Part shown: one piece after another, positions 1-64,000 of the stretch
Layout of the letters: each line of letters starts with the position of its first letter
How positions within the stretch are numbered: position 1 is the stretch's first letter
Source of the DNA: Pseudomonadota bacterium
Lineage (GTDB): Bacteria > Pseudomonadota > Gammaproteobacteria > Halothiobacillales > Halothiobacillaceae
DNA length: 64,000 bases
Direction of reading: 5' to 3'
Assembly: GCA_021801265.1 (NCBI GenBank)
Contig: JAJYYE010000011.1
Coordinates: forward strand, 124,001-188,000
The notes under the pieces: generated by a model
What the model was told of the DNA's origin: nothing
Databases searched by the model: none
Seen by the model: the letters and a program-made list of their open reading frames with translations, nothing else
Program-made: the position numbers and the translations under genes

Positions 1-2
1 GT

Positions 3-287
3 TTGTGTGATGGTGAAGTGATTTTCTTCACTCAAGATGTACATTCACCCATCGTGGCAGCGCATCGAACCCAAGGCGGGCGGGCCATATTGTTAGCCGA
101 TCACGCCGTGCATTTTTTGCACGGCGATACCAAACAGGGTGAATTAAGTGTTTCTACGGTCGCATTACATCCGGTTGCACTGATGGCCGCCATTGCGGCC
201 GGTTGGGGCTTGGGTTTGAATATCGATTTGATACGTGCCGGATTGAATACGCTCAATGATCACCTGGCAGAGCCGAGTGTGTCCTGA
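3..287 (+). CDS. cphA': Cyanophycin synthetase-like protein CphA' (C-terminal part, cut by window edge)
   Basis: The reading frame is already open at the left edge, so only the last 94 codons are visible and the real start lies outside the window. The segment resembles the stretch of the neighbouring CphA that ends the Mur-ligase central domain: both share an AAxGAxWGLG-like helix followed by an (I/L)xAGLN motif. It stops where CphA continues into its C-terminal Mur-ligase domain. That matches the shorter CphA' paralogue known next to cphA in several proteobacteria, which belongs to the cyanophycin (multi-L-arginyl-poly-aspartate) synthetase family. Its exact activity cannot be judged from this fragment. 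It lies 79 bp upstream of cphA in the same direction, probably in one operon. Confidence 0.7.
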   Translation: MCDGEVIFFTQDVHSPIVAAHRTQGGRAILLADHAVHFLHGDTKQGELSVSTVALHPVALMAAIAAGWGLGLNIDLIRAGLNTLNDHLAEPSVS

Positions 288-366
288 CGGATCCTGGCTC
301 GCTTAACGTATTATTTTTTATTGATTTGCAGGGCAATCCCCGCACTACCACATCAGGAACTGGTTC

Positions 367-2937
367 ATGGAAATTTCGCGTGTACGCGCCTTGCGCGGAC
401 CGAACCTCTGGTCTCGACATACCGCTATCCAAGCCATTGTATTTTGCACGCCAGAAGAGCGCGACATCAGCGCAGATTTTGAATCACGGCTGCGGGCGCA
501 ATTTCCGCACATTGGCAATTTACAAGGCATTGGGCAGCACCAGAGTTTTTCCCTGGCGCATATTTTGGCGCATAGCTGCCTTGCGCTTCAGGCCCACGCG
601 AGTTGCCCGGTTTCATTTAGTCGCACCGTGCCCACCCTGGAAGAGGGGGTGTATCAAATCGTCGTTGAGTACTCCGAAGAGGCCGTTGGTCGCCTTGCGC
701 TTTCCTTGGCAGAATCGCTGATTCACGCTGTGCTTGCCGGGCGGGAATTCGACCTGGCGGCTGCACAAGCCGTATTACAAAGTCTGGATGAAGATGAGCG
801 CTTGGGCCCGAGTACGGGATCAATTGTTCAAGCAGCGGTTGCGCGCGGCATTCCCTTTCATCGTTTGACGTCAGGTAGCTTGGTGCAGTTGGGCTGGGGT
901 AGCCGACAACGGCGCATTCAGGCCGCTGAAATCGATCGTACCAGCGCCATCGGGGAGTCCATTGCTCAAGATAAACAACTCACCAAAGCCTTATTACGTG
1001 CTGCGGGCATTCCCGTGCCCACGGGGCGCGCCGTGCGGGATGCCAATGATGCCTGGGCCGCCGCGCTTGAAATTGGCTTGCCGGTGGTCGTTAAACCCCG
1101 AGATGGCAATCAGGGCCGAGGGGTTGTGGTCAATATCACGAGTGAGGATCAACTGCGGCGCGCCTATGCAAGTGCGCGTGAAGAAGGTCGCGAGATCATG
1201 GTTGAGCGCTTTATGCCTGGATATGATTTTCGCGTACTGGTGGTCGGCAAACAGGTCGTGGCCGCTGCGCGCCGTGATCCGCCCCTGGTATTGGGGGATG
1301 GTGAGCATTCGGTGGCGCAATTAATTGAACAATTGAATTCAGACCCACGACGCGGCGATGGCCATGCTCACGCGCTGACGCGCATTCGAATTGATGACAT
1401 CACCCATGTCACCCTGGAAACCCAGGGTTATCAATTAGAGAGTATCCCCGCCAAAGGGGTGCAGGTGGTATTGCGCAACAATGGCAACTTATCCACCGGC
1501 GGCAGTGCCACCGATGTGACCGATGATTTACACCCCGAACTCGCCGCACGCGCCGTGGAAGCCGCCCACATGATCGGGCTGGATGTCTGCGGGGTCGATT
1601 TGGTTTGCGAGCGCATTACCGAACCGCTAGAAACCCAAAATGGCGGCATTGTTGAGTTAAACGCCGCGCCGGGTTTACGCATGCATTTACAACCCTCTTA
1701 TGGTAAATCCCGTTTGGTCGGTGAAGCCATTATTAATGAAGTGTACCCACCCGGTGAAGATGGCCGCATTCCCATCGTCGCCGTATCGGGCACCAATGGC
1801 AAAACCACCACAACCCGTTTAATCGGACATATTCTGGCCCAAGCAGGCTTGCGTGTGGGCATCACCACCACCGATGGCGTGTACATCGCGGGTGAGCGGA
1901 TCGATACCGATGACTGCGCCGGGCCCATTAGTGCCCAAAATGTCCTGTTGCATCCGTATGTGGACGCGGGGGTATTTGAAACTGCGCGCGGGGGTATTTT
2001 GCGCCAGGGTTTGGCCTTTGATCGCTGCGATGTGGCTGTGGTCACCAATGTCGGACTGGGGGATCATTTGGGGCTGGCGTATATTCACACGGTGGATGAT
2101 CTTGCCGTCGTCAAACGCGTGATTGTCGATAATGTCGCGCCGAATGGCATGATTGTGCTGAACGCAGCGGATCCGATCGTGGCGCGCATGGCGGATACGG
2201 TCACCAGTGCCGTCACGTTTTTTGCGCTTGATCAACATCTACCCTTACTGATTTCCCGGCGCGAAATGGGTCAACGTATTCTATATATTGACGAGGGGTT
2301 TGTGGTGGCCGAGCAGGGGGCGTTCCAATGGCGCATGGCGCTTAAGGATATTCCGCTGACGATGAATGGCCGCATTGGATTTCAGGTTGAAAATGTGCTG
2401 GCGGCTGTGGGCGCGGCATGGGGACTGGGGCGTGATTGGGCAGAAATTCAAGCGGGCCTGAATGGTTTTGTGAGTAGCACCGACATGGTGCCGGGGCGAT
2501 TCAACCTGTTTGCCTTTAACGGTGCCACCGTAATTGCCGATTATGGCCACAACAGTGATGCCATTACCGCCTTGTGCAAAGCGGTTGAAAACATGCCAGC
2601 GCGCCAGCGGATTGTGGTGATTAGCGGGGCAGGGGATCGACGCGATGAGGATATTCGCCAACAAACCGAAATTTTGGGCGATGTTTTTGACGACGTCATC
2701 TTGTATCAAGATGCCTGTCAACGCGGGCGAACCGATGGCGAGGTAATTGGCTTGCTGCGCGATGGGCTGGCAAAAGCACAGCGAACTCAGCAGGTTGATG
2801 AAATTTACGGCGAATTTAACGCTATTGATGCCGCACTCACTCGCCTGCAACCCGATGATGTGTGTTTGATTTTGATTGATCAAGTTGACGCGGCACTCGC
2901 GTATTTGCGAGGGAAAACCGAGCAGGTAGCACGATAA
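367..2937 (+). CDS. cphA: Cyanophycin synthetase CphA
   Basis: An 856-residue cytoplasmic enzyme that makes cyanophycin, a nitrogen and carbon reserve, by adding Asp to the backbone and Arg to each Asp side chain using ATP. The N-terminal domain (about 1-160) opens with the family signature RALRGPNLWS. An ATP-grasp domain follows (about 200-470), with the KPRDGNQGRG nucleotide loop and an ELNAAPGLRMH motif. A Mur-ligase-like domain begins at the P-loop GTNGKTTTTR near residue 475 and runs to the C terminus, which includes the ADYGHN motif. Length is normal for the family. The ATG at 367 fits the family N terminus and has AGGA about 9 bases upstream. No cyanophycinase gene is visible nearby. 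Confidence 0.95.
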   Translation: MEISRVRALRGPNLWSRHTAIQAIVFCTPEERDISADFESRLRAQFPHIGNLQGIGQHQSFSLAHILAHSCLALQAHASCPVSFSRTVPTLEEGVYQIVVEYSEEAVGRLALSLAESLIHAVLAGREFDLAAAQAVLQSLDEDERLGPSTGSIVQAAVARGIPFHRLTSGSLVQLGWGSRQRRIQAAEIDRTSAIGESIAQDKQLTKALLRAAGIPVPTGRAVRDANDAWAAALEIGLPVVVKPRDGNQGRGVVVNITSEDQLRRAYASAREEGREIMVERFMPGYDFRVLVVGKQVVAAARRDPPLVLGDGEHSVAQLIEQLNSDPRRGDGHAHALTRIRIDDITHVTLETQGYQLESIPAKGVQVVLRNNGNLSTGGSATDVTDDLHPELAARAVEAAHMIGLDVCGVDLVCERITEPLETQNGGIVELNAAPGLRMHLQPSYGKSRLVGEAIINEVYPPGEDGRIPIVAVSGTNGKTTTTRLIGHILAQAGLRVGITTTDGVYIAGERIDTDDCAGPISAQNVLLHPYVDAGVFETARGGILRQGLAFDRCDVAVVTNVGLGDHLGLAYIHTVDDLAVVKRVIVDNVAPNGMIVLNAADPIVARMADTVTSAVTFFALDQHLPLLISRREMGQRILYIDEGFVVAEQGAFQWRMALKDIPLTMNGRIGFQVENVLAAVGAAWGLGRDWAEIQAGLNGFVSSTDMVPGRFNLFAFNGATVIADYGHNSDAITALCKAVENMPARQRIVVISGAGDRRDEDIRQQTEILGDVFDDVILYQDACQRGRTDGEVIGLLRDGLAKAQRTQQVDEIYGEFNAIDAALTRLQPDDVCLILIDQVDAALAYLRGKTEQVAR

Positions 2938-3193
2938 GATAGGGAGGGGATTCCATCCCTAACGCGAAGCTGGCGAAGCCCGACCGAACGCGGCACCGGC
3001 CCACCCGAAGCATCCCGAACCCACATCCGCAAAAGGTTACAAGGCGTTCACCATGTTGGACACCGCGTCGGGGTTAAACCCCCTCCTGCGCTCGAGTGCC
3101 CCGCTGTGTTGGAGTTCCCCCCACATTGCACTTCTGCTGTGCTGGGGGTTGAAATGCCTCGTGCTGTTTCTTGGCGCAAACGAGTCACGGCGG
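2938..3193. other. Intergenic stretch with weak hairpins, no gene seen
   Basis: No credible coding region is seen here. Just past the cphA stop, 2941-2960 can fold as AGGGAGGGG/CCATCCCT with one mismatch, but no T-run follows, so terminator status is weak. Around 3070-3083 there is a short GGGGTTAAACCCC inverted repeat. The segment lies between the cphA 3' end and the ancestral end of the converging broken cyclase gene. Confidence 0.4.
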
Positions 3194-3736
3194 TTATATA
3201 TCCAAGTTGCTGCGTTCTGCTAACCATGCAACTAATCGGCGACTCGCAGCCCGATTATCGTCCACCGTATGAATTTCGTTATGCCATTGGGCCACCTCTA
3301 CCATGGGCGTGCCCTTGGGCATCAAAAAATTGACTCAACGGGCACGCCTTTGCGGGTTGGGGATGGATCCCGTGACCGTTATACATAAACCACCAGTGAT
3401 AGGCAAGGGCACCGGTATGAGTGTGGATTTTTTCTGCAGCCAAAATCAAGTCGATACGTTTGCAGCCAAAGTGATGCCATACCCTTGGCCATAACGCGCG
3501 CCTAAAACCCGTGCAACCTTAATCGCACCGGTATTTTCCAGCCCTTCGACGATAACAGTTTGCTCAAAATCCCGCCCCATTTGAATCATGGCAGCAATTA
3601 AGCTCAAGGTTTGAATCGGATTGCTGTGTAACATACTGAGCAAGCTCTGGTCTATTTTGATGGTTTGAAATTGGTGCACAGGAGCCAAATTTGGTTTAGT
3701 CGTTGCTGCAGGTTTCGGGAAAATTGCTGCATCCAA
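3194..3736 (-). pseudogene. Decayed EAL domain and C-terminal extension of the upstream GGDEF protein
   Basis: This is the broken 3' end of the large sensor gene that follows on the minus strand. From about 3690 to 3476 one frame reads as the last third of an EAL phosphodiesterase domain: TIKIDQSLL, then VIVEGLEN, then YGQGYGI. The frame then shifts. From 3476 to about 3290 another frame reads TGALAYHWWFMYN and ACPLSQFF, typical of the extension that follows EAL in such proteins. A further shift leads to NEIHTVDDNRAASRRLVAWL and an ancestral stop at 3194-3196. The EAL signature and the DDFG region are missing, so roughly 130-150 codons appear deleted at the junction near 3685. Domain identity rests on reading the frames by eye. 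Confidence 0.75.
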
Positions 3737-6700
3737 ATCGATTCAAACTGGTGGGGATATGCCCCATAGATAGCCAAGACCGCAATTGCAACACCTGACC
3801 TATCTAAAATAGGAATCGTCATCACAGAGTAAATGCGCAGTTCCTGGATGGTCGTTCGCCACTCGGTATATCGCACGTCCGTTTGAATGTTTTTCGATGT
3901 TTTTATTTCGCCCGTGCGCCAAGATTCTGCAGCCAACCCCTGTCCGCGTGGTGCTTGCGAATCAGGTGTGGCCTCTTTTTCCGGTGTTTTCAAAATCGTA
4001 GCGACCCCATCCGCTTTTTCCCCCACACACGACTCAACTGTCATTAAGCCATGTGAATCCGGGCGCAACAGCAACACGCCTTGAATGCCGGGGCAGCGGC
4101 TCAGAGGATGAATTTCCTGGGTGATGACTTCCATCCAAAAGCACGCCTGGGGGGGGAATGGCGCGGTGAGTAGCGCGAAGTATTGTTGGATGGTGGCATC
4201 ACCTACTTGCGCTTGGGTGAGAATGTCATCCTCAAGCCGCGATTCGGCAATCATCAGTACCTGATAGCGATCGCGCGCTGCCATGGGCGATTGGTTCAAA
4301 AAATCGGTTAAAAGCCGCCGATACAAACTTAAGGCCTGCATGAGTAAAACACTGCTTACCCCAACCAACGCGTGAATTCTGCCCACATTGGTGGCTTTTT
4401 CGACCAATTGCTCGTGGGTGGTTCCAGGGTGCAGCACAAACAGCAGATGCGCGGCTTGAGTTTGAATCAGTGCCTGCATGGTGGCGGGTTCAAGGGTGCT
4501 CAGTACCTCATGAACCAGTGGATCACGCTCTAAGTTACGATAAAAAGCCGTGGTGAATTCAGTGGCCAAGTGCTCAAGAAAGGGGGCCTGACGAGCCAAT
4601 ACATCTTGATTGACTGCCGCGTAGGCATTGCTGCTAAGTTCGGGTTGTACGAGCTGAACTGATTCTGTTTTACTGAGTTGCCACCATTGGGTGCGGGTGG
4701 CTTTATGGGTTTTTAATTGATACAGCGCCGCATCGGCCTGACGCAACAAACTATCCCCTTCTTCGCTATCTTGTGGATACAGGGCAATCCCCATACTCAG
4801 GCAAATTTTGGCGAATTGTCCGGGGGCGACTTCAAACGGTTGCTCCACGGCTTGGTGTAATCGGGTTAATGCGATGGCAAGTTGCTCTTGCACATGGGAA
4901 TCGTCCAATTCTTCCAGTACGATCACAAATTCATCGCCGCCCAGCCGTACAAGCAAGTCCGGTTCACGCAAGCGCGCTTGAAGCCGCACCGCCAAATCAC
5001 GTAATAATTGATCGCCTGCCGCATGGCCATAATTATCGTTAACCGGTTTGAAATCATCGAGATCCAGCATGCCCACGGCAACCACGGTGCTTTTGCGCCG
5101 CGCGCGCGCCAAAGCTTTGGGCAACCACAGCTCCAGCGCGCGCCGATTGGGTAGATCGGTCAGAGTATCGTGCATCGCTTGATGGGTGATGGCTTGCTTG
5201 GCCTCATGCAGCTCGGTAATATCGATAATGCTCCAAAGCACCCCGTGCTCTCCATTTTGCAGGGTAATGGTCGCGCCCAAGGTTTCGACATAACGGCTTC
5301 TGCCGTCTTTGCAATGCAATAACCCCATCGGCAGGTTTTGATTAACCACCTCGTCGAGTGTGTGCTCAAGATGCTGATTTATTTTTTCAAAATCCGCTCC
5401 ATTGCCATGGAGTAACGAAGCATTTTTTCCAAGCAATTCTTCACGGGTGAAGCCCGTTAATGCACAAAGGGCGGAGTTGACATCCATCACCTTGCGCTCT
5501 GAATCGACGATGAGCATTGCCGCCGCATTTTTTTCAAACAACACGCGTTGAAATTGCGCCGATTGTTTTAACTCAAGCTGGAGTTGATGCCGCTGGGTAA
5601 TATCCTGCAATGTCCACACCGTGGAATAGTACTGCGTGCCTTCAATTAAGCTGCCCGATAAATCAACATAAATGATACTGCCATCCCGTTTTTTCAGGCG
5701 TATATCCAGCAAGGTATATTTGCCCATGGCAATAATAGAGGGATAAACCCTGCCTACTCGGTGGTATTCATCCAGATCGGCGTAAATTATTTCGGTCGAT
5801 TGCCCATTCAGCTCATCGGCTGAATCGTAACCTAATAGATCAATAAACCTGGGGTTGACTTGGGTAATCTTTCGATCCTTAACCAACATAATCCCCGCTA
5901 ACGTATTGTTCAGCAGGGCTTGCTGGGTAGCGGTTAAGTTTTTTTCCCGTTGCTGCGTTTCCAGCCATTGCAGTCCGTAGGTAATATCTTGCGCCAGTTG
6001 TTCTAGCGTAACGCGCAATTCGGTATCAAAAAATTGTTTCTCGGCGTGATAGACCGAGAAAATCGCCCAAATCACCCCATTTTTATAAATGGGCAAGGTG
6101 GCGCTGGAGTTTAAGCCAAATGCGGCGGCACGCTCAGCCCAAGGGGCAAGGTGTGGATTACTGAAAAAGTCATTCACATAAAAGGCCGCTCCAGAACGCC
6201 AGGCTTGGCCACCGGTCCCATTACCTTCAGGGATATCCGGATTAATACTCAGCTTCATTCCAGCCGTATATTGCATGGCCTCACCCTCAACGGTGAGCAA
6301 ATAAAACCAGCCGCGCTCATCAGGACGGGCGATAAATGCGAGGCGTAAATCACCGTGATGCACCGCCAAAGAACAAATTGTCGTCAGGAGTTCGGTCTCA
6401 TCCTGACTGCGATCAATCACTTGATTCACCTGCGCGAGCAGGGCATTAAATTGCGCCAAGCGTTTGAGTTGACGGGTGGTGAGTTCCCGCTCACGCATCA
6501 GGCTAAAAACGCCCCATGCGCCCAATAGCAATAAAAACAACATCCCCGCATCAATGGTCAACCGAGGTTTGGCATTTTGCCAATAAAGTTGCGCAGCAGA
6601 TCCTGCATTGGCACCAACCACCACCACTAAAGGATAACCGGTTATTGGCACCTTGATTTCAAGGGAGGGTGCCATTGCATGCGCACTGGAATACGGTGCT

Positions 6701-7410
6701 ATGCCCCCCACGGATAACTGATGGTTTCGCCATACACCCAGCACACTATCGTCCCGGGTATCAATCACTCGAAATTGCCAAGGTAAATCACGCGTGCTAT
6801 AAGCCAGCAGCGCGCTGAGCTTATAGGGTGCGCTGAGATAAAAAACTGTGTCTCCGGTAGCGGCTTGCACGCGATAACGCATGGAAAGCACTTTATCTTT
6901 GCCGGGCATAGGCGATTGATCTTGGCCAAATAAATAATTCGGCTGATTTTCTAGAATAGTGAAATTTTGCGGTGGGGTAATTGGATGTAGGGAAGGATTG
7001 CCCGCGTTATCTGACCACACGCGAGTCGACCCATCGGGTGCGTACAAATTCAAGGCATAAAGCTCAGGGTTTGCGTGCTTTAAACGCACTAAAACCTGTT
7101 GCGTCCGCGCATCAGGCGCTTGATGGTCAGCGGTGACATCCAGTAAAGTCGCGGCAAATTGAAGTTGCCGATATTGATTATCTATGCGGTTTTGGATGAT
7201 GCGGGCATACCCCGTACCGGCTTGTACTTCGGCTTCCAGGATGACATTTTTTGTATCCTGAAAATGAGTCCATTCATTCACGCTACTCCAAGCCAAAAAC
7301 ATCAGCAAGGGAATGCTCAAAAATACCCAGTAATTTGCCCGTAATTTTTTAATCAGTGGGTTCGTGTTGAAGAACTTCAACTGAAATGATGCGGGTAACG
7401 ATGACGACAT
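3652..7410 (-). CDS. Membrane sensor diguanylate cyclase (GAF-PAS-PAS-GGDEF-globin-GAF), truncated before EAL
   Basis: A 1252-residue inner-membrane protein expected to make c-di-GMP. Order: transmembrane helix (about 28-45), periplasmic sensor region (to about 275), second helix (about 288-305), GAF (about 330-480), PAS (about 495-610), PAS (about 620-735), GGDEF (about 745-900), a globin-like four-helix region (about 930-1075) with a possible heme ligand His1013 in GRIHALVG, and a second GAF (about 1085-1240). GGDEF is intact at 824-828, with an RxxD inhibitory site at 815-818 five residues before it. The frame then runs out in KPSK, exactly where an EAL domain should begin; its remains lie downstream in other frames. 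The product is therefore probably a cyclase that lost its phosphodiesterase half. Heme binding is inferred, not shown. Confidence 0.85.
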   Translation of the reverse strand: MSSSLPASFQLKFFNTNPLIKKLRANYWVFLSIPLLMFLAWSSVNEWTHFQDTKNVILEAEVQAGTGYARIIQNRIDNQYRQLQFAATLLDVTADHQAPDARTQQVLVRLKHANPELYALNLYAPDGSTRVWSDNAGNPSLHPITPPQNFTILENQPNYLFGQDQSPMPGKDKVLSMRYRVQAATGDTVFYLSAPYKLSALLAYSTRDLPWQFRVIDTRDDSVLGVWRNHQLSVGGIAPYSSAHAMAPSLEIKVPITGYPLVVVVGANAGSAAQLYWQNAKPRLTIDAGMLFLLLLGAWGVFSLMRERELTTRQLKRLAQFNALLAQVNQVIDRSQDETELLTTICSLAVHHGDLRLAFIARPDERGWFYLLTVEGEAMQYTAGMKLSINPDIPEGNGTGGQAWRSGAAFYVNDFFSNPHLAPWAERAAAFGLNSSATLPIYKNGVIWAIFSVYHAEKQFFDTELRVTLEQLAQDITYGLQWLETQQREKNLTATQQALLNNTLAGIMLVKDRKITQVNPRFIDLLGYDSADELNGQSTEIIYADLDEYHRVGRVYPSIIAMGKYTLLDIRLKKRDGSIIYVDLSGSLIEGTQYYSTVWTLQDITQRHQLQLELKQSAQFQRVLFEKNAAAMLIVDSERKVMDVNSALCALTGFTREELLGKNASLLHGNGADFEKINQHLEHTLDEVVNQNLPMGLLHCKDGRSRYVETLGATITLQNGEHGVLWSIIDITELHEAKQAITHQAMHDTLTDLPNRRALELWLPKALARARRKSTVVAVGMLDLDDFKPVNDNYGHAAGDQLLRDLAVRLQARLREPDLLVRLGGDEFVIVLEELDDSHVQEQLAIALTRLHQAVEQPFEVAPGQFAKICLSMGIALYPQDSEEGDSLLRQADAALYQLKTHKATRTQWWQLSKTESVQLVQPELSSNAYAAVNQDVLARQAPFLEHLATEFTTAFYRNLERDPLVHEVLSTLEPATMQALIQTQAAHLLFVLHPGTTHEQLVEKATNVGRIHALVGVSSVLLMQALSLYRRLLTDFLNQSPMAARDRYQVLMIAESRLEDDILTQAQVGDATIQQYFALLTAPFPPQACFWMEVITQEIHPLSRCPGIQGVLLLRPDSHGLMTVESCVGEKADGVATILKTPEKEATPDSQAPRGQGLAAESWRTGEIKTSKNIQTDVRYTEWRTTIQELRIYSVMTIPILDRSGVAIAVLAIYGAYPHQFESIWMQQFSRNLQQRLNQIWLLCTNFKPSK

Positions 7411-7718
7411 GAAGCGCTCGAATTTTCATCCTGTAACTTAATTAAACCTTGATGGGATCAAGCTCACCGCCGATCAATTTAGTTTGTCGTCAGCGGAGTG
7501 CTCAGTATACATTCAATTTAAAGCACATCAGATTAACTCTGAAAAGCCCGTACCGCCTTCCACCGCGCGGGATGGAGGACTTGGGTGAGTGCTCCAAGTG
7601 GTTAACCGGTTGAAGCGTGTCTAAATACAGATCATGCCAACAACTCAGCGCGCAATAGAAACATCCTGCTAGAATGCGAAACTTAAATCAAAATCTGGCT
7701 GGAAAGAGGTGGAAAAGG
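7411..7718. other. Intergenic region between divergent c-di-GMP genes
   Basis: About 300 bases separate the minus-strand cyclase from pilZ on the plus strand. The only signal I would name is the extended -10 element listed separately at 7667-7675. A GGTTAACC palindrome with an adjoining CGGTT lies near 7600. No coding remnant was recognised. Confidence 0.4.
7667..7675 (+). promoter_or_regulatory. Candidate extended -10 promoter for pilZ
   Basis: TGCTAGAAT is a TG-n-TAGAAT extended -10 element, 43 bases before the chosen pilZ start. There is no good -35 hexamer, which extended -10 promoters do not always need. The call rests on sequence pattern only. Confidence 0.4.
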
Positions 7719-8060
7719 ATGGCACTGGGCGGCGGCATGATTCATCACAACATTCCGAACAAGGATACGTTGTACCGTTCTTATATGCCGTTTATTAAAA
7801 ACGGCGGTTTGTTTATTCCGGGTTTTACCCAACACGAATTAGGCAAAGAATTATTCCTAACCCTGACGATAATGGGCAATCCTGAACGCATCGCATTGGC
7901 AGTTAAAGTCGTATGGCTGACGCCAGAAGGCGCACAAGGTGGTAAAACTGCCGGAATTGGGGTGCAATTCAGCCCCATGGATAAGGGGCAAACCCGCGCA
8001 AAAATTGAGGGTTATTTGCCGGGCGCGTTGGAGAAAGACACGCCGACGGCCACCATTTAA
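7719..8060 (+). CDS. pilZ: Type IV pilus biogenesis protein PilZ
   Basis: A 113-residue cytoplasmic protein of the founding PilZ family, needed for type IV pilus assembly and twitching in Pseudomonas and Xanthomonas. The sequence follows PilZ throughout: LYRSYMPFIKNGGLFIP, KVVWLTP, GIGVQF and the tail YLPGAL. Like classical PilZ, and unlike c-di-GMP-binding PilZ domains, it has no RxxxR motif at the N terminus, so it probably does not bind c-di-GMP directly. The ATG at 7719 is preferred to an upstream in-frame ATG at 7674 because AGAGGTGG lies 6 bases before it and the length then matches the family. It sits alone, not beside holB and tatD as in Pseudomonas. Confidence 0.88.
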   Translation: MALGGGMIHHNIPNKDTLYRSYMPFIKNGGLFIPGFTQHELGKELFLTLTIMGNPERIALAVKVVWLTPEGAQGGKTAGIGVQFSPMDKGQTRAKIEGYLPGALEKDTPTATI

Positions 8061-8154
8061 GTTTATCGCTCAGTGAATGTGCGCCCAAATAACGGCTGGT
8101 TTGCGGTTGTTCCCCATCGGCAAGTCACACGAAACCGGTCTAACCTCGTAACGC

Positions 8155-10041
8155 ATGGCTAACGCGCTTCGCCCATTGCTCTCTTATGCCCAACCATCAC
8201 CCGCTTGGCCTATGGTGGGGCGAACGGCAATGCTATTGGCGGCGCCAATCGCTTTGGCTTATGTCGCGCTGGCGTGGTTGGTGACACATTATTTTTTCCT
8301 CATCTCCCCCATTTGGCCGTCCGCAGCCGTGGCGACGGCTGCGGTCATGCTGTATGGCCGCGCCGGCTTACCGGGAATTTTTATCGGTTCGTTTATTGCC
8401 AATCATTTACTCATGAATTGGGCGCCCTTGGGTGCCGTGATTACTTCATTGGGCAACGCGTTAGGCCCGTTGATTGGGGTGTATTTTTATCGACGCATGA
8501 CGCATGACGATTACTTTGTCAGTCCTAAATCGGTGGGCTGCTTTGTTTTAACGCTGGGTTTATTGAGCAATTCAGTTTCCGCCATCATTGGCATGGTCGG
8601 GGTCTCAGTGTTTCATTTCGAGGGAATAGCGCGCTTAACCCAATCATTTATCAGCTGGTGGGTTGGTGATTTAAGCAGCGCTATCATGCTGGCGCCAGCG
8701 ATTTATTTATGGGGTAAATGGCTGCAATCCAAAGAAGCTTATCCCCATGAGCAACAGGGTCGAGATGAGCTGATTTTTGTAGCGCTCATGATCACCGGCG
8801 GTTCATTGGTGCTGTTCGGCATACCAGGGACTGGCAATGTGCTGCACATCGGCGCGATGAGTTTGGTATTGCCGCCATTGGTTTGGGCCGCACAACGGTT
8901 TAATCCGCGCATTGCGCTAACATTGTTTGCCACACTGTATGTCATCGCGCTGGGCGGCACGATCATGCACCGAGGGCCATTTGCCACGTTTCCGCTCGGG
9001 GCGGCGCTCACGGCATTGCAGCTCATGGGGGCATCCATTGGATCGGCCATCCTGGTCGCCTCTGTACTGGATTTACAACGCAGAAAAGTCACGGCAAGCC
9101 TGCGCGAAATGAATGAATCACTGGCCGATAAAGTGGCTGAACGCACGTTGGAATTAGCCCGAAGTGAACGTCACATGCGGCATATTCTCGAAATGTCACC
9201 TATACCCATGCTCGTCACCGAGCTGGAATCAAGCCGGATTTTATTTGTCAACGATGAGTGTCTACACCTCTATGGTATTCATCGTTCCGAAGCCAAAAAT
9301 GTGACACTCAGCGAATTGTGGGTTGATCCGAATCAGCGACAGGAAATTATTCAACGCTTAAAAATGGGTGAAGTAATCCGCAATCACGAAGTGGCATTTA
9401 AAGACCTTCAAGGCGAGATTTTATGGTTGTCGATCGCGGTCGTTTTAACTCAGTTAGATCAAAAAGATGCACTGATGTTCGCTTTTAAAGATATCAGCTT
9501 GCACAAAGTGCGCGAGGCCGAGTTGTTAACCCAAGCCACAACTGACGTGCTCACGGGATTATATAATCGTCGCCAAGTGCGTGAGTTATGCCACCGGTTG
9601 ATACAGGAGCCCAAAAAAGGCGATCTCGATGTATCAATCTGCATTTTCGACTTGGATCACTTTAAAAAAATTAATGATAATTTCGGGCATGCATGTGGCG
9701 ATAAAGTTTTGCGCACGGTTGCTGATATGGCGCAACTCTGTTTACGGGATCATGATATTTTGGGTCGATGGGGTGGCGAGGAGTTCGTACTCATTTTGCC
9801 CAATACACCGGTTCACCGCGCCTGTATTCTCATTGAGCGTTTGCGGGCCAAGCTCACCGAATCGGCCATGCTGTGCGATAACGGCCACCTCATTTCATTT
9901 AGCGCAAGTTTTGGTGTGGCGGGTGGTGTACTGCATCCCCATACAACCGATTTTGATCTATTTGATACCTGGTTAAACCATGCGGACCGTGCCTTATATC
10001 GTGCCAAGGAAAATGGACGAAACTGCATTGAATCCCATTAA
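8155..10041 (+). CDS. MASE1-PAS-GGDEF diguanylate cyclase
   Basis: A 628-residue inner-membrane protein. The first 300 residues or so form a multi-helix MASE1-type sensor with an IWPSAAVATA segment and several long hydrophobic helices. A short coiled segment leads into a PAS domain (about 335-450), followed by a GGDEF domain (about 460-625). The active site reads GGEEF at 540-544, with an RDHD inhibitory site five residues upstream, and FDLDHFKKIND and NRR motifs are present, so it should be an active, feedback-inhibited cyclase. There is no EAL domain. The upstream region lacks a strong ribosome site, so the start is less certain than the frame. The glycosyltransferase gene begins 30 bases downstream. 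Confidence 0.9.
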   Translation: MANALRPLLSYAQPSPAWPMVGRTAMLLAAPIALAYVALAWLVTHYFFLISPIWPSAAVATAAVMLYGRAGLPGIFIGSFIANHLLMNWAPLGAVITSLGNALGPLIGVYFYRRMTHDDYFVSPKSVGCFVLTLGLLSNSVSAIIGMVGVSVFHFEGIARLTQSFISWWVGDLSSAIMLAPAIYLWGKWLQSKEAYPHEQQGRDELIFVALMITGGSLVLFGIPGTGNVLHIGAMSLVLPPLVWAAQRFNPRIALTLFATLYVIALGGTIMHRGPFATFPLGAALTALQLMGASIGSAILVASVLDLQRRKVTASLREMNESLADKVAERTLELARSERHMRHILEMSPIPMLVTELESSRILFVNDECLHLYGIHRSEAKNVTLSELWVDPNQRQEIIQRLKMGEVIRNHEVAFKDLQGEILWLSIAVVLTQLDQKDALMFAFKDISLHKVREAELLTQATTDVLTGLYNRRQVRELCHRLIQEPKKGDLDVSICIFDLDHFKKINDNFGHACGDKVLRTVADMAQLCLRDHDILGRWGGEEFVLILPNTPVHRACILIERLRAKLTESAMLCDNGHLISFSASFGVAGGVLHPHTTDFDLFDTWLNHADRALYRAKENGRNCIESH

Positions 10042-10071
10042 TATTTTTCATTAAGTGTATTACTCATAATC

Positions 10072-11628
10072 ATGCCTCAATCCCGTTATATACAGTTTTT
10101 TATTCTTGCGTTGGCCGTATTTATCGGTTTTTATGGTTATATCGGAACCATGCCGTTATTTGATCTCGATGAAGGGGCATTTACAACCGCTACCCGAGAA
10201 ATGTTCTTGCGGCATGATTTTATTACCCCTTATTTAAATTCCGTTCCGCGCTTTGATAAGCCTATTCTCATCTATTGGCTGCAAGCGGCTTCAGCGACTA
10301 TTTTTGGATTTAATGAATTTGCATTTCGGCTACCTTCAGCCCTGGCCTCAACAGCATGGGTATTTCTTATCTATCGATTTGTTGCTTTAGTAACCGATTC
10401 CGAAAAGGCTTTTTATGCCGCACTCATCGCCGCCACCAGCTTAATGCCGACCATAGTCGGCAAAGCGGCTATTGCCGATGCCATTTTGATGCTGTTTATT
10501 ACGATGGCCACGTTTGCTATTTTCAGGCATTGGCAAACAGGCAGGGCAGTTTACATCCGTTGGGCCTATGTCGCGATGGCTTTAGGGTTTTTAACCAAAG
10601 GCCCGGTGGCTGTTGTTATTCCGGGCGCTGTCAGTTTATTGTTTTATCTGTCTACCGGCCGGTGGGGCTTATGGTGGCGCGCAGTGATGGATTGGCGGGG
10701 TATTGTACTTTTTCTTGTACTCGCGATGCCCTGGTATGTCGTAGAATACCTGCGCGAAGGGCAGGCATTTATTAACGGGTTCTTCCTTAAAAATAATGTT
10801 GACCGTTTTAGTGCGCCGATGGAAGGCCATTCTGGTGGATTTTTGTTTTATCCCCTTGTGACCTTTGTGGCATTAATGCCGTTTACCGGTCTGGTATTTG
10901 TTGCATTAAGGAATATTTTCACTGATGTGCTTCCTTTTCGTCTGAATACGCTTTCAGATGAAGCAGCCCTGAAACGCTTTGGCTGGATTTGGTTTTTATT
11001 TGTTTTGATTTTATTTTCACTCTCTGGAACCAAACTTCCACACTATCTTAATTATGGTCTGGTTGGATTGATATTGATACTTGCCCTCTATTTTCCAAAA
11101 ATATCTAACCGCTGGTTGCATTTAATGCCTGTATGGATTTTCTTTGTATTACTGCTTATCCTGCCAACCTTATTAAATATCCTGATTGATAAAATAAATC
11201 CACTCTATGTTCGTGCAATGCTCGCTGAGCGCAACACGTATTTTGGTTTAAGTTGGTACCTGCCATTGAGTTTGTTTTTATTCTTATCGATTTCCGCAGC
11301 TTTTTTTAGACGTTATTCACTTGTTTTTATTATGGTTCCGTTAGCCCTATCATTTTCCTGGATGATTAATTCTCGTTTATTACCCATCGTGGCCGATTTG
11401 CAGCAAGGGCCGATTAAAGCCGCAGGGTTGCTGGCCCGTGGGTTACCTGGACCCGCACTCATGTACCACATGAACACCCCCAGTTTTGGTGTATACGCTG
11501 GAAAAATTCTTCGGCGCGGCCAACCAGAATCGGGAGATTTGGTGCTCACGCGTTCAAACGATGCACCATCGCTCAACGCACAAGCCCTATTTGAGCAGGG
11601 CGGTGTGGTGTTGTTGAGAATGCGTTAA
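10072..11628 (+). CDS. GT39/ArnT-like polyprenyl-phosphate-sugar glycosyltransferase
   Basis: A 518-residue integral membrane protein with about a dozen hydrophobic helices. The first periplasmic loop carries FDLDEGAFTTATREM, the acidic signature of the PMT/ArnT clan, in which an Asp acts in transfer from a lipid-linked sugar. FDKPILIYWLQA and LTKGPVAVVIPG are also typical of ArnT-like proteins. The family moves sugars from polyprenyl phosphate to lipid A, glycans or proteins on the periplasmic side; the acceptor here is unknown. It follows the cyclase gene by 30 bases and may share its transcript. No other polysaccharide or lipid A genes are adjacent. Confidence 0.8.
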   Translation: MPQSRYIQFFILALAVFIGFYGYIGTMPLFDLDEGAFTTATREMFLRHDFITPYLNSVPRFDKPILIYWLQAASATIFGFNEFAFRLPSALASTAWVFLIYRFVALVTDSEKAFYAALIAATSLMPTIVGKAAIADAILMLFITMATFAIFRHWQTGRAVYIRWAYVAMALGFLTKGPVAVVIPGAVSLLFYLSTGRWGLWWRAVMDWRGIVLFLVLAMPWYVVEYLREGQAFINGFFLKNNVDRFSAPMEGHSGGFLFYPLVTFVALMPFTGLVFVALRNIFTDVLPFRLNTLSDEAALKRFGWIWFLFVLILFSLSGTKLPHYLNYGLVGLILILALYFPKISNRWLHLMPVWIFFVLLLILPTLLNILIDKINPLYVRAMLAERNTYFGLSWYLPLSLFLFLSISAAFFRRYSLVFIMVPLALSFSWMINSRLLPIVADLQQGPIKAAGLLARGLPGPALMYHMNTPSFGVYAGKILRRGQPESGDLVLTRSNDAPSLNAQALFEQGGVVLLRMR

Positions 11629-11773
11629 ACTTGAGAGGCTGTATTTTCAGATCTTGGTATCTGAGTAGGATTAAATTAGGTTTTCTGTACCCGATGCATT
11701 TCATTGACGGGGCAGGGGGGATGGCTCGTTGACGGATGAGCTGCATAAATAATGCTTTAAACGGGAGATTACC

Positions 11774-12256
11774 ATGTCAGATATTCTTAAAAATCGTCGT
11801 CATTTCATCACTGCGATGGCGGGCGCCAGCACTTTGGCTTTGGGGATGAAATCAGCCCAAGCCGCCGATGAATTAAGTTTTCCGGGGGACAAACCCAAGC
11901 ATCACCTCGTATTTCAATTCAATCACGATGATACGGAGTACCAAACCCACATTCTTAATTCAATGAGTGCCTTGCTGACTGAGTTTGGCGGCGATATTCA
12001 GCTGGCTGTGGTGGCGTTTTCCAAAGGGATTCACGTTTTGGCAAAAAATCCGAAACGGCCTGTCGATAAACTGATTTATGAGCGCATTGCCGGTTTTTCC
12101 GAAAATTATGGCGTTCAATTCGTTGCCTGCGGCAATACCATGCATACGGTTGGTTATAAAGATTCTGATATGCGTTCCTTCGCTAAAATTCGTCAGGTGG
12201 GTGCCGCCGCTTTGATGGAATATCAGGAACAAGGTTATTCCTATATTGCTTGGTAA
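11774..12256 (+). CDS. Exported DsrE-like protein with twin-arginine signal
   Basis: A 160-residue protein. The N terminus (NRRHFITAMAG, then a hydrophobic stretch and a likely cleavage after AQA near residue 30) looks like a Tat signal that exports a folded protein to the periplasm. The mature part fits the DsrE/DsrF-like fold: a VFQFNHDD strand, a VVAFSKGIHVL strand and the FVACGNTMHT segment, whose Cys is the only one in the mature chain and could carry sulfur. Relatives are common in sulfur-oxidising bacteria, but the exact role is not known. A GGGAG ribosome site precedes the ATG. pyrC starts 32 bases downstream, which looks like chance pairing rather than pathway sharing. Confidence 0.75.
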   Translation: MSDILKNRRHFITAMAGASTLALGMKSAQAADELSFPGDKPKHHLVFQFNHDDTEYQTHILNSMSALLTEFGGDIQLAVVAFSKGIHVLAKNPKRPVDKLIYERIAGFSENYGVQFVACGNTMHTVGYKDSDMRSFAKIRQVGAAALMEYQEQGYSYIAW

Positions 12257-12288
12257 ACTTAATCCATGAGTCTTTTTAAGGTTTAACA

Positions 12289-13332
12289 ATGAATGAATTG
12301 GTAATTCGCCAGCCTGATGATTGGCATGTTCACTTGCGTGATGGTGCCATGTTGACTGCAGTTGCTCTTTTTACTGCGCGGCAGTGTCGGCGTGCCATTG
12401 TGATGCCGAATCTTGTGCCGCCCGTGGCAACGGTCGCCGAAGCGTTGTCCTATCGCGATCGAATTTTGGCCGCAGTGCCAGCTCAATTCCAGTTTCACCC
12501 CCTGATGACCTTATATCTGACTGAGCAAACCACGGTGGCCGAGTTGGCGGCGGCGGCATTAAATCCATTTATTCATGCGGTTAAACTGTACCCGGCTGGT
12601 GCGACAACCAATTCTGACCGTGGCGTGCGCGATCCGTTGTCCATTGATCCTTTGTTGGCTGAACTGGAACGCTCCGGGTTGCCCTTACTGGTTCATGGTG
12701 AAGTTGTCGACGCCTCGGTGGATATTTTTGACCGGGAAGCCCAATTTATTGAACGGGTGTTAACCCCAATTTTGGTGCGATTTCCCAATTTGAAACTGGT
12801 GATGGAACACATTACGACAACCGATGCGGTCAATTTCGTTCTTGAACAATCTGAGCAGGTGGCGGCCACCATCACGGCGCACCATCTTTTGTATAATCGT
12901 AACGCAATGTTAGTGGGGGGGATTCGTCCGCACTATTACTGTTTGCCCGTATTAAAAAGAGAATCCCATCGTCAGGCACTTCTAACGGCAGCGACTTCGG
13001 GGAATCCCAAATTTTTCATGGGTACCGATTCAGCCCCGCATACGCAAGCAAATAAAGAATCTGCCTGTGGTTGTGCTGGCGCGTTCACAGCCTATGCCGC
13101 GTTGGAACTCTATACAGAAGCATTTGATCAAGCGGGGCAGTTAGCCCAACTTGAAGTATTCACCAGCCTGAACGGCCCGCGTTTTTATGGGCTCGCGCCG
13201 AATGAAACCCGGATACGCCTGATCCGGCAAACGCAGCGGGTGCCCGAGTTCTTCCCCACCCGTGACACAGAGCGCCTGATTCCCTTGCGCGCCGGTGAAA
13301 CACTGGCGTGGCAAGCTGAGCTCATTGGATGA
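12289..13332 (+). CDS. pyrC: Dihydroorotase PyrC
   Basis: A 347-residue cytoplasmic enzyme of pyrimidine synthesis that interconverts carbamoyl-aspartate and dihydroorotate. It is the short class II type found in E. coli (348 residues). The metal-binding HxH lies in DWHVHLRDG at the start, the bridging carboxylated Lys in HAVKLYPAGATTN, further His ligands in LLVHGEV and VMEHITT, and the catalytic Asp in MGTDSAPH. All key residues appear present. The neighbours are not pyrimidine genes. Confidence 0.96.
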   Translation: MNELVIRQPDDWHVHLRDGAMLTAVALFTARQCRRAIVMPNLVPPVATVAEALSYRDRILAAVPAQFQFHPLMTLYLTEQTTVAELAAAALNPFIHAVKLYPAGATTNSDRGVRDPLSIDPLLAELERSGLPLLVHGEVVDASVDIFDREAQFIERVLTPILVRFPNLKLVMEHITTTDAVNFVLEQSEQVAATITAHHLLYNRNAMLVGGIRPHYYCLPVLKRESHRQALLTAATSGNPKFFMGTDSAPHTQANKESACGCAGAFTAYAALELYTEAFDQAGQLAQLEVFTSLNGPRFYGLAPNETRIRLIRQTQRVPEFFPTRDTERLIPLRAGETLAWQAELIG

Positions 13333-13360
13333 CGGCTCAGATTGAATAATAGTTTGTGCA

Positions 13361-13489
13361 GAAAACTGGCTGCACTTGGCGCAGTGGCGCGTAGAACAGG
13401 ATCGTCGTCTTACATTAGGCTTCACGCTTGATTCAGGCTATTACGCCGCCGCTTTTCTGCGGGAATTGATGCAATTGTCGCCTGAATAG
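13361..13489 (+). pseudogene. truD: truD 3' remnant (tRNA pseudouridine synthase D C-terminus)
   Basis: After the pyrC stop a 42-codon frame reads ENWLHLAQWRVEQ, then LTLGFTLDSGYYA and AAFLRELMQ, ending in TAG. This resembles the C-terminal strand and helix of TruD, where an LxxxFxLxxGxYATxxLREL pattern is conserved. An in-frame TGA at 13343-13345 closes it upstream and there is no start codon or ribosome site, so nothing functional is made. The rest of truD is absent, suggesting a deletion that joined the pyrC segment to the last codons of truD. The identification rests on a short motif. Confidence 0.6.
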
Positions 13490-13504
13490 AATTACCCTTG
13501 AACA

Positions 13505-13526
13505 GTACCCGAATTCAATCGGGTAC
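13505..13526. terminator. Hairpin between convergent truD remnant and grxD
   Basis: GTACCCGA and TCGGGTAC form a perfect 8-bp stem around the loop ATTCAA. It lies between convergent coding ends. No T-run follows on either strand, so it may act as an RNA 3'-end stabiliser rather than a classical intrinsic terminator. Confidence 0.45.
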
Positions 13527-13545
13527 GCTGATCAAGACAAAAGAA

Positions 13546-13887
13546 TCAAGAAGCGCCGTTATCCAGCGATTTCTTTTGCACTGCCTGCTCAACCAGTGGC
13601 TGCAATTCACCGCGGTCAAGCATTTCCAAGGTGATATCGCAACCACCAATCAACTCACCATCGATATAAATTTGCGGGAAAGTTGGCCAATCACGATAGC
13701 GAGGCAAATTTTCGAAAATTTCAGGATCAGACAGCACGTTAACGTAGCCAAAAGGAACACCACAAGCTTTCAAGGCTTCTGATGCACGGCTTGAGAAGCC
13801 ACAACTCGGGAATTGCGGCGTGCCTTTCATAAAAATGATGACTGGATTAGCCTTTACAAATTGATCGATACGTTCAAGAACATCCAT
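13546..13887 (-). CDS. grxD: Monothiol glutaredoxin GrxD
   Basis: A 113-residue cytoplasmic protein of the Grx4 class, which holds and passes on a [2Fe-2S] cluster, usually as a dimer with glutathione and often with a BolA partner. The active site is CGFS, inside TPQFPSCGFSSRA, and the family motifs VNVLSDPEI, WPTFPQIYIDGELIGG and the C-terminal LQPLV helix are present. Length is typical. It is transcribed in the same direction as the upstream receiver-GGDEF gene but 140 bases away, so it probably has its own promoter. Confidence 0.95.
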   Translation of the reverse strand: MDVLERIDQFVKANPVIIFMKGTPQFPSCGFSSRASEALKACGVPFGYVNVLSDPEIFENLPRYRDWPTFPQIYIDGELIGGCDITLEMLDRGELQPLVEQAVQKKSLDNGAS

Positions 13888-14027
13888 GATGTGGATTACC
13901 TCGTTGGTGAATGAATGGGAAATAGTGTAGCCGGTTCATTGTGGCTTGCCTAACAACGATGGATATTTTGCACAGTCGCGGATGGTTGCCAAGAACATTC
14001 ACGGGGCAATCAGGTGCTCGGAGTCTG

Positions 14028-15650
14028 TCATCGATTACGTTCAAATTGATCACAGGCGACCCGATTGCGACCATTTTTTTTCGCAATATATAAATTCTGA
14101 TCTGCCGCTTCAATGAGCGAGCTCATGTCTGAGTGCCGGGGAAAACTGGCGATGCCTGCACTGAACGTGCAGAGAATACTTTGATTGTCGCCAATGGCAA
14201 CCGATGTTTGACCAAAATGAATCCGAAGACGATTAATGAGATGCGCAGCGGTGGTTTCATCTGTATTCGGCAGTACGATCATAAACTCCTCGCCGCCGTA
14301 GCGACCAACGCCGTCATAACGTCTCAATCGAGTATTGAGCAAGTTAGATAGTTTACGAATAACAATATCACCTGCCTGATGCCCATAGACATCATTGACC
14401 TTTTTAAAATGATCGATATCGAGCAAGGCAACCGTCAGGTTCTGATCCTGACGATTTGCTCGATCAATTTCAGCATCAATCAGGTCTTTGATGGCATTGT
14501 GATTCATTAAACCCGTCAATGAGTCACTGCGTTTTTCAGCACTGGACTGGCGATAACGTAAAGCACGATAGCGAACCAATTTGAGGAGATCATCAATCGG
14601 AATGGTTTTATTCAGAAAATCATCGCCCCCCTGCATTTTTGCTTCCATTCTGCACCGGTCATCCTCTTCAGTCGACATGAATAAAATAGGCACATCATGG
14701 AGGAGGGGGTGTTCTCGAAATATCTTTGCCAGATCAACACCATCAATTTCAGGCATGTATAAATCCAGCAAGATGATATCAGGCACGATTTCAATCGCGC
14801 TGCGATAAGCTTGTTCGGGTTTGGACTCAAATCGAAATATAATATTTTGCTGTTGAAAATGTTTTCCCCAATAAACGCCAGCGGTAATCATGTCATCAAT
14901 CATTAAAACCTGAATTGGTTTTTTTTCATCATCCAGAATTCGTGATGATTGGAGTATTGAATTTAATCGATTGATATCCAGAGGCTCTGTCAAAAAATGT
15001 GTCATGCCCATTTTGACGGCAGCAGCGCGATAGGAAAATGAATCCTGGCTTGATATTAATAAGGAAAAACGATTTTTAATAAAATCGCCTAATGCTTCCA
15101 ATGGGGTTCTCACCAAACTGGCCGATTCCTCACCATTTGAAATCACTATGATTAACTCGGCCTGTTCTGCAAATGATTTTAATTGATCATTATTGACTAT
15201 CTCGGGATGAAGCGTCCGAGAGATATAACCATAACGATTCAGCGCATCAAGCAGCACCTCAGATGGCTCATGTTCGCTTAATAATAGCGCGAGTGGTACA
15301 GAACCATGCTCCATCATTGATACATCGTTTTGAATAATTCGATCCACATGTCGTATGAGACGATCGATCCGGCTGAAATCTTCTGAAGGGCTGATTCGTT
15401 CACGCTGAATCGCGTGTAATAGGCGATCCAACGCATTCGCCAGCTGTGATTGGTGACCACGTCGAGCACATTCACGCATGTGTTCAGCTTGGCCTGTTAA
15501 GTCTGCAAGTCGGGTATGTCGTTTGACAGCTTGATCTGAAAACGCCGACTTGAGTGAAGCACCCGCCAACGGCCAGTTGATTGGTTGCCTTACTGACTCA
15601 GTCTGATACAGAAAGTTGTCTGATGGGTGGGCTGTCATTGCAAGAGGCAT
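14028..15650 (-). CDS. Double receiver-GGDEF response regulator (diguanylate cyclase)
   Basis: A 540-residue soluble regulator. Residues 1-110 are helical and unassigned. About 118-235 resemble a degenerate receiver domain without a clear phospho-Asp. About 245-365 form a complete receiver with the acidic pair in MIDDM, phospho-acceptor Asp296 in LLDLYMP, and the conserved Lys in LNKTIP. The GGDEF domain (about 375-535) has GGEEF at 452-456 and an RRYD inhibitory site just before it, so phosphorylation-controlled c-di-GMP synthesis is likely. The layout resembles WspR/PleD-type regulators. No sensor kinase is adjacent. It is divergent from the ATPase gene. Confidence 0.87.
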   Translation of the reverse strand: MPLAMTAHPSDNFLYQTESVRQPINWPLAGASLKSAFSDQAVKRHTRLADLTGQAEHMRECARRGHQSQLANALDRLLHAIQRERISPSEDFSRIDRLIRHVDRIIQNDVSMMEHGSVPLALLLSEHEPSEVLLDALNRYGYISRTLHPEIVNNDQLKSFAEQAELIIVISNGEESASLVRTPLEALGDFIKNRFSLLISSQDSFSYRAAAVKMGMTHFLTEPLDINRLNSILQSSRILDDEKKPIQVLMIDDMITAGVYWGKHFQQQNIIFRFESKPEQAYRSAIEIVPDIILLDLYMPEIDGVDLAKIFREHPLLHDVPILFMSTEEDDRCRMEAKMQGGDDFLNKTIPIDDLLKLVRYRALRYRQSSAEKRSDSLTGLMNHNAIKDLIDAEIDRANRQDQNLTVALLDIDHFKKVNDVYGHQAGDIVIRKLSNLLNTRLRRYDGVGRYGGEEFMIVLPNTDETTAAHLINRLRIHFGQTSVAIGDNQSILCTFSAGIASFPRHSDMSSLIEAADQNLYIAKKNGRNRVACDQFERNR

Positions 15651-15739
15651 CCATGTCTAATCAATTGGGGGAACACAAAGTGGCACATACCTGTGAAGAT
15701 ACCAAAATTGCGCGCAGAGGTCATATCTGCATCATTTAA

Positions 15740-15755
15740 CATAATATCTATTATG
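15740..15755. promoter_or_regulatory. Inverted repeat in divergent promoter region
   Basis: CATAATA-TC-TATTATG is a perfect 7-2-7 inverted repeat in the space between the GGDEF regulator (minus) and the P-type ATPase (plus). Its size and AT-rich symmetry suit a dimeric repressor or activator site. No regulator gene is adjacent to name one. Confidence 0.4.
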
Positions 15756-15868
15756 CGAAGTATGCATGTGGCTTTGACAAGAGTCCCGCAGGCAAAGAGT
15801 CCATCGTTACCCTTTTGACACTGGGTTGTTGTATGTTGATCGGAAGGTTACATCTTGGGAGGGAATTA

Positions 15869-18565
15869 ATGACGCAATCTTTCCATCCACCCGCTTGGCA
15901 TGCCCTAAGTGAAATCGAGTCACTCCGCATTCTGGATGTTGAACCCGGTTTTGGCTTGAGTCATCAGGAAGCTGAATTGCGATTGATGCAATATGGTTCG
16001 AATAGTCTGCCGTCCGTACGCCGACGGCGCCTCTGGCTGCGCTTTGCGACTCAATTCAATAACCCATTGATTTACATTTTATTGATTACGGGTGGCATCA
16101 CCTTGTTTCTCAACGATTTTGTCGACTCAGCCGTTATTTTGGGTGTGGTTTTCATTAATGCCCTGATCGGTTTTATTCAGGAAGGCAAGGCGGAACAGGC
16201 ACTGGAAGCGGTCAGCGCATTATTGGCAACTCGAGCAACCGTACTTCGTGAAGGAGAACGCCACGAGATTGATGCGGCACGTCTGGTACCGGGTGATATT
16301 GTTTTTCTCGAATCAGGCACTAGGGTTCCTGCCGATTTGCGCCTTTTGCAGGTGCATAATTTACGAATCAACGAGGCGGCACTGACGGGGGAATCTTTAC
16401 CTGTCGGAAAACACACGGAATTGGTGGCCGAAGATGCGCAGATCGGTGATCGAATTTGCATGGCCTATTCGGGTTCAGTGGTTGGCACAGGTCAGGCGCG
16501 TAGTCTGGTGGTTAGTACGGGATCAAATACCGAGATGGGGCACATCGGGACGCTTGTGCGCACTGTTCACGTCCTCGCAACACCTTTGACACTTCGGCTT
16601 GACCAATTCGCGCGGGTAATCACCTTGTTTATTCTGGCGGCGAGCGTTGTGGTTTTCCTCTATGGCTATTTCATTCGAGAAATGCCGGTATTGGCCATTT
16701 TTCTTGCGGTGGTAGGCTTTACTGTGGCGGCTATTCCCGAAGGACTGCCCGCAATCGTTACCATCGTACTATCCATTGGTACCCGGATCATGGCCAGGAA
16801 TCACTTGCTTGTTCGGCGATTGCCTGCAGTCGAGGCATTGGGCTCAGTCAGCGTCATCTGCACAGATAAAACCGGCACGCTGACCAAAAACGAAATGACT
16901 GCCGTGCACGTGCTGTTACCTGGGCGCACGCTTGCTGTCAGCGGTGCCGGGTACGCACCGGAGGGTGGATTTTACCTTGATGATGTTGCCGTTGATCCCG
17001 CACAGGAACGGGAATTGCTGGATTTGGCTCAATGTGCCCTCCTCTGTAATGATGCACAATTGAAGCATGATACAACGAACAGTTGGGTGTTAGTCGGTGA
17101 TCCAACCGAGGGCGCTTTATTAACCCTTGCGCAAAAATCTGGATTGAACCCCGTTGAGGTTGCGAAGGCCAACCCCCGTCTGGACGAAATTCCCTTTGAA
17201 TCAGAATATCGGTTTATGGCCACCTTGCATCATGACCATGAAGGACGGGGGTTTATCCTGTTAAAAGGCGCACCGGAACAGGTCATGGCATTGTGTGTTC
17301 GGGATAGTCTTGGTGCCCCCGTCAATCATTCTGTCTGGGTTGCACGAATAGAAGCAGTCGCTCGGTCTGGTCAGCGCGTACTGGCCCTGGCCCGCTGCGA
17401 CATGCCGGCAAATACCACCACCCTCTCGCTTTCAGATATCACCCGTCGGTTTATCCTACTGGGGATGACCGGATTGATTGATCCCCCTCGAGATGAAGCC
17501 ATCACCGCAGTTGCCGAATGTCAGCAGGCGGGTTTACGTGTAAAAATGATCACGGGGGATCACGCCATCACAGCCCGAGCAATTGGTTACCAGTTAGGTT
17601 TGAATTCTAAGCAGGTGCTTACGGGTGAAGACATCGACAAACTCGATGATTCCTCTTTGCAAATTCAGGCAATGGAAACAGATATATTTGCCCGAGCCAA
17701 CCCTGAGCATAAGCTTCGCCTGGTTACGGCACTACAGGCCCGCGGCGCGTTGGTGGCCATGACTGGCGACGGCGTGAATGACGCCCCTGCCCTTAGGGCA
17801 GCCAATATCGGCGTGGCCATGGGCCAAAAGGGGACAGATGTTGCCCGTGAAGCCGCTGATCTGGTGCTGACCGATGATAATTTCGCCACCATTACGCAGG
17901 CGGTGCGTGAAGGCCGTGTTGTCTTTGATAATATCAAAAAGTCCCTGCTTTTTATTTTACCCACCAATGGGGGTGAAGCGGGTGTGATTTTACTCGCCCT
18001 GTTTGCAGGCATGGCCTTGCCGGTAACGGCTGGCCAAATTTTATGGGTAAACATGGTGACCACCGTGACATTGGCCCTATCCATGGCATTCGAACCCGGT
18101 GAAGCCGGCATCATGCGCCGCCCACCCAGAAAAGCCAGCGAACCGTTGATTACTGGCCCGTTGGCTGGTCGCATCGCTTATGTGAGCCTGATGATGATTG
18201 TGACGACATTTACCGTCTTTGAGTGGTCGCTTTCGCGGGGGCAAAGCGTTGAAATGGCAAGAACCGTCGCCGTGAACATGCTGGTGGTCGGTGAAATTTT
18301 TTATCTCTTCAATGCACGAAATTTCACCGCTTCATCCATTAACTGGGCAATTTTCACCCGTAATCCAGTCGCCCTCTTGATGACTGGGATATTGATTGGC
18401 CTCCAGTTACTGTTGACCTACACCGTCCCAATGCAACAAATATTTCACACCCGAGCATTGGATGGGATTTCCTGGATGATGATTGTCGTACTGGGATTAG
18501 GGCTATTTTTAGCGGTCGAAGCGGAAAAGGCCGTATTGCGGCATTTACACGTGCATCACGTGTAA
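15869..18565 (+). CDS. P2-type cation-transporting ATPase
   Basis: An 898-residue inner-membrane pump. It contains the actuator TGES motif (ALTGESLPVGK), the M4 segment IPEGLPAIVT typical of the calcium/sodium-potassium branch, the phosphorylated Asp in CTDKTGTLTKNEM at about residue 333, KGAPE in the nucleotide domain, MITGDH and MTGDGVNDAPAL. An N-terminal cation ATPase domain and a six-helix C-terminal domain are present. No CPx motif or N-terminal metal-binding domain is seen, so heavy metals are unlikely; Ca2+ or another hard cation is the best guess. The ATG at 15869 is chosen over 15815 because GGGAGGG lies 5 bases before it and the family N terminus begins here. Confidence 0.9.
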   Translation: MTQSFHPPAWHALSEIESLRILDVEPGFGLSHQEAELRLMQYGSNSLPSVRRRRLWLRFATQFNNPLIYILLITGGITLFLNDFVDSAVILGVVFINALIGFIQEGKAEQALEAVSALLATRATVLREGERHEIDAARLVPGDIVFLESGTRVPADLRLLQVHNLRINEAALTGESLPVGKHTELVAEDAQIGDRICMAYSGSVVGTGQARSLVVSTGSNTEMGHIGTLVRTVHVLATPLTLRLDQFARVITLFILAASVVVFLYGYFIREMPVLAIFLAVVGFTVAAIPEGLPAIVTIVLSIGTRIMARNHLLVRRLPAVEALGSVSVICTDKTGTLTKNEMTAVHVLLPGRTLAVSGAGYAPEGGFYLDDVAVDPAQERELLDLAQCALLCNDAQLKHDTTNSWVLVGDPTEGALLTLAQKSGLNPVEVAKANPRLDEIPFESEYRFMATLHHDHEGRGFILLKGAPEQVMALCVRDSLGAPVNHSVWVARIEAVARSGQRVLALARCDMPANTTTLSLSDITRRFILLGMTGLIDPPRDEAITAVAECQQAGLRVKMITGDHAITARAIGYQLGLNSKQVLTGEDIDKLDDSSLQIQAMETDIFARANPEHKLRLVTALQARGALVAMTGDGVNDAPALRAANIGVAMGQKGTDVAREAADLVLTDDNFATITQAVREGRVVFDNIKKSLLFILPTNGGEAGVILLALFAGMALPVTAGQILWVNMVTTVTLALSMAFEPGEAGIMRRPPRKASEPLITGPLAGRIAYVSLMMIVTTFTVFEWSLSRGQSVEMARTVAVNMLVVGEIFYLFNARNFTASSINWAIFTRNPVALLMTGILIGLQLLLTYTVPMQQIFHTRALDGISWMMIVVLGLGLFLAVEAEKAVLRHLHVHHV

Positions 18566-18570
18566 ATGCC
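18540..18570. terminator. Perfect 14-bp hairpin between convergent ATPase and ilvD genes
   Basis: GGCATTTACACGTG and CACGTGTAAATGCC pair perfectly around a CAT loop. The hairpin covers the last codons of the ATPase (LHVHHV) and ends 7 bases before the ilvD stop. It lies between convergent genes and could end or protect transcripts from both sides. There is no T-tract on either strand, so intrinsic termination is uncertain. Confidence 0.6.
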
Positions 18571-18577
18571 AATCTGA

Positions 18578-20437
18578 TTAAGCGTGAGGGCTAATCTGGC
18601 TGAGATCGCGCACCGCACCGCGATCTGCCGATGTTGTCATTAATGCGTAGGCCTTGAGTGCTTGGCTGACAACGCGTTCGCGGTACAGCGGATGCCAGGC
18701 ATGAATTCCACGCTCATGCATATGGGCTCTGCGTGCGGCAATCACGGAATCCTCCACCGCAAGGTGAATACTGCGGTTGGGGATATCGATCACAATGGTA
18801 TCGCCCTCCTCCACCAGGGCGATATCACCACCGGCAGCGGCCTCTGGAGAAGCGTGACCAATCGACAAACCGGAAGTACCGCCAGAAAATCGGCCATCCG
18901 TCAGGAGCGCACATTGTTTGCCCAAGCCCTTGGATTTGAGGTAGCTCGTGGGATACAGCATTTCTTGCATACCCGGCCCGCCCTTAGGGCCCTCATAGCG
19001 AATCACGACAATGTCACCTGCCACGATCTGATCCTGCAGGATCGCTTCAACCGACGATTCCTGCGATTCAAATACGCGCGCACGACCAGTAAATGTCCAA
19101 ATGGATGGATCAACGCCTGCGGTTTTGACGATGCATCCATCTTGCGCAATATTGCCAAATAAAATGGCAAGCCCGCCTTCCTTGCTAAAGGCATGAGCGT
19201 AATCCCGAATACAACCATGCGCTCGATCTTCATCCAGAGATGGCCAGCGCGTTTCCTGAGAGAACGCCGTTTGGGTCGGAATACCTGCAGGGCCAGCCAG
19301 ATAAAACTGTCGCGCCGCTGTGGTGGCGGTTGAGCGTTTGATATCCCATTCATCCAATGCAGCCGCCAGGGTTGGCGCGTACACTGTGGGCAGATCGTGA
19401 TGTAATAAACCTGCCCGATCCAGTTCACCCAAGATCCCCATCACGCCGCCCGCCCGATGAACGTCCTCCATGTGGTATTGCGGTGTACTGGGCGCAACTT
19501 TACACAGATTGGGGATTTTACGGCTCATCCGGTCGATATCCGACATCGTAAATTCAACCCCCGCTTCATGTGCGGCCGCTAAAAGGTGCAGCACGGTGTT
19601 GGTTGACCCCCCCATGGCGATATCCAGCGCCATGGCGTTTTCGAAGGCACCAAAACTCGCAATGGTTCGGGGTAAAACACGTTCATCGTCCTGCTCATAA
19701 TAACGTCGCGCCAAATCGACAATGACTCGCCCGGCGCGCAAAAAAAGTTCGCGACGATCCGCATGGGTCGCCAGCATTGAGCCATTACCGGGCAGCGACA
19801 AGCCCAGGGCTTCCGTTAAGCAGTTCATGGAATTAGCCGTAAACATCCCCGAGCAGGAGCCACAAGTCGGGCAAGCAGAACGTTCAATCAAATCAAGGTC
19901 TTCGGCACTGACTGAATCATCGGCGGCTTGAACCATCGCATCGACCAGATCCAGCTTGATAAGCTCACCCGCCAAACGGGTTTTGCCCGCTTCCATCGGA
20001 CCGCCCGATACAAAAATCACAGGAATATTCAACCGCAATGCCGCATTCAACATACCCGGCGTAATTTTATCGCAATTAGAAATACAGACCAGCGCATCGG
20101 CGCAGTGGGCGTTTACCATGTACTCGACCGAGTCGGCAATCAGATCCCGGGAAGGCAGGCTGTACAACATACCCCCATGCCCCATGGCGATACCATCATC
20201 CACTGCGATGGTATTAAATTCCTTGGCAACCCCCCCGGCCTTCTCAATCTCGCGCGCCACCAACTGACCCATGTCCTTAAGATGAACATGTCCCGGTACG
20301 AATTGAGTAAACGAATTGGCAATAGCGATAATCGGTTTATCAAAATCTCCATCTTTCATGCCCGTAGCCCGCCATAATGCGCGAGCGCCAGCCATATTAC
20401 GGCCATGGGTCGTGGTGCGTGAACGGTATACAGGCAT
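18578..20437 (-). CDS. ilvD: Dihydroxy-acid dehydratase IlvD
   Basis: A 619-residue cytoplasmic iron-sulfur enzyme catalysing the penultimate common step of valine and isoleucine synthesis (also feeding leucine and pantothenate) by dehydrating dihydroxy acids to 2-keto acids. The Fe-S Cys residues appear in CISNCDK and [11 protein letters not shown], and the C-terminal half has GGPGMQEML and [10 protein letters not shown]. The N terminus matches E. coli IlvD and the length is normal. It lies 48 bases or more behind the L,D-transpeptidase gene on the same strand, so it may be the last gene of the long minus-strand block. Confidence 0.97.
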
Positions 20438-20485
20438 AATTTATCTCCAGTTAATGACCAGATCGTCTCAAGTAGGGCAACGGTC

Positions 20486-21130
20486 TTAATTAATAATATC
20501 GACTAAAGTGCCAATTGGTACTTGATTAAATAATTCAACCACTTGTTGATTATTCATCCGGATGCAACCGTGGGATTCAGGTGTACCAATTAAGCCTTCT
20601 TCAGGTGTGCCATGGATGTAAATAAACCGAGCGTGCGAATCAACGCCTTTACCCTCATTAGTACCCGGTTCTAAACCCTGCAACCACATGATGCGGGTGG
20701 TGACATCATCACCATCGCCTTTAATAGGCTGTTTTTGAATCTCGGCCAGTGTGCCCGTAGGTTTTCTTGCCTTAAATATCATGCCGATAGGCTCACCATC
20801 ACCAAATTTTTCAGCAATTTTATGCAACCCCAAGGGGGTACGGTTACTTCCGGCTGCGCTGCCCACACCCATGGCAGACGTCGAGACGGAATAAGCCTGT
20901 TTGAGTTTTTGTTGCTCAAATAAATATAAAGTCTGGTTTTTTGCATCAATGATAATGAACGGTGCATCACTGGCATGACTCACAGCAAGCAAATGCTCAA
21001 CCTGCAACTGAGCAGATTTCACAGAAGGATCGATTGATTTCACTTCAGAGGAAAAAGCCATTTGATTAAATGAGATAAAAACACCAAAAGCTAAAAACGT
21101 TGAAAATAAATTAAATGATTTATTGAACAT
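20486..21130 (-). CDS. L,D-transpeptidase (YkuD family), periplasmic
   Basis: A 214-residue exported protein with an N-terminal signal peptide (hydrophobic run about 6-24). The YkuD domain carries the catalytic set IHGTPEEGLIG followed by SHGCIRMNN, whose Cys attacks the tetrapeptide stem. Such enzymes form 3-3 peptidoglycan crosslinks or attach lipoproteins to the wall; which applies is not clear. I chose the ATG at 21130 because the signal peptide begins there; a longer frame runs to 21247 but would add a tail inside purF. With this start the gene overlaps the purF end by 11 bases, suggesting translational coupling to an unrelated enzyme. Confidence 0.85.
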   Translation of the reverse strand: MFNKSFNLFSTFLAFGVFISFNQMAFSSEVKSIDPSVKSAQLQVEHLLAVSHASDAPFIIIDAKNQTLYLFEQQKLKQAYSVSTSAMGVGSAAGSNRTPLGLHKIAEKFGDGEPIGMIFKARKPTGTLAEIQKQPIKGDGDDVTTRIMWLQGLEPGTNEGKGVDSHARFIYIHGTPEEGLIGTPESHGCIRMNNQQVVELFNQVPIGTLVDIIN

Positions 21131-22640
21131 TATAGAGACCCACCGCGACAATATCCCGAGATTGATTAATCGGCTCATTTTTTGAGTGGTCGTTACGACG
21201 CTGTGCCAATAAATCCAGATATGCACCATCAATATCACCGGTAACATAATCTCCTGTAAAACAAGAGCAATCGAAATCCTTCAGTGCAGGATTGCCCACA
21301 CGAACCGACTCAATCAAATCACTCAAATCTTGATAAATTAAACGATCTGCATCAATCGCCTCACAGATCGCATCATTATCACGATCATGTGCTACAAACT
21401 CAGTTGCAGTCGGCATATCAATACCATAAACATTGGGGTATCGAACGGGTGGCGCGGCTGATGCCATATAGACTTTATTCGCCCCTGCTTCACGCGCCAT
21501 CCGAATAATCTCACTGGAGGTTGTGCCTCTCACAATCGAATCATCGACCAATAATACATTTTTACCGCGGAACTCAAGATCGATGGCATTAAGTTTTTGA
21601 CGAACGGAACGCTTGCGCATTTCCTGCCCCGGCATAATAAAGGTGCGTGCAATATAGCGATTTTTCACAAACCCTTCTCGATATTTGATATTCATTGTTA
21701 CCGCTATTTCTAACGCTGCAGTCCGGCTCGTATCAGGAATGGGGATGATGACGTCAATATCATGATCTGGCCATTCACGCATAATTTTAGCGGCGAGACG
21801 CTCACCCATCCGCATTCGGGCTCGGTAGACCGACACATCATCAATAATGGAATCTGGCCGCGCCAAATAGACATACTCAAAAATACACGGGGTATACTGT
21901 GCATGAGCAGCGCATTGCTTCAGAGTGACCTCGCCTGCTGCAGTAATAAAAATCGCTTCCCCTGGCGCCAAATCTCGAATGAGTTCAAAATCACTGGCTT
22001 CAATAGCCACCGACTCAGATGCAATCATATATTCCGTAAAGCCAGAACTCGTTTTACGCTGACCATAACATACTGGCCGAATACCCCATGGATCACGAAA
22101 CGCAAAAATGCCTCTGCCCGCAATTAACCCAATAACCGCATAGGCACCCTTTGCGCGCCGGTGAACATTAGAAATTGCGGTGAACACATCTTCAATTTTT
22201 GGTTCATCGCCCGCAATGGCAGAAAGCTCATGCGCAAACACATTCAATAGGACTTCAGAATCCGAGTTTGTGTTGATGTGACGATGATCCAATTGTTGAA
22301 CCGAGGCACGCAACTCGTCTACGTTGGTTAAGTTACCGTTGTGGCCTAATGCAATACCGAAGGGGGCATTAACATAAAACGGTTGAGCCTCTGCCGATGA
22401 ATCACAGCCTGCAGTGGGATAACGAACATGGCCAATGCCCATGTTACCGAGCAATTGACGCATGTGCCGTGTGTGAAATACATCTTTAACCAGTCCATTT
22501 TCTTTTCGCAAAAAAAGACGGTTATTCTCACAGGTAAGAATACCTGCGGCATCTTGCCCGCGGTGCTGTAATAAGGTTAATCCATCAAATAACATTTGAT
22601 TAACCGGGTTATTAGCCACAATACCGATAATGCCACACAT
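21120..22640 (-). CDS. purF: Amidophosphoribosyltransferase PurF
   Basis: A 506-residue cytoplasmic enzyme, the committed step of purine synthesis, making phosphoribosylamine from PRPP and glutamine. The start at 22640 is set by the family N terminus MCGIIGIV, whose Cys becomes the nucleophile of the class II glutaminase; the frame extends 14 codons further upstream but without family support. The PRPP-binding loop VLLVDDSIVRGTTSSE is intact. Length matches E. coli (505). It lies directly after cvpA, as in many gammaproteobacteria. Confidence 0.97.
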   Translation of the reverse strand: MCGIIGIVANNPVNQMLFDGLTLLQHRGQDAAGILTCENNRLFLRKENGLVKDVFHTRHMRQLLGNMGIGHVRYPTAGCDSSAEAQPFYVNAPFGIALGHNGNLTNVDELRASVQQLDHRHINTNSDSEVLLNVFAHELSAIAGDEPKIEDVFTAISNVHRRAKGAYAVIGLIAGRGIFAFRDPWGIRPVCYGQRKTSSGFTEYMIASESVAIEASDFELIRDLAPGEAIFITAAGEVTLKQCAAHAQYTPCIFEYVYLARPDSIIDDVSVYRARMRMGERLAAKIMREWPDHDIDVIIPIPDTSRTAALEIAVTMNIKYREGFVKNRYIARTFIMPGQEMRKRSVRQKLNAIDLEFRGKNVLLVDDSIVRGTTSSEIIRMAREAGANKVYMASAAPPVRYPNVYGIDMPTATEFVAHDRDNDAICEAIDADRLIYQDLSDLIESVRVGNPALKDFDCSCFTGDYVTGDIDGAYLDLLAQRRNDHSKNEPINQSRDIVAVGLYNVQ

Positions 22641-22697
22641 GATAGGATAAACCCCGATTAATTTAATTGCTTGGAAATGCAAAATTCAAAAAATTAG

Positions 22698-23186
22698 TTA
22701 CGCTTGAAAGTGCTGTGCGATATCCGCAGGCAACAGGGCTCTAATCCAATCAGCCACAATCTGGAACTGGGGCAATAATATCGATGATTGCCACCAGCTT
22801 TCTTTGGGCATGGCCGTTAATTGCGCCAATAAAATCAAAATGGCAATGATAAAAACACCGCGTGCCAAACCAAACACCATGCCGACTGAACGATCCGTTC
22901 CGCTAAGTCCTGTTTTATTAACCAAGGTGGATATAGCCCAATTAATGATGCCACCAACAATCAACACTAAAACAAATAAACTTAAAAATGCGAGCGCCAC
23001 ACGAGCTGAGGGAATATCAACCGCTTTGGGAATAAAGGCCGAAGCCGGTTGTGAAAAACCCAGTGCAATAGCAAATGCTGCAACCCAAGTCAGCAGTGAA
23101 AGAACTTCTTTTATAAAGCCCCTCACCAGTGAAATAAGGGTTGAAACCAGTACCACACCTATAATGGCATAATCGACCATTCCCAT
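22698..23186 (-). CDS. cvpA: CvpA family membrane protein
   Basis: A 162-residue inner-membrane protein with four hydrophobic helices and the family opening DYAIIGVVLVSTLISLVRGF. CvpA was named for colicin V export in E. coli and is linked to envelope stress tolerance; its molecular role is unsettled. The start at 23186 gives the same length as E. coli CvpA; a TTG at 23201 and an ATG at 23180 are alternatives, and none has a good ribosome site. It sits between dedD and purF, the usual gammaproteobacterial order. Confidence 0.9.
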   Translation of the reverse strand: MGMVDYAIIGVVLVSTLISLVRGFIKEVLSLLTWVAAFAIALGFSQPASAFIPKAVDIPSARVALAFLSLFVLVLIVGGIINWAISTLVNKTGLSGTDRSVGMVFGLARGVFIIAILILLAQLTAMPKESWWQSSILLPQFQIVADWIRALLPADIAQHFQA

Positions 23187-23224
23187 AAATAATTTACTCA
23201 AACATTAAACTCGTTGAAAACCCA

Positions 23225-23986
23225 TCACTTCGGCATAACCAAACCATCTCGCCCCAATCGTTCACGGAGTTGAGTGGTGGTTTTAACTGCTTGCTCTCGA
23301 GTGGCATAAGGGCCTACCCGTACTCTCCATACCGTACCCTTTTTGGCGAACAAGGGCGACACATCGACTTTAAAACCCGCATCAGAAACCGATTTTGCTA
23401 AACCTCGTGCATTCAGTTCGTCAGAGAAACTGCCCAATTGAACCACCCATTCACCGTCACTCGCTGCTGCGTGGGAGCTGGATGAAGGGTTAACCTGGGT
23501 TACTGAAGGTTTTTCAATAACTGTTTCGCTAGACTTCTGCGCCTGAGTCAAGGATTTTTTGATTTCTTGCGGCGGTGTTACGTGAGTTGCATCATCAGGT
23601 TTTGGTGACGGCGACTTGATCGGTTGTTTTAATTCCGGTGCTTTAACTGGCGGTGTCGGTTGGATAGCCACGGGCGGCGGCGTCACAGTTGAAGGGTCGG
23701 CGGGTGGTGGCGATACAGGTTCTTGTGCGGGCACCGTGGTCGCAGGCGGATTTTGTAGTTCGTTAAGTTGTGATGCAGTCGGCGTGGGGATAGAAATTTC
23801 AGCCGGCTGAGCAATGGTTGGTGTCGCTGGAATCGGTTGAACTTCAGGCGTTTTTAGCCCCCCGCCATCGAGCCATAACGGCAATAGTAAGACAGCTAAC
23901 GCGACCACGACCAAGGCGCCGACCAGCCGTTGGCGAAGTCGGTTTCGTGGTGCCGATTGTTGTTCATGCTCAGACAAGATGCGCAC
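23225..23986 (-). CDS. dedD: DedD-like SPOR-domain cell division protein
   Basis: A 253-residue bitopic inner-membrane protein: a short cytoplasmic tail, one helix (about 23-40), a long Pro/Thr/Ala-rich periplasmic linker (about 45-175), and a C-terminal SPOR domain (about 180-250) with WVVQLGSFSD and WRVRVGPYATREQA. SPOR domains bind denuded peptidoglycan at the septum, and DedD assists constriction. The first codon appears to be GTG. It overlaps folC by 17 bases, which supports co-translation. Confidence 0.9.
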   Translation of the reverse strand: MRILSEHEQQSAPRNRLRQRLVGALVVVALAVLLLPLWLDGGGLKTPEVQPIPATPTIAQPAEISIPTPTASQLNELQNPPATTVPAQEPVSPPPADPSTVTPPPVAIQPTPPVKAPELKQPIKSPSPKPDDATHVTPPQEIKKSLTQAQKSSETVIEKPSVTQVNPSSSSHAAASDGEWVVQLGSFSDELNARGLAKSVSDAGFKVDVSPLFAKKGTVWRVRVGPYATREQAVKTTTQLRERLGRDGLVMPK

Positions 23987-25298
23987 CTACTTGACTCAAA
24001 TGATGGCGAATAGCGCTCACAGTGAAAAACGATCCGAAAACCACAATTTGATCCCCCGCCTTGCTATGGGCAAGGGCGTGATTATACGCACTAACGATGT
24101 CGGTTTCATGGAGCGATCGAGACGACGCTTCCTCGGGTAACAGTGCAACAATGGACGCCACCGATGCGGTACGCGCACTGGCGAGATGGCCAATAAACCA
24201 CGCATTAAAGTAGGGTTGAGCGAAGGCCAGCATGGCTGAGATTGGCTTATCATTCAGCGCGCCAAACACGGCAAACCTCTGATATTTATCCTCTAGTTCA
24301 CTGTTTTCAATTAGGTTTTCCAACAGTGCACGAACAGACTCCAGGTTATGCGCGACATCAAAAATGATCTGGCGATCTGCATGTACCCAACGTTCGAAAC
24401 GTCCAATGACCTTGGCTGATTTCAGCCCCAGTTCAATCGCTCGCGATGAAACCGGCAGTGTATTCGCAGGATGCTGTAGTAACGCAACAACACCCGCTGC
24501 GTTGTCAATTTGCATCTGCCCGGTTAAAAAGGGCATCGGCCAACAATTTTGCTGCGCTGCTTGAATCAAACACCAACTGTGGGATTGTTGCTCCACCGTA
24601 AAATCTTGGCCACGAACCCAGATGGGGCAATCCAGTAGGCGGGCAATCTCAGCAATAGTGCGTTCGGGTGTGGGGTCGGCATAAACTGCCACTTGATTTT
24701 TACGCAATATACCCGCTTTTTCCCGCGCAATTGACGAGCGATCATGGCCCAGTATGGCTTGATGATCCAGACCAATATTGGTGATAAGTGCCAAATCGGC
24801 ATCTAAAATGTTCACGGCATCCAACCGGCCGCCCAAGCCAACTTCAAGAATCCAGACATCCAGTTTTGCCGCGGCAAATGCCAGTAATCCCGATAGTGTT
24901 GCCCATTCGAAATAAGTCAGTGTTTCAGCACCAGGCTGGGCATCAAGTCGAGCCATGGCATTGACCAGGGATCGATCATCGATATCAAAACCTTGGATTC
25001 GTACTCTCTCGTTGAAAACCTCGAGATGAGGCGAGGTATAAGCGCCTACGCGATAGCCTTGAGCAATCAGAATGGCCTCCAGCATGGCCACGGAAGACCC
25101 TTTTCCATTAGTCCCTGCTACCGTAACAATGGTTGGTAATTTAATGTCATCGGTATGTTGTAGCGTTTGCCAAAGGGCAGCAACACGATCTAGGCCTAAC
25201 TCGATATGATTCGGGTTGCGTTGCTCCAGCCAGTTCAGCCAATCGGCCAAACTGTGCTTGGGTATCAATACCTCAGACAAGGGTTGAAGCGGGTTCAC
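23970..25298 (-). CDS. folC: Bifunctional dihydrofolate synthase/folylpolyglutamate synthase FolC
   Basis: A 442-residue cytoplasmic ligase of the Mur family that adds glutamate to dihydropteroate and then to tetrahydrofolate. The P-loop TVAGTNGKGSS, the YTSPHLEVFNERVRI motif that follows, and LEVGLGGRLDAVN are present, with the DVAHN motif in the C-terminal domain. Length is normal. It lies between accD and dedD, as in Pseudomonas and E. coli relatives. Confidence 0.96.
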   Translation of the reverse strand: MNPLQPLSEVLIPKHSLADWLNWLEQRNPNHIELGLDRVAALWQTLQHTDDIKLPTIVTVAGTNGKGSSVAMLEAILIAQGYRVGAYTSPHLEVFNERVRIQGFDIDDRSLVNAMARLDAQPGAETLTYFEWATLSGLLAFAAAKLDVWILEVGLGGRLDAVNILDADLALITNIGLDHQAILGHDRSSIAREKAGILRKNQVAVYADPTPERTIAEIARLLDCPIWVRGQDFTVEQQSHSWCLIQAAQQNCWPMPFLTGQMQIDNAAGVVALLQHPANTLPVSSRAIELGLKSAKVIGRFERWVHADRQIIFDVAHNLESVRALLENLIENSELEDKYQRFAVFGALNDKPISAMLAFAQPYFNAWFIGHLASARTASVASIVALLPEEASSRSLHETDIVSAYNHALAHSKAGDQIVVFGSFFTVSAIRHHLSQVGAHLV

Positions 25299-25315
25299 TA
25301 AATAAGCTGTGTGCG

Positions 25316-26188
25316 CTAAATCGTGACATGCGGCGCATCTCGATGCTGCATGATGGCAACCAGCTCGGCGATTTTTTCGCGTAATTTGGGTCTGGGGACG
25401 ATGAGATCAATCGCGCCATGGGCGAGCAGGAATTCACTGCGCTGGAAACCTTCGGGCAGTGTTTCACGCACGGTTTGCTCAATCACGCGGGGACCAGCGA
25501 AGCCGATTAAGGCGTTAGGCTCGGCAATTTGTACATCCCCCAGCATGGCCAGTGAAGCCGATACACCGCCCATGGTCGGGTCAGTCAGCACCACGATAAA
25601 AGGCAATTCGGCTTTGCTAAGCCGGGTTAAGGCTGCTGAAGTTTTCGCCATTTGCATCAAGGAAAACAAGGCTTCTTGCATCCGCGCCCCACCCGATGCC
25701 GTAAAACAGATCAGTGCAGATTTTTGCTCAATGGCTGCCTGCACCGCACGAACAAATTTTTCACCGACAACCGAACCCATTGATCCCCCCATGAACGCGA
25801 AATTAAAACCCGCTACCATGACGGGCAGCATATGCACCCGGCCACGCATGACCACCAAGGCATCGGTTTCGCCGGTGGTTTTTTGGCTTGCAATGATGCG
25901 ATCCCGATATTTTTTTTGATCACGGAATTTCAGCATGTCAACGGGCGCAATATCGGTAAACAACTCTTCCCGACCAGCGGTATCCAGAAATTGATCCAAT
26001 CGTTCCCGAAGGGCGATGCGCATGTGATGCCCACATTTAGGACAAACCTGCTGGTTACGCTTGAGCTCATCGCGATAGAGAACGGCATCGCAGCCCTCGC
26101 ACTTCACCCATAGGCCTTCAGGCACCCCCCGCTTTTCAGCGCCTTGTATGCGAATCCGCGAGGGCAGTAATTTTTCTAACCAACTCAT
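25316..26188 (-). CDS. accD: Acetyl-CoA carboxylase carboxyltransferase subunit beta AccD
   Basis: A 290-residue cytoplasmic subunit that with AccA moves the carboxyl group from biotin to acetyl-CoA, giving malonyl-CoA for fatty acid synthesis. The N-terminal zinc ribbon is complete (CEGC then CPKC). The carboxyltransferase core has SGGARMQEA and [10 protein letters not shown]. It is 17 bases upstream of folC in the same operon and 87 bases after trpA; that gap could hold a separate promoter. Confidence 0.97.
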
Positions 26189-26275
26189 AAAATCAGCCCT
26201 AAGTTCAATTTAATTAGAATAAGTAAAGGCATTATCCGTTGCCTGCCAAGGTTTTTTACTCGGGTCTTCGCCAAT

Positions 26276-27085
26276 TTAGGATCGGTCAAGAGCGCTACGG
26301 ATTTCTGTCATAAATGCCTGCACTTTTTGTTGAAGCGTGGCGGGATCACCCTGCCCCAATTCAGCAATAATGCGCACCAAGGCACTGCCAATAATCACCG
26401 CATCAGCGACTTGCCCGACTGCAGCGGCCGTAGGTGCATCCCGAATGCCGAACCCAACCCCCACGGGCAATGAACAATCTTGCCGAATGGCGCGTACACG
26501 TTCTGCCAAGGCCTGTGTATCGAGATTTTGTGCACCGGTTACGCCCTTGAGAGAAACATAATAAACAAAACCGGTCGCCAGCTTGGCAATAATCCGAATT
26601 CGATCCGCATGCGTTGTTGGCGCGATCAGGAAAATCGGATCAATCTGGACAGCCGCGTAGATACCTGCGGCCGTATTGGCTTCTTCAGGTGGCAAATCGA
26701 CAGTTAAAACACCATCGACACCAGCGGCTTGAGCCCGTTCGGCAAATACCGCGATGCCCATGGCTTCAATCGGGTTTTGATAGCCCATCAAAATAATGGG
26801 GGTATGCTGATTACTTTGTCGAAATACCTGCACCATCCCCAGCACATGGCGCAAGCCCACGTGATGCACCAGCGCACGTTCATGGGCGGCGGCGATTACC
26901 GGGCCATCAGCCATAGGGTCTGAGAACGGCACACCCAGCTCAATGGCATCGGCGCCGCCAGCAACAAGTGCGTGCATGATGTCAACTGTGGCGCCGGGCG
27001 TTGGATCACCCGCTGTGATGTACGGAATTAACGCTGTGCGTTTATCGGTTCGTAATTGTTCAAATAATGGACTAATGCGGCTCAT
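26276..27085 (-). CDS. trpA: Tryptophan synthase alpha subunit TrpA
   Basis: A 269-residue TIM-barrel protein that cleaves indole-3-glycerol phosphate to indole and glyceraldehyde phosphate and channels indole to TrpB. The catalytic Glu lies in [16 protein letters not shown] and the catalytic Asp in [17 protein letters not shown] forms the phosphate site. It overlaps trpB by 4 bases (ATGA), so the two subunits are translationally coupled. Confidence 0.97.
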
Positions 27086-28326
27086 AGGGTGATTCCTTCT
27101 AATTTCGCCACGGTGTTGATGTCTTTATCGCCCCGCCCAGATAGGTTCACAAGAATGATTTTGTCTTTGCCGTACAGTGACGCGAGTTTTTTGGCATAGG
27201 CCACGGCATGGGACGATTCAAGTGCCGGGATAATCCCCTCAAAGCGCATCACGTCGTGAAATGCGCTCATGGCCTCGTCATCGGTAATACCATCGTACGT
27301 GACGCGTCCCAAGTCTTTAAGCCAGCTGTGTTCTGGACCCACACCCGGATAATCGAGTCCGGCTGAAATGGAATGGGTGCCAATAATTTGGCCATCATCA
27401 TCTTCCATCAGATAGGTACGCATCCCATGCAGCACGCCAGGACGACCCGCTGACAAGGGTGCGGCATGACGCCCTGTTTCAATACCATCACCCCCCGCTT
27501 CAGCGCCGTAGAGCGCAACACGCTCGTCATTCAGGAAAGCATGAAAAATACCAATGGCGTTGGAGCCGCCGCCCACACAGGCCACCACGGCATCGGGCAG
27601 TCGCCCCGTTTTTTCGAGCAATTGTGCCCGGGCTTCTGTTCCAATCACCGATTGGAAATCACGCACCATTTGCGGATAGGGGTGCGGGCCGGCAACCGTA
27701 CCGATAATGTAGAAGGTGTTATCGACATTGGTGACCCAATCGCGCATTGCTTCATTCAGGGCATCTTTAAGGGTGCGCGTACCCGATTCAACCGACACCA
27801 CGGTTGCCCCCAATAATTTCATACGGAAGACATTCGGCTGTTGGCGCTCAATATCCTCAGCACCCATGTATATGACGCACTCCAAACCCAAGCGTGCCGC
27901 CACAGTGGCCGTCGCCACCCCATGCTGCCCTGCCCCGGTCTCGGCAATAATTCGGGTTTTTCCTAAGCGCTTAGCCAGTAAAGCCTGGCCAATCGCATTA
28001 TTGATTTTATGCGCGCCGGTGTGATTCAAATCTTCTCGCTTAAACCAGATTTGGGTACCGTAGGCTTCGCTCATGCGCGCAGCGAAATACATGGCCGATG
28101 GCCGCCCCACATAATCACGCAGATCGGTTTCAAATTCACGCACAAACTCGGGATCAGAGCGAAAATGCGCATAGGCATCTTGCAGTTCCTGAATGGGCTC
28201 CATCAGGGTTTCAGCAACATATTTCCCCCCAAATTCGCCAAACCGGCCGTGCGCATCGGGGAATTGGGCAAAATTGAACGTATTCGCATCACGCATCGGC
28301 GCTTTCATCGGGTTTGAAGTACTCAA
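27082..28326 (-). CDS. trpB: Tryptophan synthase beta subunit TrpB
   Basis: A 414-residue PLP enzyme that joins indole and serine to make tryptophan. The PLP Lys is in [11 protein letters not shown], the phosphate loop is GGGSNAIG, and ETGAGQHG is intact. The first codon is probably TTG at 28326, since AAGGTGA lies about 6 bases before it, while the in-frame ATG at 28308 has no ribosome site. That start overlaps trpF by 38 bases. The order trpF-trpB-trpA is the gammaproteobacterial type separate from trpE/G/D/C. Confidence 0.96.
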
Positions 28327-29014
28327 TTGAGTTCACCTTAGTCATAAATTCAAAAATTTTGCTGGCGGATTTAATCCCGGGTGCCAATTCAACTCCGCTC
28401 GACACATCAAGCGCATAGGGTTGCACGGATGAAATCGCAGTCCCTACATTTTCGGCATTTAAGCCACCAGCCAGAATAAGCTTCGTTGCACTCGGGTGGC
28501 CTTGCGGCCAGTGTGACCAATCAAATGCACGCCCTGTCCCGCCCAATGCCCCTGAGGCATGGCTATCCAGCAAAAAACCGCGCGCCGTCGGATGATCTTC
28601 GAGCACCGTATTTAAATGTAGCGCGGCATCACCCGCAAATAAATCAACACCCAATGCCTTGATATAAGGCCGTGTAAATTGTCGGCAAAAAGCGCCCGAT
28701 TCCTGACCATGAAACTGCAACAAGTCGGGCGACACCGCATTGATCACCGCCTGAACATCATTCGGATCGGGATCAAGAAACAATGCCACCGACTGCACGA
28801 ACGGTGGAATGAGGTCAAATAACGCGGCCGCTTGATCCAGCGAGAGATTGCGCTGACTCGCGGGCACGAAGACAAACCCCAGGGCATCAACGCCCGCCCT
28901 CACCGCCGCAGACACGTCTTCAGCACGAGTGAGACCACACATTTTAACCCGCGTGCGCAATGGCCCCAGCGTAGGCGGGGCCATTGTGTTTAGGAAATCG
29001 GGCGAAGACGACAT
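28289..29014 (-). CDS. trpF: Phosphoribosylanthranilate isomerase TrpF
   Basis: A 241-residue cytoplasmic TIM-barrel enzyme of tryptophan synthesis. The catalytic Cys is in [12 protein letters not shown] and the acid Asp in [15 protein letters not shown] and LDVSSGVE complete the active-site loops. About 20 residues precede the usual N terminus, so the ATG at 28984 is an alternative start; neither has a clear ribosome site. It is a separate TrpF, not fused to TrpC. Confidence 0.94.
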
Positions 29015-29058
29015 GGAAGGAATTTTGTCTCAACGTGAATGGGATCAAGGCGGGGATT

Positions 29059-29874
29059 CTAGCAGCAAGCAAGCGGAATTTCGCCTAACGGCGAGTAAAA
29101 TGCCGGTATGGCACGTGGTTCTGGAATAAAAAACGTGGCGGGATAGCGTACATTGACCAAATATAACCCTGCAGCCGGTGCAGTAATCCCCGCTAATACG
29201 CGTTGTTGCTGTCCTAAAATATCGAACAACGAATCAACGGGCCGAATACCCGCACCGATCGGGAGCAAGGTACCCACGATGTTGCGCACCATGTGATGCA
29301 AAAACGCATTCGCTGTTATGTCGATATAAATGAAGTCGCCTTGACGTTGTACTCGGCATGATTCGATGGTACGGATCGGACTTTTGGCTTGACATCCTTT
29401 AGCACGAAAACTGCTGAAATCATGCTCTCCCAATAAAAATTGCCCCGCCTCGTGCATTGCTTCGGCGTTTAATGTATCCCGCCACCAAGTCACACGTCCT
29501 TGGTGCACGGCCGAGCGTGTTTGACGATTTAATATCACATAACGATAACTGCGCGCCGTTGCACTAAAGCGGGCATGAAAATCTGAACACACCGTGTGTG
29601 CCCAGACAATACTGATATCTGCAGGTAAGGCATGGGTGCCACCGAAAAGCCATGCTTGATCGGGGCGATTGGCATCCGAATCAAAATGAACCACCTGGTA
29701 GGTGGCATGCACACCCGCGTCGGTTCGCCCGGCACATACCGTATCAATCGGAGAATTCGCGACCTGGGATAGTGCAGCCTCCAAGCGAGCCTGAACTGAA
29801 TCGACATCCTGCTGCCGCTGCCAGCCGTGATATCGTGAGCCATCATATTCAACGGCTAAAGCAATACGAGACAT
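29059..29874 (-). CDS. truA: tRNA pseudouridine(38-40) synthase TruA
   Basis: A 271-residue cytoplasmic enzyme modifying uridines 38-40 in the anticodon arm of many tRNAs. The catalytic Asp sits in AGRTDAGVHA, and the N terminus ALAVEYDGSRYHGWQRQ and HHMVRNIVG are family hallmarks. It is the first gene of the long minus-strand block ending at ilvD. FimV and Asd, which often stand upstream of truA, are not present here. Confidence 0.96.
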   Translation of the reverse strand: MSRIALAVEYDGSRYHGWQRQQDVDSVQARLEAALSQVANSPIDTVCAGRTDAGVHATYQVVHFDSDANRPDQAWLFGGTHALPADISIVWAHTVCSDFHARFSATARSYRYVILNRQTRSAVHQGRVTWWRDTLNAEAMHEAGQFLLGEHDFSSFRAKGCQAKSPIRTIESCRVQRQGDFIYIDITANAFLHHMVRNIVGTLLPIGAGIRPVDSLFDILGQQQRVLAGITAPAAGLYLVNVRYPATFFIPEPRAIPAFYSPLGEIPLACC

Positions 29875-30275
29875 AAAAAAATTGGGAACCTGACTGTGTG
29901 CGTTAAATTTAAGGGGGATCTAGCAGCCTTGTCGGACCAGCCACCACCGCGAAGTAAAATCCAGTTTAAGGGTTATTTTTCACGACTTTGAGGCGAATGG
30001 TTGCGCCATTTAACGAAAAAGCGGGGAAAATAGAACCAAATCCGGCCTCTCTGCAGTAGGACGGCATTAAGTCCGACAGGCTGCCAGGAGACCATTTTAC
30101 CCGAATCCCTATCCAACCGTATTCTCGTACTGAGCAAGCAACTATATTAGCCACTCCTGATAAACTGCTTGTATGCGTGCTTAAAATATTTACAATCGCC
30201 ATACACAAGTTGAGAATCATGATTCGACGGGTGGGTAGGCGGGCATTCTAATTCAATAAATCAGGTTAAGTATCT
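29875..30275. other. Divergent intergenic region upstream of truA and the efflux operon
   Basis: About 400 bases between truA (minus) and the tolC-like gene (plus). I see a palindrome at 30214-30225 (listed separately) and AT-rich patches around 30180-30200 that could hold promoters. A minus-strand 84-codon frame at 29966-30220 has no recognisable domain and begins inside the palindrome, so I do not call it a gene. Confidence 0.4.
30214..30225. promoter_or_regulatory. Perfect 12-bp palindrome upstream of the RND efflux operon
   Basis: GAATCATGATTC is a perfect palindrome about 50 bases before the first gene of the efflux operon. A local repressor such as a TetR- or MarR-type protein could bind such a site, but no regulator gene is adjacent and the palindrome is short. 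Confidence 0.35.
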
Positions 30276-31844
30276 ATGGTAAGCCCCGGAATAATAGTAA
30301 ATATTTCTACTGATACCCAGTCACACCCACGACCAGCTCTACAGGTAGCTCGCTTATTGGTTTTCTTATTGGGTGGTTTTTCTTGCGCGCAGGCGAGCAC
30401 TCCTCCATCGCTAACAGTGAACTCAAATCCACAATCGGCACTGAGCCTCGGGGTTCAACAGGCCATTGAGCAAGCACTCACACAAAATCCCATGATGCGG
30501 CAATCACAGTCCATGATTGACCAGGCCAAAGGTGCCATTAAAGAAGCGAACGGTAACCGGTTACCGCAACTCGATTTATCTTTCGGAGCCATGGCCTCGA
30601 ACAACGCGCTTAACGTTTTTGGCATGAAACTGAATCAAGGCACGGCCAATTTCAATGATTTTGGGGTGCAACAATTTTTTTCTGAAGCGGGCCCCACATT
30701 CGGTAACCTGGCCGGGGCCAGTAGTACGCCGCCAGGGTCTCTGAATCATCCCGGCTGGGATCACAATTTTCAAACATCACTCAAACTCTCTATTCCGATC
30801 TATAACGGCGGGAAAATCAGAGGGATGCGCGATCAAGCTGAAGCCCTCTTACGGGCGGCGCAATCGGGTGATACGGCCGCGAAACAACAAATTATTTTAC
30901 AGGTGGTAACCGCCTACGCAGGCATCGATGCAGCGCAGGCATTTGTTGGGGTAACACGGCAGGCAGTGGATGCTGCGAATTCCTATTTAAGTTTAAGCGA
31001 CAAGTTATATGAGCAGGGTGTTGTTTCAAAAAGCGATTTGCTTAAATCTGAAGTCAATTCCGGTGACGTTCAACTTCGTCACCAACAAGCCATCGATCAA
31101 CGATCCAATGCCAAGGATAGTTTGCGTATCATCACCGGCATGCCTGGCGATCAGCCATTTCATATCAATGAGTTAATTGATATAGCTCAACCGCAAGGGT
31201 CATTGGAAGATGCACGATCTTTGGCAATGCGCAATAACCCGCAAATCGTTGCGCTGACCCAGCAAATTGATGCCGCCCGATCGGGTGTTTCCGCTGCGCG
31301 ATCCGTGTACAAACCCCAGTTCAATTTAATGGCTCAGCAAGACTGGAACAGTCGCACACTCGGCCTGAAAAACGATTCCTATACCGTTGGCGGTGTGTTG
31401 AGTTGGAAAATATTGGATTTCGGCGCACGTTCGGGGCAAGTGGAGCGAGCCGTCGCAGGGTTGAGTGATGCGCAATCACGCCAACTCATGGCGATTAACA
31501 CCTTGTTGGCGCAGGTGGGTGAAACCTGGCGCGCCGCCCATTTGGCCGAGCATCGGTTGCAGGTGAAGAAGTTAGCCATTACCCAAAGTGAAGAAGCGGC
31601 GCGCCTAGAAAAACTGCGCTATGAACAGGGCCTTTCTACGCTGACCAACCTGCTTCAAGCTCAGGCTGAATTAGATAAATCGCGTGCAGAATTTGTACAG
31701 GCTCAGTATGAATTGATTGTGCAGCGCGCCGCATTACTTTTGGCCACAGGGTTGCTTGAGCCATCAGCGATCCAATCTCAGCCATTAATTACCCCAACTC
31801 ATTTCACTGCACCCAAGGGATTCACCCATCATGCGCGTCCTTAA
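30276..31844 (+). CDS. TolC-family outer membrane efflux channel
   Basis: A 522-residue protein with an N-terminal export signal (hydrophobic run about 26-38, cleavage near CAQAS) after a long leader; the true start may be further in. The mature chain has the two-fold repeated TolC helical barrel: LxxAIEQALTQNPMM near the first half and ARSLAMRNNPQIVALTQQ near the second, with long coiled-coil segments and a final RYEQGLSTLTNLLQAQ. It forms the outer membrane duct for the pump encoded downstream. It overlaps the adaptor gene by 14 bases. Confidence 0.88.
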   Translation: MVSPGIIVNISTDTQSHPRPALQVARLLVFLLGGFSCAQASTPPSLTVNSNPQSALSLGVQQAIEQALTQNPMMRQSQSMIDQAKGAIKEANGNRLPQLDLSFGAMASNNALNVFGMKLNQGTANFNDFGVQQFFSEAGPTFGNLAGASSTPPGSLNHPGWDHNFQTSLKLSIPIYNGGKIRGMRDQAEALLRAAQSGDTAAKQQIILQVVTAYAGIDAAQAFVGVTRQAVDAANSYLSLSDKLYEQGVVSKSDLLKSEVNSGDVQLRHQQAIDQRSNAKDSLRIITGMPGDQPFHINELIDIAQPQGSLEDARSLAMRNNPQIVALTQQIDAARSGVSAARSVYKPQFNLMAQQDWNSRTLGLKNDSYTVGGVLSWKILDFGARSGQVERAVAGLSDAQSRQLMAINTLLAQVGETWRAAHLAEHRLQVKKLAITQSEEAARLEKLRYEQGLSTLTNLLQAQAELDKSRAEFVQAQYELIVQRAALLLATGLLEPSAIQSQPLITPTHFTAPKGFTHHARP

Positions 31845-32970
31845 GTTGACACCGTTGAAAACGACTGATTTTGCTTCGCTCCTTGTGGCTTCACTCCTAT
31901 TAAGCGGTTGCGGTGGCCACGGTGAACCCTCGCCCTCAAAAACGCCCGCAGCGCCAGAGGTAAAAACCGAAGCCCAGTTATTTACGGTGCAAAATCAGTC
32001 TTTACCCGTGCAGGCCCTGTTCCCAGGTTCAGTGATTACCTCGGATCAGGTCTCGGTTACCTCCCGGGTGATGGGCTATGTGCGCACCGTGGACGTTCAT
32101 GAGGGCCAAGCGGTGAAAGCCGGGCAAACCCTTTTGGCGATCGACTCGACTGATGTCACCGGGGCAATCAATCAAGCACGCGCTACGGTCAGCAAAGCGG
32201 CGGCGGGTTTGGCCGATGCCAAGGGCAACTATGAACGCTATCAAACACTCTACAAGCAAAATGCCGTTCCAAAACAAGTGTTTGAGAAAATGCAAACCGC
32301 TTATAAAGTTGCCCAAAGCGATTATACTGCGGCGGATGCGGCGTTGAAACAAGCCCAGGCCCAGCTAACCTACGTTAAAATCACCGCCCCGTTTGCCGGT
32401 ACGATTACCAGCCGGATGGTGGATCCGGGGCAAATGGCCTACCCCAGTGCGCCCCTCTTAACGTTACAGGGTAGCGGCCAAAAACAGGTTGAAGTTCAAC
32501 TCAACAGCCAAGCATTTGCCACGCTTAAACTGGGTGAACCTCTGGCGGTGAATTACACCGATTTTATGGGCGAGCAGCATCAATTCGCGGGGATTGTCGA
32601 GCGTATGGTAGACGCGACCGACCCGGTCACCCATACCCATACCGTTAAAATTGGCGTGCCGGAGTCGATTGATGTGCGCAGCGGTAACTATGTCGTCATC
32701 GCCGTGACTGTGGCGCATGAAACGGGGATGATTGTCCCCACATCAGCAATTCATGACCGCGGGGGAATACGCGGTGTGTTTGTGCTTGATGAGCAGAACG
32801 TCGCTTGGTTTCGGATGGTTCGATTAGGGACTCAAGTAAACGGTCAACAGGTCATTCTGGCGGGTCTGGTTCCTGGGGAGCGCATTGTGACTCAGGCAAA
32901 TAACCGTTTGCAGAACGGTATTCACATTATCAACGCGACCAAATCAGCGCAAGAAAATCCCGCATCATGA
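31831..32970 (+). CDS. RND efflux periplasmic adaptor (membrane fusion lipoprotein)
   Basis: A 379-residue adaptor linking the inner-membrane pump to the TolC channel. The lipobox LLLSGCGG (Cys about residue 27) predicts lipid anchoring. It has a lipoyl-like half motif (GYVRTVDVHEGQAVKAGQTLLAID), an alpha-helical hairpin (about 110-165), and the second lipoyl half (YVKITAPFAGTITSRMVDPGQM), then beta-barrel and membrane-proximal domains. Overlaps on both sides show tight coupling with the channel and pump. Confidence 0.92.
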   Translation: MRVLKLTPLKTTDFASLLVASLLLSGCGGHGEPSPSKTPAAPEVKTEAQLFTVQNQSLPVQALFPGSVITSDQVSVTSRVMGYVRTVDVHEGQAVKAGQTLLAIDSTDVTGAINQARATVSKAAAGLADAKGNYERYQTLYKQNAVPKQVFEKMQTAYKVAQSDYTAADAALKQAQAQLTYVKITAPFAGTITSRMVDPGQMAYPSAPLLTLQGSGQKQVEVQLNSQAFATLKLGEPLAVNYTDFMGEQHQFAGIVERMVDATDPVTHTHTVKIGVPESIDVRSGNYVVIAVTVAHETGMIVPTSAIHDRGGIRGVFVLDEQNVAWFRMVRLGTQVNGQQVILAGLVPGERIVTQANNRLQNGIHIINATKSAQENPAS

Positions 32971-35900
32971 GCGAATTACCCAAAACTGATGGCGAAGCAC
33001 CAGAACCCCGCTTGAACCTTGCGGGCAAATTGGCCCGTGGCTTCCTGCATTCAAAAATCACCGCACTCATTATGATTGCGCTCACCCTTTTTGGGTTGAT
33101 GGCGTTTTTTATTACGCCGCGATTGTATAACCCGGAAATTGTGGTGCCCGGTGCGCAAATTTTGGTACAGCGGGTCGGCAACAGCGCCCAACAAATCCAG
33201 GAGCAGGTCGTCAAACCCTTAGAGGCCATCATGGCCAGCATTAAGGGGGTGGATCACACCTATGGCTATGCGGTCAATGATATGGGCATTGTGACCGTTG
33301 CATTTAAAGTGGGCAGTGATGAAGAACGCAGCCTGTTGCTGTTGTATAACCAGCTCTCCCGCAATATGGATAAATTGCCCCAAGGTACCAGTCAGCCTCT
33401 GGTGAAAAGCATTGGGATTACCGATGTGCCGGTCATGACCATTACCTTGAGCTCAGCCCAGATGGATGGTGTGGCGTTGCGCGAGCTTGGAGAGCGGGTA
33501 TTGGATCAACTCCAAAGCGTACCGGACGTAGGTAACAGCAGTGTGATTGGGGGGCATCGGGAAATTTTAAGCGTTGATATTCATCCGCAAAAACTGAGCA
33601 GCACAGGAATCGCACTCGATACCGTGATTAATTTGCTCAAGGCGTCAAATGTCGTGCTTCCTGGCGGGTCGCTTATTGACAACAACGAACAAACTGCCCT
33701 CCGTGTTGATGCAGCGTTCTCAAATATCAGCGATTTAGGCGAAATCATCATTGGCACCCACAATCAGCGCCCGGTTTTTTTGCGTGATGTAGCCACCATT
33801 AAAATGGCGCCAGATCAAAACGAACAATACTCTGCATTCGGTTATGGCAAAGGCAACGGTCAGGGTTCTGCCATAGGGCAATCAAACCCCGCAGTCACGC
33901 TGGCGATTGGCAAGCGCACCGGGGCGAACGCGGTCACAGTCACTCAGCGGGTTCTGGACAAGTTGACCGTTGTTGAGCGCCAAATGGTGCCACATAACGT
34001 CGATGTCACGGTCACACGCGATTATGGCAAGCGCGCCGATGATGCCGTGAACTTGTTAATGGAACACTTGGCCATCGCGGTGTTGGTCGTTCTGATTATT
34101 TTATTCTTCTTCCTGGGCTGGCGTGAAGCCTTGATTGTGACCTTAACCGTGCCACTCACCCTGTTTGTGGTTTTGGGTGTGGGCTATGTCACCGGCCAAA
34201 CCATTAATCGCATTTCATTATTTGCGCTGATTTTATCGTTGGGCTTGCTTGTTGATGCGGCAATTGTCGTGATTGAAAATATTCACCGCCACATTCACGA
34301 AGGCAGCGAAAAAACCTTTGGGGATTTATTAATTCGGGCAACCAACGAAATCGGCAATCCCACCAATATCGCCACCATCGCGGTAATTTTTGCCTTTGTG
34401 CCAATGGCTTTTGTGTCGGGCATGATGGGCCCATTCATGCTCCCCATTCCTATCTACGTCCCCATCGCCATGGTCGCCTCACTGTTACTGGCTTATATCG
34501 TGGTACCTTGGGCGGCATACCGGTGGCTGGGCGGAAAGGCGAGCAAACAAATCGCTGAGCGCGAGGCACACGGCCACGAGCCACATAAACCCGATGTCCT
34601 GCAACGGAGTTACACCGCCGTTGTCAGGCCCCTACTGGATAGCCGCGCCGTTTCGCTGTTTTTCCTGATTTTTGTTTTACTGCTGATGATCGCCTCCATG
34701 ATCATGCCTGCATGGCAATTCATTCGCCCCGCCGGTATGAACGGCCCACTCAGCGCCGGTGGCGTGAGTTTGAAGATGCTGCCAGAAGGCAATGTCAGCA
34801 CTTTCGTCATGGAAGTGGATACGCCCGCTGGCACGGCGCTAGACGAAACCGCTCGGGTGGTCGATGGCGTGACGCATGTATTGGCAGCCAGCCCTTATGT
34901 GAACAATTATCAAACTTTCCTTGGCAGAACAGCGCCGCTGACTTTTGCCGGTATGGTTCGGGGCGACATGATGCGCGAGGGCAGTAATATTGCCCAAATT
35001 CGCGTGAATATTATCTCAGAGCATGATCGACCGGATACTGAAATTGTTGCAGCCAAAATTTGGGCGGCACTCAAACCCGTTCGAGCGGCATCCAAACCGG
35101 CCTTGATCAAACTCTATCTCACCCCGCCCGGACCGCCCGTTCGCGCGCAAATCCTGGCGAGAATTCATGGACCAAATTATGCCGAGCTTCGCACCATCGC
35201 GAATGAAGTAAAAGCCAAGTTTAGCGATGTCTACGGCATGATCAATGTCGATGACAGCGTCACCACAACAGCACCGGAATACCTCATCGAAGTGGATCGA
35301 CAAAAGGCAATGCAGTCTGGGGTTGCACCCGCGCAAATAGCCCAACTGATTAACACCTATGTTCATGGCACAACGGTTGGTGCCCTGCACGAGGCATATT
35401 CGGCTGAACCCATCAACATCGTGCTGCGATTACCCCAAACTGATCGCGCGTCGATTCAGCAAGTGCGCGATCTGACCATCACCGGTGCGGGCGGTAAACA
35501 AATTCCCGTGGGCAGTTTGGTCAATATTGTTAAATCCGATGCCGCCAAGCCTATTTTGGATCAGGATCAACATGATGTTGTCTATATACAGGGGGATTTA
35601 CTGGGTAGCTCACCTGTTTATGCCACACTCACCTTGAATCAGTGGCTTAATGACATGAAATTGGCGAACAACGTCACACTCACGACCGGCAACCTTGGGT
35701 TTGTTGATCAGCAACCCCAGGATATCGAGCATTATCAGCTACTTTGGGGGGGGGACATGCGTCTCACTCTCGACGTATTCCGCGATCTTGGTGCGGCGTT
35801 CATTGTGGCGCTCGTCTTTATCTATCTCTTGCTCGTGGGGTATTACCAATCCTTCATGCTCCCCTTGATTGTGATGGGCGCCATTCCACTTACCTTGGTC

Positions 35901-36302
35901 GGAATTTTTCCCGGACACTGGTTATTTAATATGCCGTTCAATGCCACATCCATGATTGGGTTTATTGCCCTTGCGGGCGTTGTGGTTCGTAACTCATTGC
36001 TACTCATTGATTTTATTCTTGATTACCGCAAACAGGGGTTTGAGTTAAAAGAGTCGGTCATCACCGCAGGGGCAGTCCGGTTCCGGCCCATCTTGCTCAC
36101 GGCATTGGCCATTATCTTTGGCTCAGCGGTGATGGTGACCGATCCTGTATTCGGTGGCTTGGCGGTTTCATTAATTTTCGGCACATTGGCATCCACCTTG
36201 TTAACCTTGGTCGTCATTCCCATTCTTTATTATTTCTGGCAACTGGATATCCAGATTCGTCAACAGAAACGCGCCGCGAAGATAAGCCACTCATCCGGGT
36301 AA
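32967..36302 (+). CDS. RND-family efflux pump permease
   Basis: An 1111-residue inner-membrane proton-driven transporter. It shows the two-fold RND pattern: TM1 near residue 30, a large periplasmic loop, TM2-6 (about 365-520), TM7 near 560-580, a second loop, and TM8-12 at the end. TM4 carries the proton-relay Asp in LGLLVDAAIVVIENI. It is longer than AcrB (about 1050) and lacks the Met-rich sites expected for copper/silver CusA; substrates cannot be read from sequence. It starts in an ATGA overlap with the adaptor gene. An 8-base G run (35747-35754) lies in the coding region without breaking the frame. Confidence 0.93.
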   Translation: MSELPKTDGEAPEPRLNLAGKLARGFLHSKITALIMIALTLFGLMAFFITPRLYNPEIVVPGAQILVQRVGNSAQQIQEQVVKPLEAIMASIKGVDHTYGYAVNDMGIVTVAFKVGSDEERSLLLLYNQLSRNMDKLPQGTSQPLVKSIGITDVPVMTITLSSAQMDGVALRELGERVLDQLQSVPDVGNSSVIGGHREILSVDIHPQKLSSTGIALDTVINLLKASNVVLPGGSLIDNNEQTALRVDAAFSNISDLGEIIIGTHNQRPVFLRDVATIKMAPDQNEQYSAFGYGKGNGQGSAIGQSNPAVTLAIGKRTGANAVTVTQRVLDKLTVVERQMVPHNVDVTVTRDYGKRADDAVNLLMEHLAIAVLVVLIILFFFLGWREALIVTLTVPLTLFVVLGVGYVTGQTINRISLFALILSLGLLVDAAIVVIENIHRHIHEGSEKTFGDLLIRATNEIGNPTNIATIAVIFAFVPMAFVSGMMGPFMLPIPIYVPIAMVASLLLAYIVVPWAAYRWLGGKASKQIAEREAHGHEPHKPDVLQRSYTAVVRPLLDSRAVSLFFLIFVLLLMIASMIMPAWQFIRPAGMNGPLSAGGVSLKMLPEGNVSTFVMEVDTPAGTALDETARVVDGVTHVLAASPYVNNYQTFLGRTAPLTFAGMVRGDMMREGSNIAQIRVNIISEHDRPDTEIVAAKIWAALKPVRAASKPALIKLYLTPPGPPVRAQILARIHGPNYAELRTIANEVKAKFSDVYGMINVDDSVTTTAPEYLIEVDRQKAMQSGVAPAQIAQLINTYVHGTTVGALHEAYSAEPINIVLRLPQTDRASIQQVRDLTITGAGGKQIPVGSLVNIVKSDAAKPILDQDQHDVVYIQGDLLGSSPVYATLTLNQWLNDMKLANNVTLTTGNLGFVDQQPQDIEHYQLLWGGDMRLTLDVFRDLGAAFIVALVFIYLLLVGYYQSFMLPLIVMGAIPLTLVGIFPGHWLFNMPFNATSMIGFIALAGVVVRNSLLLIDFILDYRKQGFELKESVITAGAVRFRPILLTALAIIFGSAVMVTDPVFGGLAVSLIFGTLASTLLTLVVIPILYYFWQLDIQIRQQKRAAKISHSSG

Positions 36303-36328
36303 AAACAGCGTGTAGGTCAACCTTGAAC

Positions 36329-36360
36329 ACGGCAGGTGGTCGTCGCCCTGCCGTTTTTTC
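36329..36360 (+). terminator. Intrinsic terminator after the RND efflux operon
   Basis: ACGGCAGG and CCTGCCGT form an 8-bp GC-rich stem with a 10-base loop, followed at once by TTTTTTC. It lies 27 bases past the pump stop codon and separates the efflux operon from the TPR-lolB-ispE genes. Confidence 0.85.
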
Positions 36361-36475
36361 GTTGATTAGTGCCCCAGCCAAGCGAAGCGCACCATGAAAC
36401 GCTACACTAAACCCAATTTCCTGAATAATGTTACCTCCCGGCTGTTCCTCTAATTTGCATTGAGACCCTTTCTAC

Positions 36476-38278
36476 ATGCGTGTATTTTTGAATTACCCTC
36501 CGCTTGTTTTGGCAATTTCACTCATGCTTCAGGGGTGTAGTGCGATACCCACGAGTGCGCCCTCGGTAAAACCCGTTCTCATGGCACCACCGGAAGCGGG
36601 TATACCAAAAATTCGCGTGCAAACACCCGAGCAAATGGCAGAAACGCGCGCCCGAATTGAGCAAGATCCGATCTATCTCATACTGGCTGGAGAATTAGCA
36701 GGCCAGTCAGATAATTTGCCGCAAGCCGCTGATTTTTATTTTGCTGCAGCCCAACAATCCAACGATGTTGCTCTGATCGCACGGGCTACTCAAATTGAGT
36801 TAATCGCCAAACGCTACGATTTAGCCTTTAAAACCGCGCAACATTGGATAGAACGGGCGCCCACCTCTGATAAAGCCGCGGCGACACTCACGGTAAGTGC
36901 GGTGCAGATGGATAACTTCGCTGTCGCCGATCGCGCATTAACCCATTGGCTGGAGCGGGCGGACAACGACCAAACCGCCGTATTTAATGAACTCGGCGCG
37001 TATCTTGATAAAAACGTCCCTCAGACGCTCGCCATCCGGTACACCGACCATCTTGCGCAGCAATTTCCCTCTCAGGTGACCGCGCAATTGATCGTGGCCA
37101 AGTTGGATTTAAAATTTGGTCGGATGCACACTGCCATCACCGCAGCACGTCAGGTCATTGTGCTGGATCCACGCAATGAAACCGCGCGTGATATTTTAAT
37201 TGTGGCGTTGAACCAAGCCAATGATAACGCAGGCCTCATTGATGCCTTAAAGGCGGCGAATCAGCAGTTTCCCGGCACCGATCGATATATTTCCGGATTG
37301 ATTGAAGCGTATATTCGTTCAGGTGATACACATCGAGCGGGAAAATTGCTCGAAACTGCTTTACGCAAACCCATCAAAGACCCAGCGCAATTGCGTAATC
37401 TTGCGCTGTTTGCCCTACAAATCGAGCGCCCTACTCTGGCTCAAAAAGTCCTGCTGAAACTGGACAAACTCCCTGATCAGCATGATCTTGCGCAGCTTTT
37501 GCTTGGCCGGTTGGCGGCACAATCCGGCGAGCTGAGCTCAGCCATCAAGTACTTTAACCGGGTATCACTTGGCAGTGAGCATTATGCAGAAGCGCGTATT
37601 TTAATGGCGGCCACTTATGCCCAATCCGATGATCTATCTGGTGCGATGCAAAGTTTGGACATTGCGCTCGGTCAACCCATCGATATTGCCGACAAGCAGC
37701 GTTTAACACTCGCTAAAGCCGGTTTATTGCAATCTCAAGGGCTTGATCAAGAAGCACTCACGCTATTAACCGAAGCAGTTACCCTGTGGCCCAGCGCACA
37801 CGATCTCCAGCTGCAGCGCGCGATGTTACTGCTGAAATTCAACCGTAATTTTGAGGCTCGTGACACCTTGCGCCAGGTCATCAAGGAAGATCCCAATAAT
37901 GCCGCCGCACTCAATGCGTTGGGCTTCACCTTGGCCGACGAGAACACCGACCTGGTTGAAGCGCACGAACTGATTCAGAAAGCACTCACAATCGAGCCAG
38001 ACAACGCCGCCTATCTCGATAGCATGGGTTGGGTTTTATATCGTCAAGGGCAACTTGATCAGGCTGCCGAGACCCTGAAGCGCGCTTTTAACATCACCCC
38101 CGATCCCGAAGTTGGCGCGCATCTTGGCATCGTACTGTGGCAACAAAATAAAACAGCAGAAGCCAAGGCGATTTGGCAGCGTGCGCTCACACTTAATCCC
38201 AATCTGCCCATATTGCGCGATGCGGTTAAGAAATATGCCCCTGAATTACTGTTAAATCTTCCTGCTTCAGATCAATGA
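36476..38278 (+). CDS. Tetratricopeptide-repeat lipoprotein upstream of lolB
   Basis: A 600-residue protein. The N terminus has a lipoprotein signal with LMLQGCSA (Cys about residue 21), so it is expected to be anchored in a membrane. The rest is a long array of TPR-like helical pairs, clearest at the C terminus (NNAAALNALGFTLA, DNAAYLDSMGWVLYRQGQLDQA and a final repeat). Similar TPR proteins precede lolB in Pseudomonas and relatives; their role is unproven, perhaps in envelope assembly. It overlaps lolB by 4 bases. The ribosome site is weak. Confidence 0.85.
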   Translation: MRVFLNYPPLVLAISLMLQGCSAIPTSAPSVKPVLMAPPEAGIPKIRVQTPEQMAETRARIEQDPIYLILAGELAGQSDNLPQAADFYFAAAQQSNDVALIARATQIELIAKRYDLAFKTAQHWIERAPTSDKAAATLTVSAVQMDNFAVADRALTHWLERADNDQTAVFNELGAYLDKNVPQTLAIRYTDHLAQQFPSQVTAQLIVAKLDLKFGRMHTAITAARQVIVLDPRNETARDILIVALNQANDNAGLIDALKAANQQFPGTDRYISGLIEAYIRSGDTHRAGKLLETALRKPIKDPAQLRNLALFALQIERPTLAQKVLLKLDKLPDQHDLAQLLLGRLAAQSGELSSAIKYFNRVSLGSEHYAEARILMAATYAQSDDLSGAMQSLDIALGQPIDIADKQRLTLAKAGLLQSQGLDQEALTLLTEAVTLWPSAHDLQLQRAMLLLKFNRNFEARDTLRQVIKEDPNNAAALNALGFTLADENTDLVEAHELIQKALTIEPDNAAYLDSMGWVLYRQGQLDQAAETLKRAFNITPDPEVGAHLGIVLWQQNKTAEAKAIWQRALTLNPNLPILRDAVKKYAPELLLNLPASDQ

Positions 38279-38922
38279 GTTCGCTTCGCATCAGGCCTGC
38301 TGCCTTGGGATTGGTTTTTTTGGGATTGTTGGCGGGTTGCGCACAATTGCCAACCAAACCTGAATTAACCGCCGCTCAACAGCAACGCTTAATACCCGAA
38401 TGGCGACGTCACGAACTCGCCGTCCGACAGCAGGAGAATTGGCAGTGCATCGGTCGAATTGCCATCCGTACCGAAACGCAAGGCGGCACAGTCAATCTCG
38501 ATTGGCAGCAAACCGGGCTGTTTTCCAAAATTACGTTAAGTGCCCCGCTGAACCAGGGCGTGGTCGAGCTTCGCGGTCAACCCGACTTAATGATGATTAC
38601 CGATTCATCCGGCAATAAAGAACTCACTCGCGATCCTGAAGCGACGATTGCCAAACTCACGGGCTGGCAAATCCCCATCAATGCCCTGCCCGACTGGATT
38701 CGGGGCATACCCCATGATTCAAACGCCAGCTTCCAGCTCAATGCGCAAGGATTATTGCAAACACTCCAGGATACTGGCTGGCAAATTGAATACGAGCAAT
38801 ACACGCCACCAATAGCGGCCAAACGCCCCATGCCACAAAAAATCACCGTCAGCAAAGACGATGTGCGCTTGAGATTAATCGTTGAGTCCTGGCAATTTCC
38901 ACCACTTGATCCTGAACATTAA
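38275..38922 (+). CDS. lolB: Outer membrane lipoprotein receptor LolB
   Basis: A 215-residue lipoprotein that accepts lipoproteins from LolA and inserts them into the outer membrane. It has a lipobox GLLAGCAQL (Cys about residue 22), the QENWQCIGRIAIRT opening of the mature domain, and GTVNLDWQQTG with SAPLNQGVVEL. Length matches E. coli LolB (207). The TPR gene overlaps its start by ATGA, and ispE starts 2 bases after its stop, so the three form one transcript. Confidence 0.92.
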   Translation: MSSLRIRPAALGLVFLGLLAGCAQLPTKPELTAAQQQRLIPEWRRHELAVRQQENWQCIGRIAIRTETQGGTVNLDWQQTGLFSKITLSAPLNQGVVELRGQPDLMMITDSSGNKELTRDPEATIAKLTGWQIPINALPDWIRGIPHDSNASFQLNAQGLLQTLQDTGWQIEYEQYTPPIAAKRPMPQKITVSKDDVRLRLIVESWQFPPLDPEH

Positions 38923-38924
38923 TC

Positions 38925-39845
38925 GTGAGTGACACCAATATCTTTGGCAAACGCGGGCTTGCACCGGCGAAACTCAACCTTTTTTTGCATATTAACGGCA
39001 GGATTACCCACGGGGATTTTCAGGGTTACCATGAGCTGCAAACTTATTTCCAGTTGTTAACATACGGCGATTGGGTACACGCTGAAGTCACGCAAAAACC
39101 AGAAATAACGGTTGAATGGCGCGCTGGCGATGAATCACTTGAACACAAACCACCATCTGCCCGTGATGACCTCATCTATCGCGCGGCGCACCTGCTTCAG
39201 CAGGCAGCCATCCAGCAAGGGGATTCACCCCTGGGCGCACGAATCCGGCTCCAAAAAAACACTCCTGTAGGTGGTGGCATGGGCGGTGGCTCCTCAGCTG
39301 CCGCAACCACATTACGTGTATTAAATGAACTTTGGGCGCTCAATCTCCCCCCCACAGATTTGCAACAACTGGGGGTACGGCTCGGTGCGGATGTTCCGGT
39401 GTTTATCACGGGACACAATGCATGGGCGGAAGGCATGGGCGAGCGCATCACCCCCTTGCCAAGTCCTACTGCCAATCAATGGTTTGTGATTGTCGTTCCC
39501 CAATCAACCAGCCTCACCAGAAGCCTGTTTGCCCATCCGGATCTACCCCGCAATACGCCCAAACTTGACTACGAACCCTTGTTATCGCACTGGCAAACAC
39601 AGGGTGGAAATGCCTTTGAATCAATTGTGCTAAAGGAATCCGATGCGATATTGGACTGCTTTCACGCACTGCGGCAGCACACGGGCTTCGCACGCCTCAC
39701 CGGCAGTGGCGCCTGTGTTTTTTCCCCCGTGATCAGTGAGGAAGCCGGTCACCAAGTTTCCTCGGATATTCTGAATAAAATCAAAGCGGCTAAACGCGTT
39801 ATCATCGCCAAAGCCCTGCCGAACGCCCTGTCCATTCCGGCATGA
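38925..39845 (+). CDS. ispE: 4-diphosphocytidyl-2-C-methyl-D-erythritol kinase IspE
   Basis: A 306-residue cytoplasmic GHMP kinase of the non-mevalonate isoprenoid pathway. The N-terminal APAKLNLFLHI, the ATP loop PVGGGMGGGSSAAA and the C-terminal LTGSGACVF are intact. It appears to start with GTG. The order lolB-ispE-tRNA-Gln-prs-rplY-pth-ychF is conserved in gammaproteobacteria. Confidence 0.96.
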   Translation: MSDTNIFGKRGLAPAKLNLFLHINGRITHGDFQGYHELQTYFQLLTYGDWVHAEVTQKPEITVEWRAGDESLEHKPPSARDDLIYRAAHLLQQAAIQQGDSPLGARIRLQKNTPVGGGMGGGSSAAATTLRVLNELWALNLPPTDLQQLGVRLGADVPVFITGHNAWAEGMGERITPLPSPTANQWFVIVVPQSTSLTRSLFAHPDLPRNTPKLDYEPLLSHWQTQGGNAFESIVLKESDAILDCFHALRQHTGFARLTGSGACVFSPVISEEAGHQVSSDILNKIKAAKRVIIAKALPNALSIPA

Positions 39846-39879
39846 AACTTAAAAACATCAAAAATATTGCGCAAAAGAC

Positions 39880-39908
39880 TTGGCAAAGCCCGAATGCTTC
39901 GTTAAGAT
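39880..39908 (+). promoter_or_regulatory. Sigma-70 promoter for tRNA-Gln (and probably prs)
   Basis: TTGGCA and TAAGAT are separated by exactly 17 bases, and the -10 ends 16 bases before the tRNA. A GC-rich GCGCTCC discriminator follows the -10, as in stringently controlled stable-RNA promoters. No transcript data are available. Confidence 0.7.
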
Positions 39909-39924
39909 GCGCTCCTCTTTCGTT

Positions 39925-40001
39925 TGGGCCGTCGCCAAGTTGGTTAAGGCACTGGGTTTTGATCCCAGCATACCTAGGTTCGAATCCTAGCGGCCCAGCC
40001 A
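39925..40001 (+). tRNA. tRNA-Gln (anticodon UUG)
   Basis: A full cloverleaf is visible. TGGGCCG pairs with CGGCCCA in the acceptor arm, the anticodon stem CTGGG/CCCAG holds the loop TTTTGAT with anticodon TTG, and the T arm contains GGTTCGAATCC. CCA is encoded at 39999-40001. It decodes CAA (and CAG by wobble). It sits between ispE and prs, its usual place in this group. Confidence 0.95.
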
Positions 40002-40017
40002 AACAATCGGCAGAACG

Positions 40018-40974
40018 ATGACAATCCAAAGAACACTGATGGTATTTTCTGGCAACGCAAACCGGGCACTCGCCGAGCGCGTCGTTGAAAGTCTTGATAT
40101 TCAACTCGGCCAAGCTACGGTTTCCCGATTTAGCGATGGCGAAAGCTTCGTTGAAATTCTGGAAAATGTTCGCGGGCGTGACATCTTCATCGTTCAGCCA
40201 ACCTGTGACCCCACCAATGACAATATCATGGAACTCATGGTGATGGTGGACGCGATACGCCGTGCATCGGCCTATCGCATTACAGCAGTCATCCCCTACT
40301 ACGGTTATTCCCGCCAAGATCGTCGCGTACGATCCGCCCGGGTACCCATCAGCGCCAAAGTCGTCGCCAACATGCTACAAAGCGTGGGTGTGGACCGCAT
40401 TCTTACCGTTGATCTGCATGCCGACCAAATCCAAGGGTTTTTCGATATTCCCGTGGATAATGTCTACGCCTCACCGATCTTGCTGGGCGATATTTGGCGC
40501 CAAAAGTACAGCGATTTGATCGTCGTTTCTCCGGATGTCGGCGGTGTGGTCCGTGCCCGCGCGGTCGCCAAACGCTTGGATGACTCTGACTTGGCGATTA
40601 TCGACAAACGCCGTCCCCGCCCGAATGTATCTCAGGTCATGCACATTATTGGTGAAGTACGCGATAAAACCTGCATCATCGTCGATGACATGGTCGATAC
40701 GGCGGGGACGCTGTGCAAAGCGGCCAGCGCACTCAAAAAACATGGGGCAAAAAAAGTCGTCGCCTATGCGACTCATGCCATTTTGTCCGGTGCGGCAATC
40801 GAAAATATCAACGGTTCTGAATTGGATGAACTGGTGGTTACCGACTCAATTCCTTTGAAAATTGATGCACAACACTGTGAGAAAATTCGCGTGCTTTCCG
40901 TCGCTGGCATGCTGGCAGAAACCATTCGGCGGATTCACACCGACGAATCAGTGAGCTCTCTGTATAACGATTAG
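40018..40974 (+). CDS. prs: Ribose-phosphate pyrophosphokinase Prs
   Basis: A 318-residue cytoplasmic enzyme that makes PRPP from ribose-5-phosphate and ATP, feeding purine, pyrimidine, NAD, His and Trp synthesis. It has RFSDGE, the ATP-site region YGYSRQDRR with RSARVPI, the flexible [12 protein letters not shown] loop with DKRRPR, and the PRPP loop [13 protein letters not shown]. Length matches E. coli (315). It starts 16 bases after tRNA-Gln without a strong ribosome site, so the two may be one transcript. Confidence 0.97.
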
Positions 40975-40985
40975 CCTCAATTTTT

Positions 40986-41005
40986 AATCAGAACACCCTG
41001 ATTTT
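40986..41005 (+). terminator. Weak terminator-like hairpin after prs
   Basis: AATCAG and CTGATT pair around AACACC, followed by TT. The stem is only 6 bp and AT-rich, so termination would be partial. It lies 11 bases after the prs stop. Confidence 0.35.
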
Positions 41006-41029
41006 CTGGCTATTCCCGTTCAACTCCCC

Positions 41030-41035
41030 TATAAT
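41030..41035 (+). promoter_or_regulatory. Candidate -10 element for rplY
   Basis: A perfect TATAAT lies about 135 bases before rplY in the gap after prs. No convincing -35 hexamer is found at 16-18 bases, so this is a tentative promoter. Confidence 0.35.
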
Positions 41036-41170
41036 TTTGCGCCTTGTTGAAGCCCATTTTAAAACCCGGGCTCAGCAAGACGTTTGGGTTGTTTGGTCGC
41101 GAACACCCGCCATCACTCTGGCCTTATCTGTCATGAAGGCCGGACGTTTTTCAAATTTGGAGTTTATTTT

Positions 41171-41779
41171 ATGTCTCAAGAAACGTTTGTACTTGAAGCC
41201 AAGCGTCGTGACGATCAGGGGAAGGGTGCGAGCCGCCGCCTGCGTCGCGAAGGCCGTATCCCGGCGATTGTTTATGGCGGTACTGCTGCCCCTCAGTCGG
41301 TTACCATCGAGCACAATGAAATCATTAAACATCTTGAGCACGAAGCATTCTATTCGCACGTGCTTGATTTGAATATTGACGGCAGCGTAACCCAGGTTAT
41401 TTTGCGGGATTTGCATCGCCACCCGTATAAGTCCTCCGTGCTGCATGCGGATTTCCAGCGTGTTTCAGCGAACGATTCGCTCCGTGTTACTGTGCCCTTG
41501 CACTTCTTGAACAAAGATACCTGCGTTGGTGCAAAAGCCGGTGGTTTGGTCCATATCGCTTTAACAGAAATTCAAATCGATTGTGCGGCTAATGCCTTAC
41601 CTGAATTTATCGCTGTTGATCTTAAAGCCCTTGATATTCATGACTCTTTGCATTTAAGCCAAATCACTCTACCTGCGGGCGTTAAAATCCCCGTGTTGAC
41701 GCAGGGTGCGGAGCATGATGCTGCGGTCGTAACCATTCATCCATCGAAGTTGGATAAAACCATCGAAGCCGAAGGTTAA
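41171..41779 (+). CDS. rplY: 50S ribosomal protein L25/general stress protein Ctc
   Basis: A 202-residue ribosomal protein that binds 5S rRNA. It is the long CTC form, with an N-terminal L25 domain (about 1-95; GKGASRRLRREGRIPAIVYGG) and a C-terminal beta domain (about 100-185). The start at 41171 is set by the family N terminus and a GGAG 9 bases upstream; the open frame before it has no family match. It precedes pth, as in most proteobacteria. Confidence 0.96.
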   Translation: MSQETFVLEAKRRDDQGKGASRRLRREGRIPAIVYGGTAAPQSVTIEHNEIIKHLEHEAFYSHVLDLNIDGSVTQVILRDLHRHPYKSSVLHADFQRVSANDSLRVTVPLHFLNKDTCVGAKAGGLVHIALTEIQIDCAANALPEFIAVDLKALDIHDSLHLSQITLPAGVKIPVLTQGAEHDAAVVTIHPSKLDKTIEAEG

Positions 41780-41903
41780 TTGTTCTCACCCCGTGTTATT
41801 CGGGGCAGATGAGATAGCAATACCCGTTGAGTTTGCCTTCCTAGTGTTGAAGTGCCAAGCCAGCGGGTTTTTTGTTCGGCACGCATAAAGGGAGCAAACA
41901 GTC

Positions 41904-42485
41904 ATGGCGATTCAATTAGTCGTCGGCTTGGGGAATCCGGGCAACAAATATGAAGGCAATCGTCACAATGCCGGATTCTGGTTTTGCGATGCACTTGCCC
42001 ATCAGTTAAATGGTCGATTTGCAACTGAAGCCAAGTTTCACGGTGAATTATTTCGTGTTTCAATGGGTGCTTTGGATCGGCGAATAGTGAAGCCGCAAAC
42101 TTATATGAATCTATCGGGGAAATCCGTCGCGGCTGTGGCAAATTTCTACAAAATCCCCCCACAAGACATTCTGGTTGTGCATGACGAACTGGATTTATTG
42201 CCCGGAAAAATGAAAATCAAGCAAGGGGGGGGGCATGGTGGGCATAACGGCCTCAAAGACATTCAAGCCCAGTTGGGCAGCGCGGATTTTTGGCGATTGC
42301 GTCTCGGTATTGGGCACCCCGGGGATCGGGCGCATGTGGTTGGCTTTGTACTGACTAATCCACCCGCATCAGAACGACAGCTTATTGAGGGTTGCATTGA
42401 CCACGCCGTTCACCATATCGAACAACTACTCAATGCCGATCTCACGCAAATGATCCCCCTCATCAACGGCTTTACAACACCGTAA
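41904..42485 (+). CDS. pth: Peptidyl-tRNA hydrolase Pth
   Basis: A 193-residue cytoplasmic enzyme that frees tRNA from peptidyl-tRNA dropped by ribosomes. The catalytic His is in NRHNAGFWF near residue 20 and the Asp in VVHDELDL; GLGNPGNKYEGN and GGGHGGHNGLKDI are family signatures. GGGAG lies about 10 bases before the ATG. A 9-base G run (42225-42233) encodes the Gly triplet of the second signature and keeps the frame. Confidence 0.96.
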   Translation: MAIQLVVGLGNPGNKYEGNRHNAGFWFCDALAHQLNGRFATEAKFHGELFRVSMGALDRRIVKPQTYMNLSGKSVAAVANFYKIPPQDILVVHDELDLLPGKMKIKQGGGHGGHNGLKDIQAQLGSADFWRLRLGIGHPGDRAHVVGFVLTNPPASERQLIEGCIDHAVHHIEQLLNADLTQMIPLINGFTTP

Positions 42486-42593
42486 CGGGCGCACTTTCCC
42501 CCCATATCAAGGTGAAAACACAGCGACACACCGTTAATTGGCGTACCATAGCGCCCACTTTTTCACATTATTGACTGCTTTCGGAGATATTCC

Positions 42594-44778
<2,185 letters not shown>

Positions 44779-44830
44779 ATGCCCGTCAAGACCACCACCT
44801 TTTGACCTGAAAATTTCAGTTCAGCAACGA

Positions 44831-44856
44831 AAAAGCCAGTGTCAAAACTGGCTTTT
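44831..44856. terminator. Bidirectional intrinsic terminator between hemB and the flagellar-chemotaxis block
   Basis: AAAAGCCAGT and ACTGGCTTTT form a perfect 10-bp stem with a 6-base loop. Each strand ends in a T-rich arm, so it can stop hemB transcripts and the long minus-strand chemotaxis transcripts. It lies between the convergent ends at 44778 and 45015. Confidence 0.8.
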
Positions 44857-45014
44857 ATCATTGTGTCATTGTGAATCGCATACAAGTTACTGTATTGATC
44901 GTAAGTCAATCAAGGGACGGATAAGACGACGAGATGTTTTCTGAGCATCGGTGGATTTGAAAAAAATGCCGACAGTGAAGGATTTCACCGATTTCGTTAA
45001 ATAAGCCAATAAAA

Positions 45015-45437
45015 TCAAACGGATTTTGGTTGATTGATCCTAAGCAAAAGCTGGGCTTCGCTTTCGGACAAGCCAAAATCATTCACCAACTCTTGCAGCG
45101 TGACTCGGCCCTGGGTGCTGAGCCGTACAGCATGACTAAACCCACGCTCACTGTCATCTGCGTTTGTGGCGCTGACAAGTCGAGTTTCGATATGCTCCAG
45201 GCGCTGCGCTTGCAGCGTGATTTTTTGATCGAATCCATCCATATGACGACCTAAACCCGCTAGTGCAGATTCGATGGAGCCTTGTTCATTTTCAATCCGT
45301 TCTAATTGAGCCTGTAACCAGCGGGCATTACTGCTGTGGGTTTTTACTGATGCGGCCAGCCGAGTTACCGCGATGATCGAGACCAAGGCAAAAAACAACG
45401 CAACGCCAGAAATACCGATTAACCAATATTGACTCAT
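45015..45437 (-). CDS. DUF2802 membrane protein at the end of the chemotaxis operon
   Basis: A 140-residue protein with one N-terminal helix (about 5-27), a coiled-coil region (about 40-90) and a conserved C-terminal helix-turn segment (VTLQELVNDFGLSESEAQLLL). Proteins with this build follow cheW in Pseudomonas and related polar-flagellate genomes, but no function is established. The start overlaps the cheW stop by ATGA, so it is certainly part of the operon. It is the last gene before the bidirectional terminator. Confidence 0.82.
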   Translation of the reverse strand: MSQYWLIGISGVALFFALVSIIAVTRLAASVKTHSSNARWLQAQLERIENEQGSIESALAGLGRHMDGFDQKITLQAQRLEHIETRLVSATNADDSERGFSHAVRLSTQGRVTLQELVNDFGLSESEAQLLLRINQPKSV

Positions 45438-45949
45438 TTTTCTCCGAGTTCCGATAGCCCTTTCAAGTCGACTAGGATAATCAATTTATCGCTGCCTTTC
45501 TCGGTTTGTGGCACAACACCGAGAATATGCGCGGATCCTTCATCCCCTCCCGAACGCTTGGCCGCATTAACCACCGCTTCATCAAGCGCGATGACCTCGG
45601 CAACGCTATCGACGACGATGCCCGCAACTTCGCCGGAGCGCAGTTCCGCCACCATAATCCGGCTGTCATCATCAAAGGGTTTTTCAGGCAGGGAAAAAAA
45701 CACCCGTGCATCTAAAATAGTCACCACATTCCCGCGCAGATTGATAATACCTCTAACAGCGGGATGGGCGCCAGGAATGGGGGTGATTTCTGCGGCGCGC
45801 AATACTTCCTGCACATCGAGTACATTCAGTGCATATCTTTCTTCGGCAACGGTAAAGGTCACCCAGCGGGAGATGACCGCTGGCCCTTGCTCCAAGCCCA
45901 TATCATCGAGTGAATCCTGGCTGTTAATGAGATATTCGCTTTGGCTCAT
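45434..45949 (-). CDS. cheW: Chemotaxis coupling protein CheW
   Basis: A 171-residue cytoplasmic scaffold that links chemoreceptors to CheA. The CheW domain has WVTFTVAEERYALNVLDVQEVL, a conserved GxxNLRG segment and GIVVDSVAEVI. The ATG at 45949 is chosen because the family N terminus follows; the longer frame to 46378 lies inside the upstream ParP-like gene. An 88-base gap separates it from that gene. Confidence 0.93.
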   Translation of the reverse strand: MSQSEYLINSQDSLDDMGLEQGPAVISRWVTFTVAEERYALNVLDVQEVLRAAEITPIPGAHPAVRGIINLRGNVVTILDARVFFSLPEKPFDDDSRIMVAELRSGEVAGIVVDSVAEVIALDEAVVNAAKRSGGDEGSAHILGVVPQTEKGSDKLIILVDLKGLSELGEK

Positions 45950-46037
45950 GGGTATTTTTATCCTGATAAGGTCACGAATTGGGTTAAAAGCATCTTGGGG
46001 ATTTTTGGATAATTTCGTCTTGCGACGCCCATCAGAT

Positions 46038-46952
46038 CTACGTTGGGCAGAGTATGGAGCGCAATTCACTCGGCTCAATAAACACCAACCCGGCGTCGCG
46101 ATTGATGCCTGCCAATCCAGGGCGCACGGAGTTCTGTTCGGTCGTATCGCGCCAAGTCGTTTGGGCATCGTTCCAGGTGATCTCGGGTAATTCTTCCCCC
46201 ACGCATAGGCCCCACAAGCCATTGACACCGAGCAAGAGGGCGTGTGCCGCCGTTTTAACCTGGGGGAGCCAAGTGGGGAGCGATAAAACAAGACATGATC
46301 GCCCTGCATGATCAACAGCACCCGCGACGCTTGATGGCGCACCAAAAACTGGGCGGAGGGTGACATCATGCAAGACATGCATAATTTCAGTTTTTGGAAT
46401 AGCGATCTTTATTACACCCACAGCAAACACGCGCCATGGGCTGGTGGTGCTTTTATCGAAAACGACTCCGCCCGTGTCCCGTTGTTCGGTTGCCATTTCT
46501 GGCGGCATCTCATCGATAAAGGCTCCGCCGAAATATGCGGCATTCTCATTGACCGGCTCATCATTCAGTTTGGCAACAGGATCACAGGTTTGTGCCGTGA
46601 CAAGGTCTGCTGTCAATACGGAATTGACTGATACTTCAATGGCATCAGGGGATACTACCCTCTCTGGAATCTCAAAGGGCAAGTCGTCTGCGGGGGAATG
46701 TGTTATTGATTCTTGCGGTAAATCTTCAGGGACACCGTCGTCTATTTCGACCGGATTTTGCGTCTCACATACCAAAGGTTCGTGGCGCTGCGGAGGAGCC
46801 GAAAGCGTGCCGACTAACGACAACTTCACAGCGATCCGTGATTGCTCCGTTGCGGCATCTTCTCTCAGCAACCCGTTAAGATAATCATCAATGGCCGCAT
46901 CTTGCTCAACCAATCCCAAGGCTTTGTCTGCCAGCAAGTCCTGAGTCCTCAT
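46038..46952 (-). CDS. ParP-like protein with degenerate CheW domain
   Basis: A 304-residue protein. Residues 1-170 are acidic and low in complexity; the C-terminal part (about 172-300) resembles a CheW domain (WRVFAVGVIKIAIPKTEI, VAGAVDHAGRSCLVL, LGVNGLWGLCVGE). In Vibrio and Pseudomonas the protein encoded here is ParP, which links the ParC ATPase to CheA and keeps chemoreceptor arrays at the flagellated pole. Position between the ParA-like gene and cheW, and ATGA overlap with the former, support this. The assignment is by context and domain, not close identity. Confidence 0.75.
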   Translation of the reverse strand: MRTQDLLADKALGLVEQDAAIDDYLNGLLREDAATEQSRIAVKLSLVGTLSAPPQRHEPLVCETQNPVEIDDGVPEDLPQESITHSPADDLPFEIPERVVSPDAIEVSVNSVLTADLVTAQTCDPVAKLNDEPVNENAAYFGGAFIDEMPPEMATEQRDTGGVVFDKSTTSPWRVFAVGVIKIAIPKTEIMHVLHDVTLRPVFGAPSSVAGAVDHAGRSCLVLSLPTWLPQVKTAAHALLLGVNGLWGLCVGEELPEITWNDAQTTWRDTTEQNSVRPGLAGINRDAGLVFIEPSELRSILCPT

Positions 46953-47809
46953 GATAGCACCTCTTGTGCCATTGCCTGAGGGATGGCGGTTGCGCGGGTT
47001 ACCGCTGAGCCATTGGGTGTGACAGGACTATCAAGCTGCGCTGTGTCAGGGCTGATTCGCGCCAGCAACGCAGCGTAGGCGAGACTCCCCCGGCTGTCTG
47101 GTTGCAGGAATGACAAAGGCTTACCCAAACGGCTGGCCTCTCGAAACAAGGTATCGACGGGGATAAATTCCGACCAAAGTGAATCGAAATAGCGATCCCG
47201 TAACGTTTGCAGGGTATCGCGGGAAGCGCGTGTACGCATATCCACCATGGTCGGTACGATGAGATATTCAAGCCGCTGTTTGCGGGAGCGTTGCACCATG
47301 GACAAGGTATTGAGCATCCGCTCCAATCCTTTAAGGGCGAGAAATTCGGTTTGTACCGGAATCAATAAAAACTGAGCCACGGCCAACGCATTGACCATCG
47401 TTACCCCCAAAATGGGGGGGCAATCGATAATCACGGCATCAAATTGGTCGCTCAATAAAGCTAACGCCCGTTTGAGCACTAAACCCATGCCATCTTGTTT
47501 ACCGAGCTGCCGATCCAGTGTAGCCAACGCCGTGGCAGCGGGCATCAAGCTGATTTGCTCGAACGCCGTGGGGTGAATGACCCGTAGCGGATTTAACACT
47601 GTGCCCGCCGCCGCCGCTTTGAAGAGCGAATACACACTCGCACCAGGCGCATCCGGCTCCATCCCGAAATAGGACGTCATCGAGCCATGGGGGTCAATAT
47701 CAATCAGTAATACCCGCTGACCCTGCTGTGCTAAATGCCCCGCCAAGGTGACGGTGGTTGTGGTTTTACCCACACCGCCCTTTTGATTGGCTATCGCCCA
47801 AATATTCAT
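46949..47809 (-). CDS. ParA/ParC-like ATPase for chemotaxis array positioning
   Basis: A 286-residue ATPase of the ParA/MinD class. The deviant Walker A is NQKGGVGKTTTTVTLA, with DIDPHGSMTSYFG and IIDCPPILG. In polar-flagellate gammaproteobacteria the copy next to cheB and cheW is ParC, which places chemotaxis arrays at the cell pole; it is not the chromosomal partition ParA (no parB nearby). The ATG at 47809 overlaps the cheB stop (ATGA), which I prefer to the GTG at 47818. Confidence 0.85.
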   Translation of the reverse strand: MNIWAIANQKGGVGKTTTTVTLAGHLAQQGQRVLLIDIDPHGSMTSYFGMEPDAPGASVYSLFKAAAAGTVLNPLRVIHPTAFEQISLMPAATALATLDRQLGKQDGMGLVLKRALALLSDQFDAVIIDCPPILGVTMVNALAVAQFLLIPVQTEFLALKGLERMLNTLSMVQRSRKQRLEYLIVPTMVDMRTRASRDTLQTLRDRYFDSLWSEFIPVDTLFREASRLGKPLSFLQPDSRGSLAYAALLARISPDTAQLDSPVTPNGSAVTRATAIPQAMAQEVLS

Positions 47810-48873
47810 CGCACACACCTCGCGATGGCTTCGCCAATATCATTCAAGGGTAAGATTGCTTCGACCAAACCCGCTTTGGCGACCGCAGCGGGCATCCCGT
47901 AAATCACACTGCTGGCTTGATCTTGAGCCCAAATATGTCCTCCCGTGCTACGGACCGTGCGGGCACCCTCGGTACCATCATCCCCCATGCCGGTCAAAAT
48001 CACCCCAAGCAAATCAATACCGACCGCATTCGCTGCAGAGTGCAGCAAAATATTTACGCTCGGTCGGAAATGTTCACCGGATAGTGGTTCGCGCTCGGCG
48101 AAAAACAAACCACCCGAGCGTGTTTTAATTTCTCCATGCTTGCCACCGGGAATAATGTACGCGGTACCCGCGACCAAAGCACAATCATCGGTCACCTCGA
48201 CGACGTGCAGCGGCAAGCTTTCATTTAAACGATGGGCAAAAGGGCCGGTAAATGCGGCAGGCATGTGTTGGGCAATGACGATCGGCACGGGGAAATCAGC
48301 AGGAATATCTTGCAAAACCCGTTGCAACGCCGCAGGTCCACCGGTAGATGAGCCAATAGCCACCATGCCGCGACGACTGATGACCCCCCGCTCTGGGGGA
48401 CCTTGCACGGGGGGTGATTGGCTTGGATTGGCTGCGCCGCGCGTTTGCGATTCTGAGTTAAGTGTCTGGCGCTGCTTGCGCGTTGCCAGTAAACGCAAAC
48501 GCGTCGTCAACATTTTAGCGCTGTGGCTGAGCACCTCAGCCGGATCGGTGGAATTTTTGGCATAAAAATCCACTGCACCCGCATCCAGCGCCTCAAATGT
48601 AGCCACTGCACCCGCTCGAGTGAGGGATGACAGCATCATGATCGGCGCGGGGCAACGATTCATAATTTCACGCACTGCTGCAATGCCATCCATGATCGGC
48701 ATTTCGACATCCATCGTAATGACATCGGGCTTGAGCTGGCAGGCTTTAAGAATGGCCTCGCGGCCATTCGCCGCTTCACCCACAATGGTGAGGCGATCAT
48801 CGGTGGCGATTAATTCACGCAGCGCCCGGCGAAAAAATACCGAATCATCAACGATTAAAACGCCAATGACCAT
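47806..48873 (-). CDS. cheB: Chemotaxis response regulator methylesterase CheB
   Basis: A 355-residue protein that removes methyl groups from chemoreceptors, giving adaptation. The receiver domain (1-120) has the acidic pair in IVDDSVFF and phospho-Asp55 in VITMDVEMP. A linker leads to the esterase domain (about 165-350) with catalytic Ser in GSSTGGP, His in AQHMPAAFTGPF and Asp in GMGDDGTEGA. CheR, its partner, is not in this window. Confidence 0.95.
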   Translation of the reverse strand: MVIGVLIVDDSVFFRRALRELIATDDRLTIVGEAANGREAILKACQLKPDVITMDVEMPIMDGIAAVREIMNRCPAPIMMLSSLTRAGAVATFEALDAGAVDFYAKNSTDPAEVLSHSAKMLTTRLRLLATRKQRQTLNSESQTRGAANPSQSPPVQGPPERGVISRRGMVAIGSSTGGPAALQRVLQDIPADFPVPIVIAQHMPAAFTGPFAHRLNESLPLHVVEVTDDCALVAGTAYIIPGGKHGEIKTRSGGLFFAEREPLSGEHFRPSVNILLHSAANAVGIDLLGVILTGMGDDGTEGARTVRSTGGHIWAQDQASSVIYGMPAAVAKAGLVEAILPLNDIGEAIARCVR

Positions 48874-48875
48874 AA

Positions 48876-50996
48876 TTAAGCCACCACTTTGAGTTTGGCT
48901 TTGTAACGCGGCTGAATGTTACGTCGCATTAAACCCGGCAAGTCGAGGATTAAAGCGATATGCCCATCACCGGTGATGGTTGCACCGGCGAATCCACCCA
49001 CATTATGCAGTAATTCGCCCAAGGGCTTGATGACCACTTCTTCTTGGCCAATCACCGAGTCAACCACCAAGGCAATTAATTGTGCGCCCACCTGCACCAT
49101 CACCACCAAGTCACTCGCGCCCCGCCCCGTCATTTTTTCGCCAGATAAAGCCAGCCAGTGATTCAGTCGATACAAAGGTAAGGCCCGATCCCGCACGGTA
49201 ATGGTGGCCTGGCCATCAACGATATTGATTTCCTTGTCGGCCATTTCGAAAATCTCGCTCACAATACCCAGCGGGATTGCATATTTCCGGCCGCTCACCA
49301 CCACCATCAAGGTCGGCAAAATCGCGAGTGTCAGGGGTACTTTGATATTGATCGTGGTGCCCACACCCTGCTGAGAATCGATATTGATCAAGCCAGATAA
49401 CCGAGTGATGGCGGTTTTTACGACGTCCATCCCCACACCGCGACCAGAAATATCGGATATTTGGTCTTTGGTGGAAAAGCCGGGGAGTAAAATCAGCTCA
49501 AAACATTCTTGTTCCGTGAGCCGTCCCGCCGCTTCTTCGGTCATTAACCCCTTTTCGACCGATTTTCGACGGAGCACCTCGGCATTCATCCCGGCACCAT
49601 CATCACTGATGGATAGACGAATATGATCGCCTTCCTGAGCCGCAGACAAAGTGACGGTGCCCTGTGCCGGCTTGCCCTGTGCCACGCGCACATCCGGCAT
49701 TTCGATGCCATGATCGACGGAATTTCGTACTAAATGTACCAGCGGGTCGGCCAACGCTTCGACTAAATTTTTATCGAGATCGGTCTCCTCGCCCACTAGA
49801 ACCAGCTCAACTTCCTTGCCCAGTATTCGGGCGGTATCGCGAACCACACGCGGGAAACGACCAAATACTTTTTTCACCGGTTGCATGCGGGTTTTCATGA
49901 CGGCGCCTTGCAAATCTGACGTAACCATATCCAGGGTGGCGATGACCTGAGTGACCTCCTCATTGTTAAAACTCAGCTTGAGTGTATTCATGCGGTTACG
50001 CACCAGTACCAATTCCCCCACCAGATTCATAATAAAATCCAGCCGCTCGGTATCCACGCGAACGGTTGTTTCCATTTTGGCGGCCTCTGGCGTGGGCGAA
50101 ACGGGCTTAGTTGGCCGCGTTTCGAGTACAGGCTTTACCGTGGCTGTGGAGAGGGGAACCGGAACGGCAGACGGTGCAACCGGTTGCACCGTCTCAGGCA
50201 TCGCATGAGTGGTCGGTCCTTGGCCTTTGCCATACAAAGAATCCAGAACGCGCTCAAACTCCTCATCCGTAATGTCATCACTGGTCGCATGAACCGGTTC
50301 TACAGGGGCATGAGTTACGCGGGATGGGGCATCAGAATCACTTCCATGCACTTGAAACTGGCCTTTGCCATGCAAGCGATCCAATAAGGCTTCGAATTCT
50401 TCATCGGTGATTAAATCATTGCCTGCGAGCGCATCGGAAGCGGGTGTCGCTTGCGGGTGCTCTGCCGCTTCCAGCGCGCGCAACATTTGGTCAAACTCGG
50501 TTTCAAGCAAGGAATTGTTCGGAGAAATGCTTACCGCCGTCGACCCATCAACGGGAGGCAAGGTTTTTTCGACGATAATCGGTTGAGTTGTAACCGCTGC
50601 AATTTTTTGTGAATGAGATAAGGCTTCAATTTCCCGTAAAAAAGCCGCCCCCACCGATGGCGGCAATATGCCACTGCGTAAACTGGCAAACATGCTATTT
50701 AACGCATCAAGCACGCGTAACATCACATCCATAATGGCTGAGGTAACAGTTAGCTCACCGTTGCGAAGCAAATTAAAAATATCTTCCGCTCGATGGCACA
50801 CTTCAACGAGGGACGTCACCTCAAGAAAACCCGCACCGCCCTTAATGGTGTGGAAGGCGCGAAAAATCGCATTCAATAATTCTTTATCGTTTGGCGCTTG
50901 TTCCAACCCCACCAGTTGCGTATCGAGTGCATCCAGCAACTCGCCCGCCTCAATCAAAAAATCCTGCAGTAGTTCATTTTCCGGTTCAAATGCCAT
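48876..50996 (-). CDS. cheA: Chemotaxis histidine kinase CheA
   Basis: A 706-residue cytoplasmic kinase that phosphorylates CheY and CheB. The Hpt domain carries His49 in RAFHTIKGGAGF. A linker (about 130-305) holds three related short motifs: ETEFDQMLRAL near 166, ITDEEFEALLDRLHGKG at 196-212 and ITDEEFERVLDSLYGKG at 242-258. The dimerisation domain follows (about 310-370), then the ATPase domain (HLVRNSVDHGIE, DDGAGM, GFSTKDQISDISGRGVGMD) and a C-terminal CheW-like domain. No P2-type CheY-binding domain is evident, so the repeats may dock partners. Tight spacing ties it to cheB (2 bases) and cheZ (30 bases). Confidence 0.95.
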   Translation of the reverse strand: MAFEPENELLQDFLIEAGELLDALDTQLVGLEQAPNDKELLNAIFRAFHTIKGGAGFLEVTSLVEVCHRAEDIFNLLRNGELTVTSAIMDVMLRVLDALNSMFASLRSGILPPSVGAAFLREIEALSHSQKIAAVTTQPIIVEKTLPPVDGSTAVSISPNNSLLETEFDQMLRALEAAEHPQATPASDALAGNDLITDEEFEALLDRLHGKGQFQVHGSDSDAPSRVTHAPVEPVHATSDDITDEEFERVLDSLYGKGQGPTTHAMPETVQPVAPSAVPVPLSTATVKPVLETRPTKPVSPTPEAAKMETTVRVDTERLDFIMNLVGELVLVRNRMNTLKLSFNNEEVTQVIATLDMVTSDLQGAVMKTRMQPVKKVFGRFPRVVRDTARILGKEVELVLVGEETDLDKNLVEALADPLVHLVRNSVDHGIEMPDVRVAQGKPAQGTVTLSAAQEGDHIRLSISDDGAGMNAEVLRRKSVEKGLMTEEAAGRLTEQECFELILLPGFSTKDQISDISGRGVGMDVVKTAITRLSGLINIDSQQGVGTTINIKVPLTLAILPTLMVVVSGRKYAIPLGIVSEIFEMADKEINIVDGQATITVRDRALPLYRLNHWLALSGEKMTGRGASDLVVMVQVGAQLIALVVDSVIGQEEVVIKPLGELLHNVGGFAGATITGDGHIALILDLPGLMRRNIQPRYKAKLKVVA

Positions 50997-51026
50997 CGCC
51001 TTACCCTCTTTGCGCCTTAAGGATGT

Positions 51027-51776
51027 TCAAAACCCTAAGCTCGCCAGCAAATCATCCACATCATCTTGATTCTTGACCGTGTCGGCTTTAACCGAGGCAT
51101 TTTTACCTGTCGGTATCGCCGGACCCAAACCTTGCCTTAATGCAGCCGATTGATCCGCTTCGGTTTTTTCTGCACTAACCGGGTGGGTTTTTTGCAGCAA
51201 ACCCAGCATTTTTGCCTCAAGTGTCTCAAGCAGCACAATCACCCGCTGCAATAATTGCCCGGACAAATCTTGAAACTCCTGCGCCATCATGACTTCGGTT
51301 AATTGTGTTTTTAACACACCGCCATTATTTAAAACCGAATCGAGATATTCAGTTATACCCTGAATCACGGTAACAAGTTTTGAGTTATCGGCTTGAGTTC
51401 GAGCAACTTGAGCCAGTTCTGAACGAAGGCGTTCCGAGCGATCCATCAAACGATCTGTCACGGGCAGGGCTTCTTCAACCAGTGCCAAGGTTCGATTAGC
51501 CGCTTGATCGGTCAGGGTAATAACATAACGCAATCGGTCCCGCGCATCGGGCATTTCCGCTTCGGCCAAACAACTCAAGCGGTCATCGGTCGCAAATGCC
51601 ATGAGCGCTTGATGCACTTCACGCGTCATCCGGCCGACTTCTTCGAACACCGGCTGACGTTGTCCCATCGCCAGTGCATCGAGTTCCACGGCAAATGCCG
51701 CCTCATCGTCCACCTCAAGCGCGGCCAGCAGTGCACGGGCGTGAGCGAGCCGGGCAAGTTTTTCTGATTCATCCAT
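51027..51776 (-). CDS. cheZ: CheY-P phosphatase CheZ
   Basis: A 249-residue cytoplasmic phosphatase that dephosphorylates CheY. The long four-helix hairpin core (about 40-190) includes the catalytic Gln in MAQEFQDLSGQLLQRVI, and the C terminus VDDLLASLGF is the conserved CheY-binding peptide. Length is near the Pseudomonas protein. It lies between cheY and cheA in the usual order, with a 113-base gap after cheY. Confidence 0.93.
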   Translation of the reverse strand: MDESEKLARLAHARALLAALEVDDEAAFAVELDALAMGQRQPVFEEVGRMTREVHQALMAFATDDRLSCLAEAEMPDARDRLRYVITLTDQAANRTLALVEEALPVTDRLMDRSERLRSELAQVARTQADNSKLVTVIQGITEYLDSVLNNGGVLKTQLTEVMMAQEFQDLSGQLLQRVIVLLETLEAKMLGLLQKTHPVSAEKTEADQSAALRQGLGPAIPTGKNASVKADTVKNQDDVDDLLASLGF

Positions 51777-51889
51777 TCAATTCATTCCTGATTCGACTGA
51801 GCGTGCTGCTGTTGATTTGTCGAAACCAAACAGATTAAGAAAGCCTTTAACCGTTTTACGCGGCTGGTATTTTGTATCTTGGTTTGCCC

Positions 51890-52276
51890 TTAACTTTGAA
51901 CCCGCTCAAAAATCTTGTCGATTTTCTCCTTGAGTGTCGGGCCGTTGAAGGGTTTGACGACGTAGCCGTTCACTCCCGCCTGCGCCGCCATAATAATTTG
52001 CTCGCGCTTGGCCTCAGCCGTCACCATCAATACGGGCAAATGTGCCAACGCCGGATCAGCACGCACCGCTTTGAGGAGATCAATCCCGGTCATGCCGGGC
52101 ATGTTCCAATCGGTAACGAGAAAATCAAAATTCCCTTGTTTGAGCATGGGCAAGGCGGTGGTGCCATCATCGGCTTCTTCGATATGGGTAAAACCCAGCT
52201 CTTTAAGCAGGTTTTTTATAATACGCCGCATCGTGGAAAAATCATCCACGACAAGGATTTTCATATTCCGATCCAT
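51890..52276 (-). CDS. cheY: Chemotaxis response regulator CheY
   Basis: A 128-residue single receiver domain that binds the FliM/FliN switch when phosphorylated. The acidic pocket is in VVDDFSTMR, phospho-Asp56 is in [10 protein letters not shown], the Thr in MVTAEA, and the Lys in VVKPFN. The sequence follows enteric CheY nearly throughout. It has its own consensus sigma-28 promoter immediately upstream. Confidence 0.97.
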
Positions 52277-52320
52277 TTTTTATAGCCTCTAATTAATTTG
52301 GATAGCCTTAATTGTCCAAG

Positions 52321-52347
52321 TTATCGGCAAGAATGACTGATTGTTTA
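52321..52347 (-). promoter_or_regulatory. Consensus FliA (sigma-28) promoter upstream of cheY
   Basis: On the minus strand TAAA (52347-52344), a 15-base spacer, and GCCGATAA (52328-52321) match the sigma-28 consensus, including spacing. The -10 ends 45 bases before the cheY ATG, in the gap between fliA and cheY. This would place cheYZAB, the ParA/ParP-like genes, cheW and the DUF2802 gene under the sigma factor made by the gene just upstream. Confidence 0.85.
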
Positions 52348-52390
52348 ATTTTATCGAGGTATTTATGTAACCCGGAATGGGCGCATGAAG

Positions 52391-53110
52391 TTAGCGCCAA
52401 TCCTGCAGGGCAGATTTCAGCCGCAAAATGGCCTTACTCTGAATTTGACACACCCGAGATTCCGAAACACCCAGCACCGCACCAATTTCTTTTTGATTTA
52501 ATTCATCAACATAATACAGTGACATCACCAGCCGTTCGCGTTCAGGCAAAGCGGCAATATGCTCGGCCAAATCGGCCGAAAAACGTTCTTGACTCAAGTG
52601 CTGATCGGGTTGATCGGCGTGATCCGCGACATCCAGTGTTTCATCATGATTTTCACCGCTATGATCCAACGGCGTTAACCGCACTTGAGCTGAATCGTTG
52701 ATCGACTCGTAATATTCATCCAAACCGATACCCAGTAACCTGCAGACATCCGCATCTTTCGCTTCGCATCCGGTTTGAGCTTCAATCTCGCGAATTGCCT
52801 GCGAAATTTCACGGTGGCGTCGATGCACTGAACGCGGTGCCCAGTCGTTACGGCGCAACTCGTCCAACATCGCTCCGCGAATCCGGATACCGGCGTAGGT
52901 TTCAAAAGAAGCACCTTGATTGGCATCAAACAACCGCGCGGCATCCAATAAACCGATCATCCCTGCCTGAATCAAATCTTCCGCTTGGACATGGTCGGGT
53001 AACCGATTCATCAAGTGGAAAGCGATGCGCTTCACAAGATTGGCATGCTCGGCCACCACGGCCTCAGCACCGCCTCGTTGCACATGGCTATACATGGCAC
53101 GCACATTCAT
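52391..53110 (-). CDS. fliA: Flagellar sigma factor FliA (sigma-28)
   Basis: A 239-residue RNA polymerase sigma factor for late flagellar and chemotaxis genes. Region 2 has the HANLVKRIAFHLMNRLP helix and AEDLIQAGMIGLLDAA; region 3 and the region 4 helix-turn-helix (NQKEIGAVLGVSESRVCQIQSKAI) are complete. Its ATG shares bases with the fleN stop (TAATG), so expression is coupled. The anti-sigma FlgM is not in this window. Confidence 0.96.
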   Translation of the reverse strand: MNVRAMYSHVQRGGAEAVVAEHANLVKRIAFHLMNRLPDHVQAEDLIQAGMIGLLDAARLFDANQGASFETYAGIRIRGAMLDELRRNDWAPRSVHRRHREISQAIREIEAQTGCEAKDADVCRLLGIGLDEYYESINDSAQVRLTPLDHSGENHDETLDVADHADQPDQHLSQERFSADLAEHIAALPERERLVMSLYYVDELNQKEIGAVLGVSESRVCQIQSKAILRLKSALQDWR

Positions 53111-53940
53111 TACAACACTTCCAGCCCCAAATCTGATTGAACGAGTCGCTCTGCAAAAAACTGCAGGTGCCCTTGCATACCGCGCGGTAATGGCCAGCGT
53201 CCAATGTGTTCTGCCATTTCAACGAACGCCCGCGATGAACGCGCACTGCCGAAGGCCTGCAATACCGGTTTTTGGCGTTGAATCGCCCGGCGCAAGTAGT
53301 CATCGAACGGCACGGAACCCAAATGAATTAGGGTGACATCCAGAAATCGCGTGGCTGCCGCATTGAGTTTTTCAAACAAACGTCGCCCCTCACCCGCATC
53401 CCGAACCATATTGGCCACGACCTGAAACCGCTGCACGCCATGATCACGAGACAGCACTTTAATCATCGCGTAGGCATCGGTAATGGAAGCGGGTTCATCA
53501 CAAACCACCACCAGCACATCGTTAGCCGCCTGCGCAAAACGCACGACAGAATCGGCAATGCCGGCGGCGGTGTCAACCATCATCACATCAATCGGGCGGT
53601 TAAGGGTGCTGAACGCATGAATTAATCCGGTGTTTTCTGCGGCGGAAAGCGCTGCCATGTGCTTGATTCCACTGGCCGCTGGCAATATGCCGATCCCTTC
53701 GGGACCTTCGAGTAAAATTTCATCCAGTGTCGCCTCGCTCGCCAATACATGACTTAGATTTTTTGAAGATTTCAACCCCAGCAACACATCCACATTACCT
53801 AGGCCTAAATCTGCATCCATCAATACGACACGCACACCCTGCCGAGCCAGCGCGACCGATAAATTCACTGAAACATTGGTTTTACCCACGCCCCCTTTGC
53901 CACTGGTGACGGCAATCACTCGAACGGGTTGGTTGTGCAT
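53110..53940 (-). CDS. fleN: Flagellar number regulator FleN/FlhG (MinD-like ATPase)
   Basis: A 276-residue MinD-like ATPase that limits the number of polar flagella by acting against FlhF and the FleQ-type activator. The Walker A is TSGKGGVGKTNVSVNLS, followed by LMDADLGLGNVDVLLGL and VDTAAGI. The ATG at 53940 begins at the family N terminus; a GTG at 53982 in the same frame adds 14 residues without a ribosome site. It is placed between flhF and fliA, as in Pseudomonas and Vibrio. Confidence 0.93.
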   Translation of the reverse strand: MHNQPVRVIAVTSGKGGVGKTNVSVNLSVALARQGVRVVLMDADLGLGNVDVLLGLKSSKNLSHVLASEATLDEILLEGPEGIGILPAASGIKHMAALSAAENTGLIHAFSTLNRPIDVMMVDTAAGIADSVVRFAQAANDVLVVVCDEPASITDAYAMIKVLSRDHGVQRFQVVANMVRDAGEGRRLFEKLNAAATRFLDVTLIHLGSVPFDDYLRRAIQRQKPVLQAFGSARSSRAFVEMAEHIGRWPLPRGMQGHLQFFAERLVQSDLGLEVL

Positions 53941-54005
53941 ACAGTTTCGCCTAATAGTTGCTGCGCCCGATTGCAAGGGCACAGAGGAGGAGTCATGGGG
54001 GAAAA

Positions 54006-55505
54006 TTATGCCCCGACTTTCCGAGTGGTGAAAAATGGGGGCGAAATCTCGGCCTCAGTTCGTGCCCATTCGCCCTGCCCCAGTTCAATCGCTTGCTTAA
54101 TCAAATCGGATGTACTGGGATACCACAAATCTTCAGGCACCCGCTGGCCGACGCCGCTACACACCAGCGGTAACCCACTATGTACCAAGGCGGCCAGGGC
54201 ATTACCCAGCAAGAGGGTTTCGTCCAGTTTAGTTAAAATCATACCCGCCAGTGGCAGCGCTTGAAACCGGTTAATGGCATCGACCATGGCACTGTATTGA
54301 GCTTGTGCCGAGAGTACGAGTAATAAATTTACCCGTTGATCGATTTCGGGCATTTTCTTCAGTAAATTCATCATTTGCAGATCACGGGGCGACATGCCTG
54401 CGGTATCAATAAGCACCAACCGACGATCGGCCACGGCAGGCAATAATTCGCTCAAATGTTGTTCATCCCGAGCGACATGCAAGGGAATATTGAGAATACG
54501 GGCGTAGTTGCGCAATTGTTCTTGGGCGCCGATCCGAAAACGATCGGTGGTAATGAGCGCAATAGAATCCCGCCCGTGTGTTAAAACGGCCTGCGCGGCA
54601 ATTTTTGCCAAGGTGGTGGTTTTACCGACGCCAGTGGGGCCGATAAAGGCAAAAATCCCCCCCTGATGGATGACCTCATGCTCCGAAACGCTGATTCTCT
54701 GGCCCAACGTCTTCAAAGCGGCAGAGAGGGCCCGGGTAGGCTCTTGCTGAGCGGCGGCTTGCGCTAACGATTTGGCTAAACCCAAAGGCAAACCGAGGGT
54801 TTGCAAACGCTCGCGCGTTTCCAATTCCACAGGATGTGCCGCGCTATATTTATGCCATTCCAACACAGAAAGCTGCCGTTCAAATAACGCACGAAGTTGA
54901 CTCATTTCCGTTTTTAATTCATTCAAAGCCTCACCTGAGCCCCTTGACGTGGCGGCCGGTTCATCGGGTAGCCCGCCCGCCCACGCCGAACTTGCTTTGA
55001 GAGTGGATACAGGGGCTGAACATGGCGTGGGGGCTGAATCCAACAGCGCGCTTGGGTGAGGATCCACTACGGTGTGAAACTCGGCCCACGCATCCGCAAA
55101 GGCCGCTTGCGCCAGGTCAGCTGGATTATGGCTCACGGCGCTGGATTGTGCGGATTCGGATGATTCTGGTTGGGGCATTGCTTGGCGCTCGGCGGCATTT
55201 TTCGTACGCAGGGCGAGCAACTCAGCCGTTGTCCTATCTGAGCGGCAATCGGTGGGCGCAGCGTGATTGGGTGCTTGAGTTATTGCAGCAGACGGGATCG
55301 AGGCGGAAACGCCCGCCACCCGATGTGGCGCCTGGCGTCCCGCCGACAAACGGATAGCCTGCTCATCGAAATCAATCGCGGCCACAAGCTCAACCCCCTC
55401 AGGACAGGCACGATTCGACAGTATGACCGCCTCATCGCCAAATAATTGACGAACCTGCCGCATGGCTTCACGCATATCGCTCGCAATAATTCGTTTAATC
55501 TTCAT
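54006..55505 (-). CDS. flhF: Flagellar biosynthesis GTPase FlhF
   Basis: A 499-residue SRP-type GTPase that marks the cell pole for flagellum assembly. The N terminus (about 1-60; MKIKRIIASDMREAM) and an Ala/Pro/Ser-rich linker (about 75-190) precede the N and G domains (about 200-480), with P-loop FIGPTGVGKTTTLAKIA, TTDRFRIGAQEQL, DTAGMSPRD and ILTKLDE. Presence of FlhF and FleN together predicts polar flagellation. Confidence 0.95.
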   Translation of the reverse strand: MKIKRIIASDMREAMRQVRQLFGDEAVILSNRACPEGVELVAAIDFDEQAIRLSAGRQAPHRVAGVSASIPSAAITQAPNHAAPTDCRSDRTTAELLALRTKNAAERQAMPQPESSESAQSSAVSHNPADLAQAAFADAWAEFHTVVDPHPSALLDSAPTPCSAPVSTLKASSAWAGGLPDEPAATSRGSGEALNELKTEMSQLRALFERQLSVLEWHKYSAAHPVELETRERLQTLGLPLGLAKSLAQAAAQQEPTRALSAALKTLGQRISVSEHEVIHQGGIFAFIGPTGVGKTTTLAKIAAQAVLTHGRDSIALITTDRFRIGAQEQLRNYARILNIPLHVARDEQHLSELLPAVADRRLVLIDTAGMSPRDLQMMNLLKKMPEIDQRVNLLLVLSAQAQYSAMVDAINRFQALPLAGMILTKLDETLLLGNALAALVHSGLPLVCSGVGQRVPEDLWYPSTSDLIKQAIELGQGEWARTEAEISPPFFTTRKVGA

Positions 55506-55556
55506 ATCTTGCCTCGTTCATTGTGGCCTCGTTCAGTCCGGCGTCCTCATCAAGTT

Positions 55557-57692
55557 TCAAGCCACAGCACGCTGATTCCCCACACTCGCCACAACTTTGA
55601 TTTCTTTGTTATCCGGCACTTCGTTGTAACTCAATACATGCAGCTGGCGAATGGAGTACCGCACCATGCGCGCCAGCCACCCTCGAATCTGTGGCGCGAC
55701 CAATAAAATGGCGGGCTGACCGGCCTGCTCCTGTTTTTCTGCGGCATCGCGCAAGGATTGATGCAGCCGCTCAGCAAGTCCAGGCTCAATACCCGGCGTA
55801 CCCGCCTGCGCGTCGCCTGCGCGCTGGGTAGAGTTAAGCAAGAGTTGTTCCAACTGTGGGTCTAGCGTAATAACCGGCACATTCGACGTGAGCCCATTAA
55901 TGTGCTGCACAATCATCCGTCCTAATGCAATGCGCACGGCTTCCGTCAGTTGAAGTACATTTTGGGTATGCTGTCCTTGACGTGCCAAGGTTTCGGCAAT
56001 GGTACGAATATCCCGAATCGGCAAGCGCTCCTCCAGTAGATTCCGCAATACTTGCACGATGATGGTCATGGCCAGCGTTTTAGGTACCAAATCCTCCACC
56101 AGTTTCGGCGCGCCTTGTTTTAAGGTGTCAATTAACTGCTGTGCCTCTTCATACCCAAACAGATCGGCGGCATTTTCTGTGAGAATTTGTGAGAGATGAG
56201 TCGCAATCACGGTGGCCGGGTCAACTACGGTATAGCCCATGGCCTGCGCATGTTCCTTAGTGTTGCGCTCAATCCAGTAGGCCTCCAGACCAAAGGCCGG
56301 ATCAGTCGTTTTAATCCCCATCAACGGGCCGGATACCTGCCCCGGATTAATCGCCATATCACGATCGGCATAGATTTCCGCCATGCCCATTGGTACGCCG
56401 TTCAAGCTGATACGGTACTCACCAGGTTTTAAATCCAAGTTATCCCGAATATGCACGGCGGACACGAGAAAGCCCAAATCCTGAGAGATTTTCTTGCGCA
56501 CGCCTTTGATGCGCGGCATTAATTGCCCGCCTTGGTTGCGATCTACCAGTGGAATAAGGCCATACCCGACTTCGAGGCCGATCACATCGACGGGCGGAAC
56601 ATCCTCCCAACTCAGTTCTTTGAGCTCGGGTTTTTTATCGCTCGGCGCGAGTGCCATGTGTTTTTCTGCTTGGATTTTTTCCTGTTTTTTGCGCGCAATC
56701 AAATACGCGCCGCCACCGGCCAAGGCAGCCAGTGTCAAAAAAGCGACATTAGGCATGCCGGGAATCACACCTAATCCGGCCATGAGGCCGGCGGCCACGC
56801 CCAAAACACGTGGATCGGACAACATTTGGGTTTGTACTTGCTTGCCCATGTCTTGAGATGTGGCGACGCGGGTCACGATAATCGCAGTTGCCGTGGAAAT
56901 CAGCAGGGAGGGAATAGTCGCCACCAAACCGTCACCAATCGTCAATAGCACATAGGTTTGTGCCGCTTCGCCAAACGGCATGCCGTGTTGCAATACGCCA
57001 ATCATCAGGCCGCCAAACACGTTAATCAGCACGATCAAAATACCGGCCACCGCATCGCCGCGAACGAACTTACTTGCACCGTCCATCGAGCCGTAAAAAT
57101 CCGCTTCTGCCGCGACTTCTTCCCGGCGCAGCTTGGCTTGCTCGTGCGTGATAATGCCGGCGTTTAAATCGGCATCAATGGCCATTTGTTTGCCGGGCAA
57201 CGAATCCAAGGTAAACCGCGCCGTGACTTCAGCCACGCGCCCTGCACCTTTGGTGACAACAACGAAATTAATCAACATCAGAATAATGAACACGACAATA
57301 CCGACAGCGTAATTGCCACCGATGACGAATTCACCAAACGAGCTAATCACATGCCCCGCAGCCTCGGTACCATCCTGGCCGTGCAACAACACAACCCGCG
57401 TTGAGGCCACATTGAGGGCCAAGCGCAATAAAGTCGCCATTAAAATGACGGTGGGGAAAACCGCAAAATCCAAGGGGCGCATCACATAAATCGTGACCAT
57501 CACGATCATGATTGACAGGGTGATGTTGAAAGTGAACAACACATCCAGCGCCAGAGGGGGCAAGGGAATGATCACCATGGCCAGCAACATGACAATAATC
57601 ACCGGCGGGCCAATGCCCTGACCTCGGTAGCTGCGAATACCCTGCCCCGCTGCGCGCCAATCAAAAGAGGCCAGAAGTGTTTTCATCATCAA
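55557..57692 (-). CDS. flhA: Flagellar export apparatus protein FlhA
   Basis: A 711-residue membrane protein, the major export-gate component of the flagellar type III secretion system. It has eight or so hydrophobic helices in the first 330 residues, including the FHIPEP-type region (RLALNVASTRVVLLHG and the GGNYAVGIVVFIIL stretch), then a large cytoplasmic domain that forms the nonameric ring docking export substrates. Length is normal. flhB lies immediately upstream and flhF downstream. Confidence 0.96.
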   Translation of the reverse strand: MMMKTLLASFDWRAAGQGIRSYRGQGIGPPVIIVMLLAMVIIPLPPLALDVLFTFNITLSIMIVMVTIYVMRPLDFAVFPTVILMATLLRLALNVASTRVVLLHGQDGTEAAGHVISSFGEFVIGGNYAVGIVVFIILMLINFVVVTKGAGRVAEVTARFTLDSLPGKQMAIDADLNAGIITHEQAKLRREEVAAEADFYGSMDGASKFVRGDAVAGILIVLINVFGGLMIGVLQHGMPFGEAAQTYVLLTIGDGLVATIPSLLISTATAIIVTRVATSQDMGKQVQTQMLSDPRVLGVAAGLMAGLGVIPGMPNVAFLTLAALAGGGAYLIARKKQEKIQAEKHMALAPSDKKPELKELSWEDVPPVDVIGLEVGYGLIPLVDRNQGGQLMPRIKGVRKKISQDLGFLVSAVHIRDNLDLKPGEYRISLNGVPMGMAEIYADRDMAINPGQVSGPLMGIKTTDPAFGLEAYWIERNTKEHAQAMGYTVVDPATVIATHLSQILTENAADLFGYEEAQQLIDTLKQGAPKLVEDLVPKTLAMTIIVQVLRNLLEERLPIRDIRTIAETLARQGQHTQNVLQLTEAVRIALGRMIVQHINGLTSNVPVITLDPQLEQLLLNSTQRAGDAQAGTPGIEPGLAERLHQSLRDAAEKQEQAGQPAILLVAPQIRGWLARMVRYSIRQLHVLSYNEVPDNKEIKVVASVGNQRAVA

Positions 57693-57727
57693 AATCCTTG
57701 TTCCAGGCAGAGCATCCCAACGCGGTT

Positions 57728-58876
57728 TTAGCCTTGAGGACGACCATCAATATTTGCAGCAAACTCATCAGGCACGACCGGCTCGGGGCGTTCCGGTGAC
57801 GCCGTCGAGCCTTCGGCGGTTCGTAACTGGAAGATATATGCCAGAACTTGAGCCACCGCGGTATACAAACCCGAGGGAATGGGCTGATCAATCTCTACAT
57901 GTGCAAACAAGGATCGTGCCAACTGTGGTGACTCAAACAGTGGCACATGATGCGCCAGCGCAATTTTCCGGATCGTTAGCGCCATTTCGTCCGCCCCTTT
58001 GGCCACCACAAGGGGCGCATCATGACCCTTGGGCTGATATTTCAGCGCCACCGCAAAGTGGGTGGGATTAGTGATAATGACATCGGCGGTGGGCACCGCC
58101 TCCATCATGCGACGTTGTGACATTTGCCGCTGAAGCTGGCGGATTTTTTGTTTGATTTCTGGCTTTCCCTCCATTTCTTTATATTCATCAATGAGTTCCT
58201 GGCGTGTCATCCGCAAGCCTTTTTTGTATTCATACAATTGAAACGGCACATCGATGAGTGCCACAATCAATAAACCCGACGATAACCCTAAAAAGGACCA
58301 AGCCAACAATTCACCGGCTCGCGCCAACGCGGGATGCAGGCTCATTAATCCCAATCCAACAAAATCCTTTTCCAAAGCCGTAAACAAACCGAACGAAATC
58401 GCCATAATTAGGCCAAATTTTGCAAGGGTTTTGAGTAATTCCACGAGGGATTTCATCGAGAACATCCGTTTCAATCCCGATAGCGGATTCAAACGGTTTA
58501 ATTGCGGCGCGAGTGCTTGGGTCGAGAAATTCCAGCCACCCACCAAAAGCGTGGACGCAAAAGCGAGCACAACAGTAGCAATAAATAATGGCAACAGGGC
58601 CAGGAACCCATCGCTGAACATCAAGGCCAGACGATGAAACATTGTCGCTGGATCAAAAATTTCATTCCGGGAAAGGATAAAAGATTGACGCATCATCGCC
58701 GCCAAGCTGGAGAGCATCTGCCCCCCCATGACTAAAAAAACGATGGCGGAACCGGCGGTTAGTGCCAATGAACCGAGCTCTCGCGAGCGGGCAATTTGGC
58801 CTTTTTCCCGTGCTTCACGCAAGCGTTTTTCGCTGGGCTCTTCGGTTTTTTCTTGGCCATTTTCATTTTCAGCCAT
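57728..58876 (-). CDS. flhB: Flagellar export switch protein FlhB
   Basis: A 382-residue membrane protein that switches export from rod/hook to filament substrates. Four hydrophobic helices follow the typical N terminus (EKTEEPSEKRLREAREKGQIARSREL), and the cytoplasmic domain has the autocleavage site NPTHFAVAL. Its start overlaps the fliR stop by 8 bases. Confidence 0.96.
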   Translation of the reverse strand: MAENENGQEKTEEPSEKRLREAREKGQIARSRELGSLALTAGSAIVFLVMGGQMLSSLAAMMRQSFILSRNEIFDPATMFHRLALMFSDGFLALLPLFIATVVLAFASTLLVGGWNFSTQALAPQLNRLNPLSGLKRMFSMKSLVELLKTLAKFGLIMAISFGLFTALEKDFVGLGLMSLHPALARAGELLAWSFLGLSSGLLIVALIDVPFQLYEYKKGLRMTRQELIDEYKEMEGKPEIKQKIRQLQRQMSQRRMMEAVPTADVIITNPTHFAVALKYQPKGHDAPLVVAKGADEMALTIRKIALAHHVPLFESPQLARSLFAHVEIDQPIPSGLYTAVAQVLAYIFQLRTAEGSTASPERPEPVVPDEFAANIDGRPQG

Positions 58877-59651
58877 GCGTGTGCCTCAACAAATCACTTA
58901 AAAATTGCAGTGTTTGCTGCAGGAAATGTTCCAGATTTGGAAGCCAGACCGGACTCGATACCAAGATAAGGAAAAAACCAATCAGCAAGGTAGCCGGGAA
59001 ACCAATCGAGAAAATATTGAGCTGCGGCGCGGCGCGCGTAATGACACCCATTGCAATGTTGACCATCAGCAAACTAATAATGACCGGCAAGGCAATCAAT
59101 ACCGCGTTCACAAACATCGCCTGACCAAAGCCGACAACACGCCAAAAGTCTGCCGCCGTTAGGCCGACTGGTGCAATGGGCAGCCATAAAAACGAATCTG
59201 CCAGCATTTTGACGGTTAATGCCGGCCCATCCAACGCGATGAAGAGCAAGGTGACGACAATGGTTAGAAATTGCGAGACAAGCGGCACACTAACCCCGTT
59301 TTGAGGGTCAACCGTTTGGGCAAACCCTAAACCCATACCGAGCGACATGGCCTCGCCGGCCATCATAAACGCGCTGATAATCATGCCCAAAACAAATCCC
59401 ATCGTGACACCAATCACGATTTGCTGAGCCACCAGCAAAATACCCAAGGCCGATAGGGGATCAATCGCGGGCGGCGCGGGCAAGGTGGGGGCAATCACAA
59501 GGCTAAACGCCATCGCCGCCAAGGCGCGCCAGCGTTTCGGCACGCCCCGTGCGCCAAAAACCGGCGCGACCATTAACACGGCGGCCACCCGAATGAGTAC
59601 CCAAAGATAGGTGCCGACCCAACCCATGATTTCGGCCAGTGATAGGGTCAT
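58869..59651 (-). CDS. fliR: Flagellar export apparatus protein FliR
   Basis: A 260-residue polytopic membrane protein that joins FliP and FliQ in the helical export gate. Six hydrophobic helices, APVFGARGVPKRWRA near the start and PALNIF-like APQLNIFSIGFPATLL near the end identify it. It lies 10 bases after fliQ and overlaps flhB. Confidence 0.95.
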   Translation of the reverse strand: MTLSLAEIMGWVGTYLWVLIRVAAVLMVAPVFGARGVPKRWRALAAMAFSLVIAPTLPAPPAIDPLSALGILLVAQQIVIGVTMGFVLGMIISAFMMAGEAMSLGMGLGFAQTVDPQNGVSVPLVSQFLTIVVTLLFIALDGPALTVKMLADSFLWLPIAPVGLTAADFWRVVGFGQAMFVNAVLIALPVIISLLMVNIAMGVITRAAPQLNIFSIGFPATLLIGFFLILVSSPVWLPNLEHFLQQTLQFLSDLLRHTHG

Positions 59652-59661
59652 GAGGGAATGA

Positions 59662-59931
59662 TTAACCGATGAGGCTGGGAATTCGGTGGAATAAATTCAG
59701 AGTGAAATCAATCAGCAAGTGCAACATCCACGGCCCCGCCAATAAAATAGCCACCACCACAGCAAATAACTTCGGGATGAAGCTCAAGGTCATTTCATTG
59801 ATTTGAGTAGCGGCCTGAAACATGCCAATCAATAAGCCAACCGCCAGTGCCGTTAATAAAATCGGCATTGACAGCAGCAAAATCAACACCATGGCTTGGC
59901 GTGTAATGTCTAAAACCGTATCCGCACTCAT
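59662..59931 (-). CDS. fliQ: Flagellar export apparatus protein FliQ
   Basis: An 89-residue membrane protein with two hydrophobic hairpin helices, as for all FliQ proteins (GLLIGMFQAATQINEMTLSFIPK). Four copies join FliP and FliR in the gate. It lies between fliP (31 bases) and fliR (10 bases). Confidence 0.95.
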   Translation of the reverse strand: MSADTVLDITRQAMVLILLLSMPILLTALAVGLLIGMFQAATQINEMTLSFIPKLFAVVVAILLAGPWMLHLLIDFTLNLFHRIPSLIG

Positions 59932-59962
59932 GCTTGTACCACTCCCGCGTTATCCACCGCTG

Positions 59963-60796
59963 TTATCCGCCAAGGGGCACCCCCATGTAAAAGCTTGATG
60001 CCAGCGTACCCATGAGGAGTGTCCAGCCATCCACCAGCACAAATAACATGAGCTTGAATGGCAAGGATACGATCATCGGTGAGAGCATCATCATCCCCAT
60101 CGACATCAATACTGAAGCCACCACGAGGTCAATAATTAAAAACGGGATAAAAATCAGAAAGCCAATTTGAAATGCCGTTTTTAATTCTGAGGTAACAAAC
60201 GCAGCCATCAGTACGGGATAAGGCACATCTTCGGGGGTGTTGAACGCGGGGTAATGGCCGATATTCTGAAACAAGGCAATATCGGTTTGGCGGGTTTGAT
60301 TCAACATAAATGTACGTAACGGAGCCGCCGCTTTCTCAATAGCCACCTGCGCGGTAATCTTTTGATCCATATAGGGCTTTACGCCTTCGTCATAGGACTT
60401 TTGGAACACCGGCGCCATAATAAAAAGCGTGAGAAATAAGGCCAAGCCGATCAAGATTTGGTTCGAGGGGGTTTGTACCGTACCCAATGCCTGACGCATT
60501 AAAGACAAGACAATGATGATACGGGTGAAGGATGTCATCATCAGCAACAAGGACGGCAGCAGGGTAAGCACCGTCATCAACGCAAGAATTTGCAAGGTTA
60601 AGCTGTATTGCGTGCCTTGATTATTGGTCGTCAAGGTAACGGCGGGCAAACCGGGGGCAGTGATTGCGTCCGTCAGCGCAGGAGCGGCGTAAGCCGCATG
60701 GGGGAGAAAATACATGACAGGTACTGCCAGAAGTAACCCAATCAATCCAAGCCATCGCGACCCTACGGATGAATGCCGGACAACAGTAAGGTTCAT
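59963..60796 (-). CDS. fliP: Flagellar export apparatus protein FliP
   Basis: A 277-residue membrane protein with a cleavable signal (about 1-38, AYA) and four helices; it forms the pentameric core of the export gate. [23 protein letters not shown] and the [17 protein letters not shown] and GMMMLSP segments are diagnostic. It overlaps fliO by ATGA. FliP needs FliO for stable assembly, which fits the pairing. Confidence 0.96.
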
Positions 60797-61479
60797 AATT
60801 TGGACTCCGATACACCGGCTTCAGCCTGCATCCCGGCGGGATTTTTAGCGCGCTGCCGATTGATCTGTCGCTGCAACAGACGCGCGAATGGAATATCGGG
60901 CAGGGTAAGGTTCGCGCTTGCATCCATTTGCAACGGGGGGTCAACCCAGCCCAAGGCTTCAATTTGCCCAGGCGCCACGCCAACCAACATCTGCCGATCC
61001 CCCACGGCAATCAAAAGCACCCGCTCTCGCGTACCAATCGGCATCTGTGTTAACACCTGCAAAGGGTAGCGGCCCGCGCGGCCATTAAACCGACCAGATC
61101 GCTTGAGTAACCAAACCACCACAAACATCAAGGCCAACACCAAGAGCAGGCTAAACACCAGTTTAAGCAGATAGGTAGAACTGAGGGGGTCAAACACAGC
61201 AGGTTCGGCTGTTGCTGTGTTCTGATTTGTATTGCTGCGATCAGAGAAGACCCGTGTTGTGATGTTTTGGTTTGTCGTAGTGGAGGGGGGGGGAATCAAT
61301 AATTCGGTACTTGGGTTTACCGATGCAGTAGGCTCTGCCGCTTGCACTTGAGGCGAGACGCTGCACAGCAGGCCAATAAGCAAAACAGCCGTTAACCCGG
61401 GCGAAGCATGCACGGGGTGCCCCATCGAGATGGGCTCGGTTAAACCCACTGACACCATCAATGGCCGCATAAAATACAT
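60793..61479 (-). CDS. fliO: Flagellar assembly protein FliO
   Basis: A 228-residue membrane protein that scaffolds FliP assembly. An N-terminal signal-like segment (about 27-47) precedes a Pro/Thr/Asn-rich stretch, then the conserved helix (about 103-127; [20 protein letters not shown]) and the domain with [22 protein letters not shown]. The first 50 residues are longer than in most FliO proteins, so a downstream start is possible. A 9-base G/C run (61285-61293) encodes Pro-Pro-Pro in the variable region. Confidence 0.88.
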
Positions 61480-61498
61480 AAATCAACTGAACGCATGA

Positions 61499-61921
61499 TT
61501 AACGTAACTTCCTCAGTCGTTCAGCCGGACTGATCACATCCGTGAGTCGAATCCCGAATTTTTCATTAATCACCACCACCTCACCGCGCGCGATCAGGGT
61601 GCCATTAACGAGCACATCCAAAGGTTCTCCGGCCAACCGATCCAGCTCCACAATAGAGCCCTGATTCAATTGCAACAAACTGCGGATACTCACGCTCGTT
61701 CGGCCAATTTCCATCGAGAGGGTCACCGGCACATCCATCAATACTTCGAGATTGATCGGGTTTTCTTTGTTCCCATGCGCGGATTGCGTTTCAAATTGGT
61801 CCAGCGAAGCGGACTTCGCACCATCCTGAGCATCAGTTTTGGCTTCGACTGCAGCTTGTTCAGCCATGGCTTCCGCCCAGTCATCCATGCCATCGGTCGC
61901 TTGTTCGGAATTTTCTGCCAT
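61499..61921 (-). CDS. fliN: Flagellar motor switch protein FliN
   Basis: A 140-residue C-ring protein. The N-terminal 55 residues are acidic and variable; the SpoA domain (about 60-138) has DVPVTLSMEIGRTSVSIRSLL, LDRLAGEPLDVLVNG and GEVVVINEKFGIRL. The ATG at 61921 has AAAGG 7 bases before it and is preferred to the ATG at 61942. It lies between fliM and fliO, as usual. Confidence 0.95.
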   Translation of the reverse strand: MAENSEQATDGMDDWAEAMAEQAAVEAKTDAQDGAKSASLDQFETQSAHGNKENPINLEVLMDVPVTLSMEIGRTSVSIRSLLQLNQGSIVELDRLAGEPLDVLVNGTLIARGEVVVINEKFGIRLTDVISPAERLRKLR

Positions 61922-61976
61922 ATCGCTGCCTTTATTTACCATTGCCCATTAACTATTCGCACGCATTATTCTGAGA

Positions 61977-63023
61977 TTATTCAATCGATTCATTGTTGCT
62001 TTTAGCTTTCGCCTTGGCGCGCAAGGCATCATTCGGGCGAACGCTCCGCTCCAAGCGTTCCTTAACCGGTGATTCAATTCGAATGGCTTTGTTGCCGCGA
62101 TGGACGCCGAGTTTACCTTGATAGAGCGGTAAACCCTCTGCGGTCAGGGTGATTTTTTCAGGCATTTCAAAGGGAAGAATCTGCCCTACTTCCATGTCGG
62201 CAATATCCGAGATGAGCATCCGGGTTTCGCCCAATTGCGCCACGAGTTCGATGTCTGCCAAACCCAATTCTCGCTTCAGTGCAGACGTCCAACGTTCATC
62301 GACTTCTAACCGATCGCCCTGCATGCCGCCATCCAGTAAATCGCGGATCGGCTCAATCATGGAATACGGGAACACAATATCGAATTTACCGCCACCGCCT
62401 TCCACTTCAATCCGAAAACTATTCACCACCACGACTTCGGTACTGGAAACAATATTCGCCAATTGCGGGTTCATTTCATGGCTCACAGTATGAAAGCTAA
62501 CGGGGTAAACCGGCGCCCATGATCGCTGCACTTCATCAATGGCCTGTTCCAACACCCGCGTAATAACGCGCAACTCTGCCGGGGTGAAATCCCGGCCTTC
62601 GATTTTGGCATGCAGACCAAAACCACCGAAAAAATTATCAACCAGCTTGAATACCAGCTGCGACTCCATCATGAACAGACCAACACCCTTGAGCGGACGC
62701 ACGTGCACCAACGTGAGGGAGGTCGGCACGTACAATGCGTGGGAGTATTCGGCGTATTTCATCATCCGCACGCCTTCGATGGAAATATCAACGGTACGGC
62801 GCAACATCGAAACCAAACGAATCCGGAAATTCCGAGCAAAGCGTTCATTCAACATTTCCAGGGTAGGCAAACGGCCACGGACAATCCGTTCTTGGGTCGT
62901 CAGGTCGTAGGCGCGCGCCTCACGAGGATCACCCATACCCTGCTCGGTCGCTACATCACCTTCATCAACGCCGTTCAGTAAGGCATCAATTTCATCTTGT
63001 GAGAGAATGTCCGCACTACTCAC
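61977..63023 (-). CDS. fliM: Flagellar motor switch protein FliM
   Basis: A 348-residue C-ring protein that binds CheY-P through its N terminus (LSQDEIDALLNGVD is the docking helix). The middle domain (about 45-235) includes the GGMG-related torque region, and the C-terminal SpoA domain (about 245-325) joins FliN. The start codon is GTG with GGGG about 6 bases upstream. Confidence 0.96.
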   Translation of the reverse strand: MSSADILSQDEIDALLNGVDEGDVATEQGMGDPREARAYDLTTQERIVRGRLPTLEMLNERFARNFRIRLVSMLRRTVDISIEGVRMMKYAEYSHALYVPTSLTLVHVRPLKGVGLFMMESQLVFKLVDNFFGGFGLHAKIEGRDFTPAELRVITRVLEQAIDEVQRSWAPVYPVSFHTVSHEMNPQLANIVSSTEVVVVNSFRIEVEGGGGKFDIVFPYSMIEPIRDLLDGGMQGDRLEVDERWTSALKRELGLADIELVAQLGETRMLISDIADMEVGQILPFEMPEKITLTAEGLPLYQGKLGVHRGNKAIRIESPVKERLERSVRPNDALRAKAKAKSNNESIE

Positions 63024-63032
63024 GCTTAACCC

Positions 63033-63599
63033 CTACTGCATCAACAGTTTGGTGAAATACACATCATCAATCGCATCTTTCAAGCTGGCACGTTTTTCCA
63101 GTACGCCATTAATCGCGTCTTTCAATGCTTTCTGTAATGCTTCCTTGCCTTCACGAGTGCGCAGCTTGGCGGCATTCACATCACTTAACACCAGCATGAT
63201 GTTATTGATAATTTCTGCCCGATTGGTTTTAACTGCCATATCGGCCGCGTGATCGTAGGTAATCAAATCCAGTTCAACCTGTAATAGCTTGGCATCGTTG
63301 GGTTCAGCCAAATTAACCGTTACGGGCTGCCCCAACGGGATGGTAATGGGCGCACCCTTTTTGGTATCGCCACCATGACCGTCCGCTGCTTTATCACCAT
63401 GCGCATCGGCTTTCTGCTCCGTCGCCGCAGGTGCGGCGGCACCAGCATCAACTGCGGGTTTTTTCAGCAAGAACATGGCGCCCACGCCCACCACTGTCAA
63501 TAACAAGATAATGATGACCACCATCAGAATCAGAATAAGCTTATTCCCACCCTTGGCTTTGGGGGCTTCTTCTTCTGTGGTGACTTGTGCCTTGGCCAT
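63033..63599 (-). CDS. fliL: Flagellar basal body-associated protein FliL
   Basis: A 188-residue inner-membrane protein that surrounds the stator and boosts torque. One N-terminal helix (about 21-43) follows a short cytoplasmic tail, an Ala/His/Lys-rich linker comes next, and the periplasmic FliL domain ends in DVYFTKLLMQ. GGGAGTAGGA precedes the ATG. It is the first gene of the minus-strand flagellar block in this window; 164 bases upstream hold no recognisable gene. Confidence 0.93.
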   Translation of the reverse strand: MAKAQVTTEEEAPKAKGGNKLILILMVVIIILLLTVVGVGAMFLLKKPAVDAGAAAPAATEQKADAHGDKAADGHGGDTKKGAPITIPLGQPVTVNLAEPNDAKLLQVELDLITYDHAADMAVKTNRAEIINNIMLVLSDVNAAKLRTREGKEALQKALKDAINGVLEKRASLKDAIDDVYFTKLLMQ

Positions 63600-63763
63600 A
63601 TTCCTACTCCCTTTTAAATTTACACATCAATTGACAATCATTCGTGAAAAAATCTGCAGCGTAACGCACCGATCTTTACTGCACGAGGCGTAGCTTAACT
63701 GCAGCACCCTGCTTTTTCATATGGCTTTTTGACATGGGGTTTTCATCCAATGGGGTGAATATC

Positions 63764-64000
63764 TTAGGCTGCCACACGTTTTAGCGCGCGTTTGTTATCG
63801 TAGAGGGACTGATCCGCTCGTCGAAACCAGTCACGTTCGTCGCCTCCGGATTCGGATTCCGCCACGCCGAACGCCGTGTGAATGGAAATTTGTTCACCCG
63901 ATTGCAACTGCAGCTCATGCTGCCCCAGCCAGGCATTAAGTCGATCCGTCATTTTTTTGGCGCCATACGCATTGGTTGCCGGCAAAATGGCACAGAACTC
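63764..64000 (-). CDS. GGDEF protein (C-terminal part, cut by window edge)
   Basis: Only the last part of the gene is visible; the frame is open at the right edge. Its first residues read EFCAILPATN, so the edge cuts the protein inside the GG(D/E)EF signature. The rest is the end of a GGDEF domain (ISIHTAFGVAESES, then ADQSLYDNKRALK). Whether the first half of the catalytic motif is intact, and what sensor domain precedes it, cannot be seen. It is the fifth GGDEF- or PilZ-class locus in the window. Confidence 0.85.
   Translation of the reverse strand, partial: EFCAILPATNAYGAKKMTDRLNAWLGQHELQLQSGEQISIHTAFGVAESESGGDERDWFRRADQSLYDNKRALKRVAA

Follow-up and report, generated by a model that had tools for sequence, protein, structure and literature searches.

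Loss of the EAL half of a multi-sensor GGDEF-globin-GAF-EAL protein in one Halothiobacillaceae genome

A minus-strand gene in the window (the whole 64,000-nucleotide stretch of contig JAJYYE010000011.1 that was analyzed) is probably best read as the local ortholog of a multi-sensor GGDEF-globin-GAF-EAL protein of Halothiobacillus whose EAL half has been lost, its head product being kept as at most a feedback-inhibited cyclase in which the globin-GAF module has no output. The loss of the EAL half is real but is an ordinary case of domain loss or gene decay, and domain gain and loss among GGDEF and EAL proteins are well known. Whether a GGDEF-EAL protein makes or breaks c-di-GMP is difficult to establish, and a gene that has naturally lost one pole while its relatives remain intact provides a ready comparison, in this case at one locus of one genome. 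No report on the gene itself was found in the literature searched, which included the available portions of PMC4331095, PMC6416229, PMC8846402, PMC3084805, PMC13101507, and PMC10874727.

Orthologs, paralogs, and neighboring genes

The window gene is orthologous to six full-length Halothiobacillus proteins (G007, G003, G005, G008, G001, and G004) of 1566-1607 residues, apart from G005, which is clipped by a contig end at 1517 residues. The orthologs are 43-63% identical to the window protein and share its arrangement of domains as far as the last GAF as well as conserved neighbors; however, all six run on past the junction into a complete EAL domain and a C-terminal extension, whereas the window gene does not. 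The convergent neighbor, a cyanophycin synthetase-like ligase (367-2937, plus strand), was 77.7-86.5% identical in five of the six relatives, where it adjoins the ortholog or lies within 5 kb of it, and the divergent neighbor, a PilZ-domain protein (7674-8060, plus strand), was found upstream of the ortholog in three of the six with 84-89% identity.

A wider globin-GAF family comprised 32 matches, namely the window's own, 29 with loci, a paralog from the same genome (C6), and G001:C1:2654753, which was left out. The EAL domain was kept in all 30 other matches examined, the 29 with loci being judged by a profile made from 10 members of that set, although one of the 29 (L078) has a masked stretch ahead of this domain and some members read EVL, EML, ESL, or EFL in place of EAL. 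It was also kept in four of four further loci (one Thiomonas and three labeled "Proteobacteria bacterium"), among which the match of L093 spans the end of the GAF part only.

Paralogs in the same genome hint at which sensor goes with which enzyme. One of them (C5), alignable to residues 29-912, has nothing beyond GGDEF, and such front-half-only proteins occur in the window's genome and in five other genomes of the genus, while the C6 paralog is a globin-GAF-EAL protein without GGDEF, its GAF match lying below the Pfam cut-off. This architecture, the one basis for the assignment, suggests that the EAL half, before its loss, had globin-GAF as its sensor, a module that may since have become orphaned.

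The surviving open reading frame and its domains

The surviving ORF (3652-7410, minus strand) encodes 1252 residues with no interruption throughout, and the 1246 ancestral codons upstream of the junction carry no frame-breaking lesion in the alignment with the orthologs. Its order is an N-terminal sensor region, GAF, PAS, PAS, GGDEF, protoglobin, and GAF, with two GAF and two PAS stretches counted by Pfam; the earlier note had described the GGDEF, globin-like, and GAF parts as intact, which agrees with these results, and the N-terminal GAF and PAS domains lie in the open part as well. On the minus strand, the first GAF domain (5980-6405, residues 336-477; Pfam GAF_2, 7.9e-24) is followed by the first PAS domain (5644-5865, residues 516-589; PAS_3, 1e-07) and the second PAS domain (5218-5547, residues 622-731; PAS, 3e-18).

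The GGDEF domain (4699-5178, minus strand, residues 745-904; Pfam 7.1e-43) is of full length, covering profile positions 1-159 of 161, and is alignable to solved diguanylate cyclases. Invariance was assessed in an alignment of 11 sequences out of 17 collected coding sequences, the C9 paralog and five rows with GGDEF only being omitted. The GGDEF motif (residues 824-828) is intact and invariant in all 11, as are the R and D of an RxxD site (residues 815-818) located five residues ahead of it. In GGDEF proteins, RxxD serves as an inhibitory (feedback) site, and its presence predicts feedback in this protein.

The protoglobin domain (4267-4608, minus strand, residues 935-1048; Pfam 2.5e-10) lies behind GGDEF rather than at the N-terminus, and Pfam detects no output domain downstream of it. 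His1013, also invariant in 11 of 11 sequences, is the candidate heme-binding proximal histidine and aligns with those of HemAT (E 0.0036) and DosC (E 0.13), both E-values being weak. The second GAF domain (3673-4137, minus strand, approximately residues 1092-1246) is complete to its last helix, which has a pLDDT of 93-95; it was placed by an AlphaFold2 model of residues 735-1252 together with the alignment, as Pfam located the better GAF stretch only. Past the junction near 3670, the ORF ends with six residues outside the ancestral frame and a stop.

Deletion and remnants of the EAL half

At the junction (3670-3673, minus strand), conserved codons that are separated by 176 codons (528 nt) in each of the six orthologs are separated by only 2 nt, so that a net 526 nt is absent and the frame is shifted. 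Approximately 71% of the EAL profile is lost, including the EAL and DDxGxG motifs, and no domain of the gene holds these two motifs together as a full EAL phosphodiesterase domain would. An insertion at the junction was rejected in view of the 2-nt spacing. There are few matching bases at the junction for a repeat-mediated deletion. The missing segment was sought elsewhere in the genome and not found, the best of 14 matches being the C12 paralog at 54% identity, and relocation was rejected on this ground.

The remainder of the EAL domain, Pfam positions 168-233 of 236, forms remnant A (3473-3670, minus strand), which lies in a shifted frame within a separate ORF (3446-3736). It is followed by a second lesion (3435-3472, minus strand), an altered stretch of approximately 38 nt that is shorter than its counterpart in the orthologs and has a 10-nt word in two copies, and then by remnant B (3300-3434, minus strand), which encodes, in another frame, a portion of the C-terminal extension. 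A third lesion, detected as the overlap of two tblastn frames (3300-3328, minus strand) and located within or at the end of that stretch, changes the frame from B to remnant C (3206-3328, minus strand, lower end approximate), the end of the C-terminal extension. A and C share one frame, B uses a second, and the 1252-residue ORF a third.

The tail was compared with full-length relatives, as the earlier note had asked, and EAL-type similarity was found. In tblastn, remnant B matched the six orthologs and one paralog with E-values of 1.6e-11 to 1.5e-19 (the best with G005, 36 residues aligned at 72% identity), and these seven queries scored 43-66 bits for B and 34-48 bits for C, whereas 36 of 500 mononucleotide shuffles of 3190-3470 gave any match, with a top score of 24.6 bits. 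The EAL part and C-terminal extension carry three disabling lesions relative to intact orthologs, the mark of a pseudogene. The claims of the earlier note that most of the EAL domain was deleted, that at least two further frame lesions followed, that the tail still reads as EAL end and C-terminal extension in frames 1, 2, and 1, and that several lesions rather than one had removed the EAL half are all borne out by these comparisons.

Predicted activity and known systems

A cyclase-only product is plausible and c-di-GMP synthesis possible, because neither the GGDEF motif nor the inhibitory site is damaged and the three lesions are all confined to the 3' part. The gene lacks a net 526 nt of its EAL half, and what is left of that half no longer has its reading frame. 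The 1252-residue product would probably still be made and folded, since the cut sits where the last GAF helix, folded in the AlphaFold2 model, comes to its end; it would act as at most a feedback-inhibited diguanylate cyclase driven by the N-terminal sensors, and the globin-GAF module, presumably formerly serving the EAL domain, would now lack an output. In a bolder version, which seems unlikely, a protein with two enzymes and two sensors would have become, through truncation, a diguanylate cyclase working in one direction only, and its orphaned heme-globin sensor would either do nothing or have been rewired so that it controls GGDEF from the C-terminal side; if true, it would provide a young natural example of the loss of one enzyme pole with the whole sensor set kept. 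The shift toward high c-di-GMP proposed in the earlier note is at most a possibility, as the genome has 31 GGDEF matches and 18 other EAL matches, so that the balance could stay unchanged after a single loss, and the RxxD site predicts feedback.

Protoglobin and GGDEF also occur in one protein in Escherichia coli DgcO/DosC and Bordetella BpeGReg, but according to the available text of PMC8846402 their globin is N-terminal and drives GGDEF, whereas in the window protein it follows GGDEF and adjoins the lost EAL half. The candidate heme histidine is conserved in both the DosC-type globin-coupled cyclases and the window protein. Pseudogenes on the c-di-GMP-degrading side are also known in Yersinia pestis, in which the EAL-type phosphodiesterases rtn and y3389 (the latter GGDEF plus EAL) were lost by N-terminal truncation, with a reported rise in c-di-GMP and one working phosphodiesterase left (available portions of PMC13101507 and PMC3084805). 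In contrast, the window gene has a C-terminal loss, known from sequence, in a genome in which 18 EAL matches remain.

Alternative explanations and age of the break

An assembly or sequencing artefact, in which an error-rich or chimeric stretch masks an intact gene, is very improbable. Only a single assembly of 12 contigs is available and all but one of the lesions are small; however, a 526-nt loss would have to coincide with two separate lesions within 470 nt, the locus is internal to a contig of 235,665 bp in a 99.92% complete genome, both neighbors are those of the relatives, and the missing EAL segment is absent from the rest of the assembly. Even less credible is the use of the remnants, with a short EAL-end product of ORF 3446-3736 made separately and acting with the head. 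Remnant A does keep most of its residues, including the TIKIDQ, VEGLE, and GQG stretches, which we take to be the sites of the catalytic K, E, and Q, but this ORF lacks profile positions 1-167 with the EAL and DDxGxG motifs, the one start codon listed for it, TTG, falls within the GAF coding region of the head, and B and C are mutually out of frame.

A more serious alternative, which we regard as possible though somewhat doubtful, is that the gene in its entirety is a pseudogene at an early stage. On this view the ancestor acted mainly as a phosphodiesterase whose GGDEF domain served as a GTP-binding regulator, and the head has been functionless since the EAL loss but has had too little time to decay. 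According to the available text of PMC10874727, the tandem proteins PA0285, RmcA, and RbdA have an intact GGDEF domain yet no cyclase activity in vitro, whereas such activity was seen for MucR and MorA; finding GGDEF intact in a tandem protein does not by itself establish that it works as a cyclase. Moreover, remnant A is still identical to G007 at 55 of 66 residues (pN/pS 0.13), which makes the break look recent; the low dN/dS measured for the head (0.16-0.17) then mostly reflects the time before it, and an intact head is weak evidence of use. For the same reason, dN/dS by domain and branch lengths were rejected as proof that the head has been under selection after the break. On the other hand, both later lesions fall in the 464 nt of the tail and none in the 3738 nt of the head (probability 0.012 if evenly placed, a post hoc value that assumes independent events), the terminal branch of the head (0.29) does not exceed the paths that lead to its three sisters from that fork (0.38-0.47), and front-half proteins ending after GGDEF exist in the window's genome and in five other genomes of the genus.

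Divergence was further compared by domain between the window gene and G007, G003, G005, and G008, with G001 and G004 left out. The distance of remnant A from G007, G003, and G005 was about three times that among these three (pN 0.075-0.097 vs 0.013-0.039, over 66 codons), and for the GGDEF, globin, and last GAF domains it was about twice. Divergence is uneven along the gene, as in its N-terminal region, first GAF domain, and PAS domains the window gene differs from the three relatives about as much as they differ among themselves.

Loss of the EAL Half

The earlier note had described a multi-sensor GGDEF-EAL protein that has lost most of its EAL domain; this loss is real and lies where it was placed. 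The surviving open frame (3652-7410, minus strand) encodes 1252 residues, of which the final six, with the stop, are beyond a junction at about 3670. Between the same positions all six orthologs from other Halothiobacillus genomes have 176 codons versus 2 nt in the window, a net loss of 526 nt that is not a multiple of three (DNA alignments were made with three of the orthologs). The EAL and DDxGxG motifs, which the orthologs carry (with EVL for EAL in one genome, G003), are gone, and of the 236 positions in the Pfam EAL profile a separate 96-residue frame (3446-3736) matches 168-233 only.

All-frame translation and tblastn with the orthologs located three minus-strand remnants. Two of them, A (3670-3473) and C (3328 to about 3206), share a reading frame, and the third, B (3434-3300), lies in another. 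The proposed comparison with full-length relatives also gave similarity above background, remnants B and C scoring 43-66 and 34-48 bits versus a top score of 24.6 bits in 500 shuffles of 3190-3470, 36 of which had any match. At least two further lesions had been claimed downstream, and these were found at 3472-3435, where the relatives' stretch is longer and a 10-nt word occurs twice in the window (chance can produce such short repeats), and at about 3328-3300, where the frame changes. A search of the genome (2.66 Mb, 12 contigs, 99.92% complete) found no second location for the missing segment, the best of 14 matches being a paralog on contig C12 with 54% identity.

The best explanation is a loss, apparently recent, of the EAL half from a conserved tandem protein. 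A same-genus search (10 genomes including the window's own, cut-off 1e-100) recovered the six orthologs, which match the greater part of the query at 44-64% identity in open frames of 1517-1617 codons; at this cut-off two of the remaining three genomes had a shorter GGDEF-type match only and one had no match. A family search of 27 genomes with the globin-GAF part yielded 32 matches in 20 genomes. The EAL domain was kept in all 30 family matches examined, of the 31 besides the window's own (a paralog on contig C6 of the window's genome being one of the 30), and in four of four further loci outside that set; among the matches examined, truncation was found in the window's gene alone. The broken gene is a further case of an already known kind of loss, and its significance is modest.

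Surviving Product and c-di-GMP Balance

As the earlier note had stated, the GGDEF, globin-like and GAF parts are intact. In the 1252-residue frame Pfam matched two GAF stretches (the better one at residues 336-477), two PAS stretches, GGDEF (residues 745-904, E 7.1e-43) and protoglobin (residues 935-1048, E 2.5e-10). Alignment placed the RxxD site at 815-818, the GGDEF motif at 824-828 and a candidate heme histidine at 1013, with no variation among the 11 sequences aligned. The globin part aligned with HemAT and DosC around His 1013, with weak E-values of 0.0036 and 0.13. Residues 735-1252 were modelled with AlphaFold2 (mean pLDDT 85.9, pTM 0.60); in the model the second GAF is complete through its final helix, and pLDDT falls below 50 only in one linker and the last three residues. 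Since GGDEF and RxxD are intact and the second GAF is whole in the model, the predicted product plausibly folds and would be, at most, a cyclase under feedback control. An intact GGDEF motif does not guarantee activity: PA0285, RmcA and RbdA have one and showed no cyclase activity in vitro, and MucR and MorA were bifunctional (PMC10874727).

The functional consequence of the EAL loss, a predicted rise in c-di-GMP, is unproven. The genome has 31 GGDEF and 19 EAL matches, the remnant being one of the latter, so a single loss need not raise c-di-GMP. In Yersinia pestis two of three phosphodiesterase genes are now pseudogenes, and higher c-di-GMP is reported (PMC13101507; PMC3084805), which by analogy makes such a shift a reasonable idea and is no demonstration for the window's gene.

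Paralogs in the same genome suggest which sensor served which enzyme. The paralog on contig C5 aligns with residues 29-912 and stops after GGDEF, and no protoglobin match was found in it. That on contig C6 (G000:C6, about 85110-87176; 2111-4177 of the extracted locus L094) is a globin-GAF-EAL protein without GGDEF, its GAF match (26.9 bits) being slightly under the Pfam cut-off of 28.6; we take the gene upstream of it to resemble rpoD. Because of these architectures, the front sensors appear to pair with GGDEF and globin-GAF with EAL. On that pairing, truncation would have spared the front sensor-GGDEF module and deprived the globin-GAF module of its output. Divergence of the globin part is no greater than that of neighbouring parts, which speaks neither for nor against globin-EAL pairing.

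Conservation of the Remaining Gene

Continued use of the head, the first 1246 ancestral codons, was weighed against conservation inherited from before the break. The tail (464 nt) holds both later lesions and the head (3738 nt) neither; with an even spread the probability of this is 0.012, a figure calculated post hoc on the assumption of independent lesions. Against the orthologs in G007, G003 and G005 the head has a dN/dS of 0.16-0.17, compared with 0.20-0.23 among those three, with synonymous sites near saturation. Measured from their common fork, the head's end branch is 0.29 long and the paths to its three sisters 0.38-0.47. Remnant A is itself still well conserved (55-56 of 66 residues identical to these orthologs, pN/pS 0.11-0.13), and therefore the break looks recent and most of the head conservation looks older than it.

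The N-terminal half of the window's gene differs from these three orthologs as much as they differ from one another, and its GGDEF-globin-GAF half differs about twice as much; recombination among the relatives is a possible reason.

Gene Neighbourhood

A tree built on residues 1-1246 places the window's gene with G007, G003 and G005 (SH-aLRT 99%). In five of the six relatives a cyanophycin synthetase-like gene (77.7-86.5% identity) adjoins the ortholog or lies no more than 5 kb away, and in three of the six a PilZ gene (84-89%) lies upstream, in a comparison where the contigs of G003, G004 and G005 stop near the gene on one side. A different gene is upstream in G007. G007 and G003 have a tandem pair of cyanophycin synthetase-like genes (220-5021 of locus L046; 3782-8591 of locus L047), the second copy having about 39% identity to the window's cyanophycin synthetase-like gene.

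Divergent genes beside the broken gene (7674-11625) encode a PilZ-domain protein of c-di-GMP receptor type, a MASE1-PAS-GGDEF protein and a further protein; G008, G001 and G004 keep the first and last beside the ortholog, and G004 also keeps the MASE1 gene there, at 54% identity. Behind the broken gene, the intergenic stretch 2967-3090 has eight other genomic matches (69-93% identity over 27-121 bp; core GGGGTTT-AACCCCGACGCGGTG), which suggests a member of a short interspersed repeat family; the window has one copy of this repeat.
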